The translations under genes were made by a program, and so were the position numbers. Shown here in pieces: positions 1-48,097 of a stretch of DNA of 48,097 nucleotides; position 1 is the first letter of the stretch; each line of letters begins with the position of its first letter. Below the pieces are notes generated by a model. That model ran no database searches. It saw only the letters and a list, made by a program, of their open reading frames with translations, and was not told the DNA's origin. The stretch comes from an uncultured Lachnospiraceae bacterium (GTDB lineage Bacteria > Bacillota > Clostridia > Lachnospirales > Lachnospiraceae), in the NCBI GenBank assembly GCA_947599905.1, contig CANQFR010000003.1, forward strand, positions 1-48,097, written 5' to 3'.

Positions 1-1
1 T

Positions 2-130
2 TTATCCTTTCCGGAAAGTCATTTTGACTACCAAATCGTTGAACCGCAGCCAGAACAATTAACTACCGATTCGGGCAGGGAGTTGGATTTGCGGGAATAC
101 ATCATTAAGGCGAAAATGCACAGAATGTGA
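2..130 (+). CDS. 3' end of a truncated upstream CDS, product unknown
   Basis: Frame open from the window edge to TGA at 128-130 (...DYQIVEPQPEQLTTDSGRELDLREYIIKAKMHRM*); next gene's RBS follows immediately. Confidence 0.5.
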   Translation, partial: LSFPESHFDYQIVEPQPEQLTTDSGRELDLREYIIKAKMHRM

Positions 131-144
131 GAGGAGGACAATTG

Positions 145-786
145 ATGAGCAAAAAAATCATAGCGGTAAACGCCGGACCAAGAAAAGGATGGAATACGGA
201 TACACTGATCACGGAAGCAGCCAGAGGAGCGGAAGACGCAGGCGCGGCGATAGAGAAGTTCGACCTGTTCCGTCTTGAAAAGTACACGGGCTGTATTTCG
301 TGCTTCGGATGCAAGAAAGAAATAAACAAGGGCCGCTGCGTATGCAGGGACGGCTTGACTCCGGTTCTGGATGCGATCCGCGAATCAGACGGCCTAATCA
401 TCGGTTCTCCGAATTATCTGGGCGAGATGACCGCGTCGTTCCGCGCCCTTTATGAGCGGCTCATCTTCCAGAACCTGACCTATAACATGGAACATCCCTG
501 CTGCAGCGCCCGCCAGATCCCTGTGCTGCTGATCATGACAAGCAACGCGCCGGACAATATGTATCAGGGACTGCTTCGGAATTATCAGCAGACTTTGAGC
601 CGGTTCGTCGGGCCGGCGGATGTCTTTGTCAGCGGAGATACCCTTCAGTTAAGGGATTATAGTAAGACGGACTGGCAGTGGACGATGTTTGATCCGGACG
701 CAAAATACAAAAGGCACGAGACGGTATTTCCGCAGGAGTGTAAGAAGATCTATGAGATCGGGGCCTCGATGGCGGGGAAGATGTGA
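145..786 (+). CDS. flavodoxin-like / NADPH-dependent FMN reductase family protein
   Basis: MSKKIIAVNAGPRKGWNTDTLI flavin-reductase N-terminus, GSPNYLGEMTASFRALYERL motif, Cys cluster CISCFGCKKEINKGRCVCRD; RBS gaggagg upstream of ATG 145. Confidence 0.85.
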   Translation: MSKKIIAVNAGPRKGWNTDTLITEAARGAEDAGAAIEKFDLFRLEKYTGCISCFGCKKEINKGRCVCRDGLTPVLDAIRESDGLIIGSPNYLGEMTASFRALYERLIFQNLTYNMEHPCCSARQIPVLLIMTSNAPDNMYQGLLRNYQQTLSRFVGPADVFVSGDTLQLRDYSKTDWQWTMFDPDAKYKRHETVFPQECKKIYEIGASMAGKM

Positions 787-864
787 TTCCGTATGATTTA
801 CGAAAACCAAAAGATTTATTTTATCTCGTTCCGTTCGCAGCGTTAATTTATTCAGGAGATACTT

Positions 865-1473
865 ATGATTTCAACAACAATTAAAAATGTCGGTCTGAAA
901 TTCCAGACGGACGAAACCCTTTTCTCGCCCCGCGGGATCGATGCCGGTACGATGTCCATGTTGTCTGTCGTGGATTTTCTTCCCGGCGATAAGGTATTAG
1001 ACTTGGGCTGCGGATATGGAGTTGTAGGAATACTGGCCGCAAAGCTGATCGGAGAAGAGAACGTAATCATGTGTGATATTTCCGAACAGGCAGTTGATTT
1101 CGCAAAGAGAAATGCGGCGCTAAACGGCGTGCCGGATATCGATATAAGGCTAAGCAGCGATTACGATCATATAGAAGAAAACGATTTTACACTTATATTA
1201 TCCAACCCGCCGTATCACGCGGATTTTTCTGTACCAAAACGCTTTATCGAGATGGGATTCAAGAAACTCGTTCTGAGCGGGAAAATGATTATGGTTACCA
1301 AAAGACTCGATTGGTACAAAAACAAGCTGATCTCCGTATTTGGCGGCGTTAAGATTTACAGGATCAATGAGTATTTTGTTTTTGTTGCGGAAAAGCGAAG
1401 CCAGACAGTCAAAAAGAAGAAAAAGGTTAAAACGGGTTTATCAAGAAAACTGCAGCGCAAAAGCGGCGGATGA
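865..1473 (+). CDS. class I SAM-dependent methyltransferase (RsmC-like)
   Basis: VLDLGCGYGVVGILAA SAM motif and LILSNPPYH catalytic motif. Confidence 0.85.
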   Translation: MISTTIKNVGLKFQTDETLFSPRGIDAGTMSMLSVVDFLPGDKVLDLGCGYGVVGILAAKLIGEENVIMCDISEQAVDFAKRNAALNGVPDIDIRLSSDYDHIEENDFTLILSNPPYHADFSVPKRFIEMGFKKLVLSGKMIMVTKRLDWYKNKLISVFGGVKIYRINEYFVFVAEKRSQTVKKKKKVKTGLSRKLQRKSGG

Positions 1474-1658
1474 ATATGCGCACGGAGAGCAGGTACACTG
1501 TATCATTACGACGAAGGACTTTACGGCGAAATTATGATCGTGTAACAACAGTTAAATAAATTTCCTGTTCTTTAACTCCTGTTCAATAGACGATCGTACC
1601 CGGATCCGCTATACTATACTCAGAATCTATTCAGAGATCGCAAAGGAGGCAGCGGATC

Positions 1659-2732
1659 ATGACGATCGGGGATGTTATCAAAAAATACAGGAAGAAGCTG
1701 GGTTTGACGCAGGAGGAGATGGCTGCGCGCCTCGGCGTGACTGCTCCCGCCGTCAATAAATGGGAGAAAGGCAACGCGCTTCCGGATGTCGCGCTGCTTG
1801 CTCCGATCGCGCGGCTGCTTGGCATTACGACGGATGAGCTTCTGGCCTTTCGGGACGAGCTGACCGACGAAGAGATCAACCGGTATCTGAAGCAGGTTCA
1901 AAAGGATCTGGAAAGCAAAAACTTCGATGACGTATTCCGTTCCGTCAGGGAAAAGATCGAGGAGTATCCGAATTGTGAAAGACTGATCTGGCAGGCGGCC
2001 GTCATTCTGGACGCAGGACGAATGACGGCAGGAATCCCGGACGAAGAAGACTATGATCGTGCGATATTCGGATGGTACGAAAGGTGCCTGCTCTCCGGGA
2101 ATGAACGGATCCGCAATCAGGCGGCGGATTCATTGTTCCACGCGTATTTCCGGAAAGAGAATTATGGGAAGGCCGCCCACTGTCTGGATTATTTCTCTCT
2201 GGAGAATCCGGAGCGGAAGCGCAAGGAAGCGCTTGTGAACAGCAGGACAGGAAAGCGGGCAGAGGCTTACCGCGCGTACGAGGAATTGATCTTCACCGGA
2301 TACCAGCACCTGCAGATGACGTTAAATGATCTGCGCGCTCTTTACATGGAGGACGGTGATCATGAAATGGCGAGAAAGCTGGTCGAGGTCTCGTCCTCTG
2401 CCGCATCTGTATTTGAAATGGGCGGTTATGATGAGGTCTGTTACGGGTTAGAGGTTGCGGTATGGGAGAAGGACGCCGCGTGGACGGCGCGGCTTATGCG
2501 GGAGATTCTTGACCGGATCGAAACGATCGGTGAATTCTCTAAATCCAGACTTTTTCAGCATATGACGTTCAAAGCAGTCGATCCTGATTTCGCGGACGGA
2601 CTCAGGCAGAAGCTTTTGGAGTCTCTCGGGGATGAAACATTTGATTATATGAAGGGGAATGAGGATTGGGATAAATTATTCCGGAAAAACGAAGGTGCCG
2701 TGCGAAGCGTAATAAGTAACAGAGACAGTTAA
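1659..2732 (+). CDS. XRE-family HTH transcriptional regulator with helical-repeat-like C-terminus
   Basis: N-terminal IKKYRKKLGLTQEEMAARLGVTAPAVNKWEKGNALPDVALL. Confidence 0.88.
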   Translation: MTIGDVIKKYRKKLGLTQEEMAARLGVTAPAVNKWEKGNALPDVALLAPIARLLGITTDELLAFRDELTDEEINRYLKQVQKDLESKNFDDVFRSVREKIEEYPNCERLIWQAAVILDAGRMTAGIPDEEDYDRAIFGWYERCLLSGNERIRNQAADSLFHAYFRKENYGKAAHCLDYFSLENPERKRKEALVNSRTGKRAEAYRAYEELIFTGYQHLQMTLNDLRALYMEDGDHEMARKLVEVSSSAASVFEMGGYDEVCYGLEVAVWEKDAAWTARLMREILDRIETIGEFSKSRLFQHMTFKAVDPDFADGLRQKLLESLGDETFDYMKGNEDWDKLFRKNEGAVRSVISNRDS

Positions 2733-2740
2733 ATGAAATC

Positions 2741-2782
2741 GGAGACAGTCCAAAGGCCAGGATTGTCTCTTATTTATTTTTA
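2741..2782 (+). terminator. Rho-independent terminator after XRE regulator
   Basis: GAGACAGTCC-aaaggcca-GGATTGTCTC stem followed by TTATTTATTTTT. Confidence 0.75.
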
Positions 2783-2800
2783 ATCATATGGGATTTTAGA

Positions 2801-2814
2801 ACGGGAATTCCCGT
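2801..2814. promoter_or_regulatory. perfect 14-bp palindrome ACGGGAATTCCCGT upstream of the ECF sigma gene (candidate operator)
   Basis: Self-complementary sequence between the XRE terminator and the sigma-factor start. Confidence 0.4.
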
Positions 2815-2939
2815 CTAATAGATGTATACGGTACAGTGAGCGTTCACGAAAACTGCAGCATAACAGAACACAGACAAAGCGGCAGGGATGTCAGATTTCG
2901 CCGCACTACAAAACAGACAGAAAGGCACAGGAAAAGCCT

Positions 2940-3479
2940 ATGGAGACAACAGAGATTCACCCGGAAACAGAGAGGAACGGTTTTGAACAACAGCTTGTCG
3001 CCCGTGCAAAAAGCCGGGATCCGGACGCGTTCGTCAGCCTGATGCAGCTTCACGCGAAGAGAATGTACCGCGTTGCGCTCGCGATTCTCTTAAATGACGA
3101 GGACACGGCCGATGCGATTCAGGACACGATCCTGACTTGCTGGGAGAAACTGCATTCGCTTCGGGATGACCGGTATTTCAGCACCTGGATGACGCGGATT
3201 CTGATCCGCAAATGTTACGATCTGCGGAATGCGAGGCGCCATGATGCGGATCTGGAGGAGATACCGGAACCGGCAGCTGAAGACCATTACAATCTGGAAC
3301 TCAAGGAAGCGCTGGCTTCCCTCGATGAGAAATACCGCGTTATTATGGTTCTCTTTTACGCGGAAGGCTATCGGACCGACGAGATCGCAGAGATCCTGCG
3401 AATCCCGAAAAGCACGGTTCAGACGCGGCTTCAGCGCGGACGGGAGAAGCTGGCGAGGTATTACCGGGACGGAGAGTAA
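2940..3479 (+). CDS. RNA polymerase sigma-70 factor, ECF subfamily
   Basis: Region 2 (AILLNDEDTADAIQDTILTCWEKLHSLRD..YFSTWMTRILIRKCYDLRN) and region 4 (LDEKYRVIMVLFYAEGYRTDEIAEILRIPKSTVQTRLQRGREKL). Confidence 0.93.
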   Translation: METTEIHPETERNGFEQQLVARAKSRDPDAFVSLMQLHAKRMYRVALAILLNDEDTADAIQDTILTCWEKLHSLRDDRYFSTWMTRILIRKCYDLRNARRHDADLEEIPEPAAEDHYNLELKEALASLDEKYRVIMVLFYAEGYRTDEIAEILRIPKSTVQTRLQRGREKLARYYRDGE

Positions 3480-3586
3480 CCGGAGAAGTATTAGCAGACC
3501 AGGGAGTAATTTAAGCCATAAGACGGTCAGTTCTGTCTGAGCATTGGACATCTGACCGCTACAATCTTGCGAAGAGGAGATATACG

Positions 3587-4864
3587 ATGAAAAACAGAGA
3601 ATTCTACGTATTCAGAGAAGAACCGGAACTGCCGGATGTAGTAAATGAGAAAATGAACGCGGCGTTCCGTCAGATTCAGGAAACGTCGGGGAAAGAGGCA
3701 GGCAGTATTTACGGCTTGCGGACGCGGCGTTACAGGAAGCGTGCCGCTGGCACACTTTCTGCATGGAAATCCGAGGGCGTCACAGGCGCCCAGCTCGCAC
3801 GGAAATACCGGTGTACCGCGGCTGCCGCGGCCTGTGCTGTGCTTCTGGCGGCAGGCGTGATCACGGCGGCCGCTGCGGCCTACACCTATTGGGGCCGCGG
3901 AATGAGCGGCGCCCTGAAGGTATCGCGCGAACGCCAGAAGGAACTGACGGAGCAGGGAATGGCAGTTGTTCTTTCCGAAAGTACTGCGGCGGAAAGCGTT
4001 ACAACAGAAGAAACCGCGGCAGTCCGAACGATCGCGCCGGTCACGGTAAACGGCGTCACCATCGCGCCGCGCACAACCGTCGTTGCCGGCGACTGTCTGT
4101 GGATTTCCTTCACGGTGGATGGCTTCACACTTTCGGAAGGCGCCGAGCCTGGTTTTGATACCGTGGACTTTCACGGATTCGGCGACGATTTAAGCGGACG
4201 AACCAGTTGGTTCAACGCTTCTCACAGCTTCTACGACGGTATTGTCTCCGACGGAAGCGGACATCCGGTCTGCGAGGACGGGACGGTTCCGAACGGTTCA
4301 TTTGTACCGCGGTATACAGATGAAAACGGCACGATGGAATATGTGATCCAGATATCGGCGGACACGGACGACAGCTTTCTGGGACGGGAACTCCACCTCA
4401 CGTTCCATGATCTGGGGATCCTCGATCGGGGTACCTTCCATAAGCAGGTGGAGGGAAGCTGGGACTTTATCATCCCGCTCTCGGGCAGCGATGCTTATCG
4501 GACATTTACCGCATCGGCCCCGATCGGAGAAACCGGGATTACGGTAAAGAAACTGGAGATATCGCCGGTCTCTGTCCGCGCGGTTCTTTCCGTTCCGGCT
4601 GGAATCGATCCGGAATTCATCGAGAACCTTACCTATCCCTGCGGTCTCCGGTTCAAGGATGGAAGCATCCTGCCGGTTCTTTCGGACGGCGGGGGCGGCT
4701 CCTTTCAGGACGATACGAAGACGGAATACCGCATTCTGCATCCGTTTGAACAGCTCATCGATCCGGACGGGGTGGATGCGCTGGTTCTGCGAAACCCGGA
4801 TGAGAGCGGCAGGCCGCAAAGCGAGAAAAACTATTATATCATTCCGGTGAATCAGCAAAACTGA
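3587..4864 (+). CDS. DUF4179-type membrane protein, probable anti-sigma factor partner
   Basis: Follows the ECF sigma gene; short N-terminal cytoplasmic region, one TM helix (AAACAVLLAAGVITAAAAAYTYW), large extracytoplasmic domain. Confidence 0.75.
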   Translation: MKNREFYVFREEPELPDVVNEKMNAAFRQIQETSGKEAGSIYGLRTRRYRKRAAGTLSAWKSEGVTGAQLARKYRCTAAAAACAVLLAAGVITAAAAAYTYWGRGMSGALKVSRERQKELTEQGMAVVLSESTAAESVTTEETAAVRTIAPVTVNGVTIAPRTTVVAGDCLWISFTVDGFTLSEGAEPGFDTVDFHGFGDDLSGRTSWFNASHSFYDGIVSDGSGHPVCEDGTVPNGSFVPRYTDENGTMEYVIQISADTDDSFLGRELHLTFHDLGILDRGTFHKQVEGSWDFIIPLSGSDAYRTFTASAPIGETGITVKKLEISPVSVRAVLSVPAGIDPEFIENLTYPCGLRFKDGSILPVLSDGGGGSFQDDTKTEYRILHPFEQLIDPDGVDALVLRNPDESGRPQSEKNYYIIPVNQQN

Positions 4865-4880
4865 CCGGCAGCTTCCGAAA

Positions 4881-4921
4881 GGCGGCGGATTTCCCGTAGG
4901 GGGATCCGCCGCCTGAAATTT
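4881..4921 (+). terminator. putative terminator hairpin after the sigma/anti-sigma pair
   Basis: GGCGGCGGAT ... ATCCGCCGCC 10-bp stem followed by TGAAATTT; weak T-tract. Confidence 0.5.
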
Positions 4922-5018
4922 GTCCGGGAATATCAATTTCCCCTTTTCAATTAGCCTGCAATTGATGTAAAATATAGCCGTAGGATTGTATTTTCAGGAA
5001 AGAGCGAGGACAGTAGGG

Positions 5019-7409
5019 ATGAAGCATGCATTATCGATCAAGGGCATTACCCCGAAAGAAATCCGCGAATTGGGAGACGATTTCCGGGGAGAGAACGGCC
5101 GGGGCGAGTCGATTTCCTTTACCAATTACTATATGCAGAAGAACGGGAGGCCGTTTCTCGGTGTCAGCGGGGAATTCCATTTCAGCCGGATGTCGGATGA
5201 GAGATGGGAGGACGAGCTGATCAAGATGAAGCTGGGCGGAATCAACGTGGTGACCACCTATGTCTTCTGGATCCACCATGAGGAGGAAGAAGGCCGTTTT
5301 GACTTCAGCCGGCGAAGGGATATCCGCCGTTTTGTGCAGCTGTGTGCGAAACACGGTCTCTATGTCATCCTGCGGGTCGGCCCCTTCGCCCACGGCGAGG
5401 TTCGCAACGGCGGTCTGCCTGACTGGCTGTACGGCAAGCCGTTCGAGGTACGGAAGCTGAGCGAGGGTTTTCTGTATTATACAGGACGGTTCTATTATCA
5501 TATCGGCAAGCAGGTGGAAGGACTCTTCTATCGGGACGGCGGGCCGGTTATCGGGGTTCAGATCGATAACGAGTATATGCATTCCTCCGCAGCCTGGGAG
5601 ATGACGACTGGGATTTCGGATGAATGGATATTCAGCGGGGACGAGGGGGACGCCTATATGCTCCGCTTAAAGGAACTGGCGGCCGAATGCGGTCTGACGC
5701 CGGTATTCTATACCTGTACCGCCTGGGGCGGGGCCATCGCCCCGGATTCGATGATGCCCCTGTGGGGCGGATATTCCTACCGGCCGTGGATTTTCTATAC
5801 TCACAAAGGGGATCATCCGGCCACGGAGGAGTACATATATCAGGATTTCCATCATAACGGCGTCATGTGTACCAATGATTTCAAACCGCGGTATCAGCCG
5901 GAGGACAGACCCTACGCCTGCTGCGAGATGGGCGGCGGGATGATGTGCAGCTATTATTACCGGTTCCGTTTTAACTGCAGAAGCGTGGATGCGATGGCGA
6001 ATATCAAACTCGCGTCCGGCTGCAATTTCCTGGGGTATTACATGTTCCATGGCGGCAGCAATCCCATCGGGCGGGGCGGCGTGTATCTGAACGAGGCGCA
6101 GGTTCCCAAGATTTCCTATGATTATCAGGCGGCTCTGGGCGAGTTCGGGCAGGTGCGGGAATCCTATCGGAGGCTGAAGAGTATCCATTATTTCGCTGCC
6201 GCGTTCGGGGAGAGACTCTGCCCGCTTCGGACGGTGCTTCCGGCGGGGGCGTCACAGATCGATCCGCGGGATATGGAGACGCTGCGTTACGCGGTGCGCA
6301 CGGACGGAAAGAGCGGCTTTCTCTTTATCAATAATTTCCAGGACCATATGCAGATGCCCATCCGAAAGGATGAAGAGATCCTGCTGGAGCTGGATGGGGA
6401 AGAGATAAGCTTCCGTATTGATATCGCGGCAGATGAAAATGCGATCCTGCCGTTCCATTTCGATATGGACGGCATTGATCTGATATCGGCGACGGCCCAG
6501 CCGGTTACGGTGGTGGAAGCGGCCGGAGAACGGACGTATGTCTTTATGATACCTGAAGGAATGGAGGCGGCGTTCCGCTTTGAGGACGGGGCGGAGCTCA
6601 TCGAAAGGGCGGATACCGATGGGCCTGCGGAGACAGATGGAAATGCAGCCGGCCCGGAAGCGTTTGCGGGAAGTTTATTTACATGCCGAAAGGGCGCAGA
6701 TGTTGCCTGCTTCCGTGTAAGAAAGGGTGGAAAAGCAGTCAGCGTGCTGGTGCTCAGCCGGGAGATGGCGAATCAGATGTATCCGGCAGAAGCGCGTATG
6801 GGTGCTTCCGTAGAAGGCGCTTCTGTCGTAAGCGGACTCATTTTCACGCAGGAGGCCCTGCTTGCTGACGAAAACGGACTGCGCCTTGAGACCTGCAGCG
6901 CAGCAAATGTCGTATACACTTATCCGGCCGAAGGCGTGCTTCATGGCGCGGCAGGGGGCGTGAGATCGCACAGATACGCTCCGATTCTCGGTTGTTTCCG
7001 GTTTGATACGGAAGCGGTTTCGATCAGCCCGAAGGTGACGGAAACCGCCGTACGGAGGTATACGGTTGCGCTGCCGGCGCATTTCATGGACGGACTCAAA
7101 GATGCCCGCCTGCAAATCAACTACAGCGGCGATATTGGGCATGTTTTTATCGGCGGAAGGATGATCAGCGATAATTTTGCTAACGGAGCTGTCTGGGAGA
7201 TCGGACTTAAGGATTTTGTGAAGGAACTGGAGGAAGAACGCATAACCATTTACATCACACCGCTAAAAGAGGGCGCCAGCGTCAACGTCGAATCCGCGAT
7301 GGCGGCGCGGCGGGAGGAAGTTGACGCCTGCGTCGGCGGTCTGGAAGCTGTGCGGGTCGAGCCGGTATATGAAATCCGCCTTGACGGCAGCGCGGATGGA
7401 AGCTGTTGA
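5019..7409 (+). CDS. beta-galactosidase, GH35-like
   Basis: GEFHFSRMSDERWEDELIKMKLGGINVVTTYVFWIHHE, GPVIGVQIDNEY (acid/base Glu) and CCEMGGG motifs; start taken at ATG 5019 (MKHALSIKG). Confidence 0.88.
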   Translation: MKHALSIKGITPKEIRELGDDFRGENGRGESISFTNYYMQKNGRPFLGVSGEFHFSRMSDERWEDELIKMKLGGINVVTTYVFWIHHEEEEGRFDFSRRRDIRRFVQLCAKHGLYVILRVGPFAHGEVRNGGLPDWLYGKPFEVRKLSEGFLYYTGRFYYHIGKQVEGLFYRDGGPVIGVQIDNEYMHSSAAWEMTTGISDEWIFSGDEGDAYMLRLKELAAECGLTPVFYTCTAWGGAIAPDSMMPLWGGYSYRPWIFYTHKGDHPATEEYIYQDFHHNGVMCTNDFKPRYQPEDRPYACCEMGGGMMCSYYYRFRFNCRSVDAMANIKLASGCNFLGYYMFHGGSNPIGRGGVYLNEAQVPKISYDYQAALGEFGQVRESYRRLKSIHYFAAAFGERLCPLRTVLPAGASQIDPRDMETLRYAVRTDGKSGFLFINNFQDHMQMPIRKDEEILLELDGEEISFRIDIAADENAILPFHFDMDGIDLISATAQPVTVVEAAGERTYVFMIPEGMEAAFRFEDGAELIERADTDGPAETDGNAAGPEAFAGSLFTCRKGADVACFRVRKGGKAVSVLVLSREMANQMYPAEARMGASVEGASVVSGLIFTQEALLADENGLRLETCSAANVVYTYPAEGVLHGAAGGVRSHRYAPILGCFRFDTEAVSISPKVTETAVRRYTVALPAHFMDGLKDARLQINYSGDIGHVFIGGRMISDNFANGAVWEIGLKDFVKELEEERITIYITPLKEGASVNVESAMAARREEVDACVGGLEAVRVEPVYEIRLDGSADGSC

Positions 7410-7434
7410 CAGCGTTGTATCAGCATGGTACATT
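7406..7434 (+). promoter_or_regulatory. sigmaA-like promoter upstream of the YhfC-like gene
   Basis: TTGACA, 17-nt spacer, TACATT; -35 overlaps the TGA of the GH35 gene. Confidence 0.55.
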
Positions 7435-7482
7435 CTAACTGATAATCTAACCAAATTTGAGTAAAAAGGAGAGCGGACAATC

Positions 7483-8271
7483 ATGGAGTGGGGAACGGTT
7501 TCAGCGGCCAGTATGGCCGGTATGGTATTTTCATTCGTTGTATCGGTAGGCACGCCGCTTGCGCTGGCTGTTATGATCCGGCGGAAATGCAGGGCGCAGA
7601 TGACGTCGCTGTTTGTCGGTGCGGCAGCATTTATCTTCTTTGCGATGATACTGGAGCAGCTTCTGCATGCGCTGGTTTTGCAGGCCGCCGGGGCGGTCAT
7701 AACCTCCCATTTGCTTCTGTATGCCCTGTACGGCGGAGTTGCCGCAGCGCTGTTTGAGGAAACCGGCAGGTATCTTGCGATGCGACGTTATATGAAGAAT
7801 AACCTGAACCGCGAAAATGCGCTGATGTATGGTGCAGGTCACGGCGGCGCAGAGGCGATCATGCTGATGGGCATGACTTCCGTCAATAATCTGATTACCT
7901 CGGCGATGATCAACAGCGGGGCCCTTCCGGCGGTTATGTCACAGATGGATGCCGAAACGGCCCAGACGACGTTCAATCAGCTGGCGGCACTCTGGCAGAC
8001 GCCTGCCTGGCTGTTTTTCATGGGCGGCGTGGAGCGGGTATCGGCCCTTGCGCTGCAGGTTGGACTCTCGCTTCTGATGTTCCGTGCGGTGAAGGACGGG
8101 CGCAGAAACTGCCTGGTACTTGCTTTCGCGATTCATTTTCTGGTGGATTTTATGTCGGTGATCGCAGCCGGAACCCTTCCCGTGACCGTGGTTGAGCTGG
8201 CGCTTTTGGCTGCTTCGGCGGCGCTTCTGTGGTATGTGTTCCGGTACTGCTGGAAGGAGAATCAGCCGTGA
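7483..8271 (+). CDS. YhfC-family membrane protein (putative intramembrane metalloprotease)
   Basis: Multi-TM; FEETGRYLAMR, GHGGAEAIMLM and AFAIHFLVDF motifs. Confidence 0.8.
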   Translation: MEWGTVSAASMAGMVFSFVVSVGTPLALAVMIRRKCRAQMTSLFVGAAAFIFFAMILEQLLHALVLQAAGAVITSHLLLYALYGGVAAALFEETGRYLAMRRYMKNNLNRENALMYGAGHGGAEAIMLMGMTSVNNLITSAMINSGALPAVMSQMDAETAQTTFNQLAALWQTPAWLFFMGGVERVSALALQVGLSLLMFRAVKDGRRNCLVLAFAIHFLVDFMSVIAAGTLPVTVVELALLAASAALLWYVFRYCWKENQP

Positions 8272-9227
8272 AAACGCCTGTGAGCAGACCGCCGCTTATC
8301 ATCCTTACCGGCCCCACGGCAGTCGGGAAAACCGAGCTGTCGATCCGGCTGGCGAAGGCCGTGGGCGGGGAGATCATCAGCGCAGATTCCATGCAGGTCT
8401 ATCGCCATATGGATATCGGTTCCGCCAAAGTGACGCCGGAAGAGATGGACGGCGTCCCCCATCACCTCATTGATATTCTGGAGCCGACGGAAGATTTCAA
8501 TGTGGTTACATTCCAGACGATGGCGAAGGAAGCCCTGCGCGGGATCTATGGCCGCGGCCATATTCCGGTTGTGGCAGGAGGCACAGGCTTTTATATTCAG
8601 GCGCTTTTGTATGATATTGATTTTACGGAAAATGATACTGACACGGCGCTCAGGCAGGAATTGGAGCAGCTGGCGGCCGTACGCGGCGCCGAATATCTCC
8701 ATGATATGCTGAAAGCAATCGATCCGGTATCCGCTCAGGCCATCCATGCCAACAATATCAAACGGACGATCCGCGCGATTGAGTTCTACCGTCAGACCGG
8801 CGAGCCCATTTCCGCCCACAATGAGTTGCAGCGGCAGAAAGAGTCACCGTACCATTTTCTGTATTATGTCTTAAATACCGATCGCGAAACGCTTTATGAG
8901 CGCATCGACCGCCGGGTGGACCGGATGATGGAAGAAGGGCTGGAAGCGGAGGTGAGGCGGCTGGCGGTCATGGGCTGCAGCCGGCAGATGGTCTCCATGC
9001 AGGGGCTGGGATACAAAGAGATTCTCGCTTGCCTGGAAGGAGAATACCCGCTTAAGGAGGCAGTCCGTATCATCAAGCGGGACACCCGCCATTTTGCGAA
9101 GAGACAGATTACATGGTTTAAGCGTGAGCGGGACGTGAGGTGGCTGAACCTGCCGGATTTCGGGAATGACAGGCAGCGGGTTCTTGCGCATATCCTGGAT
9201 GAGATGAAAGAACAGCAGATGATATAG
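8268..9227 (+). CDS. miaA: tRNA dimethylallyltransferase
   Basis: PLIILTGPTAVGKTELSIRLA, ISADSMQVYRHMDIGSAK, VAGGTGFYIQALLYDIDF; GTG start overlapping the previous stop. Confidence 0.96.
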   Translation: MKTPVSRPPLIILTGPTAVGKTELSIRLAKAVGGEIISADSMQVYRHMDIGSAKVTPEEMDGVPHHLIDILEPTEDFNVVTFQTMAKEALRGIYGRGHIPVVAGGTGFYIQALLYDIDFTENDTDTALRQELEQLAAVRGAEYLHDMLKAIDPVSAQAIHANNIKRTIRAIEFYRQTGEPISAHNELQRQKESPYHFLYYVLNTDRETLYERIDRRVDRMMEEGLEAEVRRLAVMGCSRQMVSMQGLGYKEILACLEGEYPLKEAVRIIKRDTRHFAKRQITWFKRERDVRWLNLPDFGNDRQRVLAHILDEMKEQQMI

Positions 9228-9302
9228 ACGATTGTACGATGCGCCGGACCGGATCGCCGGTGCAGGCGGAATCGACAGACAAACAATAAGGAGTATACGA
9301 TC

Positions 9303-10589
9303 ATGCAATCAGAATTTAAACAGATGTATGAATCTCTTGGCATCAGTGAAAATGTGCTTTGCTTCGCCTCAGCGGCAGAGGCTTCCTTAAAGCAGCGCTT
9401 TGAAGCAATTGACGCCCGGGCCGAGTATAACCAGATGAAGGTTCTTAAGGCCATGCAGGACAACCGGGTCAGCGACATCCATTTCGCTGCCACGACGGGC
9501 TACGGATATAACGATCTCGGCCGCGATACCCTGGAGCAGGTCTATGCTTCCTGCTTCCATACGGAGGCGGCGCTCGTGCGTCCTCAGCTCATGAGCGGCA
9601 CCCACGCCCTTCATATCGCGCTGTCTGGGAATCTCAGACCGGGAGACGAGCTTCTGTCCCCGGCCGGCGGCCCTTACGATACGCTGGAGGAAGTGATCGG
9701 GATCCGCCCATCGGTCGGCTCCCTCGCCGAATACGGCGTTTCCTACCGTCAGGTGGAACTGCTGCCGGATGGAACCTTCGACTACGATAATATCGCGAAA
9801 GCGATCAACGATAAGACGAAGCTGGTCACAATCCAGAGATCCAAAGGCTACGCCACACGGCCTACATTTTCCGTCGGACAGGTCGGGCAGCTGATCGCGT
9901 TTGTGAAAAAGATCAAGCCGGACGTGATCTGCATGGTGGACAACTGCTACGGGGAATTTGTCGAGACGATCGAGCCCACCGACGCAGGAGCGGATATGAT
10001 CGTCGGCTCGCTGATCAAGAACCCTGGCGGCGGTCTGGCCCCCATCGGCGGCTATATTGCAGGCCGGCAGGACTGCATCGACCGCGCTTCTTTCCGCCTG
10101 AGCGCACCGGGGCTGGGCAGAGAGGTGGGCGCAAGCCTCGGACTGAACCAGTCGCTGTATCAGGGTTTTTTCCTCGCTCCCACGGTGGTGGCAGGCGCCT
10201 TAAAGGGTGCCGTTTTTGCCGCGAATGTCTACGAAAAGCTGGGTTTTTCCGTCCATCCGAACGGAACGGAGGAGCGGCATGACATTATCCAGGCGGTCAC
10301 TTTCGGAAAGCCGGAAGCGGTTATCGCATTCTGTGAGGGAATCCAGGCCGCGGCGCCTGTCGACAGTTACGTGAAGCCGGAACCCTGGGATATGCCGGGA
10401 TATGATTCGCCGGTCATTATGGCTGCAGGGGCGTTTGTTCAGGGGTCGTCCATCGAACTGAGCGCGGACGCGCCAATCCGGCCGCCGTATACGGTCTTTT
10501 TCCAGGGCGGGCTGACCTGGTATCACGCGAAGCTGGGAATCTTAAAGTCCCTGCAGGCCTTATGTGACGCGGGTATTGTGAAAATGTAA
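9303..10589 (+). CDS. methionine gamma-lyase family protein (aluminium-resistance/YnbB-like, PLP-dependent)
   Basis: IHFAATTGYGYNDLGRDTLEQVYA, MVDNCYGEFVE, MIVGSLIKNPGGGLAPIGGYIAGR (PLP Lys). Confidence 0.9.
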   Translation: MQSEFKQMYESLGISENVLCFASAAEASLKQRFEAIDARAEYNQMKVLKAMQDNRVSDIHFAATTGYGYNDLGRDTLEQVYASCFHTEAALVRPQLMSGTHALHIALSGNLRPGDELLSPAGGPYDTLEEVIGIRPSVGSLAEYGVSYRQVELLPDGTFDYDNIAKAINDKTKLVTIQRSKGYATRPTFSVGQVGQLIAFVKKIKPDVICMVDNCYGEFVETIEPTDAGADMIVGSLIKNPGGGLAPIGGYIAGRQDCIDRASFRLSAPGLGREVGASLGLNQSLYQGFFLAPTVVAGALKGAVFAANVYEKLGFSVHPNGTEERHDIIQAVTFGKPEAVIAFCEGIQAAAPVDSYVKPEPWDMPGYDSPVIMAAGAFVQGSSIELSADAPIRPPYTVFFQGGLTWYHAKLGILKSLQALCDAGIVKM

Positions 10590-10744
10590 ACCGGTTCGCA
10601 TAGCTTTCGTTTCTTTACGGCAGCCGGCAACATTACGTTTTCATTACATTTTTGCAATCGCTGTATACATTGATACCATTTTATGGTAAACTATATCTGT
10701 CTGTTTCCGCCGTCGTACCTGGAGGGGAGAGAGCGGAGGAAGCG

Positions 10745-11449
10745 ATGGATAACACAGATAACAGAAGAATGAAAGAACTCCCGGCTGACAGTCGCCCTTA
10801 TGAGCGCTGTATGCGGCTGGGACCGGAAGCGTTAAGTGATGAAGAGCTGCTGTCGATCATCATCCGCACCGGAAGCCGCGGACTGAATTCCCTGGAGACC
10901 GCGAGACGCGTACTGGCGCTGAGCTATCCGAACGACGGCATTCTGGGACTTTCGCATTTGTCCCTGCAGGATCTGACCGGCGTGGAGGGAATCGGCACGG
11001 TCAAGGGGATCCAGCTGCTATGCATCGGCGAATTATCCCGGCGGATCAGCAAACGGTATGCGATCTCGCGGATTCGGACCATTGATCTGCCGGAAGAAGT
11101 CGTGAATTATTATATGGAGGACATGCGGCTCATGGAACAGGAGCAGCTGTTCGCCATGTTTCTGGATATGAAGCACCGGCTGATCAAGGATATGCAGATC
11201 TCCAAGGGAACCGTCAGTATGGCGGTTATTTCCCCGCGGGAGGTATTTATCGAGGCGCTGAGATGCCGGGCTACGGGCGTGATTCTTGTGCACAACCATC
11301 CGAGCGGCGATCCGACGCCGAGCCGGCAGGACTGCCTGATGACGGAACGGATGCGGGAAGCCGGGAGCCTTTTGGGGATCCAGCTTCTGGATCATGTGGT
11401 CATCGGCGACCACGCCTACTGCAGCTTTAAAAGAGAAGGTAGATTATAA
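10745..11449 (+). CDS. radC: DNA repair protein RadC (JAB domain)
   Basis: ELPADSRPYERCMRLGPEALSDEELLSIIIRTGSRG; metalloprotease motif VILVHNHPSGDPTPSRQD. Confidence 0.95.
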   Translation: MDNTDNRRMKELPADSRPYERCMRLGPEALSDEELLSIIIRTGSRGLNSLETARRVLALSYPNDGILGLSHLSLQDLTGVEGIGTVKGIQLLCIGELSRRISKRYAISRIRTIDLPEEVVNYYMEDMRLMEQEQLFAMFLDMKHRLIKDMQISKGTVSMAVISPREVFIEALRCRATGVILVHNHPSGDPTPSRQDCLMTERMREAGSLLGIQLLDHVVIGDHAYCSFKREGRL

Positions 11450-12294
11450 TGGAATCCAAATACAACCGCTATATTCTGATCGCCATTACCGTCTGTTGCC
11501 TGGCGCTGATCGCTGTTACTAATTTTACCGATCAGTGGCTGGCTCCTTTGCGTACCGCGGTCGGCTACCTTGTCACCCCGATCCAGGCCGGAGTCAACAG
11601 CGTCGGCGTCAGAATCTACGACGGCGTCGCCGATTACACGAAACTGAGGAACGCGCTCGAAGAGAACAAACAGCTTAAGGAGCAGATCGCGGCCCTGACG
11701 GAGGAGAATAACCGTCTGACCTCAGAAGTTTTCGAGCTTGCGCGGCTTCGCGAACTTTATGAGCTCGATCAGGACTACCTTCAGTATGAGAAGACCGCCG
11801 CCCGCGTGATTGCCAATGATTCCGGCGACTGGTTTCAGGTTTTTCGCGTCGACAAGGGATCTGCGGACGGAATCCGGGAAGGGAATAATGTCCTGGCCGG
11901 CGGCGGACTCGTGGGGATTGTGACCGACGTCGGCGCTCATTATGCGACGGTTCGTTCCATCATCGACGACGCGAGCCGTGTCAGCGCGATGGCGGTGCAG
12001 TCCGGCGATACCTGCATCGTGGGCGGAGACCTGACGCTTTACCGCGAGGGGCGGCTGACAATCTCGAATATCCAGAAGGACGGCGATGTGAAAGACGGCG
12101 ACCGGATCGTGACTTCGAATATCAGTTCCAGCTACCTGCCAGGCATCCTGATCGGCTACGCCAAGGATATCACGCTTGACAACAACCACCTGACCAGTTC
12201 CGGCTATCTGGTGCCGGCAGCGGAGTTCCATAATCTGCGGGAGGTCCTGATCATCACCGATGTGAAGGAGACCGCGGATCCGGAGGTGGAGTGA
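11449..12294 (+). CDS. mreC: rod shape-determining protein MreC
   Basis: N-terminal TM, coiled coil, VIANDSGDWFQVFRVDKGSADGI; mre gene order. Confidence 0.94.
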   Translation: MESKYNRYILIAITVCCLALIAVTNFTDQWLAPLRTAVGYLVTPIQAGVNSVGVRIYDGVADYTKLRNALEENKQLKEQIAALTEENNRLTSEVFELARLRELYELDQDYLQYEKTAARVIANDSGDWFQVFRVDKGSADGIREGNNVLAGGGLVGIVTDVGAHYATVRSIIDDASRVSAMAVQSGDTCIVGGDLTLYREGRLTISNIQKDGDVKDGDRIVTSNISSSYLPGILIGYAKDITLDNNHLTSSGYLVPAAEFHNLREVLIITDVKETADPEVE

Positions 12295-12812
12295 TGCGGC
12301 GCGCCATTGTCAATATCCTGCTGATTCTTGCGGCGTTTACGGTCCAGAACTGTATTTTTCCGCTGATTCCCGTTCTGGTCTCCACGCCGAATCTGCTGCT
12401 GATTCTGACCTTTTCCTTCGCCTTTATGGACGGAAGGCGGATGGGGATGGTTTACGGCCTTCTGGCCGGGATTCTGCTCGATTTGTTTTACAGCGGGCCG
12501 TTCGGCTTCTATACGCTGTTATATGTGTATGTCGGGTACTGCAACGGAAGCCTGACCAGGTATTTTTATGAGGATTATGTCACGATTCCCCTGGTGCTTG
12601 CACTTGTCAATGAACTGGCCTACAACCTTTATGTGTATGTGTTCCGGTTCCTGATCCGGGGACGTCTGGATTTTTTGTATTATTTCCGGGAACTGATGGT
12701 GCCCGAGACGATTTTTACGGTCGTTACGACGCTGTTTATGTACCGGCTGCTTCTGTATATCAACCGGAAGCTCAGGGATTTTGAAAGCGGGAGGGATACC
12801 ACCCTTGTTTAA
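12294..12812 (+). CDS. mreD: rod shape-determining protein MreD
   Basis: Polytopic protein after mreC with overlapping stop/start (TGATG). Confidence 0.88.
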   Translation: MRRAIVNILLILAAFTVQNCIFPLIPVLVSTPNLLLILTFSFAFMDGRRMGMVYGLLAGILLDLFYSGPFGFYTLLYVYVGYCNGSLTRYFYEDYVTIPLVLALVNELAYNLYVYVFRFLIRGRLDFLYYFRELMVPETIFTVVTTLFMYRLLLYINRKLRDFESGRDTTLV

Positions 12813-15690
12813 GGAGATTCTGGAAATTATCACAGAACTTTTGAAACGCCTGGTCGCGTCCAGGCTTTTTCTGCTGTTCCTGATTTTCACCGGAATGTTT
12901 CTGACCCTTATCGGAAGGCTGTTCCATCTGCAGATCATTGACGGTGAACAGTACCTGAATGACTATGTGACGACGACGTACCGCTCGATGACCACGCCCG
13001 GCACGCGGGGCAATATTTACGATGCCGACGGGAATCTTCTGGCATACAACGAACTGTCCTATTCGGTCACGCTGCGGGATACCGGCACTTATAAAACCAA
13101 CCAGGCGATGAACCTGATGCTCTATGAGCTGGTACGGATTCTGGAGAAGCATAACGAGGATGTCGCCGCAAGGCTTGAAATCGGCTTCGACGCCGACGGC
13201 AACCTGATCTATACCTCTTCCTCGGAAGCGGCGAGGAAGCGCTTCCTGCGCGATTATTACGGCCTGACTTCTGTTGAGAAGCTGGACGATGCCGCCGGGA
13301 AATACCCGTCCAATATTACCCCGGCGGAGATACTTGCGCAGCTGCGCTCCAAAGAACGCTATGATCTGGACAGCTTAAAGGACAAGAATGGCAACGCCAT
13401 CGTCCTGACAGACCGCGAGGCGCTGCAGATCGCTCATCTGCGCTATGCGCTTTCGCTGATCGCCTACCGTAAGTACGTGACGGTCAATGTTTCCGACGAT
13501 ATTTCCCAGGAGACGCTGGCTGATATCATGGAGCACACGGCGGATATGGACGGCGTGGAAATCGCGCAGTCTACTGTGCGCGTCTATAACGATGCGGTCT
13601 ATTTCGCGCCTGTGATCGGCTATACCGGCAAGGTTCAGACTGATCAGCTGGAGGAACTGCAGGAGCAGGATCCCAGCTACGACGCCAACGACATCGTCGG
13701 ACGTACCGGCGTGGAGGCGTCGATGGAAGCCGTTCTTCACGGCCAAAAAGGCGTCACCAATATGTATGTGGACAGCTACGGACAGATTCTCAAGGTGGAA
13801 GAGAATTCCACCGAGCCGCAGGCAGGAGACGATATTTATCTGACGATCAGAAGCGACCTGCAGAAGGGTATTTATCATCTGCTCGAACAGCAGCTGGCCG
13901 GCGTCCTGGTGTCCCACCTCGTGAACCGGGAGGTAACGGAAGAGGAGAACCGTGACTCCAGTAAGATCAAGATCTCCGTTAAGGACGCCTATTTCCAGCT
14001 GATTAACAATAATGTCCTTTCCTTAAGCCATATGGCCGGGGAAGAGGCAGATGAGGTTGAACGGGAGATTTACGGCAAATATGTCGCCTCCCGCGAACAG
14101 ATCCTTTCTGAGATCGAGGCACAGTTAAGCGATCCGAACGCGCCGCCGCTTGCTGAGCTGCCGGAGGATATGCGCGCCTACATGAATTTCATTTTCTCGT
14201 ATCTGTCGGGCGACACGGTCGGGATTGTCAAACGTGACCTGATTGACCCGGAGAGCAAAGAAGCCATCGCGTGGAACGAGGGGACGATCAGCCTGAGGGA
14301 CTATCTCTATTCCGGTATCTCGGGCAGCTGGGTTGATACGACGAAACTGGAGACAGAGCACAAGTACTCAAGCGCGGACAACAGCTTCCAGACCCTTAAG
14401 GAATATGTGATCGGCGCCATCCGCGATGACACCGCCTTTACCAAACGGATTTACCGGTATCTGGTTGACCAGGACATTATCACCGGGAAGGAACTTTGCC
14501 TGGCGCTGTATTCGCAGGGCGTTCTCGCATACGATGAAGAGCAGATCCGGCTTCTGAAGGCTTATGGGACGGACTATGCGTTTGATTTTCTGGTTGACAA
14601 GCTTACCAAACTGGAAATCACGCCGGCTCAGCTTGCGCTCGACCCGTGTACCGCCGGGTGTACAGTCGTGGATATTGAGACCGGTAAGGTTCTGGCGTTG
14701 GTCACCTATCCCAGCTACGACAACAACCGGATGAGCGGCAGTGTGGATCCGGTCTATTTTAATCAGCTGAATAACGATTTGTCGCGGCCCTTTTATAACA
14801 ATGCGACGCAGGCGCTTAAGGCTCCCGGCTCGACCTTTAAGCCGATCACGGCGATTGCGGCCCTGGAGGAAGGGGCGGTCACCATAGACGAAGAGATCGA
14901 GTGCACAGGCCGCTACACGGATATTACGAACCCGATCCGCTGCTGGATTTATCCGGGCAGACACGGCAAGCTTACGATAAGCGAGGGCATTCAGGAGTCC
15001 TGCAACTATTTCTTCGCGGAGCTGGCCCACCGTCTGTCGACCGATGAAAACGGCGTTTACTCCACCGACACTGGTCTGAAGCTGATCCAGAAATACGCCA
15101 CGATGTTCGGTCTGGACCACACTTCCGGTATTGAGATCGAGGAGAACGCACCAAGCATTTCGGACATGGATCCGGAGCGTTCCGCCATGGGACAGGGCAA
15201 CCACGCCTATACGAATGTGCAGCTTTCCCGCTATGTGACGGCGCTGGCCAACCGCGGCACCGTCTTTGAACTGAGTCTGATCGACCGCATCACAGAGGCG
15301 GACGGGAGTCCGGTTCAGGAGTATGTGCCGGAGATCTCGAACCAGATTCAGGTGGCGGATTCCACCTGGAATACGGTCCAGCAGGGCATGCGGAATGTGG
15401 TCGCCCTCGGTTCCGTGCGGACGATTTTCCGCGATCTCGAGATCGATATCGCCGGCAAGACCGGTACCGCGCAGGAGAATGCGCGCGGCAACCATGCGTT
15501 CTTCATTTCCTATGGTCCCTATGAACACCCGGAAATTTCCGTGACCGTCAACATTCCCTACGGTTACAGTTCCGCGGAGGCGGCGGCTGTGGCGAAGAAC
15601 GTATACCGTTTGTATTACGGATATACAGATCTGGATTATATTATGAACACCGGCGCACTGGATGCGACCGACATCGTCGTCGGCGACTGA
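12781..15690 (+). CDS. mrdA: penicillin-binding protein 2 / transpeptidase (MrdA-like)
   Basis: GRLFHLQIIDGEQYLNDY, TPGTRGNIYDADGNLLAYN; transpeptidase motifs APGSTFKPITAI (SxxK), SCN and AGKTGTAQ (KTGT). Confidence 0.93.
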   Translation: MKAGGIPPLFKEILEIITELLKRLVASRLFLLFLIFTGMFLTLIGRLFHLQIIDGEQYLNDYVTTTYRSMTTPGTRGNIYDADGNLLAYNELSYSVTLRDTGTYKTNQAMNLMLYELVRILEKHNEDVAARLEIGFDADGNLIYTSSSEAARKRFLRDYYGLTSVEKLDDAAGKYPSNITPAEILAQLRSKERYDLDSLKDKNGNAIVLTDREALQIAHLRYALSLIAYRKYVTVNVSDDISQETLADIMEHTADMDGVEIAQSTVRVYNDAVYFAPVIGYTGKVQTDQLEELQEQDPSYDANDIVGRTGVEASMEAVLHGQKGVTNMYVDSYGQILKVEENSTEPQAGDDIYLTIRSDLQKGIYHLLEQQLAGVLVSHLVNREVTEEENRDSSKIKISVKDAYFQLINNNVLSLSHMAGEEADEVEREIYGKYVASREQILSEIEAQLSDPNAPPLAELPEDMRAYMNFIFSYLSGDTVGIVKRDLIDPESKEAIAWNEGTISLRDYLYSGISGSWVDTTKLETEHKYSSADNSFQTLKEYVIGAIRDDTAFTKRIYRYLVDQDIITGKELCLALYSQGVLAYDEEQIRLLKAYGTDYAFDFLVDKLTKLEITPAQLALDPCTAGCTVVDIETGKVLALVTYPSYDNNRMSGSVDPVYFNQLNNDLSRPFYNNATQALKAPGSTFKPITAIAALEEGAVTIDEEIECTGRYTDITNPIRCWIYPGRHGKLTISEGIQESCNYFFAELAHRLSTDENGVYSTDTGLKLIQKYATMFGLDHTSGIEIEENAPSISDMDPERSAMGQGNHAYTNVQLSRYVTALANRGTVFELSLIDRITEADGSPVQEYVPEISNQIQVADSTWNTVQQGMRNVVALGSVRTIFRDLEIDIAGKTGTAQENARGNHAFFISYGPYEHPEISVTVNIPYGYSSAEAAAVAKNVYRLYYGYTDLDYIMNTGALDATDIVVGD

Positions 15691-15724
15691 TAGAAAGGCC
15701 GCAGAACAAATAAGGAGGAATCGT

Positions 15725-16375
15725 ATGAAAAGTTCTGTAGTGATCAAGAGCAACCGGTCCGGCATGACCGTGATCCTGGACCCCGATCTGCCGTTTGACC
15801 AGCTCCTTGCGGATGTAGCCGCCAAGTTCAGCGAAAGCGCGAAATTCTGGGGTTCCGTGCAGATGGCCTTAACGCTTGCGGGCCGGGAACTGTCGCCGGA
15901 GGAAGAATACGCGCTGGTGAATGAGATCACCGGCAATTCGGATATTGAGATCCTCTGCCTGCTGGATGAGGATCTGGAGCGCACGCGTAAGTGCGAGAAA
16001 GCGCTGAATGAGAAGCTGATGGAGATTGCAGCTGCCGGCGGTCAATTTTGCCGGGGCACGCTTCACTCAGGCGAAAGCCTGGACGCCGAGACCAGCGTGG
16101 TCGTGATCGGCGATGTCGAGAAAGGCGCCAGAATCGTTTCCAAGGGACATGTGGTCGTAATCGGCGATCTCCGCGGTTCCGTCGCCGCCGGAATCTCAGG
16201 CAACGCCGACGCGATTGTAGCGGCCATGGAAATGGCGCCGTCGGCGCTTCGGATCGCCGATTACGAGGCACGCTGTTCCGAGAAGGGCAAACGCCTTGCG
16301 AAAGGCCCTGTGATCGTCAGCGTAGAGGACGGCCAGATCAGCATCCGCAGTATGCGAAAAGGCCTGTTTGGCTGA
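15725..16375 (+). CDS. minC: septum site-determining protein MinC
   Basis: C-terminal SVVVIGDVEKGARIVSKGHVVVIGDLRGSVAAG. Confidence 0.93.
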   Translation: MKSSVVIKSNRSGMTVILDPDLPFDQLLADVAAKFSESAKFWGSVQMALTLAGRELSPEEEYALVNEITGNSDIEILCLLDEDLERTRKCEKALNEKLMEIAAAGGQFCRGTLHSGESLDAETSVVVIGDVEKGARIVSKGHVVVIGDLRGSVAAGISGNADAIVAAMEMAPSALRIADYEARCSEKGKRLAKGPVIVSVEDGQISIRSMRKGLFG

Positions 16376-16538
16376 AAAGCGGGGCAGGGCGGCATGGCAT
16401 TGGTTCATGTCCGTCTTTGCGCTGCACTCCGTCGTCTTAGACAAAAATTCTTCACAAAATTATATAAAATGATACTGGAAATATCCATAAAGATAGGGTA
16501 GAATATCTGTGACAGCTTATTTTTTGGAGGAGACGTTC

Positions 16539-17329
16539 ATGAGTGAAGTCATCGTTGTTACCTCCGGAAAGGCGGGGTCGGGAAAACCACAACTTCTGCC
16601 AATATCGGGACAGGCCTGGCGATTCTTGGCAAGCGCACCGTGATGATCGATACCGACATCGGACTGCGCAACCTGGACGTTGTCATGGGGCTTGAGAACC
16701 GGATCGTTTACAATCTGGTCGATGTGGTGGAAGGGAACTGCCGTATGAAGCAGGCCCTGATAAGAGACAAGAGATATCCGAACCTGTATCTGCTCCCGTC
16801 AGCGCAGACCCGGGACAAGTCAGCGGTGAACCCGGAACAGATGAGAAAGCTGGTAGAAGACTTACAGGATGATTTCGATTATATACTGCTCGACTGTCCT
16901 GCCGGGATCGAGCAGGGATACCGCAACGCCGTAGCCGGCGCAGACCGGGCCCTGGTTGTGACGACGCCGGAGGTATCCGCGATCCGCGACGCGGACCGTA
17001 TCATCGGCCTTCTGGATGCCGGACAGATGAAGAGCATCCACCTGATTGTGAACCGTGTCCGTCAGGATATGGTCCGCCGCGGGGATATGATGTCTGTGGA
17101 CGATGTCATGGACATCCTCGCAGTGCCGCTTCTGGGTGCGGTTCCGGATGATGAGGCGATTGTGATCTCCACGAACCAGGGAGAACCGCTTGCCGGTACC
17201 GATACGCCCGCCGGACAGGCCTTTTTAGACATCTGCAGGCGGCTGCTGGGCGAGGACGTGCCGCTGACCCTGCCGAATGTATCATACGGGCTTTTCGGCC
17301 GCCTGACAAACCTCCTGCGGAGAGCATAG
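16539..17329 (+). pseudogene. minD: septum site-determining ATPase MinD, frameshifted as given (1-nt deletion or sequencing error in the Walker A codons)
   Basis: ATG 16539 gives MSEVIVVTSGK then leaves frame; the other frame resumes at 16571 with GGVGKTTTSANIGTGLAILGKRTVMIDTDIGLRNLDVVMGLENRIVYNLVDVVEG. Fusing the two restores canonical MinD. Confidence 0.9.
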
Positions 17330-17343
17330 AAGGAGGGCGCGCG

Positions 17344-17643
17344 ATGAGACAGATTCGATCGGCGCCGCTCTGGCGGCAACGCTCGGGCGCGGTTGCGGCC
17401 CAAAGACTCCGTCTGCTTCTGGCGGCTGATGAAAGCGGTTTTCCACCCGAGACGCTTGCGATGCTTCGGGACGATATCTGCCGTGTGGTTCTGCGGTATC
17501 TCGATGCGGACGCATCGCAGATGGAGGTATGTATCCGCAGACCGGAGAGCAGGTGCGCCGGAGCGGAGAATTCCGCGGGAGACCTGCCGGTACTCTGTAC
17601 GGTGATACCGGTCAGAAGCTTTCGACTGAAGGGAATATGTTAA
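17344..17643 (+). CDS. minE: cell division topological specificity factor MinE (divergent)
   Basis: SGAVAAQRLRLLLAADESGFPPETLAMLRDDICRVVLRYLDAD and LPVLCTVIPVRSFR match the MinE pattern; adjacent to minD. Confidence 0.82.
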   Translation: MRQIRSAPLWRQRSGAVAAQRLRLLLAADESGFPPETLAMLRDDICRVVLRYLDADASQMEVCIRRPESRCAGAENSAGDLPVLCTVIPVRSFRLKGIC

Positions 17644-17644
17644 G

Positions 17645-18766
17645 ATGCTTTTTGATTATCATTTCCGAAGGTACAATTTCCGACTGCTGATATATATGGC
17701 GGTGCTTTGCATGATCGGCCTGATGGCGATCTACAGCGCGACGAATCAGAACCTGGCTACGGTCAACAAGCAGCTAATGGGGATCGGCGTGGGGCTGTTT
17801 CTCGCGCTTGTGTTATCGCTGATCGATTACCACTGGATTCTCTCGTTCCACTATGTGATCTATCTGGTATGCGTGGCCTTCCTGGCGGCCGTGATCCTCT
17901 TCGGGCGCAGCCGCGGCATCGCGACACGCTGGCTGCAGCTGCCGGTCATCGGTCAGATCCAGCCGTCGGAGTTTGTCAAGATCGGAATGATTCTGTTCTT
18001 TGCGTGGTACTTCGAACGGTATCAGGAGCGGATCAACCGCGTGACAGTCGTATTCGCGGCCGCGCTTCTGTTTGCGGTACCCGCCGGCCTGATCTACGCG
18101 CAGCCGAACCTGTCCACACTGATCGTGCTGACAATCGTGGTAGCGGCGATCGTTTTTTCGGCGGGCATCAGCTACAAGTGGGTTCTCGGCGTTCTTGCGG
18201 TTGTGATTCCCGCGATTTTCCTGCTGTTTTATCTGCTCCAGAACGGCATGATTCCGTTCCTGAAGCAATATATGGCGAACCGGATCCTGTCCTGGCAGAA
18301 TCCGGAGCTTTATTCGGAGACCTATTATCAGCAGGAGAATTCCATTATGGCCATCGGCTCGGGACAGCTCTGGGGCAAGGGATGGAACAATACCGGTATC
18401 CTTTCCGTCAAAGCCGGGAATTTTCTGGTAGAGGAACAGAATGACTTTATATTCGCGATTATCGGGGAAGAATTCGGATTCGTCGGCTCTGTCTTTGTTA
18501 TCGGCCTGTATCTGATTCTTGTCTGTGAATGTCTGATCATGGCTGTGAGAGCTTCTGATCTGTCAGGCCGGATGATCTGTACCGGGATGGCTGCTTTGCT
18601 GGGGTTTCAGAGCTTTGCCAATATCGCCGTTGCCACGGCGATCTTCCCGAACACAGGACTTCCGCTGCCGTTTATCAGTTCCGGCGTCAGCTCTCTGCTG
18701 AGCCTGTTCATAGGTATGGGTGTCGTACTGAATGTAGGTTTGCAGCGCAGGTTTCACAACGAATGA
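17645..18766 (+). CDS. rodA: FtsW/RodA/SpoVE-family glycosyltransferase, RodA
   Basis: Polytopic SEDS protein; LPFISSGVSSLLSLFIGMGVVLNVGLQR. Confidence 0.93.
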   Translation: MLFDYHFRRYNFRLLIYMAVLCMIGLMAIYSATNQNLATVNKQLMGIGVGLFLALVLSLIDYHWILSFHYVIYLVCVAFLAAVILFGRSRGIATRWLQLPVIGQIQPSEFVKIGMILFFAWYFERYQERINRVTVVFAAALLFAVPAGLIYAQPNLSTLIVLTIVVAAIVFSAGISYKWVLGVLAVVIPAIFLLFYLLQNGMIPFLKQYMANRILSWQNPELYSETYYQQENSIMAIGSGQLWGKGWNNTGILSVKAGNFLVEEQNDFIFAIIGEEFGFVGSVFVIGLYLILVCECLIMAVRASDLSGRMICTGMAALLGFQSFANIAVATAIFPNTGLPLPFISSGVSSLLSLFIGMGVVLNVGLQRRFHNE

Positions 18767-18779
18767 AGGAGGAGTGTAC

Positions 18780-19175
18780 ATGAATGTAGGTCTGATTGCC
18801 CATGATTCCAAGAAAAAACTGATGCAGAATTTCTGCATCGCCTACCGCGGGATTTTAAGCAGGAATTCCCTCTATGCCACCGGCACAACCGGACGGCTGA
18901 TCGAGGAAGTGACGAATCTGAATGTACACAAATATCTGGCCGGCCATCTGGGCGGCGCAGAGCAGATGTGTACGGATATTGAGCAGGATCAGCTGGATCT
19001 GGTGATCTTCTTCCGCGAGCCGGTTTCGCCGAAGCGGACCGATCCGGACGGAAGCAGCATCATCCGAATGTGCGACCTGCATAATATTCCCGTTGCGACC
19101 AATCTGGCCACGGGCGAGTTATTGGTGAAGGCGCTGGAACATGGCGATCTGGAATGGCGGGAGATGTACAAATAA
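18780..19175 (+). CDS. mgsA: methylglyoxal synthase
   Basis: NVGLIAHDSKKKLM, ATGTTGRLIEE, GHLGGAEQMCTDIEQDQLDLVIFFREP. Confidence 0.96.
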   Translation: MNVGLIAHDSKKKLMQNFCIAYRGILSRNSLYATGTTGRLIEEVTNLNVHKYLAGHLGGAEQMCTDIEQDQLDLVIFFREPVSPKRTDPDGSSIIRMCDLHNIPVATNLATGELLVKALEHGDLEWREMYK

Positions 19176-19193
19176 TTATCCGGAGGAGTTATG

Positions 19194-20210
19194 ATGAGAA
19201 CACTCCGTGGAGGCATCCGAGCTGCCGGACGTACGTTGTTTTTCGTTGCCGCCATGACGGCGCTTATGTCATTGACCGGCTGCATGGAGCGGGAACTGGA
19301 GGATCCGTATATACTTGAAGAGCGCGGGCTGGAAGTAAGCGATATTCTGGCAGCGCATACCGGGAAAGCGGAGGATTCTGCATATGCCGGTCTCTTTGCC
19401 GCAGATCTCTGCGTCGTGGCCGACGAATCCGTCTATGACGCGCAGGAGATTACAGCCGAAGCGGGCGCAGTCTTCGATCTGACGGGGCATAGGACCATTT
19501 ACAGCAAGAATGCGTTTGAGCGCCTGTATCCGGCCAGTATCACGAAGATTATGACCGCGATTCTGGCGATCCGCTACGGTAATCTGTCCGACACAGTGAC
19601 CGTGACGCAGGACGCCGTGATCACGGAATCCGGCGCCTCCCTCTGCGGGATTAAACCGGGAGACAGGCTGACGCTTGAGCAGCTTCTCTACGGTCTGATG
19701 CTGCCGTCCGGCAATGACGCCGGCGCGGCCATCGCGGTACATATTGCGGGAAGTATCGAGGCGTTTGCCGATATGATGAACGAAGAGGCCAGACGGCTCG
19801 GCGCAGTCGATACGCATTTTGTGAATCCGCACGGGCTGACGGACGAGAATCATTATACGACGGCATACGATCTGTATCTGATCTATCAGGAGGCGCTGAC
19901 GCTGCCGGAGTTTCGTGAGGTGACCGGCTGCTTATCCTACGATGCGGCATATACAGACGCGGCAGGCGCGCTTGTCACGCAGACCTGGCAGAACACGAAT
20001 CAGTATCTGATCGGAAAACGTGACGCCCCGGACGGTCTTACTGTTTTCTCCGGCAAGACCGGCACGACACAGGCAGCCGGAAGCTGTCTGATCATGGCGA
20101 CAAGAAGCGACGACGACGGCGCGGAATATATTTCTGTCGTCCTGAAATCGCCCGACCGGAACAGTCTCTACGACAATATGACAAAGTTAATCTCCCGGAT
20201 TGACAATTAG
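19194..20210 (+). CDS. D-alanyl-D-alanine carboxypeptidase (serine type, S11)
   Basis: PASITKIMTAILA (SxxK), PSGNDAG (SxN), SGKTGTTQAAGSC (KTG); N-terminal lipobox-like LTGC. Confidence 0.92.
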   Translation: MRTLRGGIRAAGRTLFFVAAMTALMSLTGCMERELEDPYILEERGLEVSDILAAHTGKAEDSAYAGLFAADLCVVADESVYDAQEITAEAGAVFDLTGHRTIYSKNAFERLYPASITKIMTAILAIRYGNLSDTVTVTQDAVITESGASLCGIKPGDRLTLEQLLYGLMLPSGNDAGAAIAVHIAGSIEAFADMMNEEARRLGAVDTHFVNPHGLTDENHYTTAYDLYLIYQEALTLPEFREVTGCLSYDAAYTDAAGALVTQTWQNTNQYLIGKRDAPDGLTVFSGKTGTTQAAGSCLIMATRSDDDGAEYISVVLKSPDRNSLYDNMTKLISRIDN

Positions 20211-20214
20211 TGAT

Positions 20215-20242
20215 TGCCTTTTCGGACGGGATATATTATAAT
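20215..20242 (+). promoter_or_regulatory. putative sigmaA promoter for the P-loop protein
   Basis: TTGCCT, 16-nt spacer, perfect TATAAT at 20237-20242. Confidence 0.5.
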
Positions 20243-20298
20243 CGAATCAGAAAATACGAACTTTTCTATACAACCTATCATGCAAGGAGGACAAAATT

Positions 20299-20718
20299 AT
20301 GGTGCAGATCATCGCAGGCGACAAGGGAAAGGGCAAGACAAAGTATCTGTTGGACAAGGCCAATGCAGCAATCAAGGAAGCGAAAGGTTCCATTGTATAT
20401 CTGGATAAAAGTTCCAAGCATATGTACGAGCTGAATAACCGCATCCGTCTGATCAATGTCAAGGGCTTCGATATCAACGATTCTTCAGGTTTCCTTGGTT
20501 TTGTCAGCGGGATCATTTCCCAGGATCATGACCTGGAGATCATGTATCTTGACAGCTTTCTGAAGCTCGCCTGCCTCGAGGGACAGGATATCACCGAGAC
20601 AGTTAATGCGCTCGAGAAGATCGGTGAGAAGTTCCACGTCACCTTTGTCTTAAGCGTATCCAGAGACGCCGACGCGCTTCCGGATTCCATGAAGGAGAAG
20701 GTAACGATCTCTCTGTAA
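20299..20718 (+). CDS. small P-loop NTPase-like protein of unknown function
   Basis: IIAGDKGKGKTKYLL Walker A-like and DLEIMYLDSF Walker B-like motifs; RBS upstream. Confidence 0.75.
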   Translation: MVQIIAGDKGKGKTKYLLDKANAAIKEAKGSIVYLDKSSKHMYELNNRIRLINVKGFDINDSSGFLGFVSGIISQDHDLEIMYLDSFLKLACLEGQDITETVNALEKIGEKFHVTFVLSVSRDADALPDSMKEKVTISL

Positions 20719-20780
20719 GTAAGAATACATGAAGCAAATACGGACAGCGTCACCGGCGCTTTGGCCGTATGGAAATAGCG

Positions 20781-20807
20781 AAAGAGCCTGTCGTGACAGG
20801 CTCTTTT
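20781..20807 (+). terminator. Rho-independent terminator
   Basis: AAAGAGCCTGTC-gtg-ACAGGCTCTTTTT hairpin with T-tract. Confidence 0.85.
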
Positions 20808-20823
20808 TGAGGAGAAACGGTCT

Positions 20824-22224
20824 ATGGCTAAGAAGAACAAGAAAATTATCAAGTACCGTCGCCCGATGCGCGTCAACATCGGGATGATCGTATTCTTTGT
20901 TATTTTTCTGTATCTGGCCTTTTATGTCTACCAGTACGCTACCAGGGTCAAAGTGCAGCCTTACGAGGTGACGGAGGGTGCGATTGCCGGAGACCGCAAT
21001 TTTACGGGAATTATCCTGCGGGATGAGTTGACGCAGTTCGCGGCGCAGAGCGGCTATGTGAATTATTATGTCCGCGAAGGGAAACGGGCCGCCGCGGGAA
21101 CCAGCATTTATTCGATGGCCGAAACCGGCGAGGTATCACAGCTGCTTGAGGAGAACGTCGAGAACGCGGAACTGCTGTCCGAACAGGATGTCATCAACAT
21201 AAGGAAAGCCCTTTCTACCTACAGTCTGTCGTATTCGGATATGGATTTTGACCAGATATACGATACCAGATATTCGCTGGAAGCAATGGTCATGGAATAC
21301 ACGAATTTTAACGCGCTGAACAATGAAGAACTCCTGTCTGACAAACTTTCCGGCGGTTTTTCGCAGATCAGTACGCCGCAGAGCGGGGTTATTTCTTATT
21401 CGATCGACGGATTCGAAGATCTGACGGATACGCAGATCTCTGAGAGCATCTTTGACCGCAGCGGTTACAGCCGCGCGATTACGCATGCGGGAGACCTTGT
21501 CGAGCAGGGGACGCCGATATATAAGGTGATTACCGACGACAACTGGTCGCTGATTTTCCCGCTCTCGGAAGCAGATGAGGCGGATCTCAGGGAATTTGAG
21601 ACGCTGACGGTACGCTTCCCGGGATATGACCTGACATGCGAAGGCGCATTCAGCATCATTGCGGGAACAGACGGCAAGAGCTTTGGGAAGCTCGCATTTG
21701 ACCGCTACATGGTCCAGTTTGTTTCGGAACGCTATCTGGATTTTCAGGTTGTTCTGGAGGTGGAAAAGGGACTGAAGATTCCGGTCAGCGCCGTGACTTC
21801 GAAGAATTTCTATCTGGTGCCCGTCACATATCTGACGACCGGCGGAGATACGGATCAGGAAGGCTTTAATAAAGAGATCTACACGGAAAACGGAACGCTG
21901 GTGCAGTTTGTGCCTGCGACGATATATTACTCGACAGAGGAATACTGCTATATCAATACCGACGAAGACGAGGAGATTCACGCGGGGGATTATCTGGTGA
22001 AGCCGGATTCCGCGGACCGCTTCCAGGTTGGTCAGACGGCGTCGCTTCAGGGCGTTTATAATATCAACCGCGGCTATTCCGTATTCCGGCAGATTGAGAT
22101 TATCGCGCAGAATGATGAGTTTTACACCGTAAAGAAAGGAACGCGTTACGGACTGAGCGTTTACGATCATATCGTGCTTGACGCGCAGTCGGTAGCCGGA
22201 GAGGATCAGTTAATCTACCAGTAA
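20824..22224 (+). CDS. HlyD-family adaptor-like membrane protein
   Basis: N-terminal TM followed by beta-rich HlyD-like domain; upstream of yggS-sepF. Confidence 0.7.
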   Translation: MAKKNKKIIKYRRPMRVNIGMIVFFVIFLYLAFYVYQYATRVKVQPYEVTEGAIAGDRNFTGIILRDELTQFAAQSGYVNYYVREGKRAAAGTSIYSMAETGEVSQLLEENVENAELLSEQDVINIRKALSTYSLSYSDMDFDQIYDTRYSLEAMVMEYTNFNALNNEELLSDKLSGGFSQISTPQSGVISYSIDGFEDLTDTQISESIFDRSGYSRAITHAGDLVEQGTPIYKVITDDNWSLIFPLSEADEADLREFETLTVRFPGYDLTCEGAFSIIAGTDGKSFGKLAFDRYMVQFVSERYLDFQVVLEVEKGLKIPVSAVTSKNFYLVPVTYLTTGGDTDQEGFNKEIYTENGTLVQFVPATIYYSTEEYCYINTDEDEEIHAGDYLVKPDSADRFQVGQTASLQGVYNINRGYSVFRQIEIIAQNDEFYTVKKGTRYGLSVYDHIVLDAQSVAGEDQLIYQ

Positions 22225-22237
22225 GGAGATGGTATCC

Positions 22238-22933
22238 ATGATTGCTGAAAAATATCATAAAATCAGGGCGCGGATCGACGCGGCATGCGCACGGGCCGGC
22301 AGAGACCCGTCGGAAGTCACGCTGATCTCTGTCAGCAAGACCAAGCCTGCGGAGATGGTGAAGGAAGTCTATGATGCGGGCGGCCGCGATTTCGGTGAGA
22401 ATAAGGTTCAGGAAATCATTGCGAAATCCCCGCAGCTTCCCGAGGATATCCGATGGCATATGATCGGTCATCTGCAGACGAATAAAGTACGTCAGGCAGT
22501 CGGGAAGGCGTGTCTCATCCATTCCGTCGATTCGGTGAAACTCGCCCGCGAGATTGAGAAGGAGGCAGTCAGGCACGGCCTGATCATGCCGATTCTTCTC
22601 GAGGTCAACGTGGCAGGAGAGGAGAGCAAATTCGGCTTCTCCTGCGAAGAAGTTGAGGCAGCTGTCCGCGATATTTCCGCGTTCCCGCACGTCGGCATCC
22701 AGGGGCTAATGACAATTGCTCCTTTTGTCACGGAAGCGGAAGAGAACCGGGAAATTTTTCGGAAATTGTATCAACTTTTTATTGACATAAAAAGCAAAAA
22801 CATTGATAATGTAACTATGAATGTTCTTTCCATGGGGATGACGGGCGATTTTGAGGTTGCGGTAGAAGAGGGCGCCACCATGGTAAGAGTAGGCACCGGC
22901 ATCTTCGGTGAACGACAAGTAAGGGAGAACTGA
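22238..22933 (+). CDS. YggS-family PLP-binding protein
   Basis: LISVSKTKPAEMVKEVYDAGGRDFGENKVQEI, WHMIGHLQTNK, SMGMTGDFEVAVEEGATMVRVGTGIFG. Confidence 0.95.
   Translation: MIAEKYHKIRARIDAACARAGRDPSEVTLISVSKTKPAEMVKEVYDAGGRDFGENKVQEIIAKSPQLPEDIRWHMIGHLQTNKVRQAVGKACLIHSVDSVKLAREIEKEAVRHGLIMPILLEVNVAGEESKFGFSCEEVEAAVRDISAFPHVGIQGLMTIAPFVTEAEENREIFRKLYQLFIDIKSKNIDNVTMNVLSMGMTGDFEVAVEEGATMVRVGTGIFGERQVREN
22782..22810 (+). promoter_or_regulatory. internal sigmaA promoter inside yggS, upstream of sepF
   Basis: TTGACA, 17-nt spacer, GATAAT. Confidence 0.65.
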
Positions 22934-22938
22934 TAGCG

Positions 22939-23481
22939 ATGAGTATGATTGGAAAATTCATGGACAGCATCCGCCTGCGCGATAATGAAGACGACGATTA
23001 CTTCCTCGATGATGATTATGAGGATGAGAAGCCTGCCAAGAAGGGCTTCTTCGGCGGCAACAGCCGGCAGGATGATGACTATTATGACGATATTGAGGAA
23101 GAGGAACCGGCGCCGCGGCCCCGTTTCTTAAGCACCAGCCGTTCCTCCTCCAAGGTTGTCCCGATGAAGCAGCGCGGCATGGAGGTTTCGATGGTTAAGC
23201 CGACCTCCATTGAGGATGCCAAGGAGATCTGCGATTATCTTCTCGCAGGAAAGGCGGTTGTGCTGAATATGGAAGGGCTCCAGACAGAGGTGGCGCAGCG
23301 GATCATTGATTTTACGTCGGGAGCAACCTATTCGATGAACGGAAACCTGCAGAAGATTTCCAACTACATCTTCATCGCCACACCGGAGTCCGTAGAACTG
23401 TCTGGTGATTTCCAGGATCTGCTGAGCAGCGGAAGCAGTGGAAGCAGCCTGGATATTCCGGGGTTGAATTTCCACATCTGA
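22939..23481 (+). CDS. sepF: cell division protein SepF
   Basis: Acidic N-terminal linker; SIEDAKEICDYLLAGKAVVLNMEGLQTEVAQRIIDFTSGATYSMNGNLQKISNYIFIATPESVELSG. Confidence 0.95.
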   Translation: MSMIGKFMDSIRLRDNEDDDYFLDDDYEDEKPAKKGFFGGNSRQDDDYYDDIEEEEPAPRPRFLSTSRSSSKVVPMKQRGMEVSMVKPTSIEDAKEICDYLLAGKAVVLNMEGLQTEVAQRIIDFTSGATYSMNGNLQKISNYIFIATPESVELSGDFQDLLSSGSSGSSLDIPGLNFHI

Positions 23482-23495
23482 TCAGTGCTGAATGG

Positions 23496-23561
23496 GCAGA
23501 CATTCCCCAGACTGTGACTCTGCCGCAGGCAGGCCCGGTGAGGAGAAGTGTCTGCTTTTTT
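23496..23561 (+). terminator. structured terminator/attenuator-like element between sepF and aroB
   Basis: GCAGACA (23496-23502) pairs with TGTCTGC (23549-23555), then T6; inner hairpin CTGCC-gca-GGCAG. Confidence 0.55.
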
Positions 23562-23638
23562 CTGACCGGAATCGCCGCTTGATTCCCATCGGATGGCAGA
23601 ATCAAACGATAACAACCCGATATTGTGAGGGACGGCAT

Positions 23639-24727
23639 ATGGAACATCGACTGACTGTACACAGGGACCAGATCCCGATTTATGATATTGTATTAACTGC
23701 CTCTTTTGACAGCCTTGCGGAGGAAATTGAAAAGCTTGACGTGCAGGGGCGCAGGCTCTGCATTGTGACGGATTCAACGGTTGCGCAGCTGTATCTGGAA
23801 GAGATCTCCCGGATCCTTTCCGGCTGCTGCCGTACGCTGACGTCATTCGTCTTCCCGGCCGGAGAGGAGCATAAGAACCTGGACACCGTACGCGATCTCT
23901 ACCGGCATCTGATTCTCCATCAGTTTGATCGGAAGGATCTGCTGGTTGCGCTCGGCGGCGGCGTCGTCGGCGATCTGTGCGGCTACGCGGCCGCGACCTA
24001 TCTGCGCGGTATTTCCTTTATCCAGATCCCGACGACATTACTTGCGCAGGTGGACAGCTCAATCGGCGGGAAAACAGGTGTTGATTTTGACGCTTACAAG
24101 AATATGGTCGGCGCCTTCCATATGCCGCGGCTGGTCTATACGAATGTGACGACGCTTCAAACGCTTCCCGAGGAGCAGTACAGCTCCGGCATGGGGGAGA
24201 TCATCAAGCACGGTCTGATCCGTGACCGTGACTATTATGAATGGCTGCAGACAAACCGCTCGCTGATCTTCGCACGCGACGAGAGGACCTGTCTGGATAT
24301 GATCAGGCGCAGTGACGAAATCAAACGCCAGGTGGTGGAGAATGATCCGACCGAACAGGGAGAGCGCGCACTGCTGAATTTCGGCCATACGCTTGGACAT
24401 GCGATCGAGAAATGCATGAGTTTTCAGCTGCTTCACGGGCACTGTGTCGGTCTCGGTATGCTGGCGGCCGCTGCCATATCGGAGTCGCGCGGTATGCTTA
24501 CGAAAGAGGAGACCGCCCGTCTTGCCGGCCTGCTGGCTGCAGACGGCCTGCCGGTGGCTGTGCATGGCTTAAATGCAGACGATGTCCTGACTGCGGCAGG
24601 AAACGATAAAAAAATGGACGGCGGGCAGATTCGCTTTATCCTTCTGCGTGCGGTCGGCGACGCCTATATCGACAGGACCGTTACCGCAGACGAAATGCGT
24701 CACGGCTTGCGTGCAGTACTTTCTTAG
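23639..24727 (+). CDS. aroB: 3-dehydroquinate synthase
   Basis: GGGVVGDLCGYAAATYLRGISFIQIPTTLLAQVDSSIGGKTGVDF; NFGHTLGHAIE. Confidence 0.96.
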   Translation: MEHRLTVHRDQIPIYDIVLTASFDSLAEEIEKLDVQGRRLCIVTDSTVAQLYLEEISRILSGCCRTLTSFVFPAGEEHKNLDTVRDLYRHLILHQFDRKDLLVALGGGVVGDLCGYAAATYLRGISFIQIPTTLLAQVDSSIGGKTGVDFDAYKNMVGAFHMPRLVYTNVTTLQTLPEEQYSSGMGEIIKHGLIRDRDYYEWLQTNRSLIFARDERTCLDMIRRSDEIKRQVVENDPTEQGERALLNFGHTLGHAIEKCMSFQLLHGHCVGLGMLAAAAISESRGMLTKEETARLAGLLAADGLPVAVHGLNADDVLTAAGNDKKMDGGQIRFILLRAVGDAYIDRTVTADEMRHGLRAVLS

Positions 24728-24801
24728 CGGAATCTTGAATAGCGGAATATCAGTAAGCAGAATCTCGGACAGAATCGTAATTCGGAGGTAGTTACTATAT
24801 T

Positions 24802-25323
24802 ATGAACAAGCGTATCATCCGTCTGGCGCTCAGTTTTCTCCTGTTTTGGTTTCTGGTTGCATTCGACCAGTTTACGAAGCATGCCGCTGCCGTATCGCTT
24901 AAGGGCCAGCAGCCGTTCGTCCTGTGGGAGGGTGTCTTTGAACTGAATTATTCCGAAAATACAGGCGCGGCTTTCGGGCTTTTGGAGGGCCAGCAGATTC
25001 TGTTTTTTGCGGTAGCCTGCCTCGTGTTCGCAGCTGTTCTCTATTTGCTGTGGACGCTTCCGGAAGAAGGCCGCTACTGGCCCCTCATTCTTTCTCTGAC
25101 TGTTATCGCCGCGGGCGCCGCGGGGAATCTGATCGATCGTGTCAGTCAGGGATACGTGGTTGATTTTCTCTATTTTAAATTGATTGATTTCCCGATCTTC
25201 AATGTTGCCGACTGCTATGTGACCTGTTCTACGGCAGTCCTGTTCCTCCTTCTGTTCTTTGGGTATTACAGCGAGGAGGAGATTTCCTCGATGCTGCCTG
25301 GCAGAAGAAAGGAGCGGACGTGA
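24802..25323 (+). CDS. lspA: lipoprotein signal peptidase II
   Basis: LNYSENTGAAFGLL; GNLIDRV; VVDFLYF...FNVADCYV catalytic Asp motifs. Confidence 0.95.
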   Translation: MNKRIIRLALSFLLFWFLVAFDQFTKHAAAVSLKGQQPFVLWEGVFELNYSENTGAAFGLLEGQQILFFAVACLVFAAVLYLLWTLPEEGRYWPLILSLTVIAAGAAGNLIDRVSQGYVVDFLYFKLIDFPIFNVADCYVTCSTAVLFLLLFFGYYSEEEISSMLPGRRKERT

Positions 25324-26237
25324 CACGGCAGTATGTAGTGGAAGAGGACGGCAGCGGCGTCCGGATCGACCGCTATCTGGCGCAGGCGGATCAGAGCCTT
25401 TCGCGCTCTTATCTTCAAAAGCTTCTGAAAAACGGAGAAGTCCTTGCGGATGGTCTGCCTGTCAAACCAAATTATAAATTAGCAGCCGGTGTCACGATTG
25501 AATTCGAACTTCCCGAAGCGGCTGAGCCGGAGATTACCGCCAGAGAAATGCCACTTGATATCATTTACGAGGATGAGGATGTACTTCTCGTGAATAAGCC
25601 CAAGGGCATGGTCGTTCATCCCGCGGCCGGGCACACAGACGATACCCTGGTCAACGGACTGATGGCGCACTGCGCGGGTCAGCTCTCCGGCATCAACGGC
25701 GTGATGCGCCCCGGAATTGTCCACCGTATCGACAGGGATACGACAGGACTTTTGATTGTCTGTAAAAATGATCTTGCGCACAACAGTATCGCCGGACAGC
25801 TGAAGGAGCACACGATTACCCGGCGCTACCAAACCATCGTCTGCGGCGTGATGCGCGACGACGAAGGGCTGATCGACGCACCGATCGGCCGTCATCCAAC
25901 TGAGCGTAAGAAGATGGCCGTCAACGTAAAGAACGGGCGGCGGGCTGTGACGCATTACCGTGTTCTGGAGCGCTTTCGGGACTATACATACCTGGAATGC
26001 CGTCTGGAAACCGGAAGAACCCATCAGATCCGCGTGCATATGAGTTCCATCCACCATCCGGTTCTCGGAGACAGTGTATACGGTCCGGCGAAATGTCCGT
26101 TCTCGCTGGAGGGACAGACGCTACATGCCGGCGTTTTGGGCTTTATTCATCCGCGAACGGGAGAATATATGGAGTTTCAGGCGCCGCTTCCGGATTATTT
26201 TGTGAATCTCCTTGAAAAACTCAGAAAAATGACATAA
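25320..26237 (+). CDS. RluA/RluD-family 23S rRNA pseudouridine synthase
   Basis: GIVHRIDRDTTGLLIVCKN catalytic motif; LETGRTHQIRVHMSSIHHPVLGD; N-terminal S4 domain. Confidence 0.95.
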   Translation: MTRQYVVEEDGSGVRIDRYLAQADQSLSRSYLQKLLKNGEVLADGLPVKPNYKLAAGVTIEFELPEAAEPEITAREMPLDIIYEDEDVLLVNKPKGMVVHPAAGHTDDTLVNGLMAHCAGQLSGINGVMRPGIVHRIDRDTTGLLIVCKNDLAHNSIAGQLKEHTITRRYQTIVCGVMRDDEGLIDAPIGRHPTERKKMAVNVKNGRRAVTHYRVLERFRDYTYLECRLETGRTHQIRVHMSSIHHPVLGDSVYGPAKCPFSLEGQTLHAGVLGFIHPRTGEYMEFQAPLPDYFVNLLEKLRKMT

Positions 26238-26325
26238 TTTTATGCTATACTTTCCGCAATAATTGATGTATAATTTTCTTATCACTTCACAAGATATGAT
26301 TGATTATGAGGGAAGGAGAGGGAAT

Positions 26326-26955
26326 ATGGAAGGAAAGCTTATTTTCACGATTGGACGGGAGTGCGGCAGCAAAGGACGTATCATCGGCCAGAAGCTTGCA
26401 GAATCTCTGGGAATCAAGTGCTATGATAAGGAACTTCTGACTGAAGCGGCCAAGAACAGCGGTCTGTGCAAGGAAGTATTTGAAACGCACGATGAGAAGG
26501 CTGCCGGAAGCTTCCTTTATTCTTTTGTCATGGATACCTATTCGATGGGCTACAATACTTCTTCCTATATGAATATGCCGATTAACCACAAGGTATTTCT
26601 CGCGCAGTTTGATACGATCAAAAAGCTGGCTGCCGAGGAATCCTGCGTGTTTGTCGGCCGCTGCGCGGATTACGCGCTGACAGACTATCCGAATAAGGTC
26701 ACTGTTTTCATCACAGGGGATGAGCAGGACAAGATTGCCCATCTGATGGAGCTCCATCAAGTGAATGCGTCCAAGGCAAAAGACATCATGGTGAAGACAG
26801 ACAAGAATCGCTCCAGCTACTACAATTACTATTCCGGCAGAAAATGGGGCGACGCCAGGAATTACGATCTCTGTATCAACAGCAGCCACATCGGCATTGA
26901 CAACGCTGTCGCGCTGATCAGCGAATTCGCGCGTATGAAGGCTGAGAATATGTAA
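26326..26955 (+). CDS. cytidylate kinase-like family protein
   Basis: FTIGRECGSKGRIIGQKLAESLGIKCYDKELL; VFVGRCADYAL. Confidence 0.87.
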   Translation: MEGKLIFTIGRECGSKGRIIGQKLAESLGIKCYDKELLTEAAKNSGLCKEVFETHDEKAAGSFLYSFVMDTYSMGYNTSSYMNMPINHKVFLAQFDTIKKLAAEESCVFVGRCADYALTDYPNKVTVFITGDEQDKIAHLMELHQVNASKAKDIMVKTDKNRSSYYNYYSGRKWGDARNYDLCINSSHIGIDNAVALISEFARMKAENM

Positions 26956-26967
26956 TCATTTGATAGA

Positions 26968-26996
26968 TTGACAAATTCTTCGTTTATTGATAGAAT
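26968..26996 (+). promoter_or_regulatory. sigmaA promoter upstream of the ttcA-like gene
   Basis: TTGACA, 17-nt spacer, TAGAAT. Confidence 0.7.
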
Positions 26997-27067
26997 AGGG
27001 ATATCGAAACAACTATTCGCGAAAGACAAGTTTAACGAATAGATGGCGGTATAACGAGGGGATATCC

Positions 27068-27811
27068 ATGAAATTACAGAGGCTATACAGTTTAACGCGT
27101 CAGGCTATTGACGAATACCGGCTGATACAGGACGGCGACCGCATCGCTGTCGGTATTTCGGGCGGCAAAGACAGCCTGACGCTTCTTTATGCGCTGAACG
27201 GCCTCAGGCAGTTTTATCCGCAATCATTCACGTTGCAGGCGATCACCGTGGATCTCGGCTATGAGGGCTTCGACCTCACGCCTGTGAAAACGCTCTGTGA
27301 GCGATTTCTGATTCCGTATACGATCATTCATACGGATATCGGAAAAATATTGTTTCAGGAACGCAAAGAAACCAATCCCTGTTCGCTTTGTGCGAAGCTT
27401 CGTAAAGGAGCCCTGAATCAGGCGGCGCTTCAGTTGGGCTGTAATAAGGTTGCATATGCGCATCATCGTGACGATGTCATAGAAACGGCCTTGTTATCGC
27501 TTATGTATGAAGGCAGGTTTTATTCGTTTGCGCCTTTGACGTATCTGGACCGAACCGGGCTTTCGGTCATACGGCCGATGATCTATGTCAGCGAGGCTGA
27601 TGTGATCGGCTTTATGAACCGGTATGAATTGCCCGTATGTAAAAATCCGTGTCCGGCCGACGGTTATACCAAACGCGAATATGTTAAAAATTTAACAAAA
27701 AGACTGGTGACAGAAAATACGCAGTTCAAAGATAATCTGTTCCACGCAATCACTGACAGTTCGATTCCCGGCTGGGCCCGAACGAATGCGGCTGTCAGCC
27801 AGAAGGCGTGA
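27068..27811 (+). CDS. tRNA 2-thiocytidine synthetase TtcA-like ATPase
   Basis: IAVGISGGKDSLTLLYAL PP-loop; CSLCAKLRKGAL and HHRDDVIETALLSLMYEGRF. Confidence 0.88.
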   Translation: MKLQRLYSLTRQAIDEYRLIQDGDRIAVGISGGKDSLTLLYALNGLRQFYPQSFTLQAITVDLGYEGFDLTPVKTLCERFLIPYTIIHTDIGKILFQERKETNPCSLCAKLRKGALNQAALQLGCNKVAYAHHRDDVIETALLSLMYEGRFYSFAPLTYLDRTGLSVIRPMIYVSEADVIGFMNRYELPVCKNPCPADGYTKREYVKNLTKRLVTENTQFKDNLFHAITDSSIPGWARTNAAVSQKA

Positions 27812-27860
27812 ATTGACGGTGAATAGACGGTAAATTGCCGGTAAAAGGAGGTATCATCTG

Positions 27861-28988
27861 ATGGCTAATCTTCCATATTATGAGCAAAAGGATCGCGAAA
27901 ACACACTTCATCTGCGCGAAATGATGAAGGAACTGCCGTCCTTCTGCACCGATTTCTTTCGAGGGATTGAACCGCAAACCTCATCAAGAACCAGAATCGC
28001 CTACGCCTATGACCTGAAGGTGTTTTTTGAGTTTCTGCAGAAGGAAAATCCTGTCTTCGGCGCCCGGGATATCCGTGACATCAGCCTCGACGAACTTGAT
28101 CAGCTCCGGGCCGGCGACCTGGAGGAATACATGGAGTACCTGAAATACCGGTACAATGACAAAAACTTCGAGGTCGTCAACAAGGAACGCGGCATCATGC
28201 GGAAAGTATCGTCGCTAAAAAGCTTTTATAATTACTTTTACCGTCTGGAACGGCTGAAAAACAATCCGGCTGCCCTGATCAAGCTGCCCAAGCTTCATGA
28301 AAAAGAGATCATCCGCCTGGATATCGACGAAGTCGCCATGTTATTGGATACCGTGGAAAACGGTGATTCTCTGACAAAGAAACAGCGTGAATTCCACGAA
28401 AAAACGCAGGTACGCGATCTGGCTCTCCTGACGCTTCTTCTCGGTACGGGACTCCGCGTGTCCGAATGCGTCGGTCTGGATATCCAGGATGTCGACTTCA
28501 AGAACAGCGGGATCCGGATTCACCGCAAAGGCGGCAAAGAAGTGACCGTCTATTTCGGTGAGGAGGTGGAGGAAGCGCTGCTTGACTATCTCGAACAGCG
28601 CAGGCACATGATTCCGGCCGAGGGTCATGAAAACGCCCTCTTCCTCTCTCTTCAGATGAAACGAATCTCTGTGCGCAGCGTAGAGAATCTGGTTAAAAAA
28701 TACGCGAGAATCGTCACGCCGCTAAAAAAGATCACGCCGCACAAGCTTCGCAGCACCTACGGCACCACACTCTATCAGGAAACCGGTGATATCTACCTGG
28801 TCGCAGATGTCCTGGGACACTCGGATATCAATACGACCAAGAAACACTATGCAGCGCTTGACGAAGCCCGCAGACGCAGCGCCCGTGACAAAGTCCGTCT
28901 TCGTGAAGATTCGACACACGCGCAACAACAGCCATTACCGTACGAACCGTACGGGGCCGGGGCATCTGTCGAATCCGAGGGGCAGTGA
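27861..28988 (+). CDS. XerC/D-like tyrosine recombinase
   Basis: GTGLRVSECVGLDIQDVD (Arg box I), HKLRSTYGTTLYQETGDIYLVADVLGHSDINTTKKHY (HxxR..H..Y). Confidence 0.88.
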   Translation: MANLPYYEQKDRENTLHLREMMKELPSFCTDFFRGIEPQTSSRTRIAYAYDLKVFFEFLQKENPVFGARDIRDISLDELDQLRAGDLEEYMEYLKYRYNDKNFEVVNKERGIMRKVSSLKSFYNYFYRLERLKNNPAALIKLPKLHEKEIIRLDIDEVAMLLDTVENGDSLTKKQREFHEKTQVRDLALLTLLLGTGLRVSECVGLDIQDVDFKNSGIRIHRKGGKEVTVYFGEEVEEALLDYLEQRRHMIPAEGHENALFLSLQMKRISVRSVENLVKKYARIVTPLKKITPHKLRSTYGTTLYQETGDIYLVADVLGHSDINTTKKHYAALDEARRRSARDKVRLREDSTHAQQQPLPYEPYGAGASVESEGQ

Positions 28989-29045
28989 TAATAAACGCCC
29001 TGCTCATTCCTGCCATGCGCTTCTGACTCCTCTCCTGCTCCGTGC

Positions 29046-29345
29046 TTATGACTCATCGGCACGATACATCACAGTCAGATAATGTCCGGCATGGATTGTA
29101 TCGTCTTCCAGACGGTTCATCTCCTTCAGATTCGCAATATACTCATCTGTGGAGAGGCCGAGTCCCGAAGCATAAGTATTCGCAACGCTCCAGAGGGAAT
29201 CGCCTTCCCGGATCTCAATGCTTGTATAATAAACGTCTCCGCCTGAGGCCCCGTTTTCCTTCGCTATCGTGCTCATCCATGAATGACTGCAGAAACCGAA
29301 AACCAGCGCGGCGGCTGTCACCGTGATCAAAATTCGCTTCTTCAT
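29046..29345 (-). CDS. LysM-domain membrane protein, YneA-like SOS cell-division inhibitor candidate
   Basis: MKKRILITVTAAALVFGFCSHSW TM then IREGDSLWSVANTYASGLGLSTDEYIANLKEMNRLEDDTIHAGHYLTV LysM; divergent from lexA. Confidence 0.8.
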   Translation of the reverse strand: MKKRILITVTAAALVFGFCSHSWMSTIAKENGASGGDVYYTSIEIREGDSLWSVANTYASGLGLSTDEYIANLKEMNRLEDDTIHAGHYLTVMYRADES

Positions 29346-29363
29346 AATCTGTGCACCTCCGAT

Positions 29364-29377
29364 CGAACACATGTTGC
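29364..29377. promoter_or_regulatory. LexA/DinR box 1
   Basis: CGAACACATGTTGC; 13/14 to CGAACRNRYGTTYC. Confidence 0.75.
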
Positions 29378-29390
29378 GAACAGATGTTCT
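29377..29390. promoter_or_regulatory. LexA/DinR box 2
   Basis: CGAACAGATGTTCT; 13/14 to consensus. Confidence 0.85.
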
Positions 29391-29400
29391 GCTTATTTTC

Positions 29401-29429
29401 ATTATAGCAATCGAACAGATGTTTGTCAA
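29401..29429 (-). promoter_or_regulatory. consensus sigmaA promoter for the LysM/YneA-like gene
   Basis: Reverse strand TTGACA, 17 nt, TATAAT. Confidence 0.85.
29412..29425. promoter_or_regulatory. LexA/DinR box 3
   Basis: CGAACAGATGTTTG; 13/14 to consensus, mostly in the spacer of the divergent promoter and touching its -35. Confidence 0.85.
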
Positions 29430-29449
29430 CATCTTTTTTCGCTTTTTTT

Positions 29450-29463
29450 CGAACAAAGGTTTG
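29450..29463. promoter_or_regulatory. LexA/DinR box 4
   Basis: CGAACAAAGGTTTG; 12/14 to consensus, overlapping the lexA -35. Confidence 0.65.
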
Positions 29464-29489
29464 CATTTTCTGCGGATATATGTTAAGAT
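29461..29489 (+). promoter_or_regulatory. sigmaA promoter for lexA
   Basis: TTGCAT, 17 nt, TAAGAT. Confidence 0.6.
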
Positions 29490-29531
29490 ATAGACAGAAA
29501 GAGAATGTATGTTCCGGACAGGAGGGCAATT

Positions 29532-30146
29532 ATGGCACAGGGGAAGATCAGCGCGAAGCAGATGGAGATACTGGAATATATTAAGGATACCATATTGAAG
29601 AAGGGCTATCCGCCCGCGGTGCGCGAGATTTGCGAGGCGGTGCATCTGAAGTCCACCTCTTCGGTCCATTCCCATCTGGAGACGCTGGAGAAGAACGGCT
29701 ATATCCGCAGAGACCCGACGAAGCCGCGGACGATTGAGATTATCGACGACTGTTTTAATCTGACCCGCCGTGAGGTTGTCAACGTGCCGCTTGTCGGCAC
29801 GATCGCAGCCGGACAGCCGATTCTGGCCGAGCAGAATATCGAGAACTATTTTCCGATCCCGGTGGAGCTGCTTCCGAACCAGGAGACCTTCATGCTCCGT
29901 GTGAAAGGCGACAGTATGATCGAGGCGGGCATCTTCGACGGCGATCAGATTATTGTCAAGAGCCAGTCTACCGCCCGCAACGGAGAGATTGTCGCCGCAC
30001 TGGTCGATGATTCCGCGACGGTTAAGCGTTTCTATAAGGAGAACGGTCACTACCGCCTCCAGCCCGAGAACAGCGCGATGGACCCGATCATCGTCGATCA
30101 TGTTGACGTTCTGGGCGTTGTGATCGGTCTGATCCGGATGATGTAA
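29532..30146 (+). CDS. lexA: SOS repressor LexA
   Basis: N-terminal wHTH KGYPPAVREICEAVHLKSTSSVHSHLETLEKNGYIRRDPTKPRTIE; cleavage region GTIAAGQPILAEQNIE; RVKGDSMIEAGIFDGD catalytic Ser. Confidence 0.97.
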   Translation: MAQGKISAKQMEILEYIKDTILKKGYPPAVREICEAVHLKSTSSVHSHLETLEKNGYIRRDPTKPRTIEIIDDCFNLTRREVVNVPLVGTIAAGQPILAEQNIENYFPIPVELLPNQETFMLRVKGDSMIEAGIFDGDQIIVKSQSTARNGEIVAALVDDSATVKRFYKENGHYRLQPENSAMDPIIVDHVDVLGVVIGLIRMM

Positions 30147-30179
30147 TGATCCGGCTAAGCCGAATCATACAGATTAAAT

Positions 30180-30217
30180 AATCCGCCTGCGGCAGCTTAC
30201 CCCGCAGACGGATTTTC
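30180..30217. terminator. terminator between convergent lexA and rsfS
   Basis: ATCCGCCTGCGG-cagcttacc-CCGCAGACGGAT stem with flanking T/A tracts. Confidence 0.8.
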
Positions 30218-30230
30218 TTTCAAAATATTG

Positions 30231-30623
30231 TTATTCCCCGGCATCTTCCGCTGTTTCCACGAGTTTCCCGTCCCTCCAGATCCGTTCCAGATCGTAGAAG
30301 AGCCTGTCCTCACGGCAGAATGCGTGAACGATCAGGTCGCCGTAATCCATCAAAATCCAGTTTGCCGTGCCGTAGCCCTCAATCTGGCGGCAGGGATAAC
30401 CGGCCTTTCCGAGTACTTCTTCCACATTATCGACCATCGCCTGGACCTGGTTCGGATTCGAGCCATCGGCGATGATGAAATAATCGGCCAGCACGGACAC
30501 ATTGCTGATATCAATAATCTTGATGTTCTGCCCCTTTTTGTCTTCCAGCGCTTCTTTCGCCAGTCTGACCATCTCCGGCGCTTCTGCGAGACTTTCCGTT
30601 TCCCTGCGTTTTACTTCTCCCAT
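30231..30623 (-). CDS. rsfS: ribosome silencing factor RsfS
   Basis: KGQNIKIIDISNVSVLADYFIIADGSNPNQVQAMVDNVEE; NWILMDYGDLIVHAFCREDRLFYDLERIW. Confidence 0.95.
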   Translation of the reverse strand: MGEVKRRETESLAEAPEMVRLAKEALEDKKGQNIKIIDISNVSVLADYFIIADGSNPNQVQAMVDNVEEVLGKAGYPCRQIEGYGTANWILMDYGDLIVHAFCREDRLFYDLERIWRDGKLVETAEDAGE

Positions 30624-30679
30624 GTACACCCTCCTGTTATCTGTAAAATCAGCGGCCGCTATCCGCATCCTTTTATGTA

Positions 30680-31294
30680 TCAGCGGCCGTTGTCTCCTGC
30701 TGTATCTGCAATCACCTGCTGTTTTCTCTGGCTTACCAGATACTCATAGGTTTCCTGTGTCGTCGGATCAATATGCATTCCGCGCTTCTGAAGGTAGGTC
30801 AGCGTTCCTTTCACAATCTGAAACAGCGCTTCGTCGATGTCCTCGAAGGCCAGTCGGCGCATCGCCGGGAGGTTTTCCGCCTTATCCCTGCGTATTTCAA
30901 TATAATCCGCAATATAGAGGATTTTATCCAGCAGTCCCATGCCTGGCTTTCCCGTCGTATGGCAGGCGATCGCATTTAAGATCTCCTCGTCCTGAATCCC
31001 GTAACGGTGCTGCGCCATCCATGCGCCGAGACGGGCGTGTAAAACCGCCGGTGCCGCCTTTTCATCCGCGGTCAGCGGGATTTTGTGCTTTTCGCAGCGG
31101 GCGACATAACTGTCTTCCGGATAGCATTTCGCACAGTCATGAAGAAGTCCGGCGATTTCCGCCTTTTCAAGCGGGTATCCGTAACGCATCGCGAGACAGA
31201 CGCAGGTGTAGGACACGCTTAACGTATGTTCATACCTGGATTCGCTTAGTTTCTTTTTCAGTTTCTTACGTGCATAGACGATGAAATCATTCAC
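30680..31294 (-). CDS. yqeK: YqeK-family HD-domain hydrolase
   Basis: RYEHTLSVSYTCVCLAMRYG, GLLHDCAKCYP, HARLGAWMAQ, AIACHTTGKPGM; GTG start overlapping the nadD 3' end. Confidence 0.9.
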   Translation of the reverse strand: MNDFIVYARKKLKKKLSESRYEHTLSVSYTCVCLAMRYGYPLEKAEIAGLLHDCAKCYPEDSYVARCEKHKIPLTADEKAAPAVLHARLGAWMAQHRYGIQDEEILNAIACHTTGKPGMGLLDKILYIADYIEIRRDKAENLPAMRRLAFEDIDEALFQIVKGTLTYLQKRGMHIDPTTQETYEYLVSQRKQQVIADTAGDNGR

Positions 31295-31907
31295 GGTATT
31301 TCTCCTGATACAGATGATGTGTTTCGATGTACGCGGCCACCGCATCCGGCACCCACCGGCGGATATCGCGGCCCGCCGCCACAGCCTCGCGGATCTCGTG
31401 CGAGGAAATGTCCTCCATCCCGCAGTGCAGCTTCTGAATACTGGCGCCGAACCGTTCGCCCAGATATGCAATCTGCCCGTCAAGCGTGCGGTGTAAATGC
31501 GCGTATTCCCGCGCGGCTGCCAGTATCTTCGCCCGAACAAAGATTTTCTCCGGATGGTACCAGTTCTCAATCTCATATAACGAGTCGGCCCCGATGATGA
31601 AATAGAATTCATCTTTCGGCTGCTCCTGAGTAAGCAGTCCGAGCGTCTCGGCCGTGTAGGTCGTTCCCTCGCGTCTGGTCTCGAATTCCGAAAGCGACAA
31701 TCCCTCTTCACCGTTCACCGCCAGCGCGACCATCGCGCAGCGGTCCTGTGCCGGTGAAATCTCCTGCCCTTTCTTATGCGGCGGCGTCCCCGATGGCATA
31801 TACCAGACTGCGTCAAGCCCGTATTCCCGGTAGGCTTGTCTGCCCAGCATAAGATGTCCGTTGTGGATAGGGTCGAATGTACCGCCCATGATTCCGATTC
31901 TGGCCAT
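31287..31907 (-). CDS. nadD: nicotinate-nucleotide adenylyltransferase
   Basis: MARIGIMGGTFDPIHNGHLMLGRQA; MPSGTPPHKKGQEISPAQDR. Confidence 0.96.
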   Translation of the reverse strand: MARIGIMGGTFDPIHNGHLMLGRQAYREYGLDAVWYMPSGTPPHKKGQEISPAQDRCAMVALAVNGEEGLSLSEFETRREGTTYTAETLGLLTQEQPKDEFYFIIGADSLYEIENWYHPEKIFVRAKILAAAREYAHLHRTLDGQIAYLGERFGASIQKLHCGMEDISSHEIREAVAAGRDIRRWVPDAVAAYIETHHLYQEKYRE

Positions 31908-31940
31908 AATACCGGTTTCTCCCTGTTATAAGCGCCAGTG

Positions 31941-32237
31941 TCAGTTGGGCAGTACGATTTTCCGTTTCTGCTCGTCCTTCGCCGGCTTATAGAGTATGAT
32001 TTTGCTGCCGATTACCTGCACAACAGCGGAATGTGTCCGTCCTGCGATCGTATCGGCAATCTCACTGCCATCTTCGAGGCAGCTTTTGAGTATGGAAAGT
32101 TTTACAAGTTCCCTCGCCTGAAGCGCCTCGGCCACAGCCGTAGTCAGCTCCGGCGTCACGCCGGCTTTCCCTATCTGGAATATCGGTTCCAGGTTCATCG
32201 CCAGCCCTTTCAGATAAGCCCTTTGCTTCGATGTCAT
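31941..32237 (-). CDS. yhbY: YhbY-type CRM-domain RNA-binding protein
   Basis: MTSKQRAYLKGLAMNLEPIFQIGKAGVTPELTTAVAEALQARELVKLSIL. Confidence 0.93.
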   Translation of the reverse strand: MTSKQRAYLKGLAMNLEPIFQIGKAGVTPELTTAVAEALQARELVKLSILKSCLEDGSEIADTIAGRTHSAVVQVIGSKIILYKPAKDEQKRKIVLPN

Positions 32238-32260
32238 ACCATCACCTGTGCCCTTAGAAA

Positions 32261-33565
32261 TTACTTATAATAATCAAATGCAAACCCGTACATCCGCACC
32301 GTATCGCCGTCCTGAATTCCGGCCCTCTCTAGATCTTCGAGAATACCGGTGTCCTTCAGAAAATTCTGGAAAAACAGAAACCCCTTTTCGGATTCCAGAT
32401 TTGTATAGCCCAGCATCTTCTCGATCCGCGGGCCCTCGACGACATATGCGCCTTCCTCGTCCCGCTCAATCGTATACGGGAGGTTAGAACCGGCCCGCAG
32501 CGCATTCACATCAAATTCCTTCGCAAAGACTGTCGGCGTCTGCTCGACTGTCTGAAGGAGCTGATAAACCGCATACAGAAGGTCTCTTACGCCCGCTCCG
32601 GTGGCGGCCGAGATCGGATAGACGGAAATCCCTTCCGGCTCGAACGCGGCCCTGAGACGCCCCAGCGGGTCCGTATCATTGCCCTGCGCGTCCAGCGTGC
32701 CGTACATCGCGTCGGTCTTATTGGCCGCTATGATCTGCGGACGTTTCAGAAGCCCGGGATTGTATTTCTCCAGTTCGGCGTTGATCACGCGCACATCCTC
32801 CACCGGGTCGCGTCCCTCGGTCGATGCAGCGTCCACGACATGCACGAGCACTTTCGTCCGTTCGATATGCTGCAGAAAATCATGCCCCAGGCCGACGCCT
32901 TCCGATGCGCCCTCAATCAGTCCCGGTATATCCGCCATGACGAAACCCGCGCCCTCTCCCAGATCGACGACGCCCAGATGCGGATCCAGCGTTGTAAAAT
33001 GGTAATTCGCGATCTTCGGTCTCGCGTTGCTTACTCTGGAAATCAGTGTGGATTTGCCCACATTCGGGAATCCGACAAGCCCGACATCGGCAATCACCTT
33101 CAATTCCAGCTGTACCCACAGCTCCTGTCCCGGCTGACCCGGCTGTGCGTACTGGGGCGCCTGCATCGTGGCCGTGGCGTAATTCATGTTCCCCAAACCG
33201 CCTCTCCCGCCCTTTAAGACCACTTCGCAGCGGTTTTCGCCGGACATATCGGTAATAACCTTGCCGGACTCGAAATCTTTGACTACCGTGCCCTCAGGAA
33301 CTTTGATGACCAGATCCTCTCCGTTCTTGCCGCTGCAGCGGCGCTTGCTGCCCGGTTCTCCGTTCCGGGCGACAAATTTGCGGTGGTAGCGGAAATCAGT
33401 CAGCGTATTTAAGCCGTCGTCGATCTCGAAAATGATATCGCCTCCGCGGCCGCCGTTGCCGCCGTCTGGGCCGCCCGCCGGCACATAAAGTTCGCGGCGG
33501 AAGCTGACATGGCCGTCGCCGCCATTGCCGGATCTGATCAGTATTTTCGCACGGTCTGCAAACAT
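32261..33565 (-). CDS. obgE: GTPase Obg/CgtA
   Basis: GNGGDGHVSFRRE..GGPDGGNGGRGGDIIF Obg domain; GFPNVGKSTLISRVSNA P-loop; C-terminal OCT domain. Confidence 0.97.
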   Translation of the reverse strand: MFADRAKILIRSGNGGDGHVSFRRELYVPAGGPDGGNGGRGGDIIFEIDDGLNTLTDFRYHRKFVARNGEPGSKRRCSGKNGEDLVIKVPEGTVVKDFESGKVITDMSGENRCEVVLKGGRGGLGNMNYATATMQAPQYAQPGQPGQELWVQLELKVIADVGLVGFPNVGKSTLISRVSNARPKIANYHFTTLDPHLGVVDLGEGAGFVMADIPGLIEGASEGVGLGHDFLQHIERTKVLVHVVDAASTEGRDPVEDVRVINAELEKYNPGLLKRPQIIAANKTDAMYGTLDAQGNDTDPLGRLRAAFEPEGISVYPISAATGAGVRDLLYAVYQLLQTVEQTPTVFAKEFDVNALRAGSNLPYTIERDEEGAYVVEGPRIEKMLGYTNLESEKGFLFFQNFLKDTGILEDLERAGIQDGDTVRMYGFAFDYYK

Positions 33566-33768
33566 GGATACCTCTCTTTGATGAATAATCCCCGGAATGA
33601 AAAATCCCGGTCAGTTCACGCAACATCCGGCATAAATCCCGCCGGCCGGTTTCCGGAGCTGTGTATGATGGAAGCACGAGCGCTTCCGCCAAGCACAACC
33701 ATAAGATACCGACCGGAAAGATATGCTGCGAATGTACATACCGACCGAGATTAATTGAATACCATCAC

Positions 33769-34062
33769 TTACTCTGCCGCTTCCACCCGCGGATACACAG
33801 AAACCTGCTTCTTGTCCCTGCCCTTCCGCTCGAAACGCACAATACCGTCCACCTTTGCGAACAGCGTATCATCGCCGCCGCGGCCGACGTTATTGCCAGG
33901 ATGGATCTTGGTTCCGCGCTGCCGGTAAAGAATATTGCCGGCCAGAACGAACTGTCCGTCGGCACGCTTCGCGCCGAGACGCTTGGACTCGGAATCGCGG
34001 CCGTTCTTCGTGGAACCGACGCCCTTCTTATGGGCAAATAACTGAAGGTTCATCTGAAACAT
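33769..34062 (-). CDS. rpmA: 50S ribosomal protein L27
   Basis: [37 protein letters not shown]-terminal Prp-cleavage signal NLQLFA. Confidence 0.97.
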
Positions 34063-34065
34063 GAT

Positions 34066-34404
34066 TCACACCTCCTCAAATCGAACATTGATATATGGCT
34101 CTCCGTATGCCTCCTCGATGTTCAGCAGGCCGAACACCAGGGAATTCATCAGGAGTCTTGATTCGGAACTGATGCCGTCCATAAAACGGAAATCAAACAT
34201 TCCTTCGCTTTCATCTTCATCCGCGGCAAACCTGTCACCGGTGAAATGCTCCACTGAATTCGCCATATTCAGCGTCAGTGCCGATACCGCCGCACACACA
34301 GCCTCCTGCCCTTCCTGCGGGTTGTCCGCAAGTCCGGCGTGACCGCTTAAATGGATGCCTCTGTAACTATGTTCCGAATCAACCTCTACCGTCACACAAA
34401 TCAT
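34066..34404 (-). CDS. prp: ribosomal-processing cysteine protease Prp
   Basis: GHAGLADNPQEGQEAVCAAVSALTLNMANSVE; catalytic His/Cys; between rplU and rpmA. Confidence 0.93.
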   Translation of the reverse strand: MICVTVEVDSEHSYRGIHLSGHAGLADNPQEGQEAVCAAVSALTLNMANSVEHFTGDRFAADEDESEGMFDFRFMDGISSESRLLMNSLVFGLLNIEEAYGEPYINVRFEEV

Positions 34405-34460
34405 ACTGTCATCACGCGCCCGAAGCGCGCAGGCCTCGGCTGAAATAACGCCGGGCTTAC

Positions 34461-34769
34461 TTACGCATTGATCTTATCGATCTTCACCTGGGTGTACAGC
34501 TGTCTGTGACCGTTCTTCTTGTGATAACCGGTCTTCCGCTTATACTTGTAGACGATCACTTTCTTCGCTTTTCCCTGCTGCTCTACAGTTGCGGAAACAC
34601 TGGCTCCCTCAACCGTCGGACATCCGACTTTGAGTTCTCCGTCGCTGACCGCAAGCACCTGGTCAAAGGTCACGGTCTCGCCTGCTTCCACGTCAAGCTT
34701 TTCAATCCTAATGACATCGCCTTCGGATACCTTATACTGCTTACCGCCGGTAGCAATAATTGCGTACAT
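34461..34769 (-). CDS. rplU: 50S ribosomal protein L21
   Basis: [61 protein letters not shown]. Confidence 0.97.
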
Positions 34770-34774
34770 ATATG

Positions 34775-34885
34775 GCACCTCCTCTTTATCATTACTCGCC
34801 AACTACGGTGTCCCCGCGGCGCGTGACCGTCCGCCATGCGGCGGATTGCACCCGGAATCTTTCGGAACCTCATTGTGCGGCACAC
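34775..34885 (-). ncRNA. putative L21 leader (5' UTR autoregulatory element)
   Basis: About 110-nt structured leader between a consensus promoter and rplU, including CCGCC-gcat-GGCGG hairpin; call rests on position and structure, no covariance model run. Confidence 0.5.
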
Positions 34886-34891
34886 TAAGAA

Positions 34892-34920
34892 ATCATAACA
34901 TTCAACCGGGAAATTGTCAA
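34892..34920 (-). promoter_or_regulatory. sigmaA promoter of rplU operon
   Basis: Reverse strand TTGACA, 17 nt, TATGAT. Confidence 0.75.
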
Positions 34921-34989
34921 CCGGAAATTACAATCTTTCCGAAGTATTTCCGAATAATTTCTGGAGATAACGGGGCATATCCGCAAGAA

Positions 34990-35916
34990 TCAATATCCGG
35001 CGCCCCGGCAGTCAAAATGCATGTAATCCGGCGTGTAATGCCAGTCTCCTCCCCAGGTGAAGCCCGCTTCCTTAAAGAGTCTGACACAGAGATCATCCGG
35101 ACTGATCTTGTATGGATAATCCTGTGTGCGGTCCAGATAATTAACGCCTGCGACCGGGGTACATACCTTTTCCTCATCCGTATTGTATCCGGAAATAATA
35201 TAAGGATTATAAAGCGGATTGATATTAACGGCAAGTCCCCTCGCGTGATAAGAGAGACTGTCCGTGTTGGCTACGGTTCGGAAGTTAAAACACGATGTGT
35301 TATTATCCGAGCTGGATGCCTCGTCGTCTGCGTCATATTCGTCTACCAGAACCATTTTCTCAATCGGGTAGCGCGCCTCATAAAGCTGGCGGAAAATGGA
35401 AAGGAGAACGTCGGTAATACGATAGTTACTGATCATCTCGCCCACGTGAATATTACCATCCAGGTCATAATGAAGCATCTGCATATACCGCAGATCTTCC
35501 CGTGAAACCGGGCAGCCCTCCCGGTAAGACTTTCCATTGATTCTCGCAAATGTCGTATCATCCAGAGGCGTCTGCCAGAAGAGCGCATCTGCTCCAATCG
35601 AGGCGACCTGCTCTTCTGTAAGGATTTGGCCTGGAGTGATATCAATCAGTGCATTTCCCGTGTTTTGGGACCCCGACGGGTCCAGCGACGCGACCATAGT
35701 CTCTTTCTCTACCGGCAGCGGTCCTTCCTGCCCATTTGTTCCGTCAGAAGTAATAATATCAATCTTGATCATGGGCGCTGACGGATCAAACGTTTGTCTC
35801 GGGTCGATGAATCTCAGTACATCTCCATCCGAGCATCCGGTCAGGCTCAATCCCAGCAGCAAAATCGCTGCCGTTCTGATAAAACTACGATCTCTGGCTT
35901 TTTTCAGCTTGAGCAT
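34990..35916 (-). CDS. M15-family D,D-carboxypeptidase-like lipoprotein (VanY-like)
   Basis: LSLTGCSD lipobox; NTSCFNFRTVANTDSLSYHARGLAVNINPLYNPY and GFTWGGDWHYTPDYMHFDC metal-ligand motifs. Confidence 0.82.
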   Translation of the reverse strand: MLKLKKARDRSFIRTAAILLLGLSLTGCSDGDVLRFIDPRQTFDPSAPMIKIDIITSDGTNGQEGPLPVEKETMVASLDPSGSQNTGNALIDITPGQILTEEQVASIGADALFWQTPLDDTTFARINGKSYREGCPVSREDLRYMQMLHYDLDGNIHVGEMISNYRITDVLLSIFRQLYEARYPIEKMVLVDEYDADDEASSSDNNTSCFNFRTVANTDSLSYHARGLAVNINPLYNPYIISGYNTDEEKVCTPVAGVNYLDRTQDYPYKISPDDLCVRLFKEAGFTWGGDWHYTPDYMHFDCRGAGY

Positions 35917-37423
35917 ATATTTCTTTTAACCCCCTGCGGTCTGTTTTGCCGTTCGCATTTTTCGGCATTTGTTCAAGACGGATATACCTGTTCGGCATCA
36001 TATAACGCGGAACCCTGGCCGCGATACCGTTTGAAAGCAGTTTCGAATCGAGTTTTTCAGCGGCCGTATAAAGGAGCAGAATCATCTGCTTCTCCTCGTT
36101 ATAGACGCAGACACACTCATTGATTTCCGGAATCAGCGCGGCAGCTGCCTCGATTTCGCCCAGTTCGATTCGATAACCCATTCGCTTGACCTGAAAATCT
36201 TTTCGGCCATGATAGACGATATTTCCATCCGCATCATAGGACGCGATATCACCTGTACGGTAGAAACGCTCCGTTGCATCAGATGAAATCTTCAGGGAAA
36301 TAAAGCGTTCTTCTGTCTTTTCCTGATCCTTATAATATCCAAGCGACAAAGCCGCGCCGCCGATACAAAGCTCTCCTGCGGTATCTTCCCCGGGATGGAC
36401 AGGGCGTCCGTTGTCATCCAGAATCAAAGCTTTGACATTCCCGCAGGCATGTCCGATCGGAAGACGCTCATCATCCTCAAAGTCCCTGATCAGCTCAAAA
36501 AAGAGACTGACATGGGTTTCTGTTGAACCATACATATTCACATACCGCGCATCCGGCAGATACCGTCTCCAGTAGTTTAAGTATTTGACCGGCATGACCT
36601 CTCCGATAAAGAAAATATAACGGAGGAACCGGGGCTGCTGCGTATCAAAGCCGTTCAGCCGGGCAACAACCGTCAGTGCGGACGGAACCCAGAAAACAGA
36701 GGTTACATGGTTATCGTTCAGGCAGTTAATCAGCCGGGCCGGCGAAGAGAAATATTCCTGCGGAATGATATATGTACTGCAGCCAAAACGAAGCGGAACA
36801 AAAATATCATGAAGCGATATCACAAAATGGAACGGCACCTGGCTGCCCAGAACATCTTCCGGCACATAAGGAAATACCTTCTCAAGCCAGCAGAGGTTAT
36901 TAATGATCATACGGTGACAGCCCATTACCCCTTTTGGAACTCCTGTCGAGCCGCTGGTGAACAAAATATAAAGCGAATCAGTTTCCTTACAGCTGCTTCG
37001 GATCCGGGCCAGGAGTTTTGGATCCTCCGGCGTTTCGCTTATTTCCTCATAATCCCAGACCGGACATGTAAGCCTAATCAGTTCAGTCAGATGGCGGCTG
37101 CCCGGTTCCGTGACCACAGCAGCCGGATCGAGTACAGAAAGAATCGTCCGGATACGCTGCTCCGGCATCGAAGTATCAATCGGACAATAACAGCACCCGC
37201 CGTACAGTATGCCAAGAATGGCGACAGCCATAGACGCGCTCTTTTCCATAAAGACAGCCACCGGCCGACCAAAAGCTTGCAGGCTTCCGATCCGGCTGCC
37301 GATGGCCCTCGCTGTGCGTATGGCTTCTGAAAAAGTATACGTACGTTCTGGGTCGCTGTAAACACACCGGTCAGGATAAGAGACCGCTGTCTCTTCCAGA
37401 AATTCCAGAACACTATTTTTCAT
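35885..37423 (-). CDS. AMP-forming adenylation enzyme (DltA-like / NRPS A-domain-like ligase)
   Basis: LYILFTSGSTGVPKGVMG, YVNMYGSTETHVS, GELCIGGAALSLGYYKD, YRTGDIASYDADGNIVYHGRKDFQVKRMGYRIELGEIE, NANGKTDRRGL. Confidence 0.9.
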   Translation of the reverse strand: MKNSVLEFLEETAVSYPDRCVYSDPERTYTFSEAIRTARAIGSRIGSLQAFGRPVAVFMEKSASMAVAILGILYGGCCYCPIDTSMPEQRIRTILSVLDPAAVVTEPGSRHLTELIRLTCPVWDYEEISETPEDPKLLARIRSSCKETDSLYILFTSGSTGVPKGVMGCHRMIINNLCWLEKVFPYVPEDVLGSQVPFHFVISLHDIFVPLRFGCSTYIIPQEYFSSPARLINCLNDNHVTSVFWVPSALTVVARLNGFDTQQPRFLRYIFFIGEVMPVKYLNYWRRYLPDARYVNMYGSTETHVSLFFELIRDFEDDERLPIGHACGNVKALILDDNGRPVHPGEDTAGELCIGGAALSLGYYKDQEKTEERFISLKISSDATERFYRTGDIASYDADGNIVYHGRKDFQVKRMGYRIELGEIEAAAALIPEINECVCVYNEEKQMILLLYTAAEKLDSKLLSNGIAARVPRYMMPNRYIRLEQMPKNANGKTDRRGLKEIYAQAEKSQRS

Positions 37424-37444
37424 CCGTTAAAACCCCCGTTATTC

Positions 37445-38326
37445 CTAAGGAATTACAACATACTCGATAGCGTCGACCACGTCCTGGGTGGTATAGACTT
37501 TTAACTGCGTATTTCCTGCCGTATAGGTATATGTACCGAACTGTGCCTCATCTGTATTATATGCGTCACCGTAAACAGAAAGAACATCCGTCTTTGTGGA
37601 ACCGATCCTGATGCCTTCCGGTGTCGAGATGGATGCATCGAAGATATATACCGATTCAACGCAGTCTATGTTGTTTACAGGAGAGGTGCTGATTTCAAAT
37701 CCCGGATAGGTGTAGACCCGGGCCATACCCTGATAAGCGCAGCTTTCCTGCTCAAAAACATCCGTCGGATCCCCGAGCGCCGCGAGGATCGGCGCGACTT
37801 CCGCGCCCATGGTCACAGTTACGCCTCCGCCTACAAACTGATAATTGGACGGGGCTGCCGCAGGAACCGCCGCTGTTTCCGGGACTTCTGCAGGTACCGT
37901 ATCTGCCGCCGTCGTCTCTGTTTCCGCCGCCGTCGTCTCGGCTTCAGCCGTTGTCTCTTCAGGCGTCGTCTCTGCTTCAGTTGCAGTTGCCGCGCCTGTG
38001 GTTTCCTCAGCCGCAGTTGTTTCCTCAGCCGCAGTTGTTTCCTCCGACGAAGTCTCCGCCGCGGTTGCCTTGCTTTCCGCACTCTCCGGCTTCTTGGCGG
38101 CGGTCGTTTCCGCGGTTTTTGATGCTTTCTCTGCCGCCGTGGTTTCTTCCGCGGCAGTCGTCTCTGCTTCTGGGGCCGCCGTCGCAGCGGCAGCGGCTTC
38201 TGTAGCCGCCTTTGCGCTGTTTCCTGCTTCCGCGCCCGTATTCGACGAAGCGCAGGAAGTTGCCAGAAGTGCAGCCGTAACCATCGCACAGGTGCATGTT
38301 GCCAGATATTTTACCGATTTTTTCAT
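37445..38326 (-). CDS. secreted lipoprotein-like protein with Ala/Thr/Glu-rich linker and C-terminal globular domain
   Basis: MKKSVKYLATCTCAMVTAALLATSCAS signal; long (T/A/E)-rich linker; C-terminal YQFVGGGVTVTMGAEVAPILAALGDPTDVFEQESC... domain. Confidence 0.8.
   Translation of the reverse strand: MKKSVKYLATCTCAMVTAALLATSCASSNTGAEAGNSAKAATEAAAAATAAPEAETTAAEETTAAEKASKTAETTAAKKPESAESKATAAETSSEETTAAEETTAAEETTGAATATEAETTPEETTAEAETTAAETETTAADTVPAEVPETAAVPAAAPSNYQFVGGGVTVTMGAEVAPILAALGDPTDVFEQESCAYQGMARVYTYPGFEISTSPVNNIDCVESVYIFDASISTPEGIRIGSTKTDVLSVYGDAYNTDEAQFGTYTYTAGNTQLKVYTTQDVVDAIEYVVIP
38001..38044 (-). repeat. 18-bp tandem repeat, about 2.4 copies, in the linker
   Basis: gtttcctcagccgcagtt repeated at 38001-38018 and 38019-38036, then gtttcctc. 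Confidence 0.85.
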
Positions 38327-38340
38327 AATAAATCTCCCCG

Positions 38341-39405
38341 TCATTCTTCTGTTGTGAATTGTTTCAGATAGCCGAACTGCGCAAACTCCTCTTCCTGCTG
38401 TGCTTTCATGCTGTCATAAAACAATCCTTTCTCAGCCCAGACAGCGGCAAGTTCCGCGTCGTCACGATGGTCATCCGCCCCGGCCCCAAGCAGGAACGGC
38501 CCCAGATACCGGGACAGCTTCTCCGCGCCGTAGACGTTCATATGCAGTCCGCCGTCGTAAGTATCCTGCGAAAAGTCAATGCCGATTTCATCAGCTGCCT
38601 CAAGGCAGTTGATATACTGAAGATTGTGCTCCGATGCATATTCCTCGATCTGTACCTCCCACTGGTCATACCATGCTGGATAAAGGGACGGCGCTTTCAT
38701 CAGGATCAGCTGAATTCCGTTATTTTCGCAGAGAGCACGTATTCTCTCCAGATACTCCCACGAGCGGGGATCAAAGGAATAATCGGACCTGCGGCGCTCT
38801 ACCGGCAGATCTCCCGCCGGTCTTATGTCCGCCCGGAGGTAATACCCGTTATGGGCTACCTTTCCGCTCTTCATAAAATAAGTCAGATCGTCCGCTTCAA
38901 GTTCTGCAAAACGGGAATGGAACCGCAGGATCGGGAAAATGTATTCCATCATATGTTCATCTTCCATCATGGTTGCGCGGATTGCATTCCATTTGGAAGC
39001 GGACCAGCGCATGCCATCCAGCGTCATGCGGTTGTAGCTTTCATTATTCTGGTCGAACTGCTGCATAGCTGAGACATTAAAGACAACGACGCCGGGCGTC
39101 TCGTACTTCAGCGTGTCCTCCAGAATATAATAAGACTGGGCGATCAGCTGCTGCGCGTTGCCTCGGATATAACTGGTAATGCCGAATTCCCGCCAGAGCA
39201 CAATCGGCGAAATGTTTTCGTAAACTTCGCAGTTCCCGAGAAACACTACATCATGAGGCGTCGTCTCTTCATAGTATTCGGAGGTAAGATTCCCTTCAAC
39301 GACCTGGCCCATATATTTGGGCATCAGCAGTCTCTGAAGTCCGGCGATCACAGTTACGCCAACCGCCGCCAGAAGCAGAACACAGACCGGTTTTTTCCAT
39401 CTCAT
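38341..39405 (-). CDS. SGNH/GDSL-hydrolase-like membrane-anchored protein (DltD/AlgJ-like role)
   Basis: N-terminal TM; VVFLGNCEVYENISPIVLWREFG block and C-terminal DGGLHMNVYGAEKLS (DxxH); follows the MBOAT gene. Confidence 0.72.
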   Translation of the reverse strand: MRWKKPVCVLLLAAVGVTVIAGLQRLLMPKYMGQVVEGNLTSEYYEETTPHDVVFLGNCEVYENISPIVLWREFGITSYIRGNAQQLIAQSYYILEDTLKYETPGVVVFNVSAMQQFDQNNESYNRMTLDGMRWSASKWNAIRATMMEDEHMMEYIFPILRFHSRFAELEADDLTYFMKSGKVAHNGYYLRADIRPAGDLPVERRRSDYSFDPRSWEYLERIRALCENNGIQLILMKAPSLYPAWYDQWEVQIEEYASEHNLQYINCLEAADEIGIDFSQDTYDGGLHMNVYGAEKLSRYLGPFLLGAGADDHRDDAELAAVWAEKGLFYDSMKAQQEEEFAQFGYLKQFTTEE

Positions 39406-39417
39406 GGATTCCGCCTC

Positions 39418-41001
39418 CTAAAACTGATTGTAAATGAACTGGCTGGCATCGTACCCGTGTCCGTAGCATCCGGCCACAAGTACCATGACAAACAGCAGGA
39501 ATACCGCCGTGAAACGTACAACAAGCGGTCTGGCGGCGAGCTTCTGCCGGACGCTGCCGGTCTCCTGCAAAACACCAATCAGAAGCATAAGAACAAGTCC
39601 GATCGCTATCACAATGAAATCTGCGGCTGCAAGTCCCAGTTCCGCAAACCGTCCGTCAAACAACTGCGACAGGCGGCCCCTCGCAAGCAGATTGCCCAGC
39701 ATCGCAAATACGGTTCCGAACGGATAGTACTGAAACATCAGCAGGCCTGAAAACAGAAGGCCGGTACGTACTTTCTGTAACGCACCGTATACGCTTCCGT
39801 CCGTTTTCGGGAAACGCCTGTGAAAAGCGCGGTACAATTCCGTAAACTCCTGCGAAACCATCATGACAATGCCATTGGCGAGTCCCCAGAGGATAAAGCC
39901 CCAGGCCGCGCCGTGCCAGATACCGGTTACAAACCATACGATCAGATTGGCAATATATACCGGAAGCTTTTTCGTGACCTTATGAAGCCCCAGCTTTCCC
40001 GCAAAACGCGAGACGGTTCTGCAGAAACGGCTCGTCGATACCGGAAAGAAAATATACTCCCTGAACCATCCGGTCAGCGTCATATGCCATCTGCGCCATA
40101 ATTCCGAGAGATTCTTTGCCCCGAACGGTCTCTGGAAATTCTCCGGGAGCCGGATACCAAAACACTGCGACACACCGATCACAATATCCATGCAGCCCGA
40201 GAAATCAGTGTATAACTGAAGCGTATAGCCCAACATACCGACCAGGACATAGATTCCATCGTAGACATCCGGCGCTGCCGTGATCATCGCGACGGCCGGC
40301 GCAATACGGTCGGCAATGACCAGTTTCTTGAAAAAACCCCAAAGGATACGCCAGAGTCCGAAGGTAAACTGCGTTCCGTCAAAAGAATGTTCTTCGAAAA
40401 GCTCTTTCTTCAGCTGATCGAAGCGGCTGATCGGACCGCTGACCATCTGCGGGAAATAGGTGACGAAAAGCATAAACCGAAACAGATTCTTCTCCGGCCG
40501 GCACCGCCCGCGGAAGACATCGATCAGATAGCCCATCGTCTGAAAGGTATAGTAAGATATACCCAACGGAAGCACCCAGCTGATCTGCGGAATGGCTCCT
40601 TCTTCCAGATGAAAAAGCACATTCAGATTCCCGAGGAGAAAATCCGTGTACTTTAACACCGCCAATATTCCGAAATTCAGCAGGATTCCTGCTGTCATAA
40701 GACGTTTCTTATGTTTTTTAATCCGTGCCTGATACGCCTTTTTCTGTTCTTTGTCCGGCTTCTGTTCCTGAATATACGTTTGTGCCGCGCTGTCCGCCCT
40801 GCCGATCCGAAGTGCAAGAAACCACGTGCTTACCGCAGTGATCATCGGATACAGCAGATAAACAGCCCCGCCGGCCGCATAAAACAGAAAGCTGACAGCC
40901 AGAAGCAGGATCCACTGAACCCTTTTTGGAACCACATAATACAAGATGGCTGCGGCGGCGAAAAAGGCTAAAAACTCATAAGAGACCAGAGACATGATCA
41001 T
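39418..41001 (-). CDS. MBOAT-family O-acyltransferase (DltB/AlgI-like)
   Basis: FVTYFPQMVSGPISRFDQL, LWRRWHMTLTGWFREYIFFP, WFVTGIWHGAAWGFILWG (catalytic His). Confidence 0.93.
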   Translation of the reverse strand: MIMSLVSYEFLAFFAAAAILYYVVPKRVQWILLLAVSFLFYAAGGAVYLLYPMITAVSTWFLALRIGRADSAAQTYIQEQKPDKEQKKAYQARIKKHKKRLMTAGILLNFGILAVLKYTDFLLGNLNVLFHLEEGAIPQISWVLPLGISYYTFQTMGYLIDVFRGRCRPEKNLFRFMLFVTYFPQMVSGPISRFDQLKKELFEEHSFDGTQFTFGLWRILWGFFKKLVIADRIAPAVAMITAAPDVYDGIYVLVGMLGYTLQLYTDFSGCMDIVIGVSQCFGIRLPENFQRPFGAKNLSELWRRWHMTLTGWFREYIFFPVSTSRFCRTVSRFAGKLGLHKVTKKLPVYIANLIVWFVTGIWHGAAWGFILWGLANGIVMMVSQEFTELYRAFHRRFPKTDGSVYGALQKVRTGLLFSGLLMFQYYPFGTVFAMLGNLLARGRLSQLFDGRFAELGLAAADFIVIAIGLVLMLLIGVLQETGSVRQKLAARPLVVRFTAVFLLFVMVLVAGCYGHGYDASQFIYNQF

Positions 41002-41228
41002 TCATCCTCTTTCAGCCGGCCGATCAGACTCATCATCGCTTCCACGGAATTAAAATTCTCGGGAATGATGTCCTCAGACGGGATGGATACATCAAATACA
41101 TCGCGGATCTGCGTGACAAGCATCACCAACTCAAAGGAAGTCAGGATCTCGTCATCAACCAGATGATCATTCGTTTCATAGTCTGCATCCGGATTGATAT
41201 CGTTCAGAATCTCAAGCAGTTCATCCAT
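40998..41228 (-). CDS. acyl carrier protein (DltC-like)
   Basis: 76-aa acidic protein with DDEILTSFELVMLVTQIRDVFDVSIPSEDI phosphopantetheine-site pattern; ATGA overlap with the MBOAT gene. Confidence 0.85.
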   Translation of the reverse strand: MDELLEILNDINPDADYETNDHLVDDEILTSFELVMLVTQIRDVFDVSIPSEDIIPENFNSVEAMMSLIGRLKEDE

Positions 41229-41246
41229 GTCATCAAACTCCTTTCA

Positions 41247-42326
41247 TCAGGGTGTGCGCGGATAGAGGGAGCGGTCAAACGCAAAACAATTCCCGTGTTT
41301 TGCTGAATAGTCCTGCATCTGTGCATCCGTCCACAGGCAGAAATACCCGCCCGCCCGTCTCGGCGTCGCGTCGAAATGATACCAGTTGCCGTCGCTTAGC
41401 TGGACAAGATTCCAATAATGGCCGTTATCCGTATAACGGAGCATCTCGATGCACGGAATACCGCACCGCATCAGAAGCGCAGCCGATACGGAATAATAGA
41501 TGAAGCAGTCCCCATGACGTCTGCGGAATCCGTTATAGGCTTCCTGAACCCAGTCCCTTGTCGCCGCATGTCCGCTGTATGTAAAGTTCCCGCGGACCCA
41601 TGCATATATCGCCTCTGCTTTCTGCCGGTCCGTCATCGAGTCATTCACGATTCCAGCCAGAATGGTATCCGCCATTGCGGAAACGGTCTGCCACATCTCC
41701 TCTTGTTCCGGCGCTACCTGCGTAATCGGCTTATAGGGCCAGGCGGCCGCACCGGAACTGTCAAACGTGTAAGTGACGCCGCCGACCGTACGCTGCACAT
41801 CATGCGCCATCGCTCCGCTGACCTCATCCAGATAATAGACTTTTCCGTCAACCTCAAGCAGACCGGTCTTCATATATCCGGTCTCATCAAAATAATATGT
41901 CTCTCCGTTAATCTGTTTCCAGCCGTTCGTTACATAGCTGCCGTCGGCAAGACGGTAATACCAGCCCACACGATCCAGCAGCCAGCCGGTATAACTGTCC
42001 GAAAGCCTGTGCGCGGCGCCCGTTGAATCAAACTGCCAGACTCCACCGGCGATGGATGTGGTGCAGGCTGCGACCATGGTTCCGTCTTCCGGACGAAGAT
42101 AATAAATCGAGCCGTTATCCACCAGCCACTCGCGGTGCGCGTATCCGTCCGCATCAAAATAAAACCAGGGGCCGTTCGCCTCGTCCCAGTACCATCCGAT
42201 TACATCGTTTCCATTATCATCACGGCATCTGAGGCCGTTCTCATCGCTGTACAGGGTGTCCGCAAAAGATGAAATTCCAAATAAACATGAAAAAACAAAT
42301 AAAAGAAATGATAACCGTATTTTCAT
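41247..42326 (-). CDS. secreted cell-wall-binding-repeat protein with transglutaminase-like domain
   Basis: Signal peptide; GWYWDEANGPWFYFDADGYAHREW and similar repeats; HGDCFIYYSVSAALLMRCGIPC...GHYWNLVQL...YHFDATP (Cys-His-Asp triad). Confidence 0.87.
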   Translation of the reverse strand: MKIRLSFLLFVFSCLFGISSFADTLYSDENGLRCRDDNGNDVIGWYWDEANGPWFYFDADGYAHREWLVDNGSIYYLRPEDGTMVAACTTSIAGGVWQFDSTGAAHRLSDSYTGWLLDRVGWYYRLADGSYVTNGWKQINGETYYFDETGYMKTGLLEVDGKVYYLDEVSGAMAHDVQRTVGGVTYTFDSSGAAAWPYKPITQVAPEQEEMWQTVSAMADTILAGIVNDSMTDRQKAEAIYAWVRGNFTYSGHAATRDWVQEAYNGFRRRHGDCFIYYSVSAALLMRCGIPCIEMLRYTDNGHYWNLVQLSDGNWYHFDATPRRAGGYFCLWTDAQMQDYSAKHGNCFAFDRSLYPRTP

Positions 42327-42391
42327 AAACTCTTATCCGTCCTGTTCGTATTGGCCTTCGTAACAGCCTGATTAAATTGTACACAAGCATA

Positions 42392-42420
42392 AATATAGCA
42401 TTATTAAGAATAGATGTCAA
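42392..42420 (-). promoter_or_regulatory. sigmaA promoter of the Dlt-like operon
   Basis: Reverse strand TTGACA, 17 nt, TATATT. Confidence 0.75.
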
Positions 42421-42423
42421 TAT

Positions 42424-43680
42424 TTATTTGGCCTTCCCGAAGTCCATACGCACCTGTTCCAGCAACGGTTTCCTTGTCTTCTTCCTCGTAATCTCAACCA
42501 GTCCGAGTCTGGTCATATCGACGACGTTTGTCTTGACCGGATCTTCCAGACAGTGCTGCGTCAGGCACTGCATGACTTCTTCGCGGTCGGCCGCGGCTTC
42601 CATATTAATGAAATCCACGACAATGATCCCGGAGAGGTTCCTGAGGCGGAGCTGCCGCGCAGTCTCCTTTGCGGCTTCCAGGTTGATCATCCGCACGGTG
42701 TCGCGCATGGTCTTCCGGCCCGTGAATTTGCCGGTATTTACGTCGATGACTGTCATGGCCTCGGTCTGTTCGATGACAAGATAAGCCCCGGAAGCAAGCC
42801 AGACACGCTTCTGGAGGGCGTCATGCAGGTTTTTCTCAATGGAGTACAGCTTATCAAGGGAAACCAGCGGATCGCTGTAAAGCCTGAGTCTCCCGGCATG
42901 CTCCGGCTGTTCGCGCGTCAGATACCCGTTCAGCCTCTGAAAAATGTCTTCGTTGTCGGTCAGGATCTCATCGGCTGTCTGCGCGTCGCGGTCACGCAGC
43001 CTCGCCACATACGAAGGTTCCTCCTCATACAGAAGGCTGAAACAGGTCCGATGCGGCGCAGCCGCAAGGATCTGCTCCATGCGGTCTGTCAGCCGCCTGA
43101 CCTCATCGAGAATCTGATCCGGCTGCGCCTCATAGGCGCCGGTCCGAACGATCAGACCAAAGCGCTCCTTTTTCGCGGGCAGAAGGAATTGTGTCATCTG
43201 CTTCTTCCATGCGTTATCGCCGATCTTTCCGGAAAAACGGATGTAATTCTTATCGCCGGCCGGTGCGGCCGACAGGACGCAGAAACGGCCGGTCAGGGTA
43301 AGTTCCGCGGTAAGCACCGGATCCTTTGTTTTCACCGCGTCCTTCAGCACCTGAACGACGATCTCATCGCCGGGACGTAAGGGGCGCTGCGTTCTTTCGG
43401 CCGAAGGCTGCGATTCTCTGTCTCCGGAAAACTGCGCCGGCATCTGAGACGCAAGCCACGGCACCGGATTGGTGTCCAGACTGTAATAGCCGGTGACACC
43501 GCCGCCCAGATCCACAAAGGCGGCGTTGATGTTTTTCACCACATCTTTGACTTTCCCGATGTAAATATTTCCAAGACCGGACGGCTGCGGATCTTCGAAA
43601 TCTAGCTGAAGCGCTTTTCTGTCATCCATAAACGCGGTCAGGATCCGGCCGTCATACCGGGTAATGATCAGTTTATTCAA
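42424..43680 (-). CDS. ribonuclease E/G family protein
   Basis: LNKLIITRYDGRILTAF, SGLGNIYIGKVKDVVKNINAAFVDLG, MTVIDVNTGKF, NLSGIIVVDFINM; probable TTG start 43680, ATG 43698 also possible. Confidence 0.92.
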   Translation of the reverse strand: MNKLIITRYDGRILTAFMDDRKALQLDFEDPQPSGLGNIYIGKVKDVVKNINAAFVDLGGGVTGYYSLDTNPVPWLASQMPAQFSGDRESQPSAERTQRPLRPGDEIVVQVLKDAVKTKDPVLTAELTLTGRFCVLSAAPAGDKNYIRFSGKIGDNAWKKQMTQFLLPAKKERFGLIVRTGAYEAQPDQILDEVRRLTDRMEQILAAAPHRTCFSLLYEEEPSYVARLRDRDAQTADEILTDNEDIFQRLNGYLTREQPEHAGRLRLYSDPLVSLDKLYSIEKNLHDALQKRVWLASGAYLVIEQTEAMTVIDVNTGKFTGRKTMRDTVRMINLEAAKETARQLRLRNLSGIIVVDFINMEAAADREEVMQCLTQHCLEDPVKTNVVDMTRLGLVEITRKKTRKPLLEQVRMDFGKAK

Positions 43681-44548
43681 TTTCCTCCCCCAGTTCATCA
43701 AGCGGCGCGAGCTTCCGGCCGGCGTCTTCTCCGGCCGTCACGTCCGCATAAACTTCTTCTCGTTCGGTCTGGAAGGCAAACGGCGGCAGTTCCCGAGCCA
43801 GATACGCATAGAATGCTTCCATGACAAGTTCCGGCTTGACGTTATCGGTACTGCCGGTGCAAACCTGCATGAAAACAGCGTCCGAAGGCTGATTCACCGC
43901 ACCAGAGACGATCACCGGAAGACTTCTTCCATCCGAGGCCGCTGCAGCGGAAAACCTCCGGTCTGCCCCGAAAACCGATGCCAGCTGCCGCCCGGAAACG
44001 CAGTTCGTTGTCGCCGTCTGACATTCCCCTGCAGGCTCGGCGCATACCCGCTCCAGCCGGTAAATGAGCGGCTTGAGATCCATTTCTTTCTCGCCGCTCT
44101 TGGTCTTCTTCGTAACCGGAATCTCCGGCTGAGCGTAGAATTCCGCGAGCGCCTGAAAGAATGCTTCCATATCTTCCGGCTCTTTCCCCGGGCGGAACGC
44201 CAGCAGGTAATCGGCCGCCGCCACAAGCGACATGGCGCTTCTGGCATCATCGGAGAGTTTTCGCCAGGAAAGAACCTCCGTGCCTTCCGACATCACCGCG
44301 TTCAGCCGGCGGACCATTTCCGCCGAACTGTCCGTCGAATTCACTTCAATGTCGAGATATTCGCCGTTGCTTAAAAGGCCGACGCCGAGGGGCGCGGCAA
44401 AGGACATGATCTGATGGGGGCTGAAACCGCCACTGTAGCAGATGTCAACCTCCGCCCTGCGCATGACCTTCTGGAAATACCGCATGATATCCAGATGTCC
44501 GATGAATTTCATGGCGCCCTGCTTGCGGAATTTAATTCTTATCTTCAA
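43673..44548 (-). CDS. DUF2344 radical-SAM-associated protein (TIGR03936-like)
   Basis: LKIRIKFRKQGAMKFIGHLDIMRYFQKVMRRAEVDICYSGGFSPHQIMSFAAPL; TTG 44548 (or GTG 44557) start. Confidence 0.88.
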   Translation of the reverse strand: MKIRIKFRKQGAMKFIGHLDIMRYFQKVMRRAEVDICYSGGFSPHQIMSFAAPLGVGLLSNGEYLDIEVNSTDSSAEMVRRLNAVMSEGTEVLSWRKLSDDARSAMSLVAAADYLLAFRPGKEPEDMEAFFQALAEFYAQPEIPVTKKTKSGEKEMDLKPLIYRLERVCAEPAGECQTATTNCVSGRQLASVFGADRRFSAAAASDGRSLPVIVSGAVNQPSDAVFMQVCTGSTDNVKPELVMEAFYAYLARELPPFAFQTEREEVYADVTAGEDAGRKLAPLDELGEEIE

Positions 44549-46400
44549 AGCAGACACCTCCTCCGAATACCCGCGCGCCGCAGCCGGCGCAGCCCTGACG
44601 GCAGTTGGGCGTGACGGTCTCTTCCGTCGCCCTCTTCCATTCCCGTTGCAGGAATTCCTTCGTAACGCCGGCGTCAATGAAATCCCATGGCAGTTTCTCA
44701 TCCAGACTGCGGTCGCGGAACGTATAGAAATCCGGATCCACGCCGCAGGCGTCAAACGCCGCCATCCAGAGTTCATTGTCGAAATTCTCACCCCAGGAAT
44801 CGAACATGGCCCCGCGGCGGTAAGCTTCCTCGATTACCGGTGCGACACGGCGGTCGCCGCGCGCCAGCACGCCTTCCAGCACGCTCAAATCCGCCTCGTG
44901 GTAGTTGTATTTCAGGCTTTTCGCGTTCTTCATCTCCTTAAATGTGTCGCGCACCAGCCAGGCGCGGCGCAGGAATTCTTCCTTCGTACACTGCTTCGCC
45001 CACTGGAACGGCGTAAACGGCTTCGGAACGAAAAAGGAGGAGCTGGCGACGATCTGTACCCTGCCGGGCGCGCGGCTCTCCTTCGGCAGGTCATAGAACA
45101 GCTCCGCAATCTTCTCGGAAAGATACGGGATCCCCCGCATATCCTCTTCCGTCTCCGTCGGCAGTCCCAGCATGAAATACAGCTTCACGCGGTTCCAGCC
45201 GCCCAGGAACGCGTCGCGGGCGCCGCATAAGATATCCTCTTCGGTCAGTCCCTTATTAATCACGTCGCGCAGGCGCTGCGAACCGGCCTCCGGCGCGAAA
45301 GTCAGGCTGCTTTTTTTGACGTCCTGAACCCGGCTCATCACATCCAGCGAAAAGGCGTCGATGCGCAGGGACGGCAGGGAAATGTTGATGCCCTTGCCCT
45401 GCACCTCGTCAAGAAGAAAATGAATGAGTTCCGGCAGCTGCGAATAGTCGCTGGAGCTCAGCGAACTCAGCGAAATCTCCTCATGGCCGGTGCTCTTTAG
45501 CATCTTTGACGCGTAATGCTTCAGATATTCCAGGCTGTGCTCCCTGAGCGGCCGGTATATGGTTCCTGCCTGACAGAAGCGGCAGCCGCGGATACAGCCC
45601 CTCTGAATCTCCAGGACAACCCTGTCCTGCGTCACCTTGATAAACGGCACCAGCGGCTTTTCTATATACCAGGCGTCGTCCATATTCTTCACAAGTTCTT
45701 TCGTGACCTTATCCGGCGCACAGGGGTTATTGGGACGAAAATCAGCGATTGTTCCGTCCTCATGATAAGTCACGTCATAGAAAGCCGGCACATAGAGGCC
45801 GGGAATCTGCGCCGCCGTTTCCAGAAACTCTCTCCGGCTTCCTCCCCGGTTTTTATTGGCCTTATACGCGTCGAAAAGCTGCCCGTAGACCGTTTCCCCT
45901 TCCCCGATGTAGAAAATGTCAAAGAAAGGCGCCAGCGGCTCCGGATTATAGGCGCAGGGGCCGCCGCCGATGACGATCGGGTCGTCTTCGGTACGATCTG
46001 CGGCATGCATCGGAATGCGGCTCAGATCCAGAATCTGCAGCACATTGGTATAGCACATCTCATACTGGAGCGTGATGCCCAGGAAATCGAAATCCTTTAC
46101 CGGATCCTGTGACTCCAGCGCGAACAGCGGGATATTCTTCTCTCTCAGCAGCTTGTCCATATCGGTCCACGGCGAATAGACCCGCTCGCAGTAGACGTCG
46201 TCCCTTCCGTTGAACATATCGTAGAGGATCTGGATGCCCAGATGGGACATACCGATCTCGTAGACGTCCGGGAAACACATACAGAAACGGATGTCCATTT
46301 TCGTAGGGTCCTTAATTGCCATGTTTACCTCACCGCCGATATATCTGGCAGGCTGCTGGACAGACAACAAAATTTCGTCACTTAGTGCCAATCTTCTCAT
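44532..46400 (-). CDS. B12-binding radical SAM protein (TIGR03960-like)
   Basis: IQRGCIRGCRFCQAGTIYRPLREHSLEYL radical SAM CxxxCxxC; N-terminal MSHLGIQILYDMFNGRDDVYCERVYSPW; paired with DUF2344 gene. Confidence 0.94.
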   Translation of the reverse strand: MRRLALSDEILLSVQQPARYIGGEVNMAIKDPTKMDIRFCMCFPDVYEIGMSHLGIQILYDMFNGRDDVYCERVYSPWTDMDKLLREKNIPLFALESQDPVKDFDFLGITLQYEMCYTNVLQILDLSRIPMHAADRTEDDPIVIGGGPCAYNPEPLAPFFDIFYIGEGETVYGQLFDAYKANKNRGGSRREFLETAAQIPGLYVPAFYDVTYHEDGTIADFRPNNPCAPDKVTKELVKNMDDAWYIEKPLVPFIKVTQDRVVLEIQRGCIRGCRFCQAGTIYRPLREHSLEYLKHYASKMLKSTGHEEISLSSLSSSDYSQLPELIHFLLDEVQGKGINISLPSLRIDAFSLDVMSRVQDVKKSSLTFAPEAGSQRLRDVINKGLTEEDILCGARDAFLGGWNRVKLYFMLGLPTETEEDMRGIPYLSEKIAELFYDLPKESRAPGRVQIVASSSFFVPKPFTPFQWAKQCTKEEFLRRAWLVRDTFKEMKNAKSLKYNYHEADLSVLEGVLARGDRRVAPVIEEAYRRGAMFDSWGENFDNELWMAAFDACGVDPDFYTFRDRSLDEKLPWDFIDAGVTKEFLQREWKRATEETVTPNCRQGCAGCGARVFGGGVCFEDKN

Positions 46401-46619
46401 GTGAAACTCCTAATATTTTGTAAATCATTCATAATTTTTTGATCCCATCCGCAACTCGCATGAACAGTCCTATTTTCATATAAAAGTGTCCTTATTTGCA
46501 AATATCATCGTCCATTTTGACCGCTTTTTTTGACCATTTTTAAACAAAAACAACAAATTTCTTTTTTCTGACTATTCATAACATTTTAGCATTGTACAAC
46601 ACCAACCATACATATAGGA

Positions 46620-47972
46620 CTATTTAGTGCCTGTTCGCAGGGCGTTCATGAACGGACCGCAGACATCCTCGATCAGCCAATCCAGATTGAGATCAGACAC
46701 AATTTCTGTCTTCGGTACGATGTCATCGAGGAACCTGTAATATGCCTGAAACCCGTTGTTAATTATCTGGTTGCTGTCGACGTATACATTCTGCGTAAAG
46801 TCGCTTTCGTAATGACCCATTGCCTGCGAGAGCTCCTTGGGATTGATGTTGTTTTCGGTCATGACTGTTGCAAAGGAGTGACGAAGGTCATGCCAGTGAA
46901 GGTTAGGATCGAGTCCTAGTTTTGTTTTTAGGCGAGCAAACGGTTTCTTATAATCGCCGCGTCCGTGCGGGTCCCCGTTTTCCTGTGCCCAGATATAACC
47001 GTCGTCACAGGTACGGAGATCTCCACGCACTTTAGTTTTTCTGCGTTTCTTTGCCAGTATGATCTCGTCAAGCACGAACTGCGGCAGCAGGATCTTGCGG
47101 ATGGAGTGGTACGTTTTTGGCTTCAATACTTGTTTATATGCCTGATTCTCCGCAATACCGTCCGTTATCAGCGGCCTTCCGAGTTGCTCTGTGATCGAGA
47201 GTGTTCCGGTCCGAAAGTCGACGGAAGAAAATTTTAATGCCCTTAACTCGCTTACCCGACAGCCTGTACTGAGTGTGATGGAGAGCGGCAGAAAAAAATC
47301 CGGCTCCGACATCTTGCATTCGATCAGCAGCTTCTGAATCTGAAATGAATCAATGACCGGGCGTTTACAGTCGATCGGCGGTGTCCCTGCGGCCCGTTGT
47401 GCCAGGATCTTCCGGCTCTGTCTGATTGCCTTCTCCCCCACATTTACGTGTACGAGGTTCATCTGCTTGGCGCATTTGTACGAACTGCCGATCACGGATG
47501 CCGCCAGTTTATACAGTGATGGAGACGGCATATTAACGAGCAGTTCGGTCAGCGTTTCGCGCCGAAGCGACATAAGCTTTTTATTTCCGTACGCGGGTAT
47601 GATATACTTGTCAATAATATTCCGGTAGCTGAAGAAAGTGTTGTAACTGATCTGTTTCTGGTCGATCATATAATAATACAGCCAATAGTCGTAAAACTCC
47701 CGGACTTTTACCTCAAAGAACACGAACTGATGGTTGCTCATTTGACTGATCGCCACTTCTTTGGCGTCCAGGCATTCCTTTTTGGTGCAGAAACCGCCTT
47801 TTTCTTTCTGGACAATGCTCCCGTCTTCAAATTCCACCCGAAAACGGAACAAGTATTTACCGCGGACATAAGTCGCTGTTCCCAGGAACTGCCACCGCTG
47901 GATTTCTCCCTTGAAGAAACAGGGATTGACCGGCGGTTTGACGATGTCTTTCCTTTGCCTCATGTGGTTCAC
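46620..47972 (-). CDS. tyrosine-type site-specific recombinase/integrase
   Basis: STGCRVSELRALKFSSVD (Arg I), LHWHDLRHSFATVMTENNINPKELSQAMGHYESDFTQNVYV (HxLR..H..Y). Confidence 0.92.
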   Translation of the reverse strand: MNHMRQRKDIVKPPVNPCFFKGEIQRWQFLGTATYVRGKYLFRFRVEFEDGSIVQKEKGGFCTKKECLDAKEVAISQMSNHQFVFFEVKVREFYDYWLYYYMIDQKQISYNTFFSYRNIIDKYIIPAYGNKKLMSLRRETLTELLVNMPSPSLYKLAASVIGSSYKCAKQMNLVHVNVGEKAIRQSRKILAQRAAGTPPIDCKRPVIDSFQIQKLLIECKMSEPDFFLPLSITLSTGCRVSELRALKFSSVDFRTGTLSITEQLGRPLITDGIAENQAYKQVLKPKTYHSIRKILLPQFVLDEIILAKKRRKTKVRGDLRTCDDGYIWAQENGDPHGRGDYKKPFARLKTKLGLDPNLHWHDLRHSFATVMTENNINPKELSQAMGHYESDFTQNVYVDSNQIINNGFQAYYRFLDDIVPKTEIVSDLNLDWLIEDVCGPFMNALRTGTK

Positions 47973-48097
47973 CCGGCCTTTTCGCGTACGTATGTATCCG
48001 GTAGCGGGTCGATACGGCGTTCGCTCGTACGGCGGATATTATCACCGGATTCCAACGCATGTACATAGATATCGTAGGTTGTGCTGATGTTCTCGTG
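47969..48097 (-). CDS. C-terminal end of a second tyrosine recombinase, truncated at the window edge
   Basis: Reverse-strand frame open from the edge: HENISTTYDIYVHALESGDNIRRTSERRIDPLPDTYVREKAG*; matches integrase C-terminal H-x-x-IST-x-x-x-Y motif. Confidence 0.8.
   Translation of the reverse strand, partial: HENISTTYDIYVHALESGDNIRRTSERRIDPLPDTYVREKAG

Follow-up and report, generated by a model that had tools for sequence, protein, structure and literature searches.

Putative carrier-dependent extracellular acylation cassette, probably distinct from D-alanylation, in an uncultured Lachnospiraceae bacterium

Background

The literature divides envelope acylation into the carrier-fed Dlt pathway, where DltX is a protein of its own, and systems fed by acyl-CoA that bear the shuttle peptide on the MBOAT protein (PMC12148441). 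An operon of an uncultured Lachnospiraceae bacterium has features of both, and the question arises as to which acyl group it handles, and onto which acceptor. It lies in the window, by which we mean the whole stretch of 48,097 nucleotides that was analysed. Judging from the genes present, how regularly they occur together, their conserved residues and their predicted folds, we favor a Dlt-type, carrier-protein-dependent route of extracellular acylation that is probably not D-alanylation.

Results and discussion

The operon and its genes

Seven ORFs occupy positions 34990 to 42326 of the minus strand, flanked by rng and rplU. As the first-pass annotation had described, they are tightly packed: three gene pairs overlap (ACP/MBOAT, SGNH/lipoprotein and ligase/M15), and the remaining gaps measure 12 to 21 bp. 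The promoter that it had placed upstream is present as a consensus match, in a scan that was near chance overall (11 sites versus 7.6 +/- 2.6 in shuffles). The features are the following.

42392..42420, minus strand: sigma-70-type promoter, TTGACA-17-TATATT, extended -10 (consensus match only, 11 of 12 positions)
41247..42326, minus strand: TG, transglutaminase-like secreted protein carrying wall/choline-binding repeats (ORF, Pfam, residue conservation)
40998..41228, minus strand: acyl carrier protein (ACP), phosphopantetheine Ser31 in ILTSFEL
39418..41001, minus strand: DltB-like MBOAT O-acyltransferase, with invariant His306 and His363
39421..39438, minus strand: DltX-type acyl-shuttle motif FIYNQF, fused to the MBOAT C-terminus (motif FXYXXF of PMC12148441; weak PF12459 match)
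38341..39405, minus strand: membrane-anchored SGNH-fold acyltransferase, Cys replacing the catalytic Ser (conservation, AlphaFold model)
39229..39231, minus strand: Cys59 codon (GNCE motif), at the SGNH Ser position
37445..38344, minus strand: LIPO, lipoprotein in which a low-complexity linker accompanies a conserved beta-rich domain; an SCA loop contains Cys202
35885..37423, minus strand: A-domain ligase, code VIHWFIMVSK (Pfam, alignment)
36821..36823, minus strand: Val201 codon of the ligase, aligning with Asp235, the residue that binds the alpha-amino group in A domains (alignment)
34990..35916, minus strand: M15_4 (VanY-like) lipoprotein peptidase, lipobox LTGC (Pfam)

The LIPO start codon may be at 38326 rather than 38344. 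An Rfam search of the region gave no match. Scores above the Pfam cut-offs were obtained for Choline_bind_3 and Transglut_core (both in TG), MBOAT, AMP-binding and Peptidase_M15_4, while PP-binding (18.5 versus 20.8 bits) and Lipase_GDSL_2 fell below theirs. The carrier protein is nevertheless secured by its phosphopantetheine serine, invariant in 78/78 orthologues; against DltC models it scores 14 to 22 bits, below cut-off. Likewise, the SGNH protein is secured by its AlphaFold model (pLDDT 93.7), which matches SGNH folds including DltD and PatB. In TG, Cys274-His303-Asp319 is kept in relatives (Cys in 77 of 77 aligned). When the TG sequence was searched against proteins of solved structure, no match emerged.

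A conserved cassette

Around the SGNH orthologues of other genomes we found a six-gene cassette consisting of TG, A-domain ligase, ACP, MBOAT, SGNH and a small extracellular protein (LIPO). Among 68 loci with full flanks, a set that includes close relatives, MBOAT and TG are each present in 67, LIPO in 63, and ligase and ACP each in 62. A second, separate sample of the order (n=20) gave MBOAT 20, TG 18, LIPO 17, ACP 15 and ligase 14. Since gene content and neighborhood recur across many genomes, the operon is not a chance grouping; such co-occurrence had been proposed beforehand as a test of the operon. The "unusual partners" of the first-pass annotation thus need sorting: TG and the lipoprotein belong to the core, whereas the M15 peptidase is an addition specific to the window's clade, outside the core cassette, and has Asn231 where a zinc-ligand Asp is predicted.

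Of the genomes sampled from the order, about 12% contain the cassette, which is also found in some Bacilli. In genome G047 all six genes are present, divided between two loci, with the SGNH-LIPO pair split off. A few loci have no nearby ligase and ACP, and in three of six such genomes no close ligase was found anywhere; the donor may differ there. Among the listed titles and abstracts of open-licence papers we found no earlier description of the cassette, an absence that is weak evidence.

A fused shuttle tail and an SGNH cysteine

His306, His363 and Tyr524 of the MBOAT protein are invariant (83/83). Tyr524 belongs to the tail FIYNQF, in which F522 is likewise found in 83/83 and the last F in 81/83. 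The best PDB match is DltB (6bug/8jem), over residues 144-388, and the score on the DltB model TIGR04091 is 168 bits, for a cut-off of 375. A separate DltX microprotein was not found in the operon, whose packed genes leave no space for one. Acyl carriage by an FXYXXF tail fused to MBOAT has been demonstrated in PatA, and acyl carriage by DltX in Dlt (PMC12148441). The window's MBOAT has a DltX-like tail fused to it, yet its putative donor is a co-encoded carrier protein, not acyl-CoA.

In the SGNH protein, Cys59 and His288 are found in 87/87 orthologues. Paralogues have Ser at the nucleophile position, and TG and LIPO are absent near them; the Cys-type SGNH goes together with TG and the small protein. 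In locus L190, the residue aligned to His288 is Asp. In nearly all loci, this protein is the sole candidate for an extracellular transferase. The fused motif, the SGNH cysteine, the ligase's lost Asp235 and the racemase of relatives, described below, were absent from the first-pass annotation.

Which acid is activated?

The ligase codes fall into DAKWAGLM[SC]K, DVHWFAMVCK and, in the window, VIHWFIMVSK, versus DLMSLCTAVK in two canonical DltAs. Such codes are only a guide, since Asp235 may persist in a keto-acid domain; in most keto-acid A domains it is changed to an aliphatic residue (PMC10949194).

Ligases of the larger clade have Lys239, which reads Glu in surfactin synthetase (PMC11355689), and often adjoin an Asp/Glu-type racemase, two examples of which score above the TIGR00035 and CuyB cut-offs. 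Of 55 Lys239 loci, 40 have a racemase close to the ligase, versus 0 of 30 His/Gln239 loci (Fisher p 5e-12), but on the ligase tree this is a single split, that is, one independent pair and no statistical test, so that we take it as gene-context evidence only. Together, Lys239 and the adjoining racemase point to D-Asp or D-Glu, both acidic D-amino acids, as the probable acyl group of the larger clade. No report of teichoic acids esterified with glutamyl or aspartyl groups came up in a literature search, and one for a Glu signature string likewise gave none.

In the window's clade, the alpha-amino anchor Asp235 is replaced by Val. This loss suggests a different acid, possibly one without a canonically bound alpha-amino group, a reading that we hold with some doubt.

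Proposed route

The ligase would adenylate a carboxylic acid and load it onto ACP, as its family and residues suggest. The MBOAT protein, given its invariant motif and two invariant histidines, would then move the acyl group across the membrane onto Tyr524 of its own tail, in the role of DltX. From there the group may pass to Cys59 of SGNH, forming a thioester rather than the usual Ser ester, and on to an acceptor in the envelope. TG and the lipoprotein, each with a conserved Cys of its own, would presumably work on the acceptor side. The first-pass annotation had noted analogues of ligase, carrier, MBOAT and SGNH in one operon, and the catalytic residues fit a passage from carrier to MBOAT to SGNH. 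As acceptor, a wall polymer is somewhat favored over a protein. It is also conceivable, though rather unlikely, that an extracellular thiol relay runs from the MBOAT Tyr via the Cys59 thioester to the Cys of LIPO and/or TG, and then to a surface amine or hydroxyl; the resulting amide or ester decoration, with an acidic D-amino acid in most species and another acid in the window's clade, would be unlike any known envelope acylation.

Comparison with known systems

With the Dlt pathway (DltA, DltC, DltB, DltX, DltD) the cassette shares an A-domain ligase, a carrier, a DltB-like MBOAT with both His, an SGNH-fold partner and a Tyr shuttle motif. It differs by fusing that motif to MBOAT, without a DltX gene or a PF04914 DltD, by the SGNH Cys, by another A-domain code, and by the additional TG and lipoprotein. 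PatA/PatB-type MBOAT-SGNH O-acetyltransferases, as well as alginate, cellulose and SCWP systems, resemble it in carrying FXYXXF on extra C-terminal MBOAT helices and in having a separate SGNH partner. However, they use acyl-CoA and hence have no carrier protein (PMC12148441), whereas the cassette supplies ligase and ACP (together in 62/68 loci) and has Cys as SGNH nucleophile. Three Ser-type, carrier-dependent relatives (L055, L188 and L206) share with it a DltA-like ligase with Trp278 (code read in L055 and L206), a C-terminal FIY-type MBOAT tail and an SGNH protein; ACP was recognized in L055 and L188. They differ by the SGNH Ser and by having neither TG nor lipoprotein. A LysA/ODC-like decarboxylase gene is present in L206.

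Alternative explanations

The operon might be an ordinary teichoic acid D-alanylation system with its dltABCD genes shuffled, which we consider improbable. The ligase does score 269 bits on the DltA model TIGR01734, and the MBOAT score on the DltB model points the same way, but both lie far under the cut-offs (559.85 bits for DltA), and the closest homologues are not established dlt genes. The code, with Asp235 lost, the lack of a separate DltX and the SGNH Cys also argue against it. In the window genome (88.7% complete), searched family by family, no canonical DltD (PF04914) was detected at E<=10, nor any match to PF00884 or PF04464, although PF00884 proteins of 620-670 aa do occur in genus mates. 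The lack of a DltD speaks against a Dlt system in the operon; on the other hand, no second Dlt-like ligase was found in this incomplete genome either, its sole other AMP-binding enzyme being unlike DltA, so that the cassette could stand in for Dlt there. The first-pass annotation had called for a search for a separate dltABCD: not found in the window genome, it exists in Gottfriedia and Clostridiaceae 1XD21-72, where canonical dlt genes lie at other loci than the cassette.

An unlikely alternative is a protein acceptor, the acyl group being placed on the co-encoded lipoprotein (either the linker or the invariant Cys) or, by way of LIPO, on other surface proteins. LIPO accompanies nearly every Cys-type SGNH, even in the split-off pair of G047, and its SCA Cys is kept in 80/81 orthologues, in a loop of a confidently modeled domain; that Cys may, however, be structural. 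The first-pass annotation had proposed the Ala/Thr/Glu-rich lipoprotein as a possible target; many orthologues lack its Thr/Ala/Glu stretch, and several of these have no lipobox either, and we rejected the linker as a conserved acceptor. Moreover, the MBOAT-SGNH pairs named in PMC12148441 act on polysaccharides or teichoic acids. It is very improbable that ligase and ACP make an exported small peptide or acyl metabolite, with the envelope enzymes as bystanders: the ligase's best solved-structure matches are NRPS A domains, but no condensation, thioesterase or exporter gene is present, SGNH and an MBOAT bearing the shuttle tail adjoin in nearly every case, and TG and the wall-binding repeats indicate an extracellular site. 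Proteins with an SGNH or transglutaminase-like fold are frequently hydrolases, and an M15 peptidase is co-encoded in the window's clade, so SGNH and TG might instead take acyl groups off (editing or turnover), with Cys59 acting as a thiol hydrolase. This, too, appears quite improbable: the MBOAT shuttle tail requires an extracellular transferase partner, a part for which SGNH is nearly everywhere the sole candidate.

Conclusions

By its parts, the cassette appears suited to activating an acid that is not D-alanine, exporting it and passing it to a cell-surface target, and constitutes a putative, undescribed gene set of gut Clostridia and some Bacilli, where it may carry a D-alanylation annotation through similarity. 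It unites carrier-fed supply with an MBOAT-fused shuttle, and swaps the SGNH Ser for Cys; with its Ser/Cys pair and Tyr tail, the proposed mechanism lends itself to direct testing. If acidic D-amino acids are attached, surface charge would be altered otherwise than by D-alanine, which would affect how gut bacteria respond to antimicrobial peptides and are recognized by the host.

Operon layout and conservation

The window (contig C3 of a 2.83 Mb host genome whose closest named relatives, in a scan of named genomes, are Lachnospiraceae metagenome assemblies) carries seven abutting or overlapping minus-strand genes between the RNase E/G gene and rplU/prp/rpmA/obgE. Gene calls, packing and promoter bear out the operon proposed in the first-pass annotation.

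42424-43701, RNase E/G gene (rng), flanking the operon on one side
42420-42392, minus strand, operon promoter, good sigma-70-type
35224-35226, minus strand, predicted zinc-ligand Asp of the M15 peptidase changed to Asn
34920-34892, rplU's own promoter
from 34802 downwards, rplU/prp/rpmA/obgE, flanking the other side

Wall-binding repeats and transglutaminase core (TG protein), MBOAT, AMP-binding ligase and M15_4 peptidase exceed Pfam cut-offs; the sequence scores of the acyl carrier protein (ACP) and SGNH protein are under theirs.

With the SGNH protein as query, 17 other genomes among 61 searched gave clear orthologues, 49% or more identical along almost the full length, with the same genes around them; in all six relatives whose fetched stretch covers both sides, rng and rplU flank the operon. 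At least 597 stretches were hit in the scan of named genomes, relatives accounting for 581; among the best 80 are Lachnospiraceae, other Clostridia, Paenibacillus and Gottfriedia. Profile maps reveal a six-gene cassette, usually ordered TG-ligase-ACP-MBOAT-SGNH-LIPO (LIPO, small extracellular protein); in the window's clade the ligase has shifted behind LIPO and M15 was gained. The unusual partnership noted at first pass recurs: at 68 deduplicated loci selected by SGNH alone (6 kb on either side), cassette genes are present at 62 to 67 (MBOAT and TG 67 each, LIPO 63, ligase and ACP 62 each), the racemase at 33 and M15 at 12. An even sample of the order yielded SGNH orthologues in 35 of 294 genomes (E<=1e-80, profile-based), and 20 of these loci carried MBOAT (20), TG (18), LIPO (17), ACP (15) and ligase (14). 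One genome (G047) holds SGNH-LIPO at one place and TG-ligase-ACP-MBOAT at another.

A Lachnospiraceae genome, G069, has two cassette copies (L083, L086) with differing ligase codes. Thioredoxin and thioredoxin reductase-like genes near the cassette in two relatives (L178:6327-7545, L179:10764-11978), just past the SGNH-adjacent gene, may be a coincidence.

Predicted acyl transfer proteins and their partners

MBOAT residues 144-388, including both conserved His, match DltB structures 6bug and 8jem; against the DltB model the protein reaches 168 bits, short of the cut-off of 375. Its C-terminal end is FIYNQF, with Phe522 and Tyr524 invariant (83/83 orthologues). In PatA the Tyr of an FXYXXF motif was shown to carry the acyl group, which in Dlt is described as carried by DltX (Anderson et al. 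2025, PMC12148441). The same paper states that MBOAT/SGNH pathways other than Dlt have no carrier protein; unlike these, the cassette combines a carrier protein with a fused shuttle motif. The host genome (G000) has two more MBOATs (C202, C20), ending FIYFRF and FLYFRF, and an MBOAT fragment with three in-frame TGA (C115:6068-6705), apparently a broken gene; at L183:7522-8779 the MBOAT gene is divided between two overlapping frames.

The SGNH AlphaFold model (pLDDT 93.7) matches SGNH hydrolases, DltD (Enterococcus faecium, Streptococcus pneumoniae) and PatB, with probability 1.0 and low query-normalised TM-scores. Its nucleophile site is GNCE/GDCE, with Cys, like His288, in 87/87 orthologues, a set partly biased since one of the two named-genome search patterns includes this Cys; 19 of 20 orthologues sampled from the unbiased sets (61-genome and profile-based order searches) have Cys, the exception (L188) having Ser. 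Nine MBOAT-linked SGNH paralogues also have Ser, and the L206 site is GTSH. Neither TG nor LIPO was found at these Ser-type loci; Cys-type SGNH therefore goes with TG and LIPO. The passages found in an SGNH-family review mention Cys solely as disulfides (PMC9487903).

The LIPO domain, modelled at pLDDT 95.5, is similar to part of B. anthracis 4ifa, YjgB (DUF4309) and YfeY, and Cys202 of its SCA motif is kept in 80/81 orthologues. Many orthologues lack the long Ala/Thr/Glu stretch and several the lipobox, so that the stretch reads as a spacer. At L039:2681-2998 the LIPO gene is divided between two frames.

The M15 peptidase has the lipobox LTGC. Its SxHxxGxAxD motif reads SYHARGLAVNIN or near it in the window and in relatives with a Val235 ligase, Asp being kept in Asp235-type relatives; the change to Asn is confined to exactly the Val235 clade, and peptidase activity of the window's copy therefore seems doubtful.

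Ligase code and candidate acid

At the ten A-domain positions the window's clade has VIHWFIMVSK, close relatives have DVHWFAMVCK and a larger clade has DAKWAGLM[SC]K, against DLMSLCTAVK in two canonical DltAs. In domains that activate amino acids, Asp235 is the residue that binds the alpha-amino group (PMC12283262, PMC11355689); in keto-acid domains position 235 is typically aliphatic, with exceptions (PMC10949194). This position is Val in the window's ligase; three other alignment rows have Ala or Asn there, and it changed four times on the ligase tree.

Lys239 of the larger clade is reminiscent of the surfactin domain that activates Glu (PMC11355689). At 40 of 55 Lys239 loci, versus 0 of 30 His/Gln239 loci, the ligase has a racemase gene close by; because the tree has a single Lys/His split, this link counts as evidence from gene context and not as a statistical association. 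Two racemase examples exceed the cut-offs of amino acid racemase TIGR00035 and cysteate racemase CuyB, and the L178 protein has two candidate catalytic Cys. Related ligases at L203 and L206 adjoin a PLP decarboxylase-like gene (identified by Pfam and by sequence start, respectively) in place of the racemase, as if the acid were exchangeable. These Dlt-like clusters (L203:4918-8011, L206:7329-12882) have the decarboxylase-like gene, of LysA/ODC type, next to the ligase; that of L206 has a Ser-type SGNH, without TG or lipoprotein.

Relation to Dlt

The first-pass annotation had noted analogues of all four Dlt functions in a non-dltABCD order. DltD (PF04914) was not found in 13 of 15 cassette-bearing genomes, the host genome (88.7% complete) among them. 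In Gottfriedia endophytica and Clostridiaceae 1XD21-72, DltD and a DltA with the canonical code are encoded elsewhere in the genome, and the cassette is therefore a separate system there. G. endophytica (G064) has two DltD genes (C12, C31) besides its Cys-type cassette. Searches of open-licence literature for such a cassette yielded no description of it in the titles and abstracts listed.

The Dlt-like acyl export first proposed is partly supported, in its carrier-MBOAT-SGNH route but not in acylation of the lipoprotein's Ala/Thr/Glu stretch. With moderate confidence, we infer that an acyl group would pass from ligase to ACP, to the MBOAT tyrosine, to the SGNH cysteine and on to the envelope.
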